Shown: piece after piece, positions 1 through 64,000 of the stretch
Numbering within the stretch: position 1 is the first letter of the stretch
Layout of the letters: every line of letters begins with the position of its first letter
Source of the DNA: Sisyra terminalis
Lineage: Eukaryota; Arthropoda; Insecta; Neuroptera; Sisyridae
Assembly (NCBI GenBank): GCA_958496175.1
Contig: OY292274.1
Span: forward strand, 10,995,689-11,059,688
Reading direction: 5' to 3'
DNA: 64,000 nt
Made by a program: the position numbers and the translations under genes
The notes under the pieces: generated by a model
What the model was told of the DNA's origin: nothing
What the model saw: only the letters and a program-made list of their open reading frames with translations
The model's database searches: none

Positions 1-59
1 AAAGCGGCATCAAAAAGAGAAACATATTCATAAATCTATAAGATTTAACATGAGAGAGA

Positions 60-240
60 ATGAGGTAGGAAACATTAGTATTTCTTATGGTTGTGCACGC
101 CTGCGTATTACGCTACTTGAGAATGGTTTTCACAGCGACCAATAACAACCGTGTTAAATTGCTTATTTTATTTGTGAGCATAAACATTTCATTATTTTAA
201 TAAAATTAATTTTCAAGTTTGCCATAAATGAATACGGATT
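60..240 (+). repeat. dispersed repeat shared with 41870-42000
   Basis: A stretch around GTGCACGCCTGCGTATTACG, followed by a CTACTTGAGAA block and an AACAACC...TAAACATT tail, is present again in degenerate form and the same orientation at about 41870-42000. Here it lies directly upstream of a Helitron-like coding remnant, so it may be that element's 5' region. That link is an inference. The second copy has no recognisable Helitron coding sequence after it. Confidence 0.5.
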
Positions 241-261
241 ATTGCCATGATTATGAAAAAA

Positions 262-955
262 AAGTAAAGAAAACAAGGCTAAAAAGACGTCAAAAGGTTC
301 AACAGAACGTGTTCGTGAATTTCGGACACGCCGAAAAGCATTATTAAATAAGAAAAATAAAAATTCTTCTACGTTTAATAATGATTCGACTGTGCAAAAT
401 AGTGAAAATAATGTTAGTAAGTACTTAAATATTTTCTAATCGCATATTTCGTCCTTAATCACGAAATTTCAATAAAATAAAACCTAATTAAAAATTAATT
501 TTGATATCACATAATATTACGAACTTTTTCAGGTGCTACTCAACTGAATGTACAGCCGATTCTTTAGGTACTCACAATTTCGTCGAAATAAAGTTGCTCA
601 TGAAGAATTTCGTTAAAATTGTTTTAACAATATGTTCGGTCATAATATGTGCTCCTTTTGTAAACGATTGTGATTCCAACGAAATTTAAAACCACAATGC
701 CCTGAAGATCTTTTATGGATAATAATAAAAAAATCTAATTCAAATGATAATATTTTACTGTGCTGCACATATTTTCAAGCAATCGAGAAAAATGTAAATC
801 CAACTATATCCAATTACAATAGTTTCAAATATTAAACGATATCTGCATCTTTACCACCACTGGATTTATTTCATACCACCATTATCATAAGCTCTCGTAT
901 CATTTATCGAAAATGCAAATTTGGATTCAGAATAAATGTATGTACTATATATGTT
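262..955 (+). pseudogene. Helitron-like protein remnant (basic N-terminus plus DUF6570-type region)
   Basis: Not intact. The first part (about 262-416) reads as a basic stretch containing GSTERVREFRTRRK, typical of the N-terminus of insect Helitron proteins. It ends at an exact donor-like GTAAGT at 417. A pyrimidine-AG acceptor ends at 532, giving an intron-sized gap of 116 nt. From about 589 another frame reads FRRNKVAHEEFR, then an MFGHNMCSFCKRL block, LKPQCPEDLLW, a CCTYFQAIEKN block and SLPPLDL. That is the order of conserved blocks in the DUF6570 region of insect Helitron Rep/helicase proteins (N..FG..C..C.RLW, then a C..C pair, then LP.LD). Several in-frame stops and a frame change after the putative junction show that it is dead. 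No helicase domain follows within the window. Confidence 0.7.
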
Positions 956-1256
956 AATAAATCGTAAAATAAACCCTACAATTATCCTACTTATAAAATC
1001 TTACATTCGTCTCAATATCTTGAAGTTAATATTTTTTTAAGGTTTCACTTCTACCGCGTGTGAACTGCACACATGTGTTCTTTTTTATAATTTTTTAAAA
1101 AAGATAAAGTAACTGTACTTTGGCTACTTCATACGTAGCAACGTTCATACGTTGATTATTATTATTCTTCATACGTTCTTTAATAAGGGTCGAATTGAAG
1201 AAAGGTGAGCTTTAAGAAGAAGGAGAATATCCTAATGGGACAACCTTTGTTAATGG

Positions 1257-1515
1257 TTGGGTAAAAACACGAGAAAGCTCTTCCGTGAGGCGATATCTAA
1301 TATTAAACTAACCACGACGATCACCAATCTTCAGCGTTTAAAAAGCACCAAAAGAACAAAAAATATTACTCTTAATTATAAATCTCAGCAACCACGATTA
1401 CTCCCTCTTTACCAAGTCACTACCAAGTCACCAAATACGTTAATCTTCAAAAATTCAAAACAAAAATTTTCGTTGAACTTAAAACATTAAAGTTTTGTAT
1501 TATTCATTTGCATTA
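1257..1515. other. no supported gene
   Basis: A 77-codon frame lies here on the plus strand. It is rich in Lys, Thr and Asn, as expected from AT-rich noncoding DNA, and shows no recognisable motif. I do not support it as a gene. Confidence 0.5.
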
Positions 1516-1595
1516 AGCCCTTGTCTTTTTAAATATATTAATTAAATTGTGGGCAATAAGGGCGTAGCTTCTTGTGGAACATTATTTATCTTATT

Positions 1596-1633
1596 GCCAA
1601 CGTTTCGTCGGTTATTTCTGACTTCTTCAGGGC
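1596..1633 (-). ncRNA. second hammerhead-like core, inverted partner
   Basis: Read on the minus strand: GCC, CTGAAGA, A, GTCAG, AAATAA, CCGAC, GAA, ACGT, T, GGC. One change (T to C) breaks the inner A-T pair of stem II. The other elements match the copy at 1886-1923. Confidence 0.5.
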
Positions 1634-1885
1634 TCTATAATGAAAATACATACCATTTAAAAAATAGCGACACATTATTGTCAAAATTATAAATAAATAA
1701 ATTGCAATTCACAAGTTTTAGTCGATAAGAATCTTAGTTAATTAATGTGAAATCTAACCAAAAAATAATTAAATTTCAATAATTTCGATAATATCGACTA
1801 AAACTTATGAATTGTAATTTATTTATTTATAATTTTGACAATAATGTGCCGCTATTTTTTAAATGTTATGTATTTTCTTTATAGA

Positions 1886-1923
1886 GCCCTGAAGAAGTCA
1901 GAAATAACTGACGAAACGTTGGC
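1886..1923 (+). ncRNA. hammerhead-ribozyme-like core in fold-back R1
   Basis: The parts in order are GCC, CTGAAGA, one extra A, GTCAG, loop AAATAA, CTGAC, GAA, ACGT, T, GGC. GTCAG and CTGAC form stem II. ACGT is self-complementary and would act as a loopless stem III (a dimer form). GCC and GGC form a short stem I flanking a UH cleavage site (U-U). The match to CUGANGA...GAAA is complete except for the extra A after the first core strand. The inverted partner at 1596-1633 on the minus strand keeps the same parts with one stem II mismatch. Activity is not shown by sequence alone. Confidence 0.6.
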
Positions 1924-1985
1924 GATAAAATAAATAATATTCCACAAGAAGCTTCGTCCTTATTGCCCACAATTTAATTATTATG

Positions 1986-3860
1986 TTTTGCACTGTGTCC
2001 TTGGTACAAATCAGTTAATAATAATTAATTTAAAAAGTTGCCAACAAAATTAAATTCGATTTTTAAAGGATATCATGAAAAATTAAAAAGAGACTCATTA
2101 AATATGCTGAACCATGTACATTTTTATATAGATTCTTGAATGATTGTGTCATTAAAAAATAAAATAAAAAAATTAAACGCCTCTAATTACTTACCATATT
2201 TGAATAAAAAAGAAAATATTTTAAAGGTTTTTTAAGAGATAAACTTTTGAGCCAGCGATCTTAAAACGCTTAAAAAATTAATCAATGCAGTGGCTTTGAA
2301 TAAATAGTCTCAATCGACTTTTTAGCAAAATACGTTAAGTAAAAACTCTGAAATTCTATAACAACTCGATTGCTTTGTAGTCTTACCGGAAAAAAATAGT
2401 CAAGGCGTAATCAATGCTGTTTTATTACAGCATAAAACGGCTTTTTTCACACAAAAAAATCACATGATTTTTTTTCTTGTATTGGTGAGACGTGGAAACA
2501 CGTCTACGACCAATGAATCGAGCTTACTTGAGGATTTCGACAATTACTGTTTGATAAAAACAAGTGTAATATTTCGTCGTTACGAAAAGGTTTTAAAGGT
2601 TTATTTATAACATCTAGACGTGTCTCGACATTGCAAGATTCTTTGAAAACGAATTGCGGAACATCCAAGTAGGAAGTTTATGTCTGTCTGTTGTATCTTT
2701 TTAAAAATTTTGCAACGCAAAACTTTCTGCTTGCATTTTGCATTGAATAAATAAATTTCTTTTCTATCAAACATGAATCAGAATGAGCAGTAAGTTTTAA
2801 TCAGCGGAAATACAATAAAAAAGGGATAAAATTTGTTTATTTTTACCTGCGGTTTCTCTAAATCTCCGCTCTTTATTATAATAATGAGATTTGCTTCGTG
2901 ATAATCAATGATAACACATTTATATATCGTTGGCTTTGAGTGTAAAATTGCTTTTTACACTTTATGCCTGCAGTTGTTTTTCTGATATCATTAGAAAGAA
3001 GAAAAAAACCTTACATGTACGACGATAAACAACTAAGTTGACATAAAAATACAAAATATGTTTTTTAACAAAACGTAGACCTGCTATCTTTTTTCAATTA
3101 AAATCTTAAAAGGAATAGCTGCTCTCTTCTTGTGAGTGCTATATGTGATCCTTCCATATATTTAATTATTTAAATAAGTAACAGAGTCTTAATTGTAACA
3201 AAAATAAAATTAAAACAATCAAAATTTAGAATGAACAAAAATTGAAATTATTTATTTTGGTGAATAGAGCTTAAATGGATTCGACAATGCCAATTTTGAT
3301 TCTGTCTATTACAGCAATAGTTGCACATTTCTTATAAATAAGCTATTATATCAGTAAACATGTCTATACAAAAACTTCTCCTTTAATATTCGATGATAAA
3401 GAAGTACAAACTTGAAGCTTGGTTCTATACGATACAGATACAGATGGTGATATATTTGAAGAATTACCAACAAATTTTACAAATCGAAAAAAGCGAGTGA
3501 TAGTATAGAAATTTAAGTGGTTTGCATTAAAAAGAAATAAAGCAGCAAGAGACAACGTATTATGGACGGAAAAAAGAAGATGATGCCTGGAATTAAGAAA
3601 ATCTTCAGCAGCCCTGTGTTATAAAAATCCAGGTGCAAACTTAGGATTATAAAATATTTGAAATGTACTTTTGTTAATGCAGACATACAACGAAAGATTT
3701 TTCAAGATTAATGGAAACTGATATATGGACAAAAAAAATTTTTTGTCCAAAATTTGGCTACCTGTTTACCAATTAAAAGAAATACTACACCGCAAAGTGA
3801 ATCAAGAAGGGCTCAAATTCTTTATTGCTAGTTAAAACTTAATGATTCACTGACAACAAT
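1986..3860. other. no gene seen; one short hairpin
   Basis: AT-rich DNA without a convincing reading frame on either strand. The only local structure noticed is a 7-bp perfect stem, AGACGTG...CACGTCT with a GAAA loop, at about 2489-2506. The 63-codon minus-strand frame at 3364-3555 has no motif. Confidence 0.5.
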
Positions 3861-4084
3861 ATGAACGAGTATGCTTTTACATACTATAGGAATCGGTCGA
3901 TAGATCATTCTCAATTGGAACGTCTTGAAATTCGCAAAAAAGCAACCGAATCAAATCATTCAAAGCCTTTTGAAAAAGAGCGTAAAGAGCTTTATTGGAT
4001 TCTTCGATTACGTATCGATGATAGAATTTGTTTTATTTATGTTTTATATGATTGTAATTGTGTTCTTTCAGGCTCATATTTCTT

Positions 4085-4165
4085 TCAAAATCATTAAAAA
4101 TGGCAACATTATATTCCCTATTCTTTTTTTAATTTTATTCGCTAATAAATTGGCCCATAACAAAT
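4085..4165 (+). repeat. short dispersed repeat D, copy 1
   Basis: A GGCAACATTATATTCCCTAT stretch followed by AATAAATTGGCCCATAA resembles blocks at 43690-43790 and 58148-58340 (GGCAACGTT..ATTTTCTACTTTG and AATAAATT.GCCATAATG). Copy 1 abuts the left end of fold-back C. The similarity is modest and was judged by eye. Confidence 0.35.
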
Positions 4166-6026
4166 AGGGTCTAGCGGGATCCACATAGCGAGTTGGCCCA
4201 CAAATAGGAACCTATATCGAAACCTATGTTAAAATATCGGCTTCATAAACAAACACATTTTATATACTTCTCGCAACCAAATCCCTCTTTGACCTTGAGA
4301 TAAGGGCAAAAATGTCCGCCCACATGACTATTTTTCAAAGTAATATATCTCAAAAACTAATTAAGCTAGAGAAGTGAAACTAACGCGAGGCTGTAGATTA
4401 TTTTACAGAGTATATCATATATCCTTTTGAAATTTTTAAGAAAAAAGATTATACAAAAAAAATCCAAAAAACAAATGAAATATTTTTTTTATGTGTCCTC
4501 TGAAAATGACAATCACGAAAAAAATATATTTTATGCTTCTACATGAGCACTATTAATCATAAAAATTGCGTGCAAAAATAGTTGGTGCAACACCTTGAAA
4601 AAAAATGAAATGTGATTTACGCTTACTAAAGTACCTCGGTTTTATTTTTTTTCGAAGTGTTCCAACAATTTTTTTTTTACAAAACTGCAATAAAAATAAG
4701 TCATATAAAAGAGCAAAACATATATTTTTTTCATAATTGTAAATCTAAGGAAATATAAAAAAAAAATTTTGTATTATTTTTTTTTGTTTTTATATATTTA
4801 CTCAGACGATAATTACTTTCAAGAGTTGAAATAATTATCCCAAAAGAAAAGTAAAAAAAATATCGTCACTGTTATAATTTATTACAACTGGAATATTATA
4901 AACCTAAAAAAATTTAGTAAGTATCTCGTAAGACGCAGAATTCTGGATGATTATCGTTCATATGAAAAATAACAAATAAAAGCTGTTGTATTAGAACAAT
5001 ATCTCACTGTAAAGTTTCTATTGGAGAATCACATGAATAACGGAAAATACTGTTGCAATCTTTACCATGCGAAATATAATCATTGTTAATATGACCGTCT
5101 TTGCTATTTATACATATGTCTTGATTTTACTTCTATCCTAATGATATTAGGTGTTTATTTTACACATTATTTTAAAATATTGTTTGAAAGATCATTTATT
5201 CGCCCACTTTAAGTAGAATCTGTAAAAATTTTTGTGTGAGCCAGTGAATAATAACCTTAGCTAAACAAAGAAAACCAAGTAATTCAGATGCCGTCAATAT
5301 GTACCCAGAATCAATTGGAGACGCATAATATTCCAGTTGTAATAAATTATAACAGTGATGATAATTTTTTTTTATTCTTATTTTAATAAAAATTGAACAC
5401 TAGTTGTTTTTTTTTCTTTTCGGATCAATTATTTGGATCTTGAAAGTAATCATTTTGAGAGTAAATATAGAAAAACAAAAGAAACTAATAATTTTTTTTT
5501 ATGTTTCCTTAGACTTACAATTATGAAAATAATATATGTTTTGCTGCTATATGTGGCCTATTTTTTAATGAAGTTTTGTGAAAAAAAAGTTGGTGAAACA
5601 CTTCGAAAATAAATAAAACCGAGGAATATTAGTAGGCGTAAATCACATTTCATTTTTTTTCAAGGTGTTGCACCAACTATTTTTTCACGAAATTTTTATG
5701 AGTCATAAGTCAGTGCTCATATAGAAGCATAAAATATATTTTTTTCGTGATTGTCATTTTCAGAAAACACATAAAAAAATATTTCATTTATTTTTTAGAT
5801 TTTTTTTGTATAATTTTTTTTTCTAAATATTTCAAAAAAATGTAAAATCTCTGTAAAATCATCTAAAGCCTCGCGTTGGTTTCACTTCTCTAGCTTAATT
5901 AGTTTTTGAGATATATAACTTTGAAAAATAGCCATGCGGGAGGACATTTTTGTCCATATGTGAAGGTCAAAGAGGAATTTGGTCGCGAAAAGTATATAAA
6001 ATGTTTTTGTATATCAAGACCCTTTT
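4166..6026. mobile_element. fold-back element C, copy 1 (~1.86 kb)
   Basis: Long inverted arms begin with AGGGTCTAGCGGGATCC at the left. They pass through a GTTCCTATTTG/CAAATAGGAAC block, a GCGACCAAATT block, CTCAAAAACTAATTAAGCT, and several long A/T runs. The arms enclose a core of about 450 bp (about 4900-5350) that is not palindromic. The core reappears, clearly related, in copy 3 at about 52120-52600. The right terminus of this copy is shortened: after ATATCAAG it jumps straight to ACCCTTTT, so the terminal ~70 bp of the right arm is missing. No transposase frame is seen, so the element is non-autonomous. Confidence 0.8.
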
Positions 6027-7660
6027 GTTGGTTATTCATTCAAAAGCTAATTAATAGAAGGTAACTAAATATTTCCGAGCGGAAGTTAGTCTAGTAAGAC
6101 CTGGACCATTCAATCTTCAAACGGTAACTAATTTCTTTGTTTAGAATCTTCAATTTTTTGCAGTGTTATTGTCTCCTGTACTATTTAGTCTGATGAAGAT
6201 AGCAGGTTAACACTCTAACCCGACCCAATATAAAGGAACACAAAACATTTATGATTTAAAAGAATATATTTAATTAAATAGAAAATTATAATCCATTTTT
6301 AAGTTTAATTTCGCACTGAATTTATTTTACTTAAACTTGTAGCATCTTAATTAACAATTAAGATTTAACTTTTTAATATTATAGAAAAAAAAATCCTTTT
6401 ACCCAAATTCTGTTTCCTCGAAATTTTGTTTTGACATAGAAAATGTAAACCAATTCAATTTGCACTGTTTATGAAACATTTTTATAAAAGCACATTTTAT
6501 AAATTGTTCTTCGAGCAAAATATTGCAATATACAAGGTCAAAAACAATTTAAACATGCATTTCATATAAATAGAAAATCATAATGAAAAATTGTGAATAC
6601 ATCTTTACATAGTAAAGTAGACGTAAACACAGTTTGTAAGAAATGAGTTTCTAATTTCGAATTTTGCAATTGGAAAACATTGTCTTCAGTATAACATAAA
6701 CTTCAGTTACCTATTGTTCATTTTTTTCTTGGACTAAAAAAAAATTGGAATATATATAGAAGGATATAAACGTTCAATATTTTATATGTAGTGCGCGACT
6801 TTTACATTCATCTAGCAAGTTCGTTAATATCTTGAACTTTGTCAAACTGCCTAATTTAAATAGGAAAAAAAAACAAACTTCTCGATTGGATTTATATTTA
6901 GAAGATTCTATTTTTATTTTACGCGTACAATTACAAGCAGTTGAGTAAGCATTAGCTTACTACAATATTTCAAAATGCTCGAATAATACACGGCATTTCT
7001 TACAAATTCTTCAACGAATAAATGGATTCTTTGACCTATTTTTAAATATTGACCCTTAAAAATTATTTCAATGTGATTTTTTTTAACTCTATCTCATATT
7101 AAAGATTTCGGAAAATTTTCAAACTATCGAAAATTGATAAACATTTTCATCAATTATAAATTTGTTTCTTTTTTCTTGAGGGGAAACAATCATCGAGTAG
7201 CAATTCAAGTTACTTTTAATTTTCCACGATTGTTTATATTCAGTGAAACAAGCAACAAGAACTTGATAAAAGGCTTTGAGAAAAATAATAAGCTGAAATA
7301 CTCAGAAATCGTTTTATATAGCATAAAGTTCAATACATATTTCCTGGAAAAATAAAATTTTAAACTTTTTTCTATTTATTATTAAAATTTTCTGCTCAAA
7401 CATTTCTTCTTTAAAATCAAGCTTATTCAATTTACCTACGTATTTCCTCTTTGAAGTTTTAATTTTTTAACAATGTTTTTTCCTAGCGAACATTACCAAG
7501 GAAATATTGACATTATTCACAATACGGCAAACATATTTTAATAAACTTAATTAAATAAAATATTCCCATTGTTCATTGTATGTGCGTTAGACTATATATT
7601 TCCAATATTAAAAAAAAATTATTTCGAACAATAATATTAACGTCAGTAGTGCCGAGAAGT
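6027..7660. other. no gene seen
   Basis: AT-rich sequence. The 73-codon plus-strand frame at 7134-7355 has the composition of random AT-rich translation and no motif. No inverted repeat or terminal repeat was recognised. Confidence 0.5.
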
Positions 7661-7850
7661 CATTGCAATGTGAAGTGTACTTGAAGGGAAAAATGACGGC
7701 ATTGCCCTTTGCAAATACCAAGGTTCCGTGCGGAAATAAATTGCATTGGAAATAAATTCATTCGGATGTGGTTGATTCATTTAGATGAAATCAACAGGGC
7801 GTGCTATGTATTTTGTAACATTCATAGATAGTACGAGATCCGGTATAAGA
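7655..7850 (+). pseudogene. Ty1/copia pol fragment (GAG-pre-integrase/integrase border)
   Basis: The plus strand reads LQCEVYLKGKMTALPFANTK and, about 15 codons later, IHSDVVDSF, followed in another frame by a TFIDS-like piece. In copia polyproteins the pre-integrase zinc-knuckle region ends in C..C..GKMT..PF, and the integrase core begins near HSDVCGP...YFVTFIDD. Order and spacing agree. The second Cys of the knuckle is Tyr here, and a TAA precedes IHSDV, so the fragment is dead. No LTRs or further pol sequence were found nearby. Confidence 0.7.
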
Positions 7851-8456
7851 AATATATACCCTCATCTGTTATTTATTAGTGATAAGAAATAAATGATAAA
7901 TAATATCCACATTAACACATTGCACAAAAGTTGCCTAGTTAAATCCTGATCGGATAGTGTTCAATCGTAAAATTCGTAATAATTATTTTTTGATCTACTT
8001 CCCACATTGGTTATTTAAAAAATCGTACACTTGTTAAGATAAAATATACAAAAGAATTTAAAACGAATAAGTTGCCTTTTTTTCCCTGCTAAACTATGGA
8101 GCTGTCAGGTATAAACAGGTAAGTTAACGTTGGTTATTTATATACCCCCATCAGTAATTTAATCATGTGATATGTCAAATGAAATCTTATTTTATTCCCA
8201 ATCTAGCTGCATTAGGTTATCTCATTAAAAACGTGGTCCTGTCCATGGTTGTCTAAATTGAAGTACTCATTTTTTAAGGGAAGTGGTAATAGTAATGATA
8301 ATTTAAATCTAAAGTTTAGGTAACCAAGGATTGAACCAACTTTTTAATGAGGCAACCTAATGCTGCTAGATTGGGAATACAATAAGCTTTCATTTGATAT
8401 ATTACATGATTAAATAACTGATGGGGGGTGTATAAACAACGAACGTTAACTTACCT

Positions 8457-8922
8457 CAAAATAAGATTTTTTCGCTGACTTTGAACAGTTATACTGTGTA
8501 TACAATATATAGAAAATATTGCGGTCCAATTTATGTAGTATATTAAGTATATTTATGTAGTATGTAGTAATTTAAAATAATAATATATAAAAATCATACC
8601 ATAAACATAAATTTGAACAGAAGTTCAAACAAAAATATTCGTGACGTATTGCCCAGATAAGTATTTAGATTGCCAAGCAACCTTTCACAGTGGTCATCAA
8701 GTAGTTTGGATCACTCCGTAACTGCTTTGTGAACCATCACAAAGTGATGACCACTGAGGAAGATTGCTTGGCAATCGAAATACGTATCTGGGCAATACAT
8801 CACGAATATTTTGGTTTGAACTTCTGTTCAAATTTATGTTTATGGTATGATTTTTATATATTATTATATTAAATTATACTACACAAATTGGACCGCAATA
8901 TATTCTATATATTTAATACACA
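8457..8922. mobile_element. Penelope-like element terminal repeat, copy 1
   Basis: Flanked by the direct repeat GTTAACTTACCT at 8445-8456 and 8923-8934. The insert is itself an inverted pair: TTGAACAGAAGTTCAAAC..., a TATTGCCCAGATA block and a GATTGCCAAGCAA block occur on both strands, with GTGATGACCACTG near the centre. No coding sequence remains. Assignment to PLE comes from its near identity to the termini at 28508-29194, which carry a GIY-YIG coding piece. Confidence 0.75.
8751..8791 (+). ncRNA. hammerhead-like core in PLE copy 1
   Basis: The order is CCA, CTGAGGA, extra A, GATTGC, loop TTG, GCAATC, GAA, ATACGTAT, C, TGG. Stem II has six perfect pairs. Stem III is the palindrome ATACGTAT. 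Stem I is CCA/TGG around a UC cleavage site. This matches established PLE hammerheads in having a tiny stem III. The opposite-strand partner near 8660-8700 has lost the GAAA strand. Confidence 0.65.
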
Positions 8923-9049
8923 GTTAACTTACCTGTTTATACCTGGAAGCTCCATAGTTTAGCAGGGAAAAAAACAGGCAAGTTATTCGTTTTAAATTCT
9001 TTTAGATTATATCCCAGAGTATCTATATAACATAATTTCTTCGTTTTTG

Positions 9050-10080
9050 AGCAACCACTGCTTCCAAATCAAAATGGACGATCAGTTATCAGAGGAAAAA
9101 CCTATCCACTCGAGGGTACCACATGGTTCATTATTGGGTCCAATCCTTTTCAATCTCTACGTTGCGAACTTTCCGTCACTAGACCACTGCATAACCTCAA
9201 TGTACGCGGTTGACATCGTCATCTTCAACCTGGACAAAGATCTTCAAAGGGTCGTTCAGAAAACCCAGCAGTCTATCAACCACCTATCTTCCTGGTTCAG
9301 TAGATGGAAAATTCTTATAAATCCATCTTAAAGCGTCACCAAAATTTTCTCTCTAACACGTTTCTCCAACCAACTGGGGCCTATCGTGCTGGGTTACATG
9401 GAAATTCCGTGGAGTGAGAAAAAAAACACCTGTTAAATATCTGGGCATACTTTTGGACTCGAAATTGACCTAGCAAAGCCATATTTCAAGTAAAATCAGA
9501 GAAACCAACAATCGACTCATCCAACTATACCCACTTATCAATAGAAGGTCTCGTCTAAGAATGGAATTTCCAATGATGATATATAAATCAGTCATTAGAC
9601 CACTTCTCACATATTTTTGCGCAGTTTGACTTCCATCCTCAAAGAAAAATCACAATGACCTACAGGTGTTCCAAAAAAGAGTTTTGAGAATCATCACTAA
9701 AGCTCCATGGTATGTGAGAAATAACCAAATTCATCACGAAATGAAGGTCCCATACATAAAAAACTTTCTAATCCAACTCATAAGGAATTTCTTTAACGGC
9801 CTAGAAAATTGTCCTAGTGCAGTAGAACTAGGACAGTAGATAGTAGAACAAAGAAGGCTGAAGCGGAAACTTCCTCAAGAGCTCCAAGAAATATCAGTTG
9901 CTTGACCACAAGATCAAGAACAATCAACAAATAAAAAAATAAAAAAGACAGAGGAATAAAGTTCGATTCCTCCAGCTTCTTAAACACCGCTAAAGATCAA
10001 TTGCCTGCCATCACCCTCATGATATAGCGATACATCGCTGAACTGGTGCAAATTACATAAAAGTCCACAAAAAAAAAAAT
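9050..10080 (+). pseudogene. jockey-like non-LTR retrotransposon, 3' half of ORF2 plus poly(A) tail
   Basis: The open stretch 9047-9331 reads FQIKMDDQLSEEKPI, then RVPHGSLLGPILFNLY (RT block 4, normally GVPQGS), then SMYAVDIVIF (RT block 5, normally YADD), then LSSWFSRWKILINPS. The catalytic YADD is YAVD here, so one metal-binding Asp is lost. After a stop the thumb region continues in changing frames (PVKYLGILLDSKL-like). It ends with LQVFQKRVLRIITKAPWYVR, then MKVPYIKNFLIQLIRNFF, the usual C-terminus of jockey ORF2. A 3' UTR follows and an A-run at about 10069-10079. It is truncated at the 5' end within RT, as is common for LINEs, and abuts fold-back F. Confidence 0.85.
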
Positions 10081-10109
10081 CTTTTGTATACTATTTAAAT
10101 TTAAAACCT

Positions 10110-11063
10110 TTTCAGATATATCTACTTATCAGAGTTTAAATTTTTAAGCAGACCCTAAGTTTTTGTTTCTAATAATAAATCAACTTTGTTTTATACTAAG
10201 CAGTAATAACGTTTCGCTTTTAACGGACTTTGATTGATTATTAAATTTGAAATTTCGATTGTTTATTAAACTTTTATCTCTTACAAACTTTGATATCGTT
10301 TTTCACTCTTTTAGGGGAGAAATTTTCAAAAACCCTTTCTTATTATATATCTGCATCGTATAAGGAAATCACTTTCCAAATTTCATCGACACAAATGTGC
10401 ACTTATATTTGAAAATACAATGTAAAACGAAAAAAAAATAATGATCTTCTTTATGTTTGTTAACATGACCAAAAAGCTATTCGATTTCGCACATTTGGAC
10501 GTTGCACATATAAAATTTTTGGAAATAGGTGGAATTAAGCGTGGAAGTAAATTCGAATATTTTATTTATATTCAATAACAATAATTGGTTTTCAAATTGT
10601 CCTAAATACTAAAAAAAAGTTAGTATCGAAGATTATATATTAGAATTGATAGTGAAATATATGGCAAAAAATTGCTACCTTAATGCTTTTCAGCCGAATA
10701 TATAATTTCTCCAGATCACAATCATTGGTTCATACAATAAAATAGATTTTAAAAAGTTTGATTGTTGAAAAACGAACCAAAATTTTAAATCGCCTATTTG
10801 GTATAAGTACTACATAAGTATTAAACTTTCATTCTAGTTTAGTGAAATGACGTTATTTAAAATGCTGTTTTTAAAATGATATAAAAAAAAACACTTATAT
10901 TTTATTTCTTAATATAATTTTAGATAAACTTTTTTTTATATTAACAACACCTTGATTATTAAATTTAAAATTTCGATTGTTGATTAACTCTACATTATTT
11001 CATATTAATTATTTTATTGAGATAAAACCTTTAGTTGCGAAGAAACGGGCAACTACTAGTAAT
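10110..11063 (-). mobile_element. CTAG-type repeat, copy H4 (minus orientation)
   Basis: The minus-strand head at about 11063 reads ACTAGTAGTTGCCCG, then ACTAAAGGTTTTATCTCAAT, matching the head of the plus copy at 61093. The body shares long blocks with 15540-16330, 39590-40440 and 61140-62040. Examples are CAATCGAAATTT, AAAAAGTTTGATTGTTGAAAAAC, TCGCACATTTGGACGTT, TTTCCAAATTTCATCGACAC and AGTTTAAATTTTTAAGC. It ends beside the jockey poly(A). No protein is encoded. Confidence 0.75.
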
Positions 11064-12170
11064 TAATATTCCAACAGAACGTTTGCTATTAGTTAATTTA
11101 ATAAATGTACTAGCTAACCCGACACACATTGTTCTAACCAAATATTTTAGAGACAAAGTGTTTATTGTATATTGTTTACTGTATGTTATTTGATACAAAA
11201 CATTGTTGTTTTTGTATTCTAGCGCATATGAATTTTCAAGATTGACGCCACAAACATGTAATGATTACTCTACCGATTTACTTATCATCATTACAAATGC
11301 AAACCGTACTAGAAATTGTAATCGCTTAAAGCATGGCATTCGGAATTGAATGCAAATCGATAAAGATTAAGATGTTGATTTCGATTCCATCGATTCTTTT
11401 CAACTGCATTTCGCGTTGATCGTTAATTTGGCTTGCTCGTATATATCTTTTAATATTTTTTAATTTGCACCATTGCAAGTTCTGCAACCTATGTTGGCAC
11501 ATAGAATTGGTGGTTAAAGGATCGAAAAATGAGTGTAAACAATTTAACCTCTAAGTTTTAATGTATAGCTATTAAAACCACGAATTTTTCAATTAAAATT
11601 TATCAAAAACTACGTCAAAAGTTGGAAAGCTTCAGAGAACTAATTTACCATTAAAATTTGGCACGTCGCTATATTAGTATCTAACATTAAAAAACAGTGT
11701 TTATTTATTTTTTATAGCATAGTCCATTCAATTTGCATGTTTATCCAATTTTGAATTAGTTGAGAAGTGTATGTATTTAAATCAATTTTTGGCTGAGAAA
11801 TACGTGGCTTACATGGTTATACAAAAGCACAGAGCTTGTTACACAAAGCAGTTTCCAATTTTCAGTGCAATTTTCTTTATTTTTCTTTCTATAAAAAATT
11901 TATGCAAATTATAAGAAAGTTTTAAGAAAACAAAAATGAATGAAAATGGTCAAGTCGTTCTCAAGTTATAACATGACAAAAGAAAATAAAGATTCATTTT
12001 TATATACATAGATTATGCTTCTCCTCACGGTTTTTCTCGGAGAATTTTTCTCCAAATAATGATGCATGAGTAATTATATATAATACCAGAAACGATAAAA
12101 GTATTTATTTTGATATAAGGATCAATTAGTTGCTACCAAATGAGGATAAGAAATAAAATATCATTTTTAT
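11064..12170. other. no gene seen
   Basis: AT-rich unique-looking DNA. No frame, terminal repeat or recognisable motif was found on either strand. Confidence 0.5.
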
Positions 12171-12558
12171 TGTAACAGAAAAGGACGAAGTCTGACTCTC
12201 CTTGTGCCATGCTGGCACGCGATTGGCTTAGTGATTTCTTTCTCTCTTCAACAAAGAAGAGAAGAATCTAGAAAAGTCCAGCAAATGGGAGAACATACTA
12301 GAACGTTGGGTAGCGGGTACATAAGGGGCTCAGTTTGAGCAAAGAAGTCAGTTCAGTTTTGAATTTTCGTTACAACAAAGCGATTGTTATTTTATTGTGG
12401 TTTTGACGGTTTTGACTATAAGCGATTATTGTCATTTGATTGTCGTTTTAACAAGGGTTAATAAAGTGATTGTTGAGTTTGAAACGACTATTTATTTCCA
12501 AAGAAAATAAAAGAAATTATAACGTGAACTCAATACAGTTTTGAGACGTCACGTTACA
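12171..12558 (+). mobile_element. candidate solo LTR
   Basis: A 388-bp block, GC-richer than its surroundings, opens with TGTAACAG and closes with CGTTACA, giving the TG...CA ends and short inverted repeat of an LTR. Inside are a TATA-like ACATAAGG at about 12321, a TCAGTT initiator-like site (about 12351), and an AATAAA signal (about 12460), in promoter-then-polyadenylation order. Clustered GAA/TTC triplets at about 12255-12305 resemble heat-shock elements. No protein frame is present. I could not see a clean 4-6 bp target duplication, and no second copy exists in the window, so this rests on structure only. Confidence 0.5.
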
Positions 12559-13250
12559 ATATTATATTTTATTGTATTATGCGATAATAGCTTAAATTAG
12601 TAAAAATTCCCATTGTACATTATAAACGTGTAACTCTGAAGGTTTTGGCTGCGTACGTCAGAATAACTCGCAGATATCAGATTTTTTTCCTACTTCCTTA
12701 TCGTTACATTATGGACAATTCCCACAATTAATTTATAAATTACAACGTACATGTTATTCTGATGTATAAGCTATATTATTGTCAAGTTTTACTAAGCTTC
12801 ATTCAGCAGTTTTTGCACGAAAGAGTAGTCCATTGGAAAATGATATCGTAAACATCCCTTAGTGGTTATGCATCGAAAGAAGAAGAAGAATTAGATGTTC
12901 ATTAATTTCAAATGATTTTTTTTAAGTTCAAGTTCCACAGTTTTAAGTTCTTCAACTCGTGCCAACCAAGAATGGTGAATTTCTTAAGAATAAGATGTTT
13001 AGAGAAGAAGTGGTACCAAATCCATGTTTAACAATCAAAGATCTATCAAATATTCCTAATTAATTTTGGTCAACTATCCAAGCACTCAAAAGTTCCCAAG
13101 AATTGTTAAAAGGAAAAACTATTCTGCGACATTATATTGTTTGACTCCTAAGCACAAAAAAAAATCCTGGAAAAATTAATATGTTAAAGGTAGAAAATAT
13201 TGTCTTACCCACCATAAGCATCCAAAGTTGATTCATAAGATTTCTGATTA
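12559..13250. other. no clear gene; possibly upstream piggyBac debris
   Basis: No continuous frame. Because the piggyBac-like block at 13270-13430 lies immediately downstream, parts of this may be more decayed transposase, but I could not align any block with confidence. Confidence 0.3.
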
Positions 13251-13269
13251 TTTCAATCGCTACATTATT

Positions 13270-13430
13270 TTCTAAGTGGTGAAAAATTGATGACTTAAAT
13301 AATGTTCAAAATGTCTTAGATATTTTTCTTAGTAATCAATTTGTTAAATTGGTTAATAGACTAAGCTTTGAAGGTTGGGACTATTTAAGTTGCTGATTGA
13401 CGACAAATTGATGCCTTGGAAATGTAGATT
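13270..13430 (+). pseudogene. piggyBac-like transposase fragment
   Basis: One plus-strand frame reads KIDDLNNVQNVLDIFLSNQF. After a frame shift another reads IDDKLMPWKCRFG. In piggyBac family (DDE_Tnp_1_7) transposases the block DKL.K.RP.LD is followed some 30-40 residues later by the first catalytic Asp in [IV]DE.M.P[WF][KR]GR. The order and gap agree, and the catalytic Asp is present here. Neither the remaining DDD residues nor the terminal TTAA repeats were found. Downstream, at about 13500-13630, is a further degenerate stretch that I could not assign. Confidence 0.5.
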
Positions 13431-13689
13431 TGGGGAGTAATTAGTAGTAGAACAACAACTAGGAGATCATATGTTTTGTATTAAGTAAATAAAAAAAATC
13501 GCGTTTTTTGGACATCTTATGCTCCATAACACATTAAGAAACTAATGGTACAAGAATGACTTGAAGGTAAAAAGAAACGCGGGTCACCGACGTATTGAAT
13601 TGAAGTGGTGGAAAAGCTCAAGCAAAAGAGTGTAATCACTGAAGAAGGACCATTCAGTAGGTGCTAAGTAATATAAAACATCTCGAGTA

Positions 13690-14790
13690 TCATCCAAATT
13701 AATCATCATCCATTGACAAGGACTAAAATTATTAAATCATTGGTTTTAAATTAAAGTTTGATACAAATGTTGCGCTTTGACCTAATTTGATTCCAGTACT
13801 ACATGATAATGTGAAAAAATGTTTCTCTTTTTCTACCTAGTTAGAATTCCAAACATAGTTTGATGCAAAAAATTACCGACGTGGCAACCAAAAACCCAAA
13901 AAATGTACAATAAAATATCATTGAAATATCATTTTATATTATTTAATTAACAGAAATTTTCAATTGATAATTAATTTTCAATAGTGTTGGTTGACACTAT
14001 TTTTCTTTATAAATATTAATCATTAAAAATTGTAACATTTGTAAATTTAATTAACAAACCCAGTGTGATGGAAACAATTGATATTTTTGTGCAATTCAAA
14101 CAATCTGAATGCAAAAGCCACGAAATGAAATCAATCACCAAATTCATCACATAAAACAGTAAAAACCAATTGGAAAGTCCTCAACTGAATCGATAATGTA
14201 TTTTAAATTTTTTCATGTCAAGTCGTTCTCACTCAGCGATTTCTATGTTTCGATCATTATTAAATATATTATTTATCTCACATTCGTGCATGCACTTTTG
14301 ATTGGCTTTCATAGACTTCGTCAAATCGTTGTCATTTTTAAAATTGGATTTATTAATTCAATTTGAAATATATACACAATCATTAATTGATTGCGGTAAT
14401 AGAACAACTTTCAGCTCTAGTAGTATTAGGCATAATTGAAGTAGAGAACAAGTGTGCACTTGCGATGAGAAATTGAATTACAATTTTACCAAATTAGGTT
14501 AGTGGACCACATCTGATGAAAAATTATTTTTTACCATTTAAAATTGTATTTTAAATTTTTATCTCTTTTTTCAATTTCCAAATAAATTGAATTCTGTACT
14601 TAAATTTTTGTTTTTGAAGCAGTTTTCTGCACTTTTTGCCCAACCCCTTATAAAAAGCCGCGGTGTCGTTATAAGAGCACTGAAATATTCAATTCAGCAA
14701 TTCGATAGTTTTCTTGAATAAAAAGTAGATTTCACTCAAAAATTAACGTTGAACAAGAAATGAAGGTCGTCATATCCAATTTTATTCCAA
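13690..14790. other. no gene seen
   Basis: AT-rich DNA with no supportable frame. No inverted or terminal repeats were noted up to the head of the CTAG-type element at 14792. Confidence 0.5.
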
Positions 14791-15725
14791 GACTAGCTGA
14801 TCCCCGCGACTTCGTCTGCGTAACGTAGGTGTAGATAGTATTTTCTTTTTAGATTTGCTATTTGTAGTGGTATATGAAATTTTTTATTTTTCTTATTTCT
14901 TTTCCAAAAAACATAATTAAAAGACACACTTAATAAACTGTTGCTTAGAATAAAATATTTATATGTAATGATCAATTAATTTTCAAAAAAATATTTATAA
15001 ATATCTAAAACGAGTATGTTCAAATGCGTATATGCGTATACCTACCGTGAACCAAATAATCCATAAATCAATCAGTATCTATACATAAAAAATATCGTCA
15101 AGTTCAATATAGTTGGTCTTAATTATGCCTTAAAACAGTAAAAAGTTATCAAAACACTCGCGTCAAAATAACAGAAATAAAGGGTCTAAATTTAGGATAT
15201 TAGCAGAAATCCCATTTCATTGTTTCGACTCCTGAATGAACCATTTTCTCAAAACTATTACACTATTGCAATGTACAAAACTACCACGAAATTAAAATTT
15301 GTTCAATTGAACGAAACCCAGTTCCTCCATAATCAAGTATAGCCATTGTATATCTATGCACTTATTATTTAAATATTTGAATATCAACTATATAATTAAA
15401 CCATGTTCTTTTAGTTCGCCGAATTTCTTAATATTCGCTCACTTATGTATTTATTTGTGAACACGTAATTCCGATTTTCAGGTCTACAATATGTGAAAAC
15501 CGTAAAACTAAATGCTCACTTATACAACCTTAAATTAACCATTTTCAGATATATCTAGCAGAGTTTAAATTTTTAAGCAGATACTAAATTTTTGTTTGTA
15601 ATAATAAACATTGTTTTATTTTAAGCGATAAAACGTTTTGTGTATAACGAACATACTTTCAAAATGAAATTTGAAATTTCGATTGTTTATTTAACGTTAT
15701 TCCGTACAAACTTTGCCACCTTTTT

Positions 15726-15998
15726 TCACTCTTTTAGAGGAGGAATTATCAAATAACTCTTGTTATTATATATCAGCATCGTATAAGGAAAACACTTTCC
15801 AAATTTCATCGACACAAATATGCATTTATATTGGAAAATAAAATGTAAAACGAAAAAAATATGTCCTTCTTTATTTTGATTATCATGACTAAAAAGCAAT
15901 TCGATTTCGCACATTTGGACGTTATACATACAAAACTGTTGGCAATAGATAGAAAGCTTGTAATTAAGTTCCAATATTTTATTTATTTGCAATAGCAA
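15726..15998 (-). other. conserved open stretch inside CTAG-type elements (copy in H1)
   Basis: A 90-codon minus-strand frame contains CEIELLFSHDNQNKE, then FQYKCIFVSMKFGKCFPYT. A related frame lies in H3 (40020-40406, plus strand there, the antisense of that element too), while H4 and H5 carry the same DNA with stops. It could be a relic of an element protein or simply repeat DNA that happens to lack stops. No domain is recognised. I favour repeat DNA. Confidence 0.3.
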
Positions 15999-16684
15999 TA
16001 ATTAATTTTCAAATTGTTCTAAATACCGAAGAAAAGTTAGTTTGGAAGATTGTGTATTTTAATTGGTAATGAAATATATGGTAAAAAATTGCTCCCTTAA
16101 AGCTTTTCAGCAGAATATATAATTGCTCCAGTTCACAATCATTGGTTAATAAAAGTTGGATTTTAAAAAGTTTGATTGTTGAAAAACAAACAAAAATTTA
16201 AATCCGCCTCTTTGGTATTTGGTATAAGTCCCTACTACATAAACTTTCATAATAAATATGTGAAATGACGTTATTTAAAAGCTGTTATTACAATGGTATA
16301 ACAAAAACAGATACTTATTATTAATTAGTTATTTATTTACTTTTTTCACATATTAAATTCAAAACTTCGATTGTTGATTAACTCTATATTTTTTGATACA
16401 AACTTAGTCACCCCGTTTACTCTTTTACGGTAGGAATTTTCAAAAAAAAATTCTTTTCAGATATCTACTTCTTATAAGTAATATATCGAATATTAAAATA
16501 TTATCAGTTAGAATATAAATAAATATAAATACAGGATTTTATGTATGCACGGTTTTAAAAACGTATTTACTTAAAATGTTATTACTATTTTTTACTACTA
16601 CTATTACTTTTTTTCGTTAATATTTCCTTAAAGAGCAATTCTAAGATTCAATTTATAACAATTTTGTAAAAAAAATAAAGTTTA

Positions 16685-16775
16685 CTGTAACATTCGAACC
16701 CACGTCTTTTTAATTAGGAGCATCAGAATGTTAAATACGTAAGCCATAACGCTATTAACATCAACTATGTGTTTT
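16685..16775 (-). other. tRNA-like box A/box B segment in H1
   Basis: On the minus strand, TAGCGTTATGG resembles an RNA polymerase III box A. About 50 nt later, GGGTTCGAATG matches box B (GGTTCGANNCC) well. Related DNA is present at about 39290-39360 (box B lost) and 35930-35970 (GATTTGAACTC, reversed). This suggests a tRNA-derived promoter, as in SINEs, embedded in the family. No full cloverleaf could be drawn. Confidence 0.4.
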
Positions 16776-18128
16776 CTATTATTATAAAGAGGAAAGATTT
16801 GATTGTTTGTTTGCTTTGAATAGACTCCGAAACTATTTGACCGATTTAAAAAATTCTTTCACTGTTGGAAAGCTACACTATTTTCGGTGAACATAGGCTA
16901 TATTAAGTTTTCAAAAAACTTAGAGATCCATACTAAAACTCCAATAATGTAACCCAAGGTCTGAAAAAATTACCAAAAAACCTTCTTTTATCGCGTGCGC
17001 TACGAAAACTATTGGTTATAGAACAAAATAATGTAGTACGATTTTGCAGAACATATCATTATCTACAAAAAATAAAGCAACGGCATATGTCTAACTATTA
17101 TAGTTATATCACAATAAGTGTTTTTTCATTTTAAAAAATATATATAAATGCCACCGTTATAAAAGCTCTTTTATTTATACTTTGGAATTAATCCTTATCA
17201 AAAAAAATGACTTAATATTTAAGTTTCCTTCAATACCATTATATAACTTTTTGAGTTATTTAGTTTGAACTTTCCATTCGAAAGATATCACAAGTTTAAA
17301 AATGTAAGTTATTTGAAAAATGTCGCATAGTCACCGCGACCGTAAACCTAAAAATCTGAAATAATTATATTAGTGAGCGAGTACCCCTTGAAATTCGGCG
17401 AACTAAAAGAAAATATCGACATTTTTACGGTAAGCCATAATGATAAAAGAAATTTAAAATGCTCTTCTAGAACAAACGGCATACGCCAAATCGTTTATGG
17501 TGAACTCTAGACTATACAATATGGTTTAATTATATAGTTGAAATTCAGATATTTCAATAATAAGTGTATACATACATAATAGTTATACTTGATTATGGAA
17601 GAACTGGGTTTCGTGCAATTGTACAAATTTCAATTTCGCGGTTGTGTTGTACATTGTAATAGTGTAATAGTTTTTGAAAAAAGGTTATCGGGAATCGAAA
17701 CAGTGAGATGGGATTCCTACTAATATTCAAAAATCTAAACCCTTAACTTCTGTTATTTTGATAACTTTCGACTTTTTTACTTATAATTATAAGACCAATG
17801 TATAGATGCTGATTGATTTACAGATTATTTAGTCTACGGTAGGTATACCTACCGTAGCTATACGCAATAGACCATACCCTTTTTAGATATTTATAAATAT
17901 TTTTTGAAAATTAATTGATTATTATATAGAACAATTTTATTCTTTGCAACAATTTATTAAATGGGTCTTTTAAAAGTTGACAAAATAGTGTTTTCAGGTA
18001 TGATTATGTTTTTCGTAAAAGAAATAAGAAAAATAAAAATTTTCATATACCACCACAAATGCCAAATTTGAAAAGAAAACATAATCTACACCTACGTTAC
18101 GCAGACGAAGTTGCGGGGATCAGCTAGT
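16775..18128 (-). mobile_element. CTAG-type element H2, nested in H1
   Basis: The minus-strand head at 18128 reads ACTAGCTGATCCCCGCAACT, and the tail at 16775-16870 ends in AATCAAATCTTTCCTCTTTA, then TAATAATAG, preceded by an AGTTTCGGAGTCTATTC-type stretch. Both ends are the usual insect head and tail motifs, so this copy looks complete at about 1.35 kb. Its head-proximal 750 bp is inverted relative to, and homologous with, 14792-15440 of H1, so the two form a long imperfect palindrome. Confidence 0.75.
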
Positions 18129-18845
18129 ATATATATATAAACGTTTATATTTCAAAGAGGCAATTTTTCAAAATTTAAAATTAATTTACTGTGCTTTTTA
18201 TCAGTTCAACTAAAAATATTAATACAGATAATTGTTTTACTTTTAGTTACCTTTCCAATGATATATAACTCGCCCGTCTAAAGTAAAAATTTTTTGTTTC
18301 ATCCCTAGGGAATACCTTTCTTTATTATTTTTAAGGAATAATAAGTAGCCTAACATATGGGGGAAATTGTGTTGTATCTTAGTACCAAATTTCATTAAAT
18401 TCAGTTGTTCCGTTCTTTACTTAAATCAAGTCACACAGACAGATAAAAATTTTAAAATTGGTAAATTTGGAATAAGTGTCTTTTGAAACAAATTTTTACC
18501 CTAAAATTGGGTTCAAAATTGAAATGTACAGACAGACGTAAGAATTTTATATATTTGCATAGATTTGAGAATTTATGTTGTAAACAACAAGCCCATCCAT
18601 CTCATTAATAATTTTAAGATTGTTAATCATCAATCGATGTTGAATAAATAGTTTGTAAATTTAAAAGTAGTGATTAATTTATTTTTTCACTAATCTAACC
18701 ACATTAAAGTGCATATCAATTGCATGCCGAACCCATATTGAATGCATTTGGACACGTAATCGGCCGTTGCAAACAAGACCATGGTGGTTATCCATTCTTT
18801 ATATGAATATTACCGAAACATTGTGGAGTAATTTTTAAATTTTGA

Positions 18846-18975
18846 GCCCTGAAGAAGTCAGGAATGACTGACGAAACGTTGGTGATAAAATAAATAATAT
18901 TCCACAAGAAGCTTCGTCCTTATTGCCCACAATTTAATTATTATATTTAAAAAGACAAGGATTTAAACAACATGG
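18846..18975 (+). repeat. half copy of repeat R1 with hammerhead-like core
   Basis: Matches the right arm of the 1543-1985 fold-back from GAGCCCTGAAGAAGTCAG to TTGCCCACAATTTAATTATT and then the AAAAAGACAAGG extension. The core at 18846-18883 has GCC, CTGAAGA, A, GTCAG, GAATGA, CTGAC, GAA, ACGT, T, GGT. Stem II is perfect, and stem I keeps two Watson-Crick pairs and a G-U pair. Confidence 0.65.
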
Positions 18976-20842
18976 ATTACCGAAACAGTTCAAAGAAGAT
19001 ATTGCATTTAATATCAAGGATAATATTATTAGTTTTTAATTTTTCGTTGTTAAATGATTAGTGAATTTATAAAAGTGAAGTTTTCCAAATTCTTAAGAAA
19101 GTATGACGAGAGTCGCGAAAAAAATCCAATGTATTAAAGCAACCGCACACCAAAAAAGATTGGGAATCTCTGCACTATCCTTTTCTATTTTTGAATCTAA
19201 TACAGGTACGAATTATATATATTTTTCAAATTTTTTAAAAGAACCTCTGTAATTAACTGACTTCAATTTTTGTAATCGATCAAAAACTATGTGGTCTCTA
19301 ATAATATTAAAATTCAATATCACAAAAAATGAAAAACAAGCTGATTTAAAATGGTGTAAACAAGTTAAAGACCTAGAGTGATGTTATATGATTAATGAGA
19401 TTGATAAAAATCTATTTAATGAAAGTAAAACCAAACGTTGGATAAAAAATAGTTAGTCATAAAAATAATTTTCCGAAATTTCTAGACTGTTTCTTAAATA
19501 TTGTACAAAGCTTTATTAAAATTTTATCTTCCGTTTTGTAAGTATGAAAAACTTTATCAAAGAATTTGTTAAAAAATACTTTTAAGCTTAAAATCGGTGA
19601 ACTTTTGATTAGTTTTCTTCTTATGTAAAGACTAAATCTGCGTCAAATATAAATCATCAACCAACATCACTTCATTAGGAATGAAAATGCCAACATTTAT
19701 TAATTCGAAAATTTGTTTTGTGCATCCGTTTAAATTTCTGGATTACCTATCTATCATTTGAATGATTAGGTAGTATAGCTTATATTTTTATCAAAATAGT
19801 ATAACTATATGACAAATATTAAATTTAATGGTCATTTGATTTTGGGGTCTTAAATTATAATTAGAGGAATGCTATTGAAGACCGAAATCACAGTAATATA
19901 CTTCTTTTGAAATAGGATTGAGCATTTGCATATTGTTATGAGCATGAATTTATTCAACGTTAATGTTCACATTGTGTCATTGTAAGCATTGAAACCCTTG
20001 CATATAATTTCAATTGGTTCAGAATATTAAGCACCACCATCAATGACATGAGATAGACTATTGAAGTGAAGGATACATTGAGTTTAAATCCAACGATTTA
20101 ATAAGCACTACAAATAAAATTTCTCTTTTAACTGTTCCAAAGCATTAGTTCAGTATTCAACAATTTTGTCAAGAATTACAATATTACATAGTGAATTAAA
20201 TTATGCATAGAAGTATCATTAATTAGTTTTCACTAAATAGCTTTGAATATTTGTTATCATCAATGGACTTTCCATAGAAAACTTTCAAATATATTGTAAA
20301 ATAAACATCATCATGCTGAACGCTCTTTGACCTTTGATATATGCATGAATTCATATTGGGTAAATATCAAATTCGTGTTAGTAAATGCTTTTCAGTTCTA
20401 TAAATTTTACTACTACGCAATATTATTTGATTGGAAATTATATCATTTCCAAGATGAAAATTATATTCGGATAAATGCATAAGAAATTTTTGGTCACTAT
20501 TTTGCCGTAATTGATTTTTCTTTGAGCTTAATCGAACAAAGCTATATTATTTATTAATATACATTGCATACTTCAAATAGAGAAAAAATCATCAAACATA
20601 ACTAGCAGAATTTTAAATCAATGCTTTGTATCATAATATAACGCCGTTTCCTCCATGTTTTAATTTTTTTGATGATGAAAACTTGGAGTATAGTTACGAA
20701 ATGTTTTATGAAAAAAAAGGACACTAAAATAAAAACTTTATAATTTTAATTTCAACCCTAAAACATGTGAAGAAAAGAAGTGGTATAGAAGAGCCACTAT
20801 CATTTACTTACACGCTGAATTTCGAACAAATCATGTCGCTAA
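18976..20842. other. no supported gene
   Basis: AT-rich DNA. A faint minus-strand resemblance to Ty3/gypsy pol (ALEQLKEKF at about 20140) was judged too weak to call. No repeats shared with the rest of the window were noted. Confidence 0.4.
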
Positions 20843-22145
20843 AATTAGCCTTTTTCCTGGGCACATTAGAAAAAGATCCGCTTGGGGCAGTACCCGGGAG
20901 GGGGTACATATGTTTTGAATTCTCTATTGACAACAATATTAAACGTACGTTTTATTACTAGAAGAATAAATAAATATTGTGGTAAAAAAAAGTTAAAAAA
21001 TAAAAATTATCATGCCTTCTTAACAAATCTAGATGTTAACTGATTTTTATCATGGTTATCATTTAAATATTTACTTTTTTTTCGGAATAAAACTAATTAT
21101 TGATTTCTTCAGGTGTTTTCGTTTGGTAGGATAGCTAACAGTTAAAATATTGTCTGGATTATTGCCTAATTTTTGGCCTTTATTCCATTCTTTTAACTTT
21201 GATGTGCATGTGAGTGCATCATAACCGTAACGTATACTATAATCCTCAAGTTTGAAAAGTAAAGCAATAATATGAGGACAGTTCTTTGAAGAAGATGCTG
21301 GACACTGACACTGAGCATCTATAATTTTGCTACTATTCTTATCCAAAGCTATACTTATTTTATACTTTACAGTGACTCGGAAAAAAGATTGCATATCTGC
21401 TCTTAAGTAATATACCAAATGATTAGCATTATCTTCCAGATTTAACACAAAATCACTCAGACAATATTGTCTTCCTCTTTGAAGTGCTTTCGAGTTTCCA
21501 CAATTTGGAAGCTGTTCATCATCGTCTGATAAAGTTGCATTCAAATCTAAAGTATCAATAAGACCGATAGTGATATAATTATACATAATACCATAGCAAA
21601 AAGAACGGGGGATAGCTTGGGATGGAAAATTTGCCCAATTTGTAGTAGAAAAAGTGCAGGATTTTGAATTTGGTAGAGTTGTATTAAGTAATTTCATGCG
21701 TTGTTGTTTATCCGCTAAACATTTACCACCATAAATTCCAATGAAATTTTTTTTACCATTCCCATTTGCAATGCATTCTTCAATTTTATTTAAATAGATA
21801 AAGAAAAAAAACAACGACAAAATTAATTTAAAATTATAAAAATTTATGCAACACAATGGCAAATACGATACATTTACAAACCAACTAACCTTTCAACTAG
21901 GACATTTTTATTACCAGACATGGGTAAGCTACGACATGCAAGCCATCGTTTTAAGTCCCGGACAAGATGATCTTACACTTTTGCAAATTTTAATTTTGCC
22001 CCAGGTACATCATCTTCCGTTAATTCCATAATAATTTTAGATGTTTAACGTTGTTGTCAATAGAAAATTCAAAACACATGTACCCCCCACCGACGCTGCC
22101 TCTAGCGGATCTTTTTTTAATCTTCCCAGGAAAAAGGTTAATTGC
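20843..22145. mobile_element. inverted-repeat-flanked unit carrying a SAP/SWIM gene
   Basis: Arms of about 103 bp (20843-20945 and 22041-22145) are imperfect reverse complements. They share AATTA.CCTTTTTCCTGGG at the tips, AAAAAGATCCGCT, GGGGGTACAT.TGTTTTGAAT and CTATTGACAACAA. The gene at 21071-22029 fills nearly all of the interval. Terminal inverted repeats of this length around one gene suggest a DNA transposon or a captured gene. I could not identify a target-site duplication, and no second copy is in the window. Confidence 0.6.
21071..22029 (-). pseudogene. SAP- and SWIM-domain protein, two exons, one premature stop
   Basis: Exon 1 (22029-21882) starts MELTEDDVPGAKL. It reads DLKRWLACRSLPMSGNKNVL, then VERLV, a SAP-type DNA-binding helix pair. 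An intron of 104 nt (21881-21778) has donor GTTTGT and acceptor GAAG after a T-rich tract, and joins in phase to exon 2 (21777-21071). The whole reads as about 284 residues. Exon 2 carries CQCPASSSKNCPH at about residues 206-219, the CxC...CxH SWIM zinc finger, followed by CTSKLKEW and a basic tail (KRKHLKK, PKKK). In animals, SWIM proteins of this type often precede a YqaJ-type nuclease domain, which is absent here. Codon 19 (21973-21975) is TAA, so the copy as given cannot make the full protein from this start. Function in this copy is unknown; a mobile-element origin is inferred from the flanking inverted repeats. Confidence 0.65.
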
Positions 22146-23600
22146 AATACTATCAATTGTAACTAATAAAACTTAGATTAAACTTTTGACTTAATTTTAA
22201 TTGCCTTCCTATATAAACTAGCAAACCTATTTAGCAAACTTAAATTTGTTGAAAGCATTAAATTGTTTTGCCAAAGTTTCAATTTTGTATTTATTTTTAC
22301 CGTTATAATTCTTTGAGCAAAAATGTTTAGAAAATATATTTCCAAAACTTTTATGATTTAAAGGCTCATAGCATGAACTGTACATTTTTTTCGTAACTTA
22401 ATGAAAATAAATCTTTTATTGCTTCAGGAAACCATTTCATTGAAAACAGAGAATACAATCGGGCTTAAATATACGCAGCAGCTACAATACAGAGATTGTT
22501 TGTGAAAAGCCAGTCTATAAATAGTTTATACACAACGGTTCAAACTACCATCAACTAATCAACTTTGAATTGAAATATGGATCGCATAACTTTTGATTTT
22601 TGTAAAAAATAGGCAATATATATTGACAGGCTAGAATAGTTTTTTTGCACTAAAAATCACATACTTAACAGAACAAATTCCCGATCACTATAATTTTTTT
22701 CACGCCAATGTTCAAACGAGAAAAATAGTTAAACCTATGATAAAAAAAGTTTCAGGAATTGGCGAACGATTAAGCCATTGCACACTTTATTGGTGTTTAA
22801 GTTAGTGTTTAAATATCCTGGGTTTTCGAGTTCAACAGACATAGAAAAAAAAACTAACAGCTTTGTTTTGTACATACAAAAAAAGAGAAGGAAAATGGGG
22901 AAACATTCAGTGAGTTTAAAAAGTATAATTATGGCAAATAAACTATATCGATTGTTTACGAAAAGTATCAGATACGAAAAAATTTACAGTTACGATCGTT
23001 GAAATAGTTGCTAAAATAAATAAATAAGTGTAATATTAACGTGCGTGTATTTAAATAAACGGTGTTATTGTTTTATGCACGAAAACAAATCCTAACGAAC
23101 CCGTTAATATAAATAACCGTAAAAACGTAACAATATCAATGCGCGTGGAAACCAACGTATTGATGTGCTTTTCAATGTTGATTTGTTTTATACGTAAAAG
23201 TATTGTTTTCATTCGGTCAACATGCCAAAAATAGGAATATTTTTATAAGGGAACGTAAAACAACTAATTAACAGTTCCAAACTTTCCTCAAATGGACAAT
23301 TATAGGCAATTTTTTTCTATCACTTCTGGAAGTAAATTAAAGTGTTAATTATCGCGCAAATCTATAAGGGAATGGATTATTTAATGGAATAATAAACCAA
23401 TTAGACTTTTATCTTACTATGTAAAGAAACTAGCGAGCGTATACTTAGTTTAAAGAGATTAACAAAAAGATGCAAATCTGGTCTTCTGATTCTGAATTGA
23501 TGGATTTACAAGAAAATATGCCCATCTCCACTACGAGACCACAATCTGATAAACTTCAATAAGAAAAAGTTACAAAACTTTAAAATTAGTGGCACCATTA
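22146..23600. other. no gene seen
   Basis: AT-rich. The 74-codon frame at 22778-23002 has no motif. No repeat shared with the rest of the window was noticed. Confidence 0.45.
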
Positions 23601-23654
23601 GGCAAGCAGCAGTTCAGTATAAGAAATTGTGTGTTTATTACTGAAGCAATAAAT

Positions 23655-23848
23655 GAGGAAATTATATTATTCAAAGTTTTCGTAGGGAAAAACAAAATGA
23701 GCTTGCAGAAGCTCTATACACCAATTTCAAAAAAGAGGTACCGGATATTGTAACTATTCATATGGATGGTAACCTGTTTTCTACTTTTAATGTCAGAAAA
23801 CCTAAAGAAGAACGTTTAATGATAATAATTCATGGCGTTTCATAAGAT
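23655..23848 (+). pseudogene. transposon protein fragment with RNase H-like 'IHMDG' block
   Basis: One frame reads QSFRREKQNELAEALYTNF, then KKEVPDIVTIHMDGNLFSTF, then KPKEERLMIIIHGVS and a stop. Proteins of several insect and cnidarian transposon-derived families carry [TL]HWDGK followed by ERL.[IV]LV, the first strand pair of an RNase H-like fold. This matches in order and spacing, with Trp replaced by Met. The fold-back beginning at about 23870 cuts it off downstream. The family cannot be named from this piece. Confidence 0.45.
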
Positions 23849-24542
23849 AATGGGGGTAATTCACGTGAAGCGGATAGCGAAAAAAAATGTTCTGAAATTT
23901 CTTCATATTTGGCATAATTATACTTCTAATAAATATGAATGTCTAAACAAAATATTTTTTTCGAATGATGATTATTTGTCAAGTTATAAGCTATTCTAAA
24001 GAATTGTCGTTATTGAAATTCGTATTTTTGATATTTTTTTTCGAATTAAAGATTTTTTTTTAAATATTAAATATGGCGATTTAAATAGAACATATGCTGT
24101 TTTTATAATATACAAAACCGGAAGTAAACTTTTCAATCTAGAATTTTAGTAACTTCGACCATTTTGTTTTTTTTTATTTTCTTATTTCAAAATATAGCTT
24201 AAGTACATTTATAGTACAGCAGAAGTTTCACAATGGAATGTGCAATAGTTTAGGAGATAGAGGAATTAAAGTACATACGGGTCGTATCCTACCTTCCTTA
24301 AGTCAACTGGCCTACGCGATATAACATTAAAACGCTGCAATAATTATATTTTTTTATTTTTATATTTTACATATATTATTATTTTATTTTTATTTATATA
24401 TTTAAATATATTAACTATATTTACTATTCTACTTAAGCGTAGTTAATGTTCCAACAATGTTGTTGGGTAATTATTATTCAAATTAAAATAGTACTTATTG
24501 AAAGAAATATAAACAGGAAGCAATAGTTAAAAATAAATTTCG

Positions 24543-24852
24543 TGATAAGTAATAAAATCGTTTGCTAGCTAAAGAGGTTGAATGACTAGAGTGAACGTGC
24601 TCCATAAACCCCATGTAAAACTTTAACTTTCATTTCCCCTCAGTTTTCCGAGTGATCGTACTCCTTCCACAGCATATTTGCACAAAATATACTAACCGTC
24701 ACAATTCTCACCCTTCTTCTATGTCGACGAAAAGAGGAGAAAATATATTTTATAAAAATATGTTGTGGAAGGGATACGATCACTCGGAAAATTGAGGGGA
24801 AATGAAAGTTTAAGTTTAACATTTACAACAACGATTTTATTACTTATAACGA
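24543..24852. repeat. inner palindrome of G1
   Basis: The outer pair GATAAGTAATAAAATCGT / ACGATTTTATTACTTAT encloses a stronger pair at 24616-24682 and 24757-24820. The stronger pair shares CTTTCATTTCCCCTCA, TTTTCCGAGTGATCGTA and CCACAGCATATTT. The open frame at 24640-24822 is only the translated arm of this hairpin. Confidence 0.7.
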
Positions 24853-24959
24853 AACTTATTTTAAATTATTTATTTATTAATTAAACTTATTAAATTCCAA
24901 TTTTCGATTGTTGATTGTTCAATTGCAACAATAATTTATTTTGCTAAAATAAAAAGATT

Positions 24960-25095
24960 TTTTATATCTTGAATAAAAGAAGCCAAAGTTACTCCTTATT
25001 ACATCAGCTACCTGCCAATAAAAGTCCCGTCAAAATCGGTTCAGCCATTTCAGAGATTAACCGGAACAAACAGACAGACAGAAAAAAAATTTAAA
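24960..25095 (+). repeat. 3' tail of an insect interspersed element
   Basis: CCCGTCAAAATCGGTTCAGC, then CATTTCAGAGATTA, then GGAACAAACAGACAGACAGA and an A-run is a tail motif common to many insect retroelement-like repeats. No head motif is seen; CTAGCTAAAGAG at about 24565 is a possible degenerate one. Confidence 0.5.
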
Positions 25096-25965
25096 AAATG
25101 TTATTTTGGTGTATGTACCGTATATACTCATGCATACTATATGCATGTAGTAAAAAGTGGTTATTTAAATATTACAAACAGACACTCCAATTTTATTTAT
25201 ATGTACAGATTACTGTTTTCTACTAATTTTTTTTTCAATAAGAACTATTTTAATTTGAATAATAATTACCCCACAACATTGTTAGAGCTTTAAATGAGAT
25301 TAAATAGGATAGTAAATATAAATATTGCAGCGCTTTAGTGTTACATCGCGTAAACCAGTTGACCTAAGGAAGGTAGGATACGACACGTATGTACTTTAAT
25401 TCCTCTATCTCCTAAACAATTGCCGATTCCATTATGAAACTTCTGATGTATCATAAGTGTACTTCAGGCTATATTTTGAAATAAAAAAATCAAAAATCAA
25501 AATGGTCGAAGTTACTAAAATTCTGATTTGAAAAGTTTACTTCCGGTTTTGTATATTAACAAATGAAAATGTCCAGTTTTATTTTTTATTTAGAAAGAAC
25601 AGTTATTTTTCTTTTTAAATCGGCATATTTAATATTTAAAAAAAAATTGCTTAACTTGAAAATTTATTTTCAAAAATACGAATTTTAATATCGACTATTC
25701 TTTAGAAGTTTATAACTTGAGAAATAATCATCATTCGAAAAACATATTTTGTGTACACATTCATACTTAGTAGAAGTATAATTCTGCCGAACACGAACAA
25801 ATTTCAAAACTTTTTTTTCGCTATACGCTTCACGTAATAAAATTAAGTTTTTTTTTTATGACCTAGATACTTTATCATAAGGCTGTGCTTTTTATTAATT
25901 TTAGAAAAAAACATTGATGATTTTATCGATAAATTGGTTATGTTCATACTTTACATAATATTATT

Positions 25966-26805
25966 TATTTTTAGTAGGAAAATGGACTTAAAGGATGTAA
26001 ATACATATACTAATTAATTAAGTTTTTATTTCAAAAAAAAAAAATATATATGTGTGTGATATAAAAAAAATTTTGCTGTGTTTGAGATGTATATTGAGTA
26101 CTTTATATTAAGAAATTTTATGAAGGTCAAATAAAGGACCAAACCGTCACTGAATTAATAATTAGTACAGTGGACTCCCGATTATACGGCCCCCCCTGTA
26201 ATCCGACATAGTCTATTATTTATTATGTATTGAATATTTTTTTTACAATCTTCGCTACACAGAGAGAAAAAAATAGTACTTTTAAGAAAATTTGCTTCAT
26301 ACTAGAGGTAAAGCTATTCTTTTGTTTACCTATAATGTAATAACAAATGCTTATAATAAAACAACAAATATTGACGTTTTTTTTCTCAAGAAAATAATAT
26401 CAATACCAATAAAATGAATAATTTTTGATTATTTGTATGTACATTTGTTTGTACACAATTATTTCCTAATGTAAATAAAATGTAATTAAAACGTAAGCTC
26501 TCTATTGTGTTGTTTGATTTTCTAAATTTGACATCTCGTATACATTATGAAGTATGTTTTGTACTTCAGAGTACATAATATGTATATAACATGTAGAATC
26601 TTATCATTGGATCTGTAATTTGTCGGATTACAAGGTACTCTTTCGTAAAAATTTCCGGACTATAGGGGGTCTTAGGCAGTACTCTATAATCCAATAAATT
26701 CTCTAATCCGACTCTGCTCTGCAAACTGTTTGTTGGATTACCGGGGGTCCACTGTATATGGATTTACATCCTTTAAGTCCACTTTCCTACTAAAATATAA
26801 ATAGT
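25966..26805. repeat. inverted pair G2 bracketing a pogo-like MITE
   Basis: AGTAGGAAAATGGACTTAAA, then GGATGTAAAT (25973-26003) is mirrored by ATTTACATCCTTTAAGTCC, then ACTTTCCTACTAAAA (26763-26797). The MITE at 26168-26754 lies directly against the right arm. A TTGATGATTTTAT direct repeat occurs outside both arms (about 25915 and 26805), a possible old target duplication. Confidence 0.6.
26168..26754. mobile_element. pogo/Tigger-like MITE, 587 bp
   Basis: Left end CAGTGGACTCCCGATTATA and right end GGATTACCGGGGGTCCACTG give imperfect terminal inverted repeats starting CAGTGGAC. Both sides are flanked by TA (26166-26167 and 26755-26756), the target of Tc1/mariner superfamily elements. GGATTACAAGG and CTAATCCGACTC near the right end repeat the subterminal AATCCGA motif. 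No transposase is present. Confidence 0.8.
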
Positions 26806-27164
26806 TGATGATTTTATTTCAATCATGTTTTGACTGTTAAAAGCAAACGTTGAAAAGAAAAGCTATTGAATAATGTCTTTTTAATTATAATTATATAACG
26901 AATAAAAGATACATGGAAAGCAGTGTTTTATTTTACAAAATTAAAATTTTGATCAAATATACCTGTGTGGTTTTAATATAAACATTTATGTTAAAAGTTT
27001 AATAAATATTTAATAATTTAGTTATTTGGGTCAAATAGTAAAAAAATAGAGGGTATACGCATCTTAGTTCGAAAAATGTTTTTTTTGTCTTTATAACTTG
27101 GGACGCCCAAATGCACATGCCTTTATTTCTTAAAACATCTACAATGTAAACATATCGTGGAAAT

Positions 27165-27275
27165 GAAGATCCAATTAAAGTTGGTTGATGTACCTAATGA
27201 AGCTACATTAATATATTTAGGTCAAAAGCGTAAACGCGGATGTCCAGCTAAATCATATAAATAAATAGTTTTAAA
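27165..27275 (+). pseudogene. possible transposon-protein scrap ending KRKRG.PAKS
   Basis: The plus strand reads KLVDVPNEATLIYLGQKRKR, then GCPAKSYK and a stop. AT-hook-like KRKRGRPAK tails are common in SWIM-containing and other insect transposon proteins. Nothing upstream could be assigned, so this is a weak call. Confidence 0.25.
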
Positions 27276-27487
27276 TTAAAAAAGATCGAGTGAAAAAAAC
27301 ATGGTTAACAAAATTAAGCTTGCATTTTAACATGCATATAAAAGGATAACACTGGAGAAGAATGTGTTTCACGAACGAAAGTCAGGTTCACTTAGCATAA
27401 AAGTAATTAATGACGTAAACGACACATTTGCAAAGTAGATTTTTGATTTGAAAGTGAGCTAAAAGGATTTGAAATGGAATCACAAAC

Positions 27488-27658
27488 CTTTTTACGCTGA
27501 TGAGATGACACATTCGTCGCCGAGCTGATATGATCTGAACTAGTCCGAGATGTTGCAGAAATGATCGCTGGTGATTCAGATCGATGTGCTGCGTTTCGAA
27601 CTTTAGGGGATGAACTGATGTCATCGGCTGTTCCAACCCCTGTGTGTCGAGATGCTTT
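27488..27658 (-). CDS. candidate internal exon of a host gene (Ser-rich)
   Basis: A 171-nt, 57-codon block is clearly GC-richer than its surroundings. On the minus strand it is preceded by a T-rich tract and ...AACATTGCAG. It ends ...GTAAAAAG before GTTTGTGA, the same donor form as the upstream exon candidate. It opens with KASRHTGVGTADDISSSPKV and closes with TNVSSHQRKK. It is Ser/Thr-rich with scattered basic residues, so probably a disordered linker. Both ends are in phase 0, compatible with the exon at 37911-38088. The overlapping frames running past these splice sites should not be read as the protein. No domain is recognisable, so the gene cannot be named. Confidence 0.55.
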
Positions 27659-27675
27659 CTGCAATGTTATTACAT

Positions 27676-28367
27676 AAAAATAAATAAAAATTCATCTGTG
27701 TCGGTTTTTAATTCAATTTTCGTGGAATAAGTTGGAATTTAAATGGAATTACTTATTCAACATGATATATTCTATGTAAAATCAGCTAGCGAAGAAACAC
27801 AACGGAAACTTATGTCAAAAACATCAACAAAACATTGTCAACAGTAATTTTGTTATGACTGTGACGTAAATTGTATGGTCATTTCATTAAATTCTGTGAA
27901 ATAAATCGTTAATATTGTCAAGAATTTTGAATGAAAAATATGTTGACGAAAGTTTTCATGCCCCACAAATTTACAATCAAATCACATTTGCATAATTTTT
28001 ATCAGCGTATAATATTTTTTTTTGAAGCTTTCCTTATGTAACTATCCAATCAGCCTAATAAATAAACGATAATATTTCTAAAGCTCATATGATAAGACTA
28101 TTATTCATTAGGAATCAAATTTATTTTTTAAGTATCCACAAATATTTAAAGCTCCTGCTTTATAGTTGTGTATCTAATATCTATTTTATTGTTCTACAAA
28201 CTCTCAACTTATACCTGAAGTGAAGATGAAAAATTAACAAACTTTAAACGGGTGTAAGCATGGCGATAACCGATAGTATGTCACCACATTTAATGTACTG
28301 TTTAGGCTTACGTCTGTCCAAAGGATGTCCATAAAAGAAGGTGGTGTGTTTTACCACTAGTATTAAG
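27676..28367. other. candidate intron sequence, no feature
   Basis: AT-rich sequence between the Ser-rich exon and the TA-flanked element. No frame or repeat was found. Confidence 0.4.
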
Positions 28368-28821
28368 TAGGGGAGACCGGGTAAAAAAGTAACAACTTGT
28401 ACTTTTACCTTTATTTCTGGCTGGGTGTTATTATTGCCATTAAATGAATATACCCAAATGGATATAAATTTAGTTTATGTTCTTCACAATAGAAACTTGA
28501 TTTATTAATATATAGAATATATTGCGGCCCAATTTATGTAGTATAATTTAATATAATAATACATAAAAATCATACCATAAACATAAATCTGAACAGAAGT
28601 TCAAACAAAAATATTTCGTGACGTATTTGCTTTGTGATGATTCACAAAATAATCACGGATTGACCTCAATTTATAAGTCGTGCCTTTCTCTTTTTGCGAT
28701 GTAGTTATGGAGGGGGGGGAGTATTCTCAAATTTCCTTACTTTCACCGAATCCTTCGTAAGCAACCCGAAAAGTGCCGAATTTTGAATTGGTCCATTTTC
28801 CCAGTTTATTACCTTTCCCTT

Positions 28822-29022
28822 TCATTTAACAATTTCTATGCTTTCGAGTGCATCCAATCGGTTTGTGCAGTGAACACTTTTTAGAAGTCTACTTTCTGCA
28901 AATGCATGCCCTGTTTTCAGTGCATGTTCTGCCACACATGATTTTTCCACTTTTGCATATTTTATGTTTGTCAAATGTTCCTTACTACTACTAGATGACC
29001 ACTGAAGAAGATTACTTGCCAA
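28822..29022 (-). pseudogene. GIY-YIG nuclease C-terminus of a Penelope-like element
   Basis: The frame begins with translated terminal repeat (MASNLLQWSSS), so its start is not real. From about residue 24 it reads VEKSCVAEHALKTGH, then AESRLLKSVHCTNRL, then ALESIEIVK and a stop. PLE proteins end with an endonuclease domain whose last blocks are [KT]S.[VL]AEH....GH and R...ES..I.K, and this fits well. The GIY and YIG strands and the whole reverse transcriptase are missing, as in a 5'-truncated insertion. It is not functional alone. Confidence 0.7.
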
Positions 29023-29036
29023 TCGAAATACGTCAC
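29002..29036 (+). ncRNA. decayed hammerhead-like core in PLE copy 2
   Basis: CCA, CTGAAGA, A, GATTAC, TTG, CCAATC, GAA, ATACGTC. The core strands are intact. The outer four pairs of stem II (GATT/AATC) hold, but the inner ones and half of stem III are lost. Confidence 0.45.
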
Positions 29037-30003
29037 GAATATTTTTTTTTGCACTTCTGTTCAGATTTATGTTTATGGTATGATTTTTATGTATTACTAA
29101 ACTAAATTATACTACATAAATTAGACCGCAATATGTCCTATATATTGTATACACAGTTTAACTGTTCAAAGTCGACGAAAAAATCTTATTTTGATTGATT
29201 TATTAAAGTATGGTGGGTTTTATATGAATACCATAGAGTTAAAATAAAATGTCAGTTGTTACTTTCGACCCGCCTACGTGGTCGAAAGTAACACGTTGTG
29301 GGTGGAAAGTAACAAGACTGCTAATGGTTGCTAATGAAAATATAGTACAAGTTAAATCAACAAATTACTTATTGAAAGACTTTATATTAATGATACATAC
29401 CAAATTCAGCATTTGAAAAACTCAAAAAATATATATTTTAAGGAAATGAATTAATAGAATGCCGCAACAACGCATAAGAACTACTGCATGAAGAATAACC
29501 GACACGGAAATGTATTGAAAACCATTCTATTGAAGTAGATGTCTATAAAAATATGATGTTAATAATAAAATCATTACGAAGACAAAAGTAACATATAACT
29601 TTTGTACCCTAGGAGGCTATGTTACTTTTGTACCCATTCTCATATTTAATAAAACATGTAACATAACCTTAAAACGGAACGTGCTAGACAAAAATGAATT
29701 TAAACAATGTACAATTTATCTAATCAAGAATGGATATGCAAACATTCGAATTACTATGATTCTTTTACGATTATGTAAACAATAAATAAGAAAACGTCGA
29801 AAAACTTACTTTTGGCTCATTAAAACACATTACGACCTATTATATAACCTAAAAACGCACTGCGCACGCGTCGACTTAATGCAATTGAGGAGGGTGCTCT
29901 CTGCTATCACCTGATGGCAGCAAAGCGGAATTCGCTCATTGGATAAGCCTAGAAAGCATTTGTTACTTTCGACCCGCCGTTGTTTTATACCCAGTCTCCC
30001 CTA

Positions 30004-32050
30004 TTAAAAAAATGAACGGCTACTTGTAGCAATTTTTATCATTTTGGCAGTAATCGTCAATAAATATTTATATTTGGGATGGGTATTTGTGGGAAATTTC
30101 ATAGAAGAGGTTTAGATATATGATTGATGAAGCTATTTGTTTTATCGTTGTCATTATTCGTTGTCAGTTTGATCGAAGGTAGAAAGGTAAAATTTTTCCC
30201 AGGGTAGAAGACCAAGGTGGTGCTATTCTACTAAGATGTCTTTTAGTCTTGTTTTTGTTATGAAGAGTCTCAAGAATCCAGGTAAGTAGGTGAGGTTTTT
30301 ACAATCTTTAAACATATTTCAAAAGAAAAAAAAATCTTAACAATCAAAAAGTTTATATGCGTGGTTAGTAAATGCAAATATAATATTTTAAATGAATTCA
30401 AAAACAATAAATATTAGAGAAATACCAATAATATTTGGGCTCTTTCTTGAATTAGTTCGATTGGATGGATACATTTTTCCCATACACAATTTAATTGAAA
30501 CCAACACTGTTGGCACTAAAATTCCTGATTATTAGAATTTCTCAGTATTTCATTTGATTTAATGAAAAAAATGGTCTCTTAATTAGTTAAGCACTACTTA
30601 AATTGTTACTTGGATCACATTTTGGCTTTTATTCAAATAAAGTTAATAAATTAAGTTCCAAAAAAAAAAAGTATAAATAAGTCAACCGATGGCTTAATAT
30701 TCGATGACAGCACATAAGCTTCAATGTTAAGGATTATTAGCCAATATGATTGCAAGATTTAAATATATTCGTATATTTTTATTGTTAAAATTTTGAAAAT
30801 TTATCAAAGCTACTTCCATTGTAAATATCATATACAGTGTACATATTCCGGTCTATAACAAAAATTAATTTTAAGAGTGTAAGTAGTTTTTATGGTACTT
30901 TTTTACTATGTAGTATTTTCTTATAAAGGCTAAAAAAATCAGATCTTTTAAAAGTAAATAAAACATAAAAAAATAGAACACAACCAGAGCATAAGTATTG
31001 TTAAAGAAATACTTCTTATAAAAAAAAATCAATGATTGAATTTGCATTTTTACCAAAATTTGCCGCTTACAATACCATCAACGTATATGATATTCATTTT
31101 GGCATCTTCATTTCTTTCTTTTCCCAATTCATACATTGTTGAATTACCAGAACTCGTTGGAGCAAATCGTTCTTAAAAATTCCTTTGATTTTTATAAGCT
31201 GTTTTAATTTGATTTCACGTTCTAAATAATGTTTTATTTGCATCCACAAATTTCACCGTGGTTGAAATTGAAGGATATTATATTTATTGAACTGCATTCT
31301 GCAAACGTTTACATTTTATGTAGCCTTACATCATAAAATTTAAATTATTTTCACGAGGTCACAGAAAAAAAATACACTTTGGTAGAGACTTTCAAGGCAC
31401 CCATTTACCACAATGATGGTAATGTTTTTCTAATCCAGCTGTCTATTTCTGGAACAATTACGTTTTACTAAGAATTAAAACTGGATGCACTAATGCATAT
31501 TATATATAAGTGGTTGCAATCTGAGGTCTTAAATTTGCAGTGGTTATTTAATTATCTTCTGTCGTTCTATTGAACAGCTGGACCGGTGTGGACTAATTGT
31601 GTAATTCGAGTAGATAGACCAATATTTTTACCTCGTCCACGAAGACGTGGCATGTTTCTATATATGTAATTTATAGTTTATTTTGTGATAAAGTATACAG
31701 AAACACTTAACGTCAAAACATCAACATGGAATTTATTAAAATAATACGATTTCTTTTCTTTACTTCAATCAACTGTAGTATCGTAATACTGATTAGGATT
31801 AGGTGGGTAGTTTGATAAAATTAATTTTCAGATTAATGTTCATTTTTAATTGAAATGTAAACAGATAATGAAGCTCCAAAAGCACATGTGCAATCATTGA
31901 TTGTGTTAAATAGAACTCAGGGACTTGTTGAAATTAATTAATTTGAATGCATTTTCATTTTTATTGATTAAACGCTGTGAGATTTTAATTTTTAATTGAC
32001 AAATAAAAAAAAACGTAATAAGATAAAACTTCAGCAACAAGATTAAATCA
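30004..32050. other. candidate intron sequence; one Helitron-like scrap
   Basis: Mostly AT-rich with nothing supportable. The exception, at 31572-31655 on the minus strand, is listed separately. Confidence 0.4.
31572..31655 (-). pseudogene. possible N-terminus of a Helitron-type protein
   Basis: The minus strand reads MPRLRGRGKNIGLSTRITQL, then VHTGPAVQ and a stop. Insect Helitron proteins frequently open MPR.RGR.IGR.TR. The piece is short and nothing recognisable follows. Confidence 0.3.
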
Positions 32051-32629
32051 AAGGGTCTAGCAGGATCCACATAGCGATTTGGCCCCCAAATAGGAACCTA
32101 TGTCAAAACTTATGTTAAAATATCGGCGTGATATACAAACACATTTTATATACTTTTCGCGACCAAATTTCTCTTTGACCTTGACATATGGGCAAAAATG
32201 TCCCCCCGCATAGCTATTTTAAAAAGTTATATATCTCAAAAACTAATTAAGCTAGAGAAGTGAAACCAACGCAAGGCTTTAGATTATTTTACAGGGTATA
32301 TCATAACTATTTTTGAAATTTTTTGTTTTTTTTTTTTGTATATTTTTTTTTCTAAAAATTTCGAAAAAATATATTATATACTCTGTAAAATAATCTAAAG
32401 CTTCGCGTTGGTTTCATTTCTCTAGCTTAATTAGTTTTTGAGATATATTGCTTTGAAAAATAGCCATGCGGGGGGACATTTTTGCCCGTATCTCAAGGTG
32501 AAAGAGGAATTTGGTCGCGAAAAGTATATGAAATGTGTTTGTATATCAAGCCGATATTTTAACATAAGTTTCGACATAGGGTCCTATTTGGGGGCCAAAT
32601 CGCCATGTGGATCCTGCTAGACCCTTTTT
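32050..32629. mobile_element. fold-back element C, copy 2 (0.58 kb, core deleted)
   Basis: The ends AAAGGGTCTAGCAGGATCC and GGATCCTGCTAGACCCTTT match perfectly as inverted repeats. The whole unit is two arms back to back, without the 450-bp core or the inner A/T-run arms of copies 1 and 3. The 60-codon frame at 32438-32620 is just the translated arm; the same frame recurs at 51426-51608. Confidence 0.8.
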
Positions 32630-34383
32630 AAAAGCTTTTGAGAAAGCTTATAAAATATTACAATAATTAGTTTATTCCGATATGATATATGAAATAAAAA
32701 AGATGCTGTAATATTTAAAAAAAATGGTTTTAAATATTAGAGGTATACACCCTCTTATTTTAAATAGGGTTGTCATGTTTCAGAAATTTAATTTGATCAA
32801 TTTATTTTCCATTTATTAACCAATGAAGCTTGCAATGTTTAAAAGCAAAAGGACTAAATTGATTTGTTGATGTACTTTTGATGTAGCGAAATTAATTCAA
32901 TATTTCAACCAATTAGTGCGACGTAGTATAATTCAATTTTTACGAGTGATATGTTCGTTTTAAATGATATATATTACCCTCAATAGTTCAGCTTAAATGA
33001 GAGTTAAAAATAAAAATAAACAAACACTGTTCAATGGTTCAATATCTTAGTAAAACTTAAGTTTAAGTTGCGAAAGGGAAATGTATAGTTCAACAAAGCA
33101 TTTTTGAAACTTTTGGTACAAAACAAAGAACTTGTACGTATTCTCTTTCGTCGCTCGTGAAATTTGGCACTTTTATGAAATTTTGATAAATTTTAAATGC
33201 CAAACTTTGGCTTTCGTTTTCGTATTAATAAATAATATGCTTGTCTCTTACAATTTTTATTTTTCCAGCGTCACTCATTCCATATAACTAACTTAAATAT
33301 AAAATTTGGTATTAATCATTCTATTTCCTAATAAATCAAGAATGTATTTTGAATATTGAAGGTTTTTTTTCTGTTTCATAAAACAAAGAAAATTTGAGCA
33401 ACGTCTTAACTCAAAAAATAGTAAGAGAGAAAAAGTTTAGCTACTAAACTCGCATACTTAACATTTCTTAAATATAAAGTTTTTGAAATAAGATAGAAAT
33501 ATCTTTGAAAGAATGTAGAATCCAAGTATTACTTAGAGTAAAACTCATATTTGGAATTCTGAAGGAGAAATTAATAATAGAATCATTATTTTAATACTGG
33601 AGATTAATAAAGTGTAGATAAAGTCGTGCAAAACCTTAGCCGTTACAGTGACTTTAATAAGAAGTTATGCAGATGTGCTTTTGGAAAAAAATAGGGTTTG
33701 AGAATAAAAGTGCTAAGGTTCACTTTGAACAACCCCATCAAGCTCGAATCAGATTTAGGCAATCGAGCTTTGGCGTTTGTCAAGTTCACTCATCTATGGT
33801 CAATTATGAAGTAACAATTAACTCTACTACTTAAACGTATACCACAATTTTTAAAAAATGGATAACACTTATGGACACTCCAAAATTACATCTGAAACGT
33901 TAGAATTCAAAGTTTCGTTTTGCAATACTTACGATTTAGATATTGAAACCTGATAAGCAATTAGGTTTACCATTAATATATATCGTAAACAAATTACGTA
34001 TTGGTTTGGAAATATGAACAAATCATCGACATTTAATAAAGTAATATTTAATATATTAAAATATAAACTAATATAATCATTAGTTTAATAACATTGTTTT
34101 AAAATTTCCAAATAAAAATGAAAAACTACAAATCTGATGAGTGTTGTTATATTACCACCGTATTTCTTAAAAATGTTTTTTTTTGACTCAATAAAACTTC
34201 CCAATTGAAATGTCTAAATTCTACATAAATAAATTTTAATGTCTTGGGTTAGCCAACCAAATTAAACGCTAAATAATAGATATATAATATTACCACAGAA
34301 GAATCTTCGTATTTTATTAAACTCTAATTGAAAACATCCAAAATTTAAACACATGTTGAGAAAATTATTTAATCGATTTCTTC
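32630..34383. other. candidate intron sequence, no feature
   Basis: No supportable gene or repeat on either strand. Confidence 0.45.
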
Positions 34384-34973
34384 AGAATATGTGTAATAGA
34401 CTGATTCAAAAAAAATTAGGAATTTTTTTTTCTTAATTATATCGAAAATATTGTTGGGAATGACCAAACAAAAAATTCTGTACAAGTTTAAGCTATTAAT
34501 ATTAATATTAAGAGGTGCCGCATCGCAAATTTCGATTTTCCATTTAAAGAACATGGGAACAATATTCTCTTGCACTTTGGAATTTTATAGCTCACGTTGG
34601 TGACAAAATTTCGGAATGACCAAGGTATATTCTTGTAGAAAATTGAACGATCTACAAAAAAGGTATCTAACAACAAGTTTATGATATATTTATTCCTTCA
34701 AAAGTTTAGTCGTTCAATTTTCTACAAGAATATACCTTGGTCATTCCGAAATATTGTCACAAACGTGAGCTTTAAAATTCCAAAGTGCAAGAGAATATTG
34801 TTCCCATGTTATTTAAATGGAAAATCGAAATTTGCGATGCGGCACCTCTTAATATTAATATTAAGAGCTTAAAATTTCACAGGATTTTTTTTTGTCATTC
34901 CCAACAATATTTTCGATATAACTAGAAAAAAAAATTCATAATTTTTTTTAATCTGTCTTAATTGTGCAATATG
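34384..34973. repeat. fold-back element B, copy 1 (0.59 kb)
   Basis: Arms share ATATCGAAAATATTGTTGGG, AAGAGGTGCCGCATCGCAAA, TTTCGATTTTCCATTTAAA, CAATATTCTCTTGCACTTT and GGTATATTCTTGTAGAAAAT. Frames 34369-34575, 34488-34676 and 34681-34872 are the arms translated on opposite strands, which is why they look alike. The long inner arm of copy 2 is absent. Confidence 0.8.
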
Positions 34974-35650
34974 ATTTTTTTTTGAAGGAAATGTAATGAT
35001 TTTTGTTCTTGTATTTCAAAATAAAATCAAAAACCTACATTAATGGAGTTTCTAGACTCTAAGGCATCACAAAAGCGAGAACCTCGAATTTTGCAACAGT
35101 GATTACATTTTAAGAATTCAATATGGTTTTTTTAGCTGTTTTACGTATGCAAAAATGTTGACCTAATGAAAATTTGTGCTTTTATTTTTATCAAATCCTT
35201 ATAGATTATTATTTTGGGAAATTGTTTTGGTAATTATTTTTAATGATAGTTTTTAGATGAGATATATCCATATACCTCTAACAAAATTTACTGAAACTTT
35301 AAATACTACATTAAAAGTTATACCCTTGTCCACACTTCTGTATAAATGCTTATATGTGCACCAAGTGGGTTTTAAGTTGATCTCAATTATTTTTTTAACA
35401 TTAATTTACGAAGTATTTTCGAAAAGTAGTTCTTGATTTATATATAAAACAAAATCCCTTTTTACAATTACAGAGTAAAATGTGCAATAGAATATCCGAA
35501 GCTGGTAATTGGTTCATTATGACTTGGAAGAACGTGCTCTTGGAATACTTGCACCCGCAATTTTCACAACCTATCACATTTCCTAGTTATATTTGAATTC
35601 AAAGTGAACTAGTTGATTTTTCGAAGTAAATATTTATTGTTTAACTTTGC
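34974..35650. other. candidate intron sequence, no feature
   Basis: No gene or repeat recognised. Confidence 0.4.
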
Positions 35651-35654
35651 CAGT

Positions 35655-35970
35655 TTATAATTGATATACTTTTTAAGTTCTTAATCGTTTTTTCAAATTT
35701 AAATACATTGAAACAGCAACAAACTTAGGGTAGGAATTTCAAAATAAAATTCTTATCACATGATTACTTCTTATAAAAACTTAATCGATTATTCGAATTT
35801 CATTAGTCAGAGGTGATATATAAATACACCATTTTATATATGCACGGTTTAAAAAACGTACTGTAAGCTTCATTACTATTTCTTTTTTTGTTGATATATT
35901 CTTATTGAGCAACCCTCAGGGTCTATTTACAACAAAAAGGTAACTGCAAGATTTGAACTCACGGCTCTTT
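35655..35970 (+). repeat. CTAG-type element fragment (H6)
   Basis: Matches 16420-16700 of H1: TAGGAATTTCAAAATAAAAT, TACTTCTTATAA, TATATGCACGGTTT.AAAAACGTA and the GATTTGAACTC stretch related to the box B region. Head and tail are both missing. Confidence 0.55.
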
Positions 35971-37910
35971 GCACAAATGTTTGATCACTTGCAATATCAG
36001 AAAAAAATTAAATTAAAAAAAAAACTTTTTTTATGTTATTAAATATATCCTGTTCTCTTCTTCACGTTTCACTACCTGTATCGAATCTCAACAATCTTGA
36101 TTAACTTCAGGTTACTAAAATATTTCACTATCTCACTATTAACGTCAGTGAAATTAAACCTATAAGTACATTAAAAAGATATTTAATTTCAATTTATATA
36201 TTCTTATATTATTTTTATATATTTTTGGGATAGAATAATTAAAAAATCAAAAACACAAAAAAGTTGATTGACAGAGCAGAATAAAGTTTAGGAAACAAAA
36301 TCTTACTTCAAAAAAAAAATGCATTCATTGTTGCAAATGTCCGAGGTAAAGTACTCAAACACTCCACTGTATACAAATTGAATTTAACTTTTTTAATTCA
36401 AGTTCAAATGCTTTAGTATAATAAATTTATTTTATCCAATTACAACTAGCAACAACTAAACTCAAATATTGAAGAAAAAGCTTTTTTTTTCATAAAATTT
36501 ACTACAAATGGGAAAGCATATCAAACCATTGTATTACGACCGGAAAATCAAACTCGAATAATTTCTGCAAGGATATCCGGTAGAAATAATTGGATTTAAT
36601 TTGATAACAAACGGATAAAGTTTGAAATTAAATCAACGGTTTTCAAAAGAGCTACGTAGTAATTTTTTTTGTATCCAAAATATTTTTTCTTTCGATTGGA
36701 TTACGTGCAAACAACAGATGCAACTGGTTTTTTTTAATAGAAAAATTACAGTAAGTTAACAAAGACATATGAAACAAGCAAATAAAAAATAATTGCCAGC
36801 AAAGAAATTGGAACAGTTTTGCAAGGTACCTAAAAATTGTCCTTTTTTATATTGAAATCTCAAGAAATCATCAATTTTATAAGTGTTCGAATTTAGAGAA
36901 GGTATCAATTTAATGATGACTTTGAAATTTCATTTTACCCATTGTTGCCTGTTTGATTTGGAAATTTTTTAAAGGAGCTAGTGTTTCACAAATTTATTAT
37001 TATTTTTTTACTTTTTGTCGAGAAAAATGTTATAAAATTGCTTTTAACTTGTTAAAAGTTTTTGTCAAAATCCTAGTTGTATTCATAATACTGATAAATT
37101 TAATCATTAAATTGAAGTTTTCGTTTCTTTTGAGGAAAAGAAAAACACAAATAATTGAAACTTGTGTCAATGACAAAAATGTGAAAAATTATCCGATTGG
37201 ATTATAGGATTATGATCTTGACGATCAGGAAAATAAATGAAGAAAATATGAAAAAAATATTTGTTGATTAAATTTTAAACATTTTTTTAGAGGTGAAATA
37301 ACAAATTAATTTAAACTATTTTCAAAGTTTACCATAAGAACCGTGTAACAATTAAAATTGAGAAATAGTACGTTCTAATTACTGATATCAATTGTTAATT
37401 TCAAAAGTGTTTTTTTCATGCGTTTAAATTGAATTTTTCTATCGTACAACAATCACTTGCAAACGATTTCAAGTTGTTCTGTGAGGATTTCAATGAAATA
37501 ATTTAATAATTGTAATTTCAGTTAATTAGAGCAAATAGTTTCATAGAAATGAAGCTTAATTTAATCATTGCAATCGTTTGTAGTTTGTAATTCTGAAAAA
37601 GCGTTTTAGTATTTCCGAGATTTCCTGCATTGAAGTTACGACATTCAACAAGTTTCTCACAAAAAGTATTTTTCGTTGTTTGATAGTTTTAAATGTGTAG
37701 CTTTTGCATTTATAGATTGAAAACTGTATATGATAAACTTTAGATTTTGAAAAACAATAATAAACAATAAAGTTTAATTTTACGTGAAAAATATTGATTT
37801 TATAGAATTACTTTGGCTTTTGATGGCTTCAAAGTATTTTTAAATTGTTTATAAACAAGGAATTTATTTTCATGAACACGAGTGACTGTAAATTTTGGAT
37901 TGTTACAAAC
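35971..37910. other. candidate intron sequence, no feature
   Basis: The 84-codon frame at 36953-37207 is Lys/Phe/Ile-rich and unsupported. Nothing else was noted. Confidence 0.4.
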
Positions 37911-38088
37911 CTCTTGAGAAGTGCTTCTTGTCCAACAACAAAAACAATACGACAGGTTCAAACAATCGTCACCTTCATTTTCGTAACGTTTTTTAGTTCG
38001 TCGACGTTTGCGTACTCTTGGCCTTATGTACATATAATTTGAAAATCTTCGATGGGAATGCCTCACAATTGATACCCAATCAATCATA
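37911..38088 (-). CDS. candidate first coding exon of the same host gene
   Basis: On the minus strand a T/A-rich tract ending ...ATTCATCAG is followed at once by TATG. The frame gives 59 codons beginning MIDWVSIVRHSHRRFSNYMY, with a strongly basic segment (RPRVRKRRRTKKRY, about residues 22-35), an acidic turn (ENEGDD), a Cys cluster (CLNLSYCFCCW, about residues 42-52) and TRSTSQE. It ends in phase 0 before donor GTTTGTAA, which fits the phase-0 start of 27488-27658. The basic segment could be a nuclear or membrane-proximal signal, and the Cys cluster could be a palmitoylation or metal site. Both are guesses. The protein is not recognised. The plus-strand frame at 37845-38042 is its shadow. 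Confidence 0.5.
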
Positions 38089-38449
38089 CTGATGAATTTT
38101 TTTCACCACTTTTTTTTTTAAAAAACACGCACTTAACTTAACTAATAAACTGATTTTGGCTTCATAGATTTATATTAAATAGATTGACAGAGAACACGTT
38201 TAAGAAGGCACGTGAAGTTGAAGTAGAAGTAAAACTTTAAAAGTTCTTAAAAAAAATAACTTAGCGATTTAGGTCGTGAAGTTGATTCTTTTTTACGAAA
38301 AATCGAGAGATTTTGGTGCAAAAACGACATTGTAAAATGAACGGTATTTTTGCGAAATTGCCAATGTGGAGTTTTGAAAAATTTCAGCACTTTAGTTGGA
38401 GACACAGTTGTGTGATGTGTCTTGTATCGGGAAATGTACAAGTACCACC

Positions 38450-38700
38450 TTCCTGACACAGTGAGTTTTATTATATTCCATCACAGAATGTGAGGAAAAT
38501 ATCGAGGGAAGTCTACAACGCTCGTGTCGTTCTCCGCACTCTTTGATTCTCGGGGTTCTCGCGGCGACGCTCAAGGGACAAACTGGGAGAGAACTGGCGA
38601 CGGAGAGACAACAACGACGCTTTGAAAAACGACGCTCAATTGGCGGCATCAGTTTGCACAAGGCATGCATCAGCCGAATCAAACGCAATGTCATAACAAA
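38450..38700 (-). promoter_or_regulatory. GC-rich island: possible promoter and non-coding first exon
   Basis: This is the most GC- and CpG-rich stretch of the window (several CGTCG/GCGACG repeats), in sharp contrast to its surroundings, and unique here. It lies 0.4 kb upstream of the candidate first coding exon, on the same strand. A donor-like GAAG/GTGGTAC occurs at about 38448. The 100-codon frame across it shows no domain and I read it as 5' UTR. An alternative is that this is part of a single-copy mobile element. Confidence 0.4.
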
Positions 38701-38822
38701 CTGTGTACCATTTTTCTAATAAAATAGTTCTATTTTTGAACAAACAAATTGAAAAATATGAGAAATATGATCAAAAAAATTGTCCAGTTTTTAAGGTAGG
38801 TATCTCATTTCCGAAACAGACA

Positions 38823-41138
38823 ATCTATACTAATATATAAAATTCTTACGTCTGTCTGTACATTTCGATTTTGAACCCAACTTTAGGGTAAATATTTGTT
38901 TCAAGAGGCCCTTATTCCGAATTTAACATTTTTAAAATTTTTGTCTGTCTGTATGACCCAATTTAACTAAATAACGGAACTACCAAATTTAATGAAATGT
39001 GGTATTAAGATACATCACAATTTCCCACGCATGTAAGTCTACTTTTCATTCCTTAAAAATAATAAAAGAAGACATTCCTTAGGGATGAAACAAAAAAATT
39101 TTACTTTAGACCGATGAGTTATATATCATTGGAAAGGGAATTAAAAGTTAGAAAATAATCTGTAAAAATATTTTTAGTTGAACTGATAAAAAGCACAGTA
39201 AATTCAATTTAAAGTCTAATAAATTACCTCTTTGAAATATAAACCTTTATATATATATATATATATATAAAATACATAGTTGATGTTAATATCAGAATGG
39301 CTTACGTATCAGACATTCTGATTGCTCCTAATTAAAAATTGTTGTATTTTTTTACAAAATTGTTGTAAATAGATCCTTAGGGTTGCTCAGTAAGGAAATA
39401 TAAACGAAAAAAAGTAAACGTAGTAGTAAGAATAATAATAATAATAATAGTAATAAAGCTGAAAATAAATACGTTTTTAAAATCCTGTATTTATACATCC
39501 CCTCTGACTGATGAAATTTTAATAATTGATGTATTCCTTATAAGAAGTAGACTTTTGATAAGATTTTTTTTTTTGAAAATTCCTACCCGAAAACGGTAAA
39601 AGAGAATGACTCAGTTTGTATGAGAAAATGTAGAGTTAATCAACAATCGAAATTTTAAATTTAATAAGTCATATTAATAAATAAAAAGGTAATTAAAAAT
39701 AAGTTTCTGTTGTTGTTATATCATTTTAATAACAGCATTTTAACTAACGTCATTTTACTTAATTATAATGAAAGTTTATGCAGTAGGTACTTATAACAAA
39801 TACCAAAAAGGTGGTTTTAAATTTTTGTTTGGTTTTCAACAATCAAACTTTTTAAAATCTAATTTTATGAAACCAATGATTGTGACCGGCAGCAATTATA
39901 TATTCTGCTGAAAAGCATTAAGGGAGTAATTTTTTATTATATATTTCATTATCAATTAAAATATACAATCCTACAAACTAACTTTTCTTCGGTATTTAAA
40001 ACAATTTGTAAACCAATTATTGTTATTGGAAATAAATAAAATATTCGGATTTACTTCCACACTTTCTATTTCCCACAAATTTGTACGTACAACCTCCAAA
40101 TGTGCGAAATCAAATTGCTTTTTAGTCATGATAATTTTGACAAATTATAATTTTGATAAATTTGACAATTTTGTATGTACAACGTCAAAATGTGCGATGT
40201 CGAATTACTTTTTAGTCATGATAATCAAAATAAAAGTCATAATTTTTTCCATTTTCCATTGTATTTTCAAATATAAATGCATAATTGTGTCGATGAAATT
40301 TGGAAAGAGTTTTTCTTATACGATCCAGATATTTAATAAGAAAAGTTTATTTGAGAATTCCTCCTCTAAAAGAGTGGAAAATGGTGGCAAAGTTTGTACA
40401 GTATAACGTCTAATAAACAATCGAAATTTCAAATTTCATAACCAAAGTACCGTTAATGATGAAATGTTATTACCCTTTATTATAAAACTGTAACTATGTA
40501 AAATTAGTGAGCGAATATCGAGTAGCGAGAAATTCGGCGAACTAAAAGAACATGGTTTAATTATATAGTTGAAATTCAGATATTTTAATAATAAGTGCAA
40601 AGATACACAATGGTTATACTTGATTATGGAGGAACTGAGTTTCGTGCAATTGAACAAATTTCAATTTGGCGGTAGTTTTGTACATTGCAGTAATGTAATA
40701 GTTTTGATAAAAAGGTTTATTCGGGAATCGAGACAATGACATGGAATTCCTTTTATTATTCAAAAACTAGATCCTTATCTTCTGTTATTTTCACGCGAGT
40801 ATTTTGAAAACTTTCGACTGTTTTTAATTTATAGATTATTTGGTTCACGATAGATATACCTACCGCAGGTATACGTAATTGAACATACTTTTTTTAGATA
40901 TTTATAAATATTTTTTGAAAATTAATTGATGTATACATATAACTTTTTTATTCTAAGCAACAGTATATTAAATATGTCTTTTTAAAGTTGACAAAATAGT
41001 GTTTTTAAGTATGATTATGTTTTTCGTAATGAAATAAGAAAATTGAAAATTTTCATATAATACTACAAATGGCAAATCATAAAGGAAAATATAATCTACA
41101 CCTGCGTTACGCAGACGAAGTCGCGGGGATCAGCTAGT
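38823..41138 (-). mobile_element. CTAG-type element H3 (~2.3 kb, complete ends)
   Basis: The minus-strand head at 41138 is ACTAGCTGATCCCCGCGACT, then TCGTCTGCGTAACG. The tail at 38823 is ACAGACAGACGTAAGAATTT, then TATATATTAGTATAGAT. It aligns with H1 without the H2 insert, and so shows the undisturbed form of the family: head, body shared with H4/H5, tRNA-like segment, (TA)n, tail. The 128-codon frame at 40020-40406 lies inside it and overlaps the conserved stretch noted at 15726-15998. Confidence 0.75.
39247..39270. repeat. (TA)n microsatellite in H3
   Basis: About 11 TA units at the junction between tRNA-like segment and tail, the same place at which H1 has a shorter TA run (18128-18140). 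An AAT-rich tract lies at about 39425-39455. Confidence 0.8.
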
Positions 41139-42097
41139 ACGCAAATAATTCAAATGAATTTTTAACATTTGTTAGTCCTACTTGATTACCTCCTTTTCAA
41201 TCGAAGCCGTTTTAAAATTTTTGTTTGCGTCACGAATTGAGATAATTGAACTGGAGTTAAAACGAATTGAAATCTTAAGAAAATTATCAAAAAAAAAAAA
41301 AATGTATAGTTGTATAAATTTAGAACTTCAATATAATTAATCTCAATTCGCGTCATATTTCATAAAATATAATGAACCAATACTTACTAGCGATTTCGCA
41401 AGCGTAACATGATAATATCTCATCAGATTTACTAATTAATTTTATTATCTGTCGAAAACTTTTTACTTTTATTTTAACCTCTTGCATTTCAATAAAAAAG
41501 CCTTGACCTCAAAATTTCTTTTTTAACAAAAAAAAGTGCACTTAAACCAATGGACAAAAAAATGTTTTAAATTTAGGGTTTTCAATTGATTGCACCTTGC
41601 AGGCATAGACAAACAAAGAAACATTCTGTTAAGTATATTTACGTAAAGAAGAGAAAAAATGACCTTATTGTAAATCACTTAATTACGAATTGAGAAAAAG
41701 ATGATGTTTTTGCTATTGTTAAACGGTTTGTAAACTCTCAGAAGTTGGAATAAAAAAATGAATTTTCTCACGATGCCAGTTTCTTCCTCTTTTGTCATCA
41801 ATAAGTTTTTAAGTGAAAGCTTTAGCATCGTTGAAATTATGACTTAGAAAATTTTACTATGTTTCTAATGTATGTGCACGCTTGCGTACTCACTGCTTGA
41901 GAAAAGTCGCTCTAACAACCTTAGTGAATTGAAAATTGTTTACATAAACATTGCTTTATTATTCTATTAAAAACATTCTTAAAAGTATGCTGAAAATAAA
42001 TACACAATATTATTGTTATTATAGGTAACTTGTAAGGATTAGCAAAGAGAAGATTATTTTGATTCAGTCTGTCAACGTCTGTGACACATCAACAAAA
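41139..42097. repeat. second copy of the 60-240 repeat; otherwise empty
   Basis: Between 41870 and 42000 lie TGTGCACGCTTGCGTACTC, CTGCTTGAGAAAA and TAAACATTGCTTTATTATTC, related to 60-200. The rest has no feature. Confidence 0.4.
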
Positions 42098-42205
42098 ATG
42101 TCCGTACAAAGTTACTTGTTTTTAATTTCATTAGCCACTTTATGGACTTATTTTATTGTGCATTGGTTACCTAAGATATTAGGACAAGATAAGCTGACTT
42201 ATTAA
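42098..42205 (+). CDS. candidate small ORF, 35 aa, membrane or signal anchor
   Basis: ATG in a good insect start context (CAACAAAAATG) opens MSVQSYLFLISLATLWTYFI, then VHWLPKILGQDKLTY and a stop. Residues 5-24 are one continuous hydrophobic helix. It might be a first exon with a signal anchor, a micropeptide or chance. There is no homology I can name. Confidence 0.25.
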   Translation: MSVQSYLFLISLATLWTYFIVHWLPKILGQDKLTY

Positions 42206-43689
42206 ATTATGGAGACTTGAAAGAAGGTTGAAAGCTTTGTAAGAGATTTTAGTTTCTGTTTTTGATTCTTCGCTTGATTTTTAGGTAAAACTAATTTATT
42301 CTTCTTTTCAAGTTCAGAAAAAATATACCATTCTTAATACAGCATTAAAAATATATAGAATTTCGAGAAGGAAAGATTTGAAAGCTTAACTGGATATGTT
42401 GGGTCCTACAGCCGTTTTTGGTATTAATTTGTTTTCTTTTTGGGAAATTTCAGGTAGGTTGAATATAATCTATTTCTCTTTTTAAAATGGTTTTGGGGAT
42501 TTTGGATAAGAATGTGGTTTTACAACATAGAGTTGTCTGTAATCAAACTTTACCAAACTTTTAGGGTGGTTAGCGAATTTATTGCATTTTTAAATCCTTT
42601 AACTATTTTTGCGATTTTGATGGTGAAAAATTTCGGAGATGATAATTAACACACTTCCGGTATTCCAATCAAGGTGAAGTTTTGCATATAGACTTATGCC
42701 ACCTTACATACTTAGGAATAAACTAGGATAAGGCACGTCGGATTTTGAGAACTAATAAGAATTGTTTGAATTATTTTCGAAATTCCTCTAAGTATTGTTT
42801 ACTTAAAGGAAATGAACATTAGTTTTGACATTTAATGTCAACGATTGTATTCAAATATTTAAATCGTAAGATATTAGTTTGAATTATAGGGTTAAAACTG
42901 TGGTGCATTTTTATTAATAAAAAAAAAATCCTAAAATATTTGTGAAATAAAAGATGCAAGTAAAATTTATTTCAAAAATATAAATCTGTTTAAGGTTTCC
43001 ATCCTGTAATAATTTGGTAATAGTTAAGTGGTTTTTTGGCACTTTTGTGTTAGATTTGTTCTTTACGCTATGCACAAATTAACATGAGTCCAAACTTGTA
43101 TAAGCTTGAATATGCGAAAGTCTAAACATTCCAAAAATGACATAACATTAATGTGATATAAATTATTAAGAGAAAAGTTTTATTAAATATAAAACTGTTC
43201 AAGAAAATGATACATATTATGCAGCTAATATTCACAATAAAGTTGATAATAACATCGATACATTATGTTGCAAATTGAAATACTAATATTTTAAATATAT
43301 TGCAACTTAATAATTGCCAAGTTTTTCAAATTGACGTAAAACATTACAATAAACCTGATGTATTCTAAATGCTACCCTTGCTTCAGATGTATTATGATAT
43401 TTTTGAACTGACCAAAAAAAACTTTATTTGGATTTGTAATTGTGTTATGGGAATTTTTGAAATAATTGTTATTTTTACATTAATTATATTTTTGTGTAAA
43501 TATTCATTATTTATATTGTAATACTTTTTGGTTTGTATAAATTAATTCTAAAACTGAATTAAATATTCATTTGTATCTTTAGGGTATTTATTCAAATTCT
43601 GTCATTACTTCAAAAATTTGACTTTATTTTTTGCACAAATCTTGTCAAGCTTTAATCTTTATGCCTAATGGGCTAATTTCCCCAACATC
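42206..43689. other. no gene seen
   Basis: AT-rich DNA without a supportable frame. Confidence 0.4.
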
Positions 43690-43790
43690 AATATCAGGCA
43701 ACGTTTCATTTTCTACTTTGTTTTTAGATTTACTTGTGAATAAATTGAGCCATAATGAAAATTTAGCAACAAAAATGAAAAGTTTGATCG
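43690..43790 (+). repeat. short dispersed repeat D, copy 2
   Basis: ATCAATATCAGGCAACGTTT, then CATTTTCTACTTTG, then AATAAATTGAGCCATAATGA matches 58148-58230 closely. The 156-codon frame 43631-44101 runs through it and the next 300 bp. It is Phe/Ile/Leu-rich with no domain, and I do not support it as a gene. Confidence 0.5.
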
Positions 43791-44101
43791 TTTTGCTGCA
43801 AATATTTAGAGAACAAAATATAAAAACAATAATCTTTATTAATTTGATACAGGGAAAAGATCAAAGAACACATGTTATTGCATCACATTTAATAATATCT
43901 ACTTTGGATAATATTGGCGATATTAGCGACTTCGTTCTGAATATTTTCTGCATAGTAAATTATCATTTTCTTGGATTGTTTTGTTTTCACTGGAAATTTT
44001 CACTTAATATTTTGTATTACATTGCTGTTTTGACGTTTTTAAAAAATTTGGAATGTTTAGATCTCAATTTTCCAATTTATATGAATTCAAACCAATTTTA
44101 A

Positions 44102-44695
44102 TTCGTAAGGCAGCGTAAAAGACAAATCTAAAACGATATCGACAAAAAACAAACTAAGAAATTTTTACAAAATGTAAAAGACAAAATGTAGCATTAGATG
44201 GCAATTATTCATTCCAAACTGTTATTGGCTTACACAATACGAACAATAATTTCGTATGCAATTTTATTTAATTGAACATTCTCTCATTTGCAACCATAAG
44301 TGCAGTATTACGTGGGGGTGTCTTAATCGATGCTAATCTGAAACTGGGAGAGGAAATATTAAAAAAGCGGAGTAAAACTCAGTTTGAAAAAAAAAATGGA
44401 CAGCAAAAAGAAAAGTTTAGAAAACCGAACTTTGTCATTTTTCGATTCAAAATTTAATATAAACTTATCATCATCACTTGAATGCTCAGTTCAGGGCAGC
44501 AAATACGTGCAATACTGGCAACAATGCATCAGCAATTACATGCATGTACTAGTTTGTGATTAGACAAGCTAAATCTTGGTAGAAATAATCTCTAAATGTT
44601 TTTGTATAAATGTAAAAATAAAAGCAATTTTTTAACGTTTTCATTGAATAACTGGCATCAATTTTTGTAATTATATTCACCAGACTGATTTCAAA
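44102..44695. other. no gene seen
   Basis: AT-rich DNA. The 61-codon frame at 44272-44457 is unsupported. Confidence 0.4.
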
Positions 44696-45878
44696 TTTCT
44701 TGTTAAATAATAATTTCACAGCAATATTAATTTAAGATAGCGACTGTAAATATGTGGATATAAGACATTAAAAAAAAATGAGGAATTTTTATTTCTTAAT
44801 TATATCGAAAATATTGTTGTGAATGACAAAAAAAATCCTGTGAAAGTGCAAGCTCTTAATTTTAAGAGGTGCCGCATCGCAAATTTCAATTTTCCATTCA
44901 AATAACATGGAAACAATATTCTCTTGCACTTTGTAATTTTATAACTCACGTTGGTGACAATATTTCGGAATGACTAAGGTTTATTCTTGTAGAAAATTAG
45001 ATTTTAAAAAAAACGTGGTCTTATAAGTTTTTGATATATTTATTCGTTCAAAAGTTATTCGAGGTCAAAATTGAACGAAAGAGAAATTTTAATATTTTTT
45101 CAATTTTTTGACGCAACCATCAATTTTAAGAGAAAATTTTATAGGACATTTTTTGTAGAGCACTTATTTTTCTAAAACTTAGCTCTATAAAAGTTTTTGA
45201 TATTTTTCACAGGTCCTAAGTTATTTGCATTAAACTGAAAATATTCGTAATTTTATTGTTTTAAATTAATAATATTTCCTGAATTATTATATGTTTAACA
45301 TAAAAATTATTTTTTTTATTTTAATTAAATAACTTAGGACCTATGAAAAATATCAAAAACTTTTATAGATATAAGTTATAGAAAAATATAGAAAAAAAAA
45401 GTTCTCTACAAAAAATGTTGATAAAATTTTCTCATAAAATTGATGGATGCGTCAAAAAATTGAAAAAATAATAAAATTTCTCTTTAGTTCAACTTTAACC
45501 TTGAATAACTTTTGAAGGAATAAATATATCAAAAACTTGTACGACCACCTTTTTTGTAGATCGTTCAGTTTTCTACAAGAATATACCTTAGTCATTCCGA
45601 AATATTGTCACCAACGTGAGCTATAAAATTCCAAAGTGCAAGAGAATATTGTTTCCATGTTATTTAAATGGAAAATCGAAATTTGCGACGCGGCACCTCT
45701 TAATATTAATATTAAGAGCTTAAACTTTCTTAGGATTTTCTTTGTCATTCCCAACAATATTTTTGATATAATTAAGAAAAAAAACAATCTATTTTTTTTT
45801 GAATCAGTCCAATATTCACATATTAACAGTCGCTATCTTAAATTAACATTGCTGTGAAATTATTGTTTTACCAAGAAA
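44696..45878. repeat. fold-back element B, copy 2 (full length, 1.18 kb)
   Basis: A nearly complete palindrome from TTTCTTGTTAAATAATAATT at the left to AATTATTGTTTTACCAAGAA at the right. It includes GATAGCGACTGT/ACAGTCGCTATC near the ends, the GTGCCGC block, and an inner arm ending in TTACGAATATTTTCAG-type and AATAACTTAGGACCT-type blocks. The centre is about 45290. The 73-codon frame at 45636-45857 is a translated arm. Confidence 0.8.
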
Positions 45879-47459
45879 CGTTGATATGAGAACCAAATGT
45901 TGAAATTTATTTATTTTCATAATTGTAATAGCTAGAGGGATAAGCGATGCAAATATTTTTTTTCTATATTCAAATATGACTTCTTTTTAACTTCTTTGCA
46001 ACCATTTTAAAAATGCGCAGTTATTTTGAATAGGATGGTTTTTAAGGTTGTTTAGAAGGGTAGTGGGCAATTATGAGAAAAATGATGATTTCTTTATGCT
46101 TATAAATAGGCGTAGTAGATATTTCTTTAGAGCTTTTATGCACTCGGATTGAATTTCGAGACGATTTGCAACCATAACATTGAAAAATTTGCTTAGAAAC
46201 CTCCAAATTTTAATGACTTTGGTATTATTTGGTATTGATTAATGCAGAATGTTTCAAAGAATACATCGCTATTTTTTCAAAAAAAGTTCATTTCTATGAA
46301 AAAAGTTATCATGAATTGATTGCGATCACGCTTGACTTTCTCCATTTACCCTGTGTTAAACGGTTCAATATTTTGCAACTTTATGATTTTTTAACTCCGT
46401 TAATAAGCTCCAAATCAAATTGAAATTTTGCATGGATGTGACTTAAATAATTGAATATCTGCACTATTAATTTCAATTTTTTTTCATTACTTGTGATTTT
46501 CTTCTAGGCGACCTTGAACTATAAATTACTTAGCTGTGAGCTTTAAATGTCAAACTCGATTAAGAAAGGTGAGATATAAGAAAAATAAAAGAAGATAAAC
46601 ATTTTTTCTTTGAATGCTAAAGAAGCTTTTCTCAATGTTTGAGCATAATTAGACGAAAGTCACTTTTAATTGTATCGAAAACCCATTGAATGAATGATGA
46701 AAGAATTAGGAAGTGCTGTTTATAGGGATTTTCGTAACGTTTCAAAGCCGTTGATATAATCAAATATGAAAATATTGGAAAAAAAGCGGAGAAATACTTA
46801 CATCGAGTCAATAATTAACTTTTTCCTTGTTTCATATGCATGAATAAAAAAAAATTGTTGACGAACAGCTTATCGTTGTCTAATGACGAATAAAGGAATT
46901 TTGCAGTGCTAATAATTATCGATTTAAACGTCAAGTAAATATTCAAATAAAGTTAAATTATTTTGAGGTCACTTGAGTACATATTAAAAAAACTTATTTT
47001 GTTCAATACTTTTTGATATGAAAAATAATCATCTTAAAAATAGACTCTATCGTTAGAATTTCCTTTTTGCTTTGTTACCTAACTAAAATAATTTCATTTT
47101 TAAATAAAAGATGTAATAAGATTTTTCTAAGAAAACGGTTTTTTTCAATAAGAATCGGCAACAAGTTTTGAATATTTTTAGAGATATTTTTTTTCCCTTT
47201 TTTACTCATTCAAATTAAAGTTTTACACGTTCTTCAATCTGTCATAAAATGCCGTTAATATAATTTAAATCACTTGAATTTGTATTTAATGATCAAACAA
47301 ATTACAATTTGTCTGAACATGACTTAATTGGTATATTCCAATAATTTGATCTTTGTCGTATAAATATCAAATTTGATAAACCTAGTAAGTACATTTCTTT
47401 TCTAATTCGTCAAATTTAAAGCAAAGTAACGCTCAAAACAATTTTAAAATTCTAGTAAG
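45879..47459. other. no gene seen
   Basis: AT-rich. The 64-codon frame at 46229-46423 has no motif. Confidence 0.4.
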
Positions 47460-47846
47460 TTGCATATATTTTACTGCTTTGAAATTTTTGATCAAATCAA
47501 ACATTACATACGTGTAGAAAATGATTTTTATGATTGGCGAAAGAAAAAACGTACAGCTCGAAAAACGAATGATCCTTTAAAAACTTTTTTTCTTAATCCT
47601 ATTGTGGAAGTTAAGTTTTTATCAGGTTCACGTAAATTGATGTATAAAAATGATTTCAGCAATGATTACACTGAAATTGATTTTCTTTTGAAAAAATTTA
47701 AAACTACCGAACTTCCTCAAATAGATCATGAATTCCGGGGAATATCCTTAGATAAAAAAAACAGTATTTTAAAGAAGTTATGTCCATTGATGCCAGACAA
47801 CAGAAAAGTTTTTTGGGAATCCCTGAAATTGAATAATAAGTCTTAA
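47460..47846 (+). CDS. uncharacterised ORF, 128 aa, probably transposon-derived
   Basis: This is the most protein-like long frame on the plus strand. It contains DFYDWRKKKRTARK, then VEVKFLSGSRKLMYKNDFS, then TEIDFLLKKFKTTELPQI, then FRGISLDKKNSILKKLCPLM and FWESLKL before the stop. Charge is balanced and hydrophobic residues are spaced as in a folded helical protein. C-termini of the type P.I..KK.DI.KL...P..[FY]..L occur in several insect transposon-encoded proteins, which is the basis of the suggestion. It may be a terminal exon, since ATTTTAAAATTCTAG lies just upstream (to about 47455), or the end of a degraded element. An A-rich 3' region with ATTAAATAAA follows. The family is not identified. 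Confidence 0.4.
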   Translation: MHIFYCFEIFDQIKHYIRVENDFYDWRKKKRTARKTNDPLKTFFLNPIVEVKFLSGSRKLMYKNDFSNDYTEIDFLLKKFKTTELPQIDHEFRGISLDKKNSILKKLCPLMPDNRKVFWESLKLNNKS

Positions 47847-47889
47847 GACTTAATTTTATAAAATGTTTTTATTAAATAAAATTAGAAAC

Positions 47890-48741
47890 TGTCCTAAATA
47901 CTTCTTTTCCATTCACAAACTTTGTTCTACTAATTTGCTGTTTTAATCTCAAATAAATAACCAAGTAAATGCACTTACTGTATTTTTGAATTGGTTAAAT
48001 ATATTTTTTTTTATGATCCGACAACTTTTAACCTAGTAAGTGCAAAAAATATCACAATCTTAGTAAAAATGAGAAATATTTTTTTAACATGTTGTCATCC
48101 TAATCTATAACAATAACCAACGGTTAATTCGTCATTAAAAAATACCATTATACCATTTAGTACGGCTTAAAGGAAACAGGTTTTATTGATTTTCTGGAAA
48201 ATTTAATTTTTGTCCCTTACTGTGTTTTGAAATTGTGCAGCCGTTCTAGATTAATAAAAAAATTATCGAAAACCTTAAAACGACAATTTTCTCAAGTTAA
48301 TTTTTAAAAAAGGGGCTGAATAGAAATTAATAAAATTTGCACAAAGTGTTCCTTATAAAAATATAAATATCTCACAAAAAAACTATATTTTAGACATAAC
48401 ATTTTTTTTGAGTAATTGAGCAATGAATTTCTTGAAATTGTTATAATTCACATTAGAAGAATGATGTATGAACTATAATATTCAATAATATCAAATATTT
48501 CAGCTATAAAATATCAATGAGTAGTTTTAAGAACAGGTAACAGTTCTAATTTTTAAATTTTTTATTAGAATTTAATGACCATCAAAGTTTAAGCTTTTGA
48601 AAGTAATAAAACATCAAATTTGGATATAACTTTTCGAAACATATCTATGATAGTATCATGCTCCTTTCACTGGTAAAAAATATTCAAATATTTCATTAAG
48701 TTTAATTCCCATTTGCTGAATTTCAGCGGGAGGAACAAAAA
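47890..48741. other. no gene seen
   Basis: AT-rich DNA up to the PLE insertion. Confidence 0.45.
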
Positions 48742-48753
48742 TAATCTTAGCTC

Positions 48754-49204
48754 AAAACAAGATTTTTTCGCTGACTTTGAACAGTTAAACTGTGTATACA
48801 ATATATAGAATACTATATATTGCGGTCCAATTTATGTAGTATAATTTAATATAATAATGAATTCAAATCTAACCATAAACATAAAATTGAACAGAAGTTC
48901 AAACAAAAATATTCATGACGTATTGCCCAGATACGTATTTCGATTGCCAAGCAATCTTCTTCAGTGGTCATGAAGTAGTTTGGATCACTCCCTAACTGCT
49001 TTGTGATGATTCACGATTCACGTGAATCATCACTTGATGACCACTGAGAAAGATTGCTTAGCAATCGAAATACGTATCTGGGCAATACGTCACGAATATT
49101 TATGTTTGAACTTCTGTTCAAATTTATGTTTATGGTATGATTTTTATATTTTATTGTATTAAATTTTACTAAATAAATTGGATCGAAATATATTGTATAC
49201 ACAG
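48754..49204. mobile_element. Penelope-like element terminal repeat, copy 3
   Basis: A 451-bp insertion with the 12-bp direct repeat TAATCTTAGCTC at 48742-48753 and 49205-49216. The two halves are inverted copies of the terminal repeat meeting at TCACGATTCACGTGAATCAT. No coding sequence remains. The minus-strand frame at 49011-49202 is translated repeat. Confidence 0.8.
48927..48967 (-). ncRNA. best-preserved hammerhead-like core of the PLE family
   Basis: Minus strand: CCA, CTGAAGA, A, GATTGC, TTG, GCAATC, GAA, ATACGTAT, C, TGG. All stems and core strands are intact, with the same extra A as all the other copies. The partner at 49041-49081 on the plus strand has one core change (CTGAGAA) and keeps the stems. 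Confidence 0.65.
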
Positions 49205-49494
49205 TAATCTTAGCTCCTTTTCTTGAATGTATTTGAACTTATCATGTGAAACAAGGATCTATTCTGCGTAAGTTCTTTAAAGGAAAGCTCGTATTACTTC
49301 TCGTTTCTAGTAACATAAATATATTGATAAGTTAAAAATAGAATTCTCACCCATTGTTATCACTGTTTTTTGTTATTTTAAAGCAGAAATATTAGATGAG
49401 TTATTGAAAGTTATGATTTAAAATTTTAAGCCTTCATTTGCAAATTTTGTACTACACGAACGTCCGGGTAGAAATTTATTTCAGGATTTAAATT

Positions 49495-50100
49495 TATTTT
49501 ACTTAATTTGTTTCTTTTGATTTCTCTAGCATTATTGTTAATTGAATGCAATCCCACGGATTGACAGGAAATCAAATTTTTAGATCGCATGGGTTAAAAC
49601 TACGCAAAGATCGTAATGTAGAAGCTCTTTATAAAATTTACACTGATATTAAAAGTGTTTATTAATAAAATAATTGCAAAGATATCCGCATCTTCATTTA
49701 TAATAACATTTTTACTACACTCAAAAAATCCAACTCTGTTAAATAGTGAATCCACTTCAAAGCAAATAAAGAATTACCAATAAAAGAAACAATTCTTATT
49801 TGTATGTTGGTATGTCGCCTGCCATGTAAAGATCCAGTATCAATTTGTCCAATTTCAATCCGTTGAATACGCCTTGATCAATCAACTTTCCTGACAAATT
49901 TATTTCCGTAATAGATGGAGCGCTTTGTAAAAACTACCGGAAATTGTGAAAATAAGTTTCGTGACAGTTGTAGGTTCTTAAACGCTGGCGTATTTACAAA
50001 CATGTTTGGGCCAAGGGATTTTTAATCTCCAGCAAGCTGCAATCTTATCAAACATGTCAAATTCGCAAAAGTATTTAGCCCAAACATTGTGAATTCAAAA
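49495..50100 (-). pseudogene. leucine-rich-repeat protein pseudogene
   Basis: Minus-strand pieces in order: FGLNTFANLTCLIRLQLAGD and a stop. Then SLGPNMFVNTPAFKNLQLSR and NLFSQFPVVF. Then, after a frame shift, SITEINLSGKLIDQGVFNGL and KLDKLILDLYMAGDIP. After a 240-bp gap, NPWDCIQLTIMLE at 49538-49563. Repeats of the form L..L.L..N.F...P..F followed by NPWDC are the hallmark of extracellular LRR proteins with a C-terminal cysteine cap, such as Toll- or slit-like receptors. Two or more stops and one frame shift make it dead. The upstream minus-strand frame (50389-50183) may be an earlier part but carries no clear repeat. Confidence 0.7.
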
Positions 50101-50389
50101 TATGCGATAAAAATATATTTTTGAGTTTCGAAATAGGTGAAAACTTATTAATCGATTGTAGTTTAATCAAATGTTGTATTAATCAAATCATTTTTTTTTT
50201 TGCAGAAATATCCCAATCCACTAATTGTCTACATTGGAAAACAGGCTTGCAGATAAATGAGTTACTGATTCCTTCACTTGTAGTTCTCTTAATTGCAAAT
50301 AGTGCAATTATTTCGGTTACATTTGGTGAAAATTGAGAATTTAAATTTGTGAAAACGGGGTGACCTAACGTGAGCAGCGTTATAGCCAC

Positions 50390-51418
50390 TTTGTATATAA
50401 GAATATTTTTGATTTATGTATTTCATAAAATCAACTAATATATAAATGTAAATAAATAAATTCTGTTAAAAATCAATAAAAGGAACTTTACATTTTCTGT
50501 TTTTTTTTTCAAATTTTAAATAGGAAAATGACAAATACTTTTTCAAGGATGTCAAAACTATTTATTGACTAACAATTAAAATTAATAATTTAGATAAACT
50601 GTGACAAGTGCATTTTATTAAGTTTTTCTTTTTTAAAAGTTGAGAAAGTTAGAAAATTAGAAAAAATTGTTAATTATAGTTCAACTTTAACTTTAAAAGG
50701 ATGATACATTTTTTAATTGATAAATATTACGTTGTACCTTTTAATGATAGCTCACTTAATAATGAAAGCCTTGCAACGTACTGAGCTTCTTCTGAGTATC
50801 TACTAATGAGCAACTTTCGCAGAACATGAGAAGTTTCACAAGTCCATAGATGTACAATCTAAATGTTTCATTATAATACCAATTAACCTATATATTTTTT
50901 CCATTTTTTCCCGATTTAAAATTTATAAATCCTTATTGCGATTGAGTTTTCAATCGTTGTTCTTGAAAACATAATTGAAACACATTGATATTTGAATGAA
51001 TATTTTATTAATGCACTGATGAAATACAAATTACTCACGTCACACACGTCACAAAATATAAAATACCAGGAATAAAGTATAAAAATATGATGAAATCTAA
51101 AATTAACAAAATAAATAAGAAAAAAGTAAATTCATCGCAAATGATTTTTATGTAATCGGTAATAGTGTATATGATTCCCTGTAGTTGTGGAAATAATATT
51201 AATATAGATTGTACGATAAATATTAGGTAGGGAAAAATAAGTACATTCATTTTTTCGGTTAATGTCTGTAGGTTAATATCGATCAAACCATTTCAATTTT
51301 ATACTCGTCAAGGAGGCATTTTGTGTTAACTAAAATTTTTTTACTCTTTTTTGTTTGCTCCTTTAAATAGTTATTTACAAGGCGTTTAAAATGAAAGTCA
51401 ACAAAGGCAAAATGTGAT
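50390..51418. other. no gene seen
   Basis: The 83-codon minus frame at 51035-51286 is Ile/Phe-rich and typical of AT-rich noncoding DNA. No other feature was noted. Confidence 0.4.
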
Positions 51419-53319
51419 AAAGGGTCTAGCAAGATCCACATGGCGAGTTCGCCCCCAAATAGGAACCTATGTCGAAACTTATGTTAAAATATCGGCTTGA
51501 GATACAAACACATTTTATATACTTTTCGCGACCAAATTTCTCTTTGACCTTGAGATATGAGCAAAAATGTCCCCCCGCATGGCTATTTTTCAAAGTTATA
51601 TATCTCAAAAACTAATCAAGCTAGAGAAGTGAAAACAACGTGAGGCTTTAGACTATTTTACAGAGTATATCATATAATTTTTTTTATGTGTTCTCTGAAA
51701 ATGATAATCACGAAAAAAAATGTATTCTATACTTCTACATGAGTATTATAACTCATAAAAATGCGTGAAAAAATAGTTGGTGCAACACCTTGAAAACAAA
51801 TGAAATGTGATTTACGCCTAATAGTATACCTCGGTTTTATTTTTTTTCGAAGTGTTGCACCAACTTTTTTTTTCACAAAATTTCTCTAAAAAATAGGCCA
51901 CATATAGAAGCAAAACATATATTATTTTCATAATTGTAAGTCTAAGGAAAAATAAAATAAATTTTATTAGTTTATTTGTTTTTTTATATTTACTCTTAAG
52001 ATAATTAATTTCAAGAGTCAAAATAATTGATCCCAAAAGAAAAAAAAACAACTAGTGTTTAATTTTTATTAAAATAAGAATAAAAAAAAAATTATCGTCA
52101 CTGCTATAATTTATTACAACTGGAATATTATGAACCTTAAATAATTTAGTTAGTATTTCATAGGACGCAGAATTCTGGATAATTATTGTTCATATGAAAT
52201 ATAACAAATAAAAGCTGTTGCATGAGAACAATATCCCACTGCAAAGTTTTGATTGGAGAATCACATGAATAACGGAAAATACTGTTGCAATCTTTACCAT
52301 GCGAAATATAATCATTGTTAATATGACCGTCTTTGCTATTTATACAAATGTCTTGATTTTACTTCTACCCCAATGATGTTAGATGCTTATTTTACACATT
52401 GTTTTAAAATATTATTTGATTGTTCATTTATTCGCCCACTTTAGGTAGAACCTGTAAAAATTTTGGTATGAGCCAGTGAATAATATCCTAAGCTAAACGA
52501 AGAAAACCAAGTAATTCAGATGCCGTCAATAGCTACCCAGAATTAATTGGAGACGCATAGTATTCCAGTTGTAATAAATTATAACAGTGACAATTTTTTT
52601 TTATTCTTATTTTAATAAAAATTGAATACTAGTTGTTTTTTTTTCATTTGGGGTCAATTATTTTGATCTTGAAAGTAATCATTTTTAGAGTAAATATAGA
52701 AAAACAAAAAAACTAATAAACAAATTTTTTATGTTTCCTTAGACTTAAAATTATAAAAAAAAAATATGTTTTGCTCCTATATGTGACCTATATTTTATTG
52801 AAGTTTTTTTAAAAAAATTGTGCAATACTTCGAAAAAAAATAAAACCGAGGTATACTATAAGGCGTAAAATATGTCATTTTTTTTCTAGGTGTTGCACCA
52901 ACTATTTTTTCACGCAATTTTTATGAGTTATAGTGCTCATGTAGATGCATAAAATATATTTTTTTCGTGATTGTAATTTTCAGAGAACACATTAAAAAAA
53001 ATTATTTAATTTATTTTTTGGGTTATTATTGTAAAATTTTTTTTCTAAAAATTTCAAAAATAATTATGATATACTCTGTAAAATAATCTAAAGACTCGCG
53101 TTGTTTTCACTTCGCTAGATTAATTAGTTTTTTAGATATATAACTTTGAAAAATAGCCATGCCGGGGGACATTTTTGCTCATATCTCAAGGTCAAAGAGG
53201 AATTTGGTCGCGAAAAGTATATAAAATGTGTTTGTATATCAAGCCGATATTTTTACATAAGTTTCGACATAGGTTCCTATTTGGGGGTCAACTCGCCATA
53301 TGAATCCTGGTAAACCCTT
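51419..53319. mobile_element. fold-back element C, copy 3 (full length, 1.9 kb)
   Basis: Left end AAAGGGTCTAGCAAGATCC; right end GAATCCTGGTAAACCCTT (slightly diverged). The arms are about 650-700 bp, with the same block order as copy 1. The core at 52120-52600 shares with copy 1 CATATGAAA.ATAACAAAT, TTGGAGAATCACATGAATAA, CCATGCGAAATATAATCATT and GCCGTCAATA. The conserved core is the only part that is not self-complementary. Confidence 0.8.
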
Positions 53320-53477
53320 GTATGGCATTTCTTTGACATAGACAAAAATACTTGCCAGATGGCTGAAATATTGAATAGTGTTTATGTTCTCTAAAAATAC
53401 TGTAATAACTAACTACCTTTGATTTTGGTTTCGCAGGTTTTTTTTTATCTTAAAAGTACACTCCACAAAGATGCATG

Positions 53478-53985
53478 ATTTTTGGGTGCCACTTCAATTA
53501 ACACCAAAAACATAATGGAGCAGAATTCCATCAGCAAAACCTTAGTTAAATGGAAAAAAATCAACCCATTTCTTCAACGGTGACTAAGGAGGAAAAATAG
53601 GTTACATATGACAACAATGAGCGAAAATGATTCGGGCAAAAGCGCAGTGAAGCAACTCACACGGTAGCCAAACTATGACTAACAGCCAAGAAGGTTCTTC
53701 TGTACATTTGGTGGGACTGGAAGAAATATTTTTTTATGAACTGCTTCCATATCAACCAAACACTTAATTCGGATTTCTTCTATCAACAACTGGATCGTTT
53801 GAAGCTACCGATTGATCAGAAACCGGCAGATTTGGCCAACAACGCATTGCCATACACGTCTTAAGTGATTCGCCTGAAACTTCGAAAGCTTTGTTGAGAT
53901 GTTTTGATGCACCTATCATATAGTTCGGACTTGGTACCTAGCAATTATCATCTTTTCTTGCATTGCGAAACTTTCTTACTAAAAA
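53478..53985 (+). pseudogene. mariner transposase pseudogene (C-terminal half)
   Basis: Frames in order: HKDA.FLGATSI, then KWKKINPFLQR, then MTTMSENDSGKSAVKQLTR (mariner: TYDN..RK.SW.K). Then KKVLLYIWWDW-like (WWDWKKYFFM here), then INQTLNSDFFYQQLDRLKLP, then IDQKPADLANN, then VPSNYHLF (mariner: [LA]PSDYHLF, containing the third catalytic Asp). The DxD-bearing block that should read W.TYDN is damaged, and the final Asp has become Asn (PSN for PSD). Several frame shifts and stops make it inactive. Terminal inverted repeats were not located. Confidence 0.8.
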
Positions 53986-55858
53986 TAAAAATATAAATTA
54001 CTAGAGTTATTCGTTAATAGAGACTAAAACTTCTTTGAGAGAGGCAATTTAAAGCTATATTTAGAATGGCAACAAATTATAGAACAAAACGGTGCATATT
54101 TGACCCAAATCGGACAATCCTATACCCATATGTTATCTCAAAAATGTATAAAGTGCATAAGCAATGCATTTTGAAACAGGGTATAAATCTGCATTTGATG
54201 ACGTGGCTGTGCTGCTCAACTAACATGAGATCTTGTATTGAGAAAACGACAAACCTTTCAGAATTAATTTTGTTATAGGAACCTTATTTTAATATGAAAA
54301 TATTATATCAACAAAAAAGACACAATATAAAGTAATTTATATTCGCTCAAAGATGCATATATTAACTTGAAAACGTCGCAAAAAAAAGTAATTAATACTA
54401 AATTATTCAAGATCACCAATAATTTTTTGCACCTTTTTCATCTAGGTTATTCTTTATTTAGTCATTTATTCGTTTATTCTTTTTGTGTTCTTTTGTATTA
54501 TATCAAAATTCGCAGATTAGTCAGAAAATTCAATTGAAAATCGCATGTCTTAAAGGTAAGTTACAAAAGGTACAGAAAAGGACGCTACGGATTTTTAAGG
54601 GGCTTGATTTTAATGATTCACAAACATGCATTATTCGAAAATTCTTTCTTTAATTCAAAACCAATGGGAACTAAAACTGATCATATTTCATTATTATAAC
54701 TAATAGTGATTGTGCCTGATTAGTAATAAGTAAATAACTTCAATAATTCCGAATAACGAATTTTTATTATAAGCAGAAAGGATTACTGATAAGCGTAAAA
54801 ATCATAAATATTATCTATATTAATATGTCACAAAAAATAAAAAAATGAATGTATTTATTTACAGCTATTTATTATAGCTTTTTGATCAGTAAATTATAAT
54901 ACAATTTTTTAAATATTAATTCCATATATAATGCAACGGAAAGCATTTCAAATTTTCCGTAAGCTGATAGACTTATTTTAAATTACTTGAGGAAAAAGCA
55001 CTACGTCTTCAATGTTAAAGATCTCTTAAAGGTCTTAATCGGTATTATTTTCCTCTTCATCAACTTTCTACATTAAGATTAAAATTGACATTTTTCCACG
55101 GTGGAAATATTTTTTTTTTTTTTTTGGTATGGAAAAAAATTCAATATGTTGCAAATTTATTTCTACAGAAAATAGTCATTAGTTTGTCGTTTTATATTAA
55201 AAATGAACAGAAAGGTATTCAATTAGTCAATCTACCTTAAAGGAAGTATGGAAACTCATCGTAAAAAATAAGGAAAAAAAAATTATCCATTCGTGATAAT
55301 CTTCAGCGGGTCCTATATTACCTTTCGAAGCCATAAATAATGTCCCTTGGGCAATCTCAACCTGAAAAGATTTTTTGTCAAAAAATTTAAATTAATTTTG
55401 ATTTTGCATAACATACATAATTAAAGGGCATGTGTTGACGTTATTTAATCAAATACATCGAAAGAATAAAACGTAATAGTTAACATTTTGAATCAATATC
55501 AATTCTTGAAGCCAGTGGAAGTTATTTTAACATTTGCATTTTAAACTTTTCATTGTTTTAGTTGTTATTTTAAATTTTGGGGCTCAGCGACTAAGGCTAT
55601 ATGCACCTTATATACAAAAATATTTACATAGGCAATTATTTTCTATTAAATAACATTAAAACTTAGTAATCTTAAAATTGGGATAAATTTACTTCCTATA
55701 TGCGGCATTGATACATGTACAGTTGTTTTTTTTTATAAATATGAGATTTAAAATAAAATGAGAAAACAGTGGATTAAAAATTAATTTTCAGATAATCATA
55801 GTTTATATATTGATCTTCCTTCTCTTCAGAGACTGTAAAATATCCTGGGCGGTGGAAG
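53986..55858. other. no gene seen; poly(T) tract
   Basis: AT-rich DNA. A run of about 16 T occurs at about 55110-55126. The 70-codon frame at 54066-54278 shows no domain. Confidence 0.4.
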
Positions 55859-55859
55859 A

Positions 55860-58015
55860 TGATGGTTCGTGGTCTTCCCTTATCAGCGTCCCATTCCTGC
55901 ATAGAGCCCTATTGCAACATGCGGAGCAAGTTTTTGATTGTTCGTCTTTTCAAGTCCAATCATGGGTTTCCTTTGAATGAAACTTTATCTTTGAATTTTC
56001 TAAGATGCGTTTGCATCATATTCCACTTTTTTTGCCAAGCCAATTTAATTACTTCTTTAATTGCTTTATCGTTAGTGTTAAGTCCTTCGACGTTTGTAGG
56101 GAATTGATATTTTATGTAAAGTGCCTTTTCCAGGATGATGACTTGTATGGGAAGAGATTTAGGTTTATTAATTTTAGTCAGAAACAACTTTCATTGAGGA
56201 TAGTGCTTACACATTTGATGATTGGGATGGTGGGATTTAGGTATTTAAAGCCAGTTAATCCAATATGGTAATAGATCTCAAGATTTTTCAAAGGTACACA
56301 ATACATTGCATACAAAAATAATTGGCCCCGCAAACATTAATTCATATAAAACGGCTGGGTCGTTTGGTAATAGCTATGGTGGGAAAATAGACATTGAATC
56401 GATGATAAAATATTGCTCAATAAATTTCATGTAATATTTAGTTTGAGCAGCCATGTGCAGCCAATAGACTAGCCTTAGACTAACCAATAACGATTTAGTA
56501 GGAATGGGAGTAAAAAAGATAGTGAAAAAGTTAAAATTGAATAAAATTTACCGAAAAACCCAGTGAAATGTTTGTACTTCAGAAAATATTCAAAAATTAA
56601 GGAAATTTACGTTAATTTACCGGCAAAATTTTCGAATTAGATGTTTGTCAAACTGTGATATTTTCTTATGGAGATAATGAAAATATAAATTATTAGTTAA
56701 CAAGCTCCATAATACTGTCGCTATATTTTTATCACTATTGTTGTATATTACTGTTTGAAGTGTAAGCTACGATATTATTCGAACCCATATTCTTCATAAA
56801 ACCATATTGATTTTCAGATATTAAAATAATTCTATTACAAAAATTATACAGTCTAGAATCAATGATTTTTTCGAACACTTTGGCTAGATTAGAGACAAGC
56901 AAAATCGGTTTATAGTTAGTGGTTAAATATTTATTTTCTTACTAAAATGTAAGTATGATATCAGCTTTTTTTAATGGAATTCGGCCAACAAACTTCGCTA
57001 ATACATCTATTGAAAATATATTCCAGTGGGAAACAAATATCGTTAACAATTGTCTTAGAAATTTTACTACTTGCCATCAACGCCACTTGCTTCATCTTTC
57101 ATGTCAAGTATGAATTTTTTAATTTCCGTTGCACTAGAAAAATGTATTGCAGTTGTGTCTAACGGATTTATCGATGTCAATTTTATTAGTTCTTATTTTG
57201 CTTGTTAATTCCACTACAAAATCGATAAAATATTCGACGAAGTTGGATGCATGGATTTGATATCCTTAATTATTTTATCATCAAAAATTAAGTAATTAAT
57301 ATCGTTAGCAAATTTTGTGGTTTTATCAGAATTTAAGTTTTGCCATATTTTTTTACTCTTGTTAAAATACTTCTTAACCTTACTACTTTTATAATTGCAT
57401 TTTTGCTAAATTAATTAGTTTACTAAGAATTTTTCAATATGCATTATTATCATATTTTATCGAAATGATTTTTTAATTTCATTACCACAAAAAATATAAG
57501 AATTCTTTGGTTTTACATGAAACTATTCATTCTTTTGAATCTCGATCATTACGTGGTTTATTTACCTGCCTGGATTGTTCAACGTTAAATTTAAAGTCAT
57601 TTATGATTCTATAATTACGATAAATAGTTAACAATTTTATAGTTGCAGTATAAACAGAGAAAAATTCATCTGAATCTTGTATTTTCTTGCTCAAATTATG
57701 AAGATGACTATAATTTAATGCGATGTACGAAGTAGTTTTTTAACTAATATCAGTTTTAATTCCATCAAAAATACGATAATGGTCGATAAAAATGTTAGTA
57801 TAGGTGAGTGACTATATCTTATTTAAGTAAGATTTAATATATAAATTATCAATACAAGAACCACCAAATGCATTAGGTCTAGTTACACCGTTAAAATACG
57901 GTAAGTATGTAGCCATGATCGAGGACATTAGAAACATGTTGAATACAGAAAACTGGACAATGATTCTGATAATATTAGTTTCAAGTTCCTCAGAACAAAT
58001 TTGACATTGTCCAAT
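55860..58015 (-). pseudogene. non-LTR retrotransposon ORF2 remnant (EN, RT, RNase H tail)
   Basis: Read on the minus strand from 58015 downwards. First an endonuclease end, NGVTRPNAFGGSCIDNLYIK (about 57850), with TNIFIDHYRIF after it (normally DH[YS]PI). Then a linker with SKKIWQNLNSDKTTKFANDI (about 57350). Then RT: FILDMKDEASGVDGK (about 57130), VNDICFPLEYIFNRCISEVC, WPNSIKKADI, then PLTINRFCLSLI (from NYRPISL) and FEKIIDSRLYNF-like, then ENQYGFMK. The RT palm with YADD is not found. Finally KPKSLPIQVIILEKALYIKY and KLAWQKKWN (about 56060), resembling the region after RNase H in jockey/I-type elements. Many stops and frame shifts occur. The order of domains fixes the orientation. Confidence 0.75.
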
Positions 58016-58147
58016 TTCTTATAACTTAAGTAAATAACAGACATCATGTTTAAGTATTCTTAAAATACGTCAATTTGAAGATGACGCCACATTCTGGAAA
58101 TTGCTCTTTTTCGATTGCCAAGGAAAATCGGCTCATGTTTTCTTAGG

Positions 58148-58340
58148 TCGATCAATATAAGGCAACGTTGTATTTTCTACTTTGTTTTTAATTAAATTCT
58201 TAAATAAATGGTTCCATAATGAAAATTTAGCCACAAAAGAGAAAATCACATCATAAAAAAATTGCATTAATAAGAAAAACGCGAAAAGAATAGAAAACAA
58301 AATAGAAAGTGTAACATTGCCAGATATTGAAGTCGCTAAA
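58148..58340. repeat. short palindromic repeat D, copy 3
   Basis: TCAATATAAGGCAACGTTGT, then ATTTTCTACTTTGTTTTT at the left is mirrored by AAAACAAAATAGAAAGTGTA, then ACATTGCCAGATATTGA at the right. The left arm also matches 43690-43790. The minus frame at 58133-58348 is the translated palindrome. Confidence 0.6.
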
Positions 58341-58525
58341 AGGACCATGAGCCACCAATTTAAACAACTATTTGAAAACTAGTAACTTTCTGGGAAATAT
58401 TCGCAGTCCATCATTGATAAAACCAACAAATAGCAAAAACTGGCAATTGAATGAACGAAATTACAGTTGAAACCAATGACAACAATCAGTTAGTTAAAAA
58501 TTGGTACAATAATTTTTATATCAGT

Positions 58526-58713
58526 ACTAGCTGACCCGGCAAATTTCGCCAAACTGCCTAACAGACAATGAGCATAGTGTTTAATATATACTTTACATCT
58601 GATTCTCGTGCCTACCGAATATACATAGAAAATTTTATGAAAATCGGTCCAGCCGTTGTGAAGGAGTTTGGCTACAAACACCGTGACACGAGATTTTTAT
58701 ATATAAGAAGATT
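58526..58713 (+). mobile_element. short CTAGCTGACCCGGCA-type interspersed element
   Basis: Head ACTAGCTGACCCGGCAAATT. In the middle, GATTCTCGTGCCTACCGAAT and AAAATCGGTCCAGCCGTTGT. Tail ACACGAGATTTTTATATATA, then AGAAGATT. About 190 bp, with both usual ends, so probably a complete non-autonomous copy of a family found very widely in insects. The frame at 58568-58900 runs across it by chance. Confidence 0.7.
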
Positions 58714-59024
58714 ATATTCACATGTGTGTGATTACATTCTATGTTCTTTGTGTTTGCCGCTATACATACATTTGCCTATTATATTGACAATAAAAGTAAA
58801 AATTGTGTTGAAAATTGTATTATATTTTAGATATCACAAACTACTAATAATGAATGTCCCATTTCAGGAACTACCGGAATACACTATGGCAGTAGATTAA
58901 AAGCATTTTTTTAATTACAACAAATAATTATAACATATACATTATTTTCAGATCTCAATTAGTATTAATAAAATATCATTTTGAAGTTTAAAGAATCAAT
59001 TTTAATTTATTATCTTTCAATTCA

Positions 59025-59059
59025 GCAACGTTTCGTCACGTATCGTAACTTCCTCAAGC
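59025..59059 (-). ncRNA. hammerhead-like core, fourth sequence type
   Basis: Minus strand: GC, TTGAGGA, A, GTTACG, ATA, CGTGAC, GAA, ACGT, T, GC. Stem II has six pairs (one G-U). Stem III is ACGT. The first core base is T instead of C. The surrounding DNA is not obviously related to the other carriers. Confidence 0.4.
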
Positions 59060-59100
59060 GTTTAATAAATAAACATACATAAACATATAAAAGATAATAC

Positions 59101-59888
59101 AATAGACTGATTCAAAAGAAATTATGATTTTTTTTCCTTAATTATATCGAAAATATTGTTGGGAATGACAAAAAAAAATCCTGTGAAAGTTTAAGCTCGT
59201 AATATTAAGAGGTGCCGCATCGCAAATTTCGATTTTCTATTTAAATAACATGGGAACAATATTCTCTTGCACTTTGGAATTTTATACCTCACGTTGGTGA
59301 CAATATTTCGGAATGATCAAGGTATATTCTTGTAGAAAATTGAACGATCTACAAAAAAGGTGGTCGTACAAGTTTTTGATATATTTATTCCTTCAAAAGT
59401 TATTCGAGGCCAAAGTTGAACTAAAGAGTAATTTTAATATTTTTTTCAATTTCTAAACGCAACCATCAATTTTATGAGAAAATTTTATAGGACATTTTTT
59501 GTGGAACACTTTTTTTTCTATAACTTATCTCTATAAAAGTTTTTGATATTTTTTACAGGTTCTAAGAATTAAAAAAAATATTTTATGTTAAAAATATAAT
59601 AAAACAGGGAATATTATTAATTTAAAACAATAAAATTACATTGATAAGTATTTTATTTATTTCCGAGTCACAATAAATTATACAATATACAATATGGATG
59701 ACAGTCAAAAACTGTTGAAACGCGTCGTAATAAAGAAGAAATTGAGTCCCATGAGACATATATTATTATCCATTAATAAAATTACGAATATTTTCAGTTT
59801 AATGCAAATAACTTAAAACCTGTGAAAAATATCAAAAACTTTTAAAGAGATAAGTTATAGAAAAAAAGTGCTCTACAAAAAATGTCTA
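59101..59888. repeat. fold-back element B, copy 3, with a 136-bp insertion
   Basis: The left arm is nearly full (ATAGACTGATTCAAAAGAAA inward through the GTGCCGC and TAGAAAATTGAACGATC blocks). The right arm is truncated after CTCTACAAAAAATGTC. The palindrome centre is interrupted by a short insertion flanked by an 11-bp duplication (see 59641-59776). Confidence 0.75.
59641..59776 (+). mobile_element. small insertion with 11-bp target duplication and hammerhead-like motif
   Basis: AATAAAATTAC occurs just left and again at the right end of a ~136-bp segment that is absent from fold-back B copy 2. Inside, at 59696-59726, the parts are GGATGA, CAGT, CAAAA, ACTG, TT, GAA, ACGCGT, C. This gives a four-pair stem II, a GAAA strand and a palindromic ACGCGT as stem III. 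The first core strand is imperfect (TGGATGA for CTGATGA). Probably a fragment of another PLE-type terminal repeat. Confidence 0.5.
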
Positions 59889-60690
59889 AAAAACCTGTGT
59901 ATGGTAACAGGTTACTATTGTTACTATTGAAAATTTAAATTACACTATATTTTGGTGTATTAAAATTTACTTTTCAAACTTATATTTTTTTATATGTGAC
60001 GAAAAGTTGCAGAATTGAAAAAAAAAATTAATCCATCAAATCTGAAATTGTTATTTTATTAATAAGTATAACTTTTCACGTGCGTACATTTGTACATTAC
60101 CGTTTTTTAATTAGATTATCAACTACTAATTTTTTAGAAATGTTTTTTGATTGATACGTGGTTGACGTTGGTTTGTTCGAATTTTTTATGTATTTTAAAT
60201 ATTTTTAAAAGGAAATATTCAAAAGCCTTTGTGAATTCAAGGTCATAATAATAACATTACTCGTTTGTTTTAGATTTAATGTTATACGACATTTATTATT
60301 AAAAATAAGCCCACGCTCCATTTACTGGATGCATACGGAGAATAAAATATACTCATATTCTTTATAACCATATGAGAAGCAGGTTGCCAGACATTAACTA
60401 TAAGGAATGATCATGGTTTTTAAAATTCCGTGAAGAGCTTATAGAGCTCTTTGTGATCCAAAGTACTGAATTCAAGTGGGAATTTGCATCAAGTCTTCAA
60501 GTGTGTGTGAATGTATGTGTTGGCTTCGTGACCTTTTCATCAAGAAAAATACTGTGTCATCGAGTTACAAACTTAGCTCAACTTCCGACTTGTACAAGAA
60601 CATAATCCATTGTTATTGCGAAAATCTAATAAATGCTTTTTTTGTTTTATCACATACTTGAATGAGTTTCAAGACAAACTTGGTTTGATG
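59889..60690. other. no gene seen
   Basis: AT-rich. The 61-codon frame at 60476-60661 is not supported. Confidence 0.35.
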
Positions 60691-60691
60691 T

Positions 60692-60967
60692 TTAGTATTG
60701 TAAAGTCGAATAGTTTTCAATTTGTTCTCGGCTAAGTGGCGAACGTTTCATATAAAATTTGTAGATTGTTTCTTTCCGATCTGTTTCGATCCAAAAGCTC
60801 AAGCTCTCCAATTCGATATTTAACGGGACACTAAATGCATTGAGATTAACGTAGCAGAGAATGTTATAACCAATTTTTTCTTTACCGATATTAAACGACA
60901 AAAAATCAATAATAGTTGTTTTATTTCGAACAAAAATCTTCTCAAGTAATTTGAGTAAATGTTTCAT
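60692..60967 (-). CDS. hypothetical ORF, 91 aa, interrupted upstream by element E
   Basis: The frame contains LKLLEKIFVRNKTTIIDFLS, then YNILCYVNLNAFSVPLNIEL, then SFWIETDRKETIYKFYMKRS and PLSREQIENYSTLQY. Charge and hydrophobic spacing are more protein-like than most frames nearby. Element E copy 2 begins 25 bp upstream of the ATG, so any real gene would be truncated here. No family is recognised. It could be chance. Confidence 0.25.
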   Translation of the reverse strand: MKHLLKLLEKIFVRNKTTIIDFLSFNIGKEKIGYNILCYVNLNAFSVPLNIELESLSFWIETDRKETIYKFYMKRSPLSREQIENYSTLQY

Positions 60968-61092
60968 GCATACGATGAAAGCTCTTTTTATAGGGGCGAC
61001 CGGATATGTATAAAAGTAACAATTTGTACTTTCACCTTGATTTCTGCCTGGGTGCTATTATTGCCATTAAATGAATATAACCACATATAAAT

Positions 61093-62240
61093 TACTAGTA
61101 GTTGCCCGCTGCATTCGCAACTAAAGGTTTTATCTCAATAAAATGTTTAATATGAGATAATGTAGAGTTAATCAACAATCGAAATTTATAATATAATAAT
61201 CAAAGTGTTGTTAATTCAAAAAAAAAGTTTATCTAAAATTATATTAAGAAATAAAATATATAAGTGTTTTTTTATATCATTTTAGTAACAACATTTTAAA
61301 TAACGTCATTTCACTAAATTAGTATGAAAGTTTAATACTTATGTAGTACTTTTACCAGATAGGCGATTTTAAGTTTTGGTTCGTTTTTCAACAATCAAAC
61401 TTTTTAAAATCTATTTTTTTATGAACCAATAGTTGTGATCTGGAGTAATTATATTTTCGGCTGAAAAGCATTAAGGTAGCAATTTTTTGCCCTACATTTC
61501 ACTATTAATTCAAATATAAAATATTCGATACAAACTTTTTTTCGATATTTAGAACAATTTGAAAACCAATTATCGTTATTGATATTAAATAAAATATTTG
61601 AATTTACTTCCACGCTTTCCACCTATTTCCAACAATTTTGTATGTACATCGACCAAATGTGCGAAATTGAATAGCTTTTTAGTCATGATAATCAAAATAA
61701 AGAAGATAATTTTTTTTCGTTTTACATTGTATTTTCAAATATAAGTGCACATTTGTGTCGATGATGTTTGGAAAGTGTTTTCCTTATACGATGCAGATAT
61801 ATAATAAGAAAGGATTTTTGAAAATTTCTCCCCTAAAAGAGTGAAAAACGGTAGCAAAGTTTGTAAGGGATAACGTTTAATAAACAATTGAAATTTCAAA
61901 TTTAATAATCAATAAAAGTCCGTTAAAAGTGAAACGTTATTACTGCTTAATATAAAACAAACTTGGTTTATTATTAGAAACAAAAAATTAGGGTTTGCTT
62001 AAAATTTAAACTCTGATAAGTAGATATATCTGAAAAGGTTAAGTTAAGTTTATAAGTGAGCATTATGTCTTTTGTCTTGCACATATTGTAAACCTGAAAA
62101 TCCGAAATACGTATTCACAAATAAATACATTAGGGAGAATATCCCTACAAACGTTTAGAATGCGTAAGTGGGGATAACAGAGCGCATGCGTATAGCGTAT
62201 TCTGCACGCACGGACGCACGATAGTCAATTTATATATAAG
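61093..62240 (+). mobile_element. CTAG-type element H5, inserted in E copy 2
   Basis: Head ACTAGTAGTTGCCCGCTGCA at 61093, body in the same order as H4 reversed, and tail ending GATAGTCAATTTATATATAA, then GAAAG. Copy 1 of E lacks it (the flanking GTTTATGTTCTTC is continuous there), which fixes the ends to within a few bases. Confidence 0.75.
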
Positions 62241-62916
62241 AAAGTTTATGTTCTTCCCAATAGTAACTTGATTTATTAAATTATGGTGTGGTTTACATGA
62301 ATAACATAGAGTTAAAAAAAATTGTCAGTTGTTACTTTCGACCACGTAGGCGGGTAGAAAGTAACACGTTGTGGATCGAAAGTAACAAGACTGCTAAGGA
62401 TTGCTAATGAAAACATAGTACAAGTTAAATCAACAAATTACTTATTTAAAGACTTTATATTAATGATATAAACCAAATTCAGCATTTATATACTCAAAAA
62501 ATATATATTTCAAGAAAATGAATCAATAGAATGCCGCGACAACGCATAAGAACTACTGCATGAAGAACTACCGACACGAAAATGAATCGAAAACCATTCT
62601 ATTGAAGTAGATATCCTTAAATATATGATATTAGCAATACAATCATTACGATGACGAAAGTAACATATTACTTTTGTACCTTAGGGGATTATGTTATTTT
62701 TGTACCCATTCTCATTTTTAATAAAACATGTAATATTACCTTAAAACGGAACGTGCTAGACAAAAACGAATTTAAACATTGTACAATTTATCTAATCAAG
62801 AATGGATATGCAAACATTCGGATTGCTATGATCCTTTTACGACTATGTAAACAATAAATAAAAAACGTCGAAAAAGTAACTTTTGGCTCGTTAAAACACA
62901 TTACGTCCTATTATAT

Positions 62917-63068
62917 CAAGATTTATAAATTACGCAGGTTGCCCCATTAGAAAAAAAATGACGTCATACGAAGAATTTTGAAATTTGAATCAGTCTGAAG
63001 ATATGTACGAATTTCTTCTGGATACGTCACGTGACGCATGGGGCCACCTGGGTATTTTATAAACCTCG
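62917..63068. mobile_element. 152-bp MITE with 9-bp target duplication (MULE-like)
   Basis: 31-bp terminal inverted repeats: CAAGATTTATAAATTACGCA, then GGTTGCCCCAT at the left; ATGGGGCCACCTGGGTATTT, then TATAAACCTCG at the right, with 5 mismatches. CTATTATAT flanks both sides (62908-62916 and 63069-63077). E copy 1 has a single CTATTATAT (29837-29845) in the same context, i.e. the empty site. A 9-bp duplication is characteristic of Mutator-like elements; the class is inferred from that alone. Confidence 0.8.
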
Positions 63069-63237
63069 CTATTATATAGTCTAACAACGCACTGCGTACG
63101 CGTCGACTTAATGCGATTGAGGAGGGTGCTCTAGGCTATCATCTGATGGCAGCAAAACGATGTTCTCCCATTGGATAAACCTATAAATGCATTTGTTACT
63201 TTCGACCCGCCGTTACTTTTGTACCCGGTCTCCCCTA

Positions 63238-64000
63238 CACAAAAAGTGAGAAAAACTGATAATTTTTATGAATACTTCCATCAAACAATAACTTTCCTGT
63301 CATAATTTTCATAATTTTTTGCATGGACGTTGCCGAAAGCAAGTTTTATTTTTTAATTAATTAAACACAAAAGGATAAAATGTTACTATCATTAGCAATC
63401 CAACTGTCCTAACGGTATAGTTTGGGCTAATTAAAATAATAATAGCCGTCCGATCCACGAGTAAAACGAAACGCAAAGTTGTTATTATTATGATCATTAT
63501 TAGTTTATTTAAACAATTGCACTTTTCCATTGAATAAAATTTTTGCAAACTAGGTCGGGATTTTTATTCTCTAGTTTCAAACACTGAAAAGTCTAATAAT
63601 TATTTTCAGCCAAACAAAATTAATTGTCATCTGAAACTGTAGCAAGCAAAACCCTTTGAATGCTTTTCCGACGCGTTTTCCATTGGATAGTTACCGTTTT
63701 TTTTCTTTCTATAGGAGGATTATTTGTAAGAGAGTTTTAAAAGGCTTATGTATAAATCATTTTTGTATTTCACTTCTATTTTGTACTAGTAAAGTGGCTT
63801 TCATCTTAATCCGTTCAATACTCGAAGATAGAAATTCCATAATTGCTCAAAATAAAGAGTTTAATTCGTTTTAATTTTGTCATTTTTTCAACTTAATCGT
63901 TTAAACCTTATAAATAATATTTTTCTCTTCGACATGTCATCAAAAAAATGAAATATCAATGTTAATAAATTTTATTTTCAGTGTTTAGAAGTGGTAATCT
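63238..64000. other. no gene seen
   Basis: AT-rich DNA. The frames at 63357-63548 (minus) and 63656-63874 (plus) show no domain. Confidence 0.4.

Follow-up and report, generated by a model that had tools for sequence, protein, structure and literature searches.

Three families of small repeats (A, B and C) in the window, the 64,000-nucleotide stretch of DNA analysed here, were found to carry hammerhead-like motifs. These elements are probably decayed copies of Penelope-like elements, mainly pseudo-LTRs placed head to head and containing the known minimal type I hammerhead, a reading to which we give a probability of roughly 0.87. They belong to a known kind: tiny ribozymes of this sort have been described before in Penelope elements. 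In five of the elements (A1, A2, A3, B1 and C) two arms face each other head to head as an inverted pair, and B2 is a single arm. Each insertion of family A has one tail and is flanked by a 12-bp target-site duplication, as listed here.

48754..49204, unstranded: insertion A3, a head-to-head inverted pseudo-LTR pair
48927..48967, minus strand: A3-left hammerhead, complete (stem I CCA/TGG, CTGAAGA, extra A, 6-bp stem II, GAA, palindrome ATACGTAT, H17=C)
49041..49081, plus strand: A3-right hammerhead remnant, the mirror partner; it retains stem II and the palindrome but has a broken core (CTGAGAA)
48754..48789, minus strand: A3 tail, 36 nt, left arm only
48742..48753, second copy 49205-49216, unstranded: A3 target-site duplication, 12 bp
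8457..8922, unstranded: insertion A1, an inverted pseudo-LTR pair
8751..8791, plus strand: A1-right hammerhead, complete
8653..8693, minus strand: A1-left hammerhead remnant, with a broken core (CTGTGAA, TAA) and a stem II that still pairs, one pair being G-T
8457-8493: A1 tail, 37 nt, left arm only
8445-8456 and 8923-8934: A1 target-site duplication, 12 bp
28509..29194, unstranded: insertion A2, an inverted pair; left arm ends about 12 nt before the usual inner end
28999..29033, plus strand: A2-right hammerhead remnant; it keeps the core but has lost the cleavage site, the 3' side of stem I and part of the stem II pairing
29157-29194: A2 tail, 38 nt, right arm only
28497-28508 and 29195-29206: A2 target-site duplication, 12 bp

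Pseudo-LTRs, inverted or in tandem, with an optional tail of 30-40 bp on one of them are a Penelope feature; inverted ones with one tail were found in all three family-A insertions (tails of 37, 38 and 36 nt in A1, A2 and A3). On the tailed arm, which is the left one in A1 and A3 and the right one in A2, ACACAG is followed by another 36-38 nt. The opposite arm, which has no tail, finishes at ACACAG in A1 and A3 and about 12 nt before it in A2. A target-site duplication, a further Penelope feature, is 12 bp long in A1, A2 and A3, and the identical flanking 12-mers are GTTAACTTACCT, TTGATTTATTAA and TAATCTTAGCTC. As a control, 30-nt stretches drawn at random from the window were compared in pairs and had a 12-mer in common in 0.035% of trials. 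An exact search located a third copy of the 12-mer flanking A2 elsewhere in the window.

The hammerhead segment is absent from A2-left, and A2-right is damaged. The initial annotation had counted 29002-29036 as a hammerhead; the 5' core is intact there, but 2 of the 6 stem II pairs are broken and the sequence that lies between two TACGT repeats in other family-A arms is absent, which removes the UH site and the 3' strand of stem I. As a separate observation, an ATG is found just upstream of the A hammerhead (e.g., 8747-8872, plus strand). The frame that it opens over the motif has 41 codons in A1-right, A3-left and A3-right, 36 in A2-right and 10 in A1-left.

The elements of families B and C were delimited as follows.

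1519..1993, unstranded, outer ends approximate: insertion B1, an inverted pair with arms 1531-1727 and 1792-1988 (93%)
1886..1923, plus strand: B1-right hammerhead, complete (GCC/GGC, CTGAAGA, extra A, 5-bp stem II, GAA, ACGT, H17=T)
1596..1633, minus strand: B1-left hammerhead, core intact with one stem II mispair
18844..18960, plus strand: solo arm B2, with a complete hammerhead at 18846-18883 and B tail sequence at 18946-18960
58963..60064, unstranded: old inverted pair C, whose pieces are 76-85% complementary and which encloses a different repeat family
59025..59059, minus strand: C-left degenerate hammerhead, C3 changed to U
59992-60025: C-right partner arm, keeping only the 3' half of the motif

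The extra end sequence of B1 (1519-1533 in part) is partly shared with B2, is present on the left arm only and is shorter than the A tails. No convincing target-site duplication was found for B1, B2 or C; a 9-mer shared at the ends of C is part of its inverted ends.

To count the motif, both strands of the 64-kb window were scanned by script for CTGANGA, 0-2 extra bases, a stem II of at least 4 bp and GAAA. Five exact cores were obtained, starting at 1889 (+), 8754 (+), 18849 (+), 29002 (+) and 48964 (-). They are present only in families A and B and are absent from the other foldback repeats of the window. All but the core at 29002 continue into an in-register palindromic stem III and a 3-bp stem I on a UH site. 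When the window was simulated 400 times with an order-3 Markov model, the core alone was obtained with a mean count of 0.12 (maximum 2), the core plus palindrome with a mean of 0.0125 (maximum 1), and the core with both palindrome and 3-bp stem I 0 times. Because the simulations rarely produce the core and never the whole arrangement, the motif is not explained by chance. When two core mismatches were allowed, the window gave 15 matches compared to a simulated mean of 4.4 and a maximum of 11 in 60 runs.

These counts bear on several sites named in the initial annotation. Those at 1886-1923 (+), its partner 1596-1633 (-), 18846-18883 (+), 8751-8791 (+) and 48927-48967 (-) were as described, barring a G-U pair at the end of stem I in B2 and the mispair in B1-left. 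The claim that stem I closes on a UH site in the better copies also held, as it does so for 4 of the 5 exact cores and in none of the 400 simulations. At 59025-59059, the hammerhead is degenerate, with C3 changed to U. The site 59696-59726 was rejected as a hammerhead: it reads GGATGA..., has no core and lies outside the 15 matches obtained at the looseness of two mismatches. With its loss, the at least four sequence types proposed come down to three. New in the present analysis are the mirror partners at 8653-8693 (-) and 49041-49081 (+), the architecture of inverted pairs, tails and duplications, and an endonuclease-like fragment described below.

Nine arms retain the motif region, five from family A, three from family B and one from family C. 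Base pairs were counted on rows placed by hand, as MAFFT misaligned the short motifs. The hammerhead consensus consists of the core CUGANGA and GAA with the A15.1-U16.1 pair and H17, and all of these are present in five of the nine arms (A1-right, A3-left, B1-right, B1-left and B2). Stem III of Penelope hammerheads is reportedly reduced to a palindrome. The motifs of A1-right, A3-left, B1-right and B2 are complete, with three stems around the core, the third being a palindrome that is paired only between two copies. The remaining cores are defective: A2-right has neither U16.1 nor H17, C has the change of C3 to U, and the cores of A1-left and A3-right are broken. Family A has ATACGTAT as its palindrome and C as H17; in families B and C the palindrome is ACGT and H17 is T.

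The two strands of stem II read GATTGC/GCAATC in family A, GTCAG/CTGAC in family B and GTTAC/GTGAC in family C. All three families begin it with a G-C pair, and the other 4 of the 5 shared pairs differ on both sides between at least two families with pairing kept, a comparison that covers three families on hand-placed rows. The annotated difference of stem II between types with conserved pairing was thus seen across A, B and C. The same families had been called unrelated, which agrees with the lack of any mutual blastn match at E 1e-4. They do, however, have the inverted-pair architecture in common and share the pattern CTGANGA-A-G...C-GAAA, with one core change in C. Because of this shared architecture and core pattern, the families more likely go back to a common ancestor and have conserved the structure than owe their likeness to structure without shared descent.

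The stock Rfam hammerhead models gave no match, either at the gathering score or at E up to 10, in the whole window and in two 91-base stretches. Scores were at background, and the covariance check suggested along with the initial annotation came out negative in this form. These models describe hammerheads with a closed stem III, and the negative result is therefore not fatal to the ribozyme reading. Viral, plasmid, bacterial and archaeal records were the external DNA collections searched, and no relative was found in them. Among the best 25 listed of the 115 stretches scored by DNA pattern in viral contigs, none had stems II and I that reach 4 bp and 3 bp, respectively, nor did any of 46 stretches in genome contigs. 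The plasmid collection gave no match.

The negative Rfam search could also mean that there was never a ribozyme, and that we are dealing with DNA transposons of the foldback or MITE type, in which the hammerhead likeness arose by chance or capture. Such transposons would account for the near-perfect long inverted repeats with short spacers, and many foldback repeats are found in the same window (47 inverted pairs of at least 40 nt). However, complete motifs in two families and a degenerate one in a third stand against 0 of 400 simulations, stem pairing is kept through different sequences, and the insertions of family A lack symmetry, each having a single tail and a 12-bp target-site duplication. 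A MITE origin was rejected on these three grounds, and we consider it very unlikely.

Another possible explanation is that the elements derive from animal non-LTR retrozymes, small tandem repeats that spread as circular RNA and that would here have been inverted later. Like the window elements, retrozymes have type I hammerheads and are small, with short units and a low G+C content (PMC7229834). However, retrozymes are direct tandem repeats, and the word "inverted" appears 0 times in that paper, whereas the window holds inverted pairs with a minimal stem III. No direct tandem arrays of a 150-450 bp unit with one hammerhead each were found at these sites, and A2 contains the endonuclease-like fragment. 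This origin was likewise rejected; its probability is slight.

The Penelope reading agrees closely with what has been published. According to one account, minimal type I hammerheads without stem III are in some cases located in Penelope pseudo-LTRs, possibly cleave in dimeric form, and have a role in vivo that is a mystery (PMC7761336). Another states that all available Penelope sequences have minimal hammerhead motifs (PMC6155905). The window motifs resemble the minimal and variant Penelope hammerheads of Cervera and de la Pena (2014) and Lunse, Weinberg and Breaker (2017), as these are described in papers that cite them, in their type I order, short stems I and II, and location in pseudo-LTRs. 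The extra A of the window arms (9 of 9) is a possible difference.

Penelope elements of Adineta vaga also have inverted pseudo-LTRs, an optional 31-bp tail on one of them and palindromes at the junctions (PMC3846280). Their target-site duplications are given as 8-10 bp, with none in some copies, compared to 12 bp in family A. Unlike the Adineta copies, the window pairs have no ORF, or only a fragment of one, between the arms. Hammerheads are mentioned 0 times in that paper. In the PAc element of Anolis carolinensis, a hammerhead lies at the junction of pseudo-LTR and ORF as well, and its tail of 30-40 bp, similar to the window tails, is the stretch between two start sites of reverse transcription (PMC11167929). 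The PAc protein is active in vitro and the PAc hammerhead cleaves only with the protein (PMC11167929), whereas the window appears to hold dead copies only.

The initial annotation had pointed to Penelope elements with a short stem III that act as dimers. This idea fits, and it is strengthened by the anatomy of the elements, with tails, duplications and inverted pairs. Under the Penelope reading, a live parent would have produced an RNA of tandem copies, in which two direct hammerheads could pair through the self-complementary stem III. Each half of such a dimer would then cleave after its UH site, AUC in A and GUU in B. Insertion would have placed the pseudo-LTRs head to head, with at most an ORF fragment to separate them. 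The window copies would be insertion products whose own transcript contains a motif and its complement and would not dimerise in cis.

Folding was computed for seven isolated motifs with their flanks. B1-right and C fold alone with hammerhead stems I and II, with two further outer pairs in B1-right. A3-left folds with stem II and without stem I, A2-right forms 4 bp of stem II, and B1-left, B2 and A1-right prefer other folds. The computed hammerhead dimer of family A (-17.7 kcal/mol) is far better than two monomers at -4.5 each, while that of family B (-16.7 kcal/mol) is slightly worse than two monomers at -9.2 each. For the four motifs compared as two strands, the best duplex was never the hammerhead dimer, which was 3.1-8.8 kcal/mol worse in energies that leave out tertiary contacts. 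The predicted energies support dimer pairing through stem III only in part. The full-length RNAs of the inverted pairs A1, A3 and B1, in either orientation, were predicted to form long hairpins of -228 to -281 kcal/mol. Since one motif of such a pair complements the other and the RNA is predicted to fold back into a single hairpin, the inverted copies should be inactive in cis.

The mechanism of Penelope transposition has been called little known, and both target strands were cut and extended in vitro by a lizard element (PMC11167929). Exactly one arm is tailed in each of the four inverted pairs with ends clear enough to assess (A1, A2, A3 and B1). A tentative model, which we think more likely wrong than right, is two-ended target-primed reverse transcription, in which a staggered cut of about 12 nt would be followed by synthesis of one cDNA per strand, one from the outer and one from the inner of two start sites, leaving one tail; the same model includes an extra A fixed in the core of this lineage. 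Priming from both target strands, one per start site, would directly give one tail per pair. Self-priming at a palindrome is a published alternative for head-to-head pairs (PMC3846280), and the four inverted pairs cannot decide between the two. Mutations shared between arms were uninformative as a test of a single template for both. Among the six family-A arms there were five splits into two states, each resting on one site, and a single one of them joins both arms of an insertion (A2); arm identity within A3 (86.8%) and within A2 (84.7%) is no higher than between different insertions. If short inverted pairs proved to be nearly always one-tailed genome-wide, two-strand priming would be favoured over palindrome self-priming from sequence alone.

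The initial annotation had also noted an extra A common to its types. One extra A is present between A9 and the first pair of stem II in all nine arms with the region, across the three families. Usual hammerheads have no insertion between A9 and stem II, although its absence does not define them. No paper was found in our literature search that states an extra A after A9 in Penelope hammerheads. Insertions known in natural hammerhead cores lie after A6, at position 13 and near C3, and none after A9 is named in the text, figures aside, of PMC3088659. The extra A at the base of stem II is one possible variant feature of these hammerheads. If it is general and the ribozyme is active, the accepted hammerhead core would be extended, and this might be part of the reason that standard models fail to detect the window motifs.

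Penelope-like elements have an ORF for a telomerase-like reverse transcriptase and a GIY-YIG endonuclease, and traces of such coding sequence were also sought. A minus-strand frame at 28825-29106 lies inside A2, next to a pseudo-LTR, and its end (28825..29010, minus strand) bears what we take to be a resemblance to the C-terminus of the Penelope GIY-YIG endonuclease. No relative of this fragment was found in Pfam, PDB, the protein database or viral contigs. A regular-expression scan found no reverse-transcriptase motif of the YXDD type. The only Pfam match to a reverse transcriptase in the window (8996-9328) is in an RVT_1 fragment at 8996-9331 (+), which starts 74 bases to the right of A1.

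The window is A+T-rich, with 26-31% G+C in 4-kb steps, and has seven open frames of at least 110 aa; with its many inverted repeats, it has a eukaryotic look. A frame of 273 aa with a SWIM zinc finger (21071-21892, minus strand) has four relatives, the best of which is 86% identical. Long inverted repeats without the exact core were seen at 32050-32627 and 51420-53319 (arms of 274 nt and 264 nt, 92%). A family of foldback repeats is present at 34395-34965, 44767-45809 and 59099-59893, mostly 87-93% identical with one piece at 78%, and the last of these copies is the one nested inside inverted pair C.
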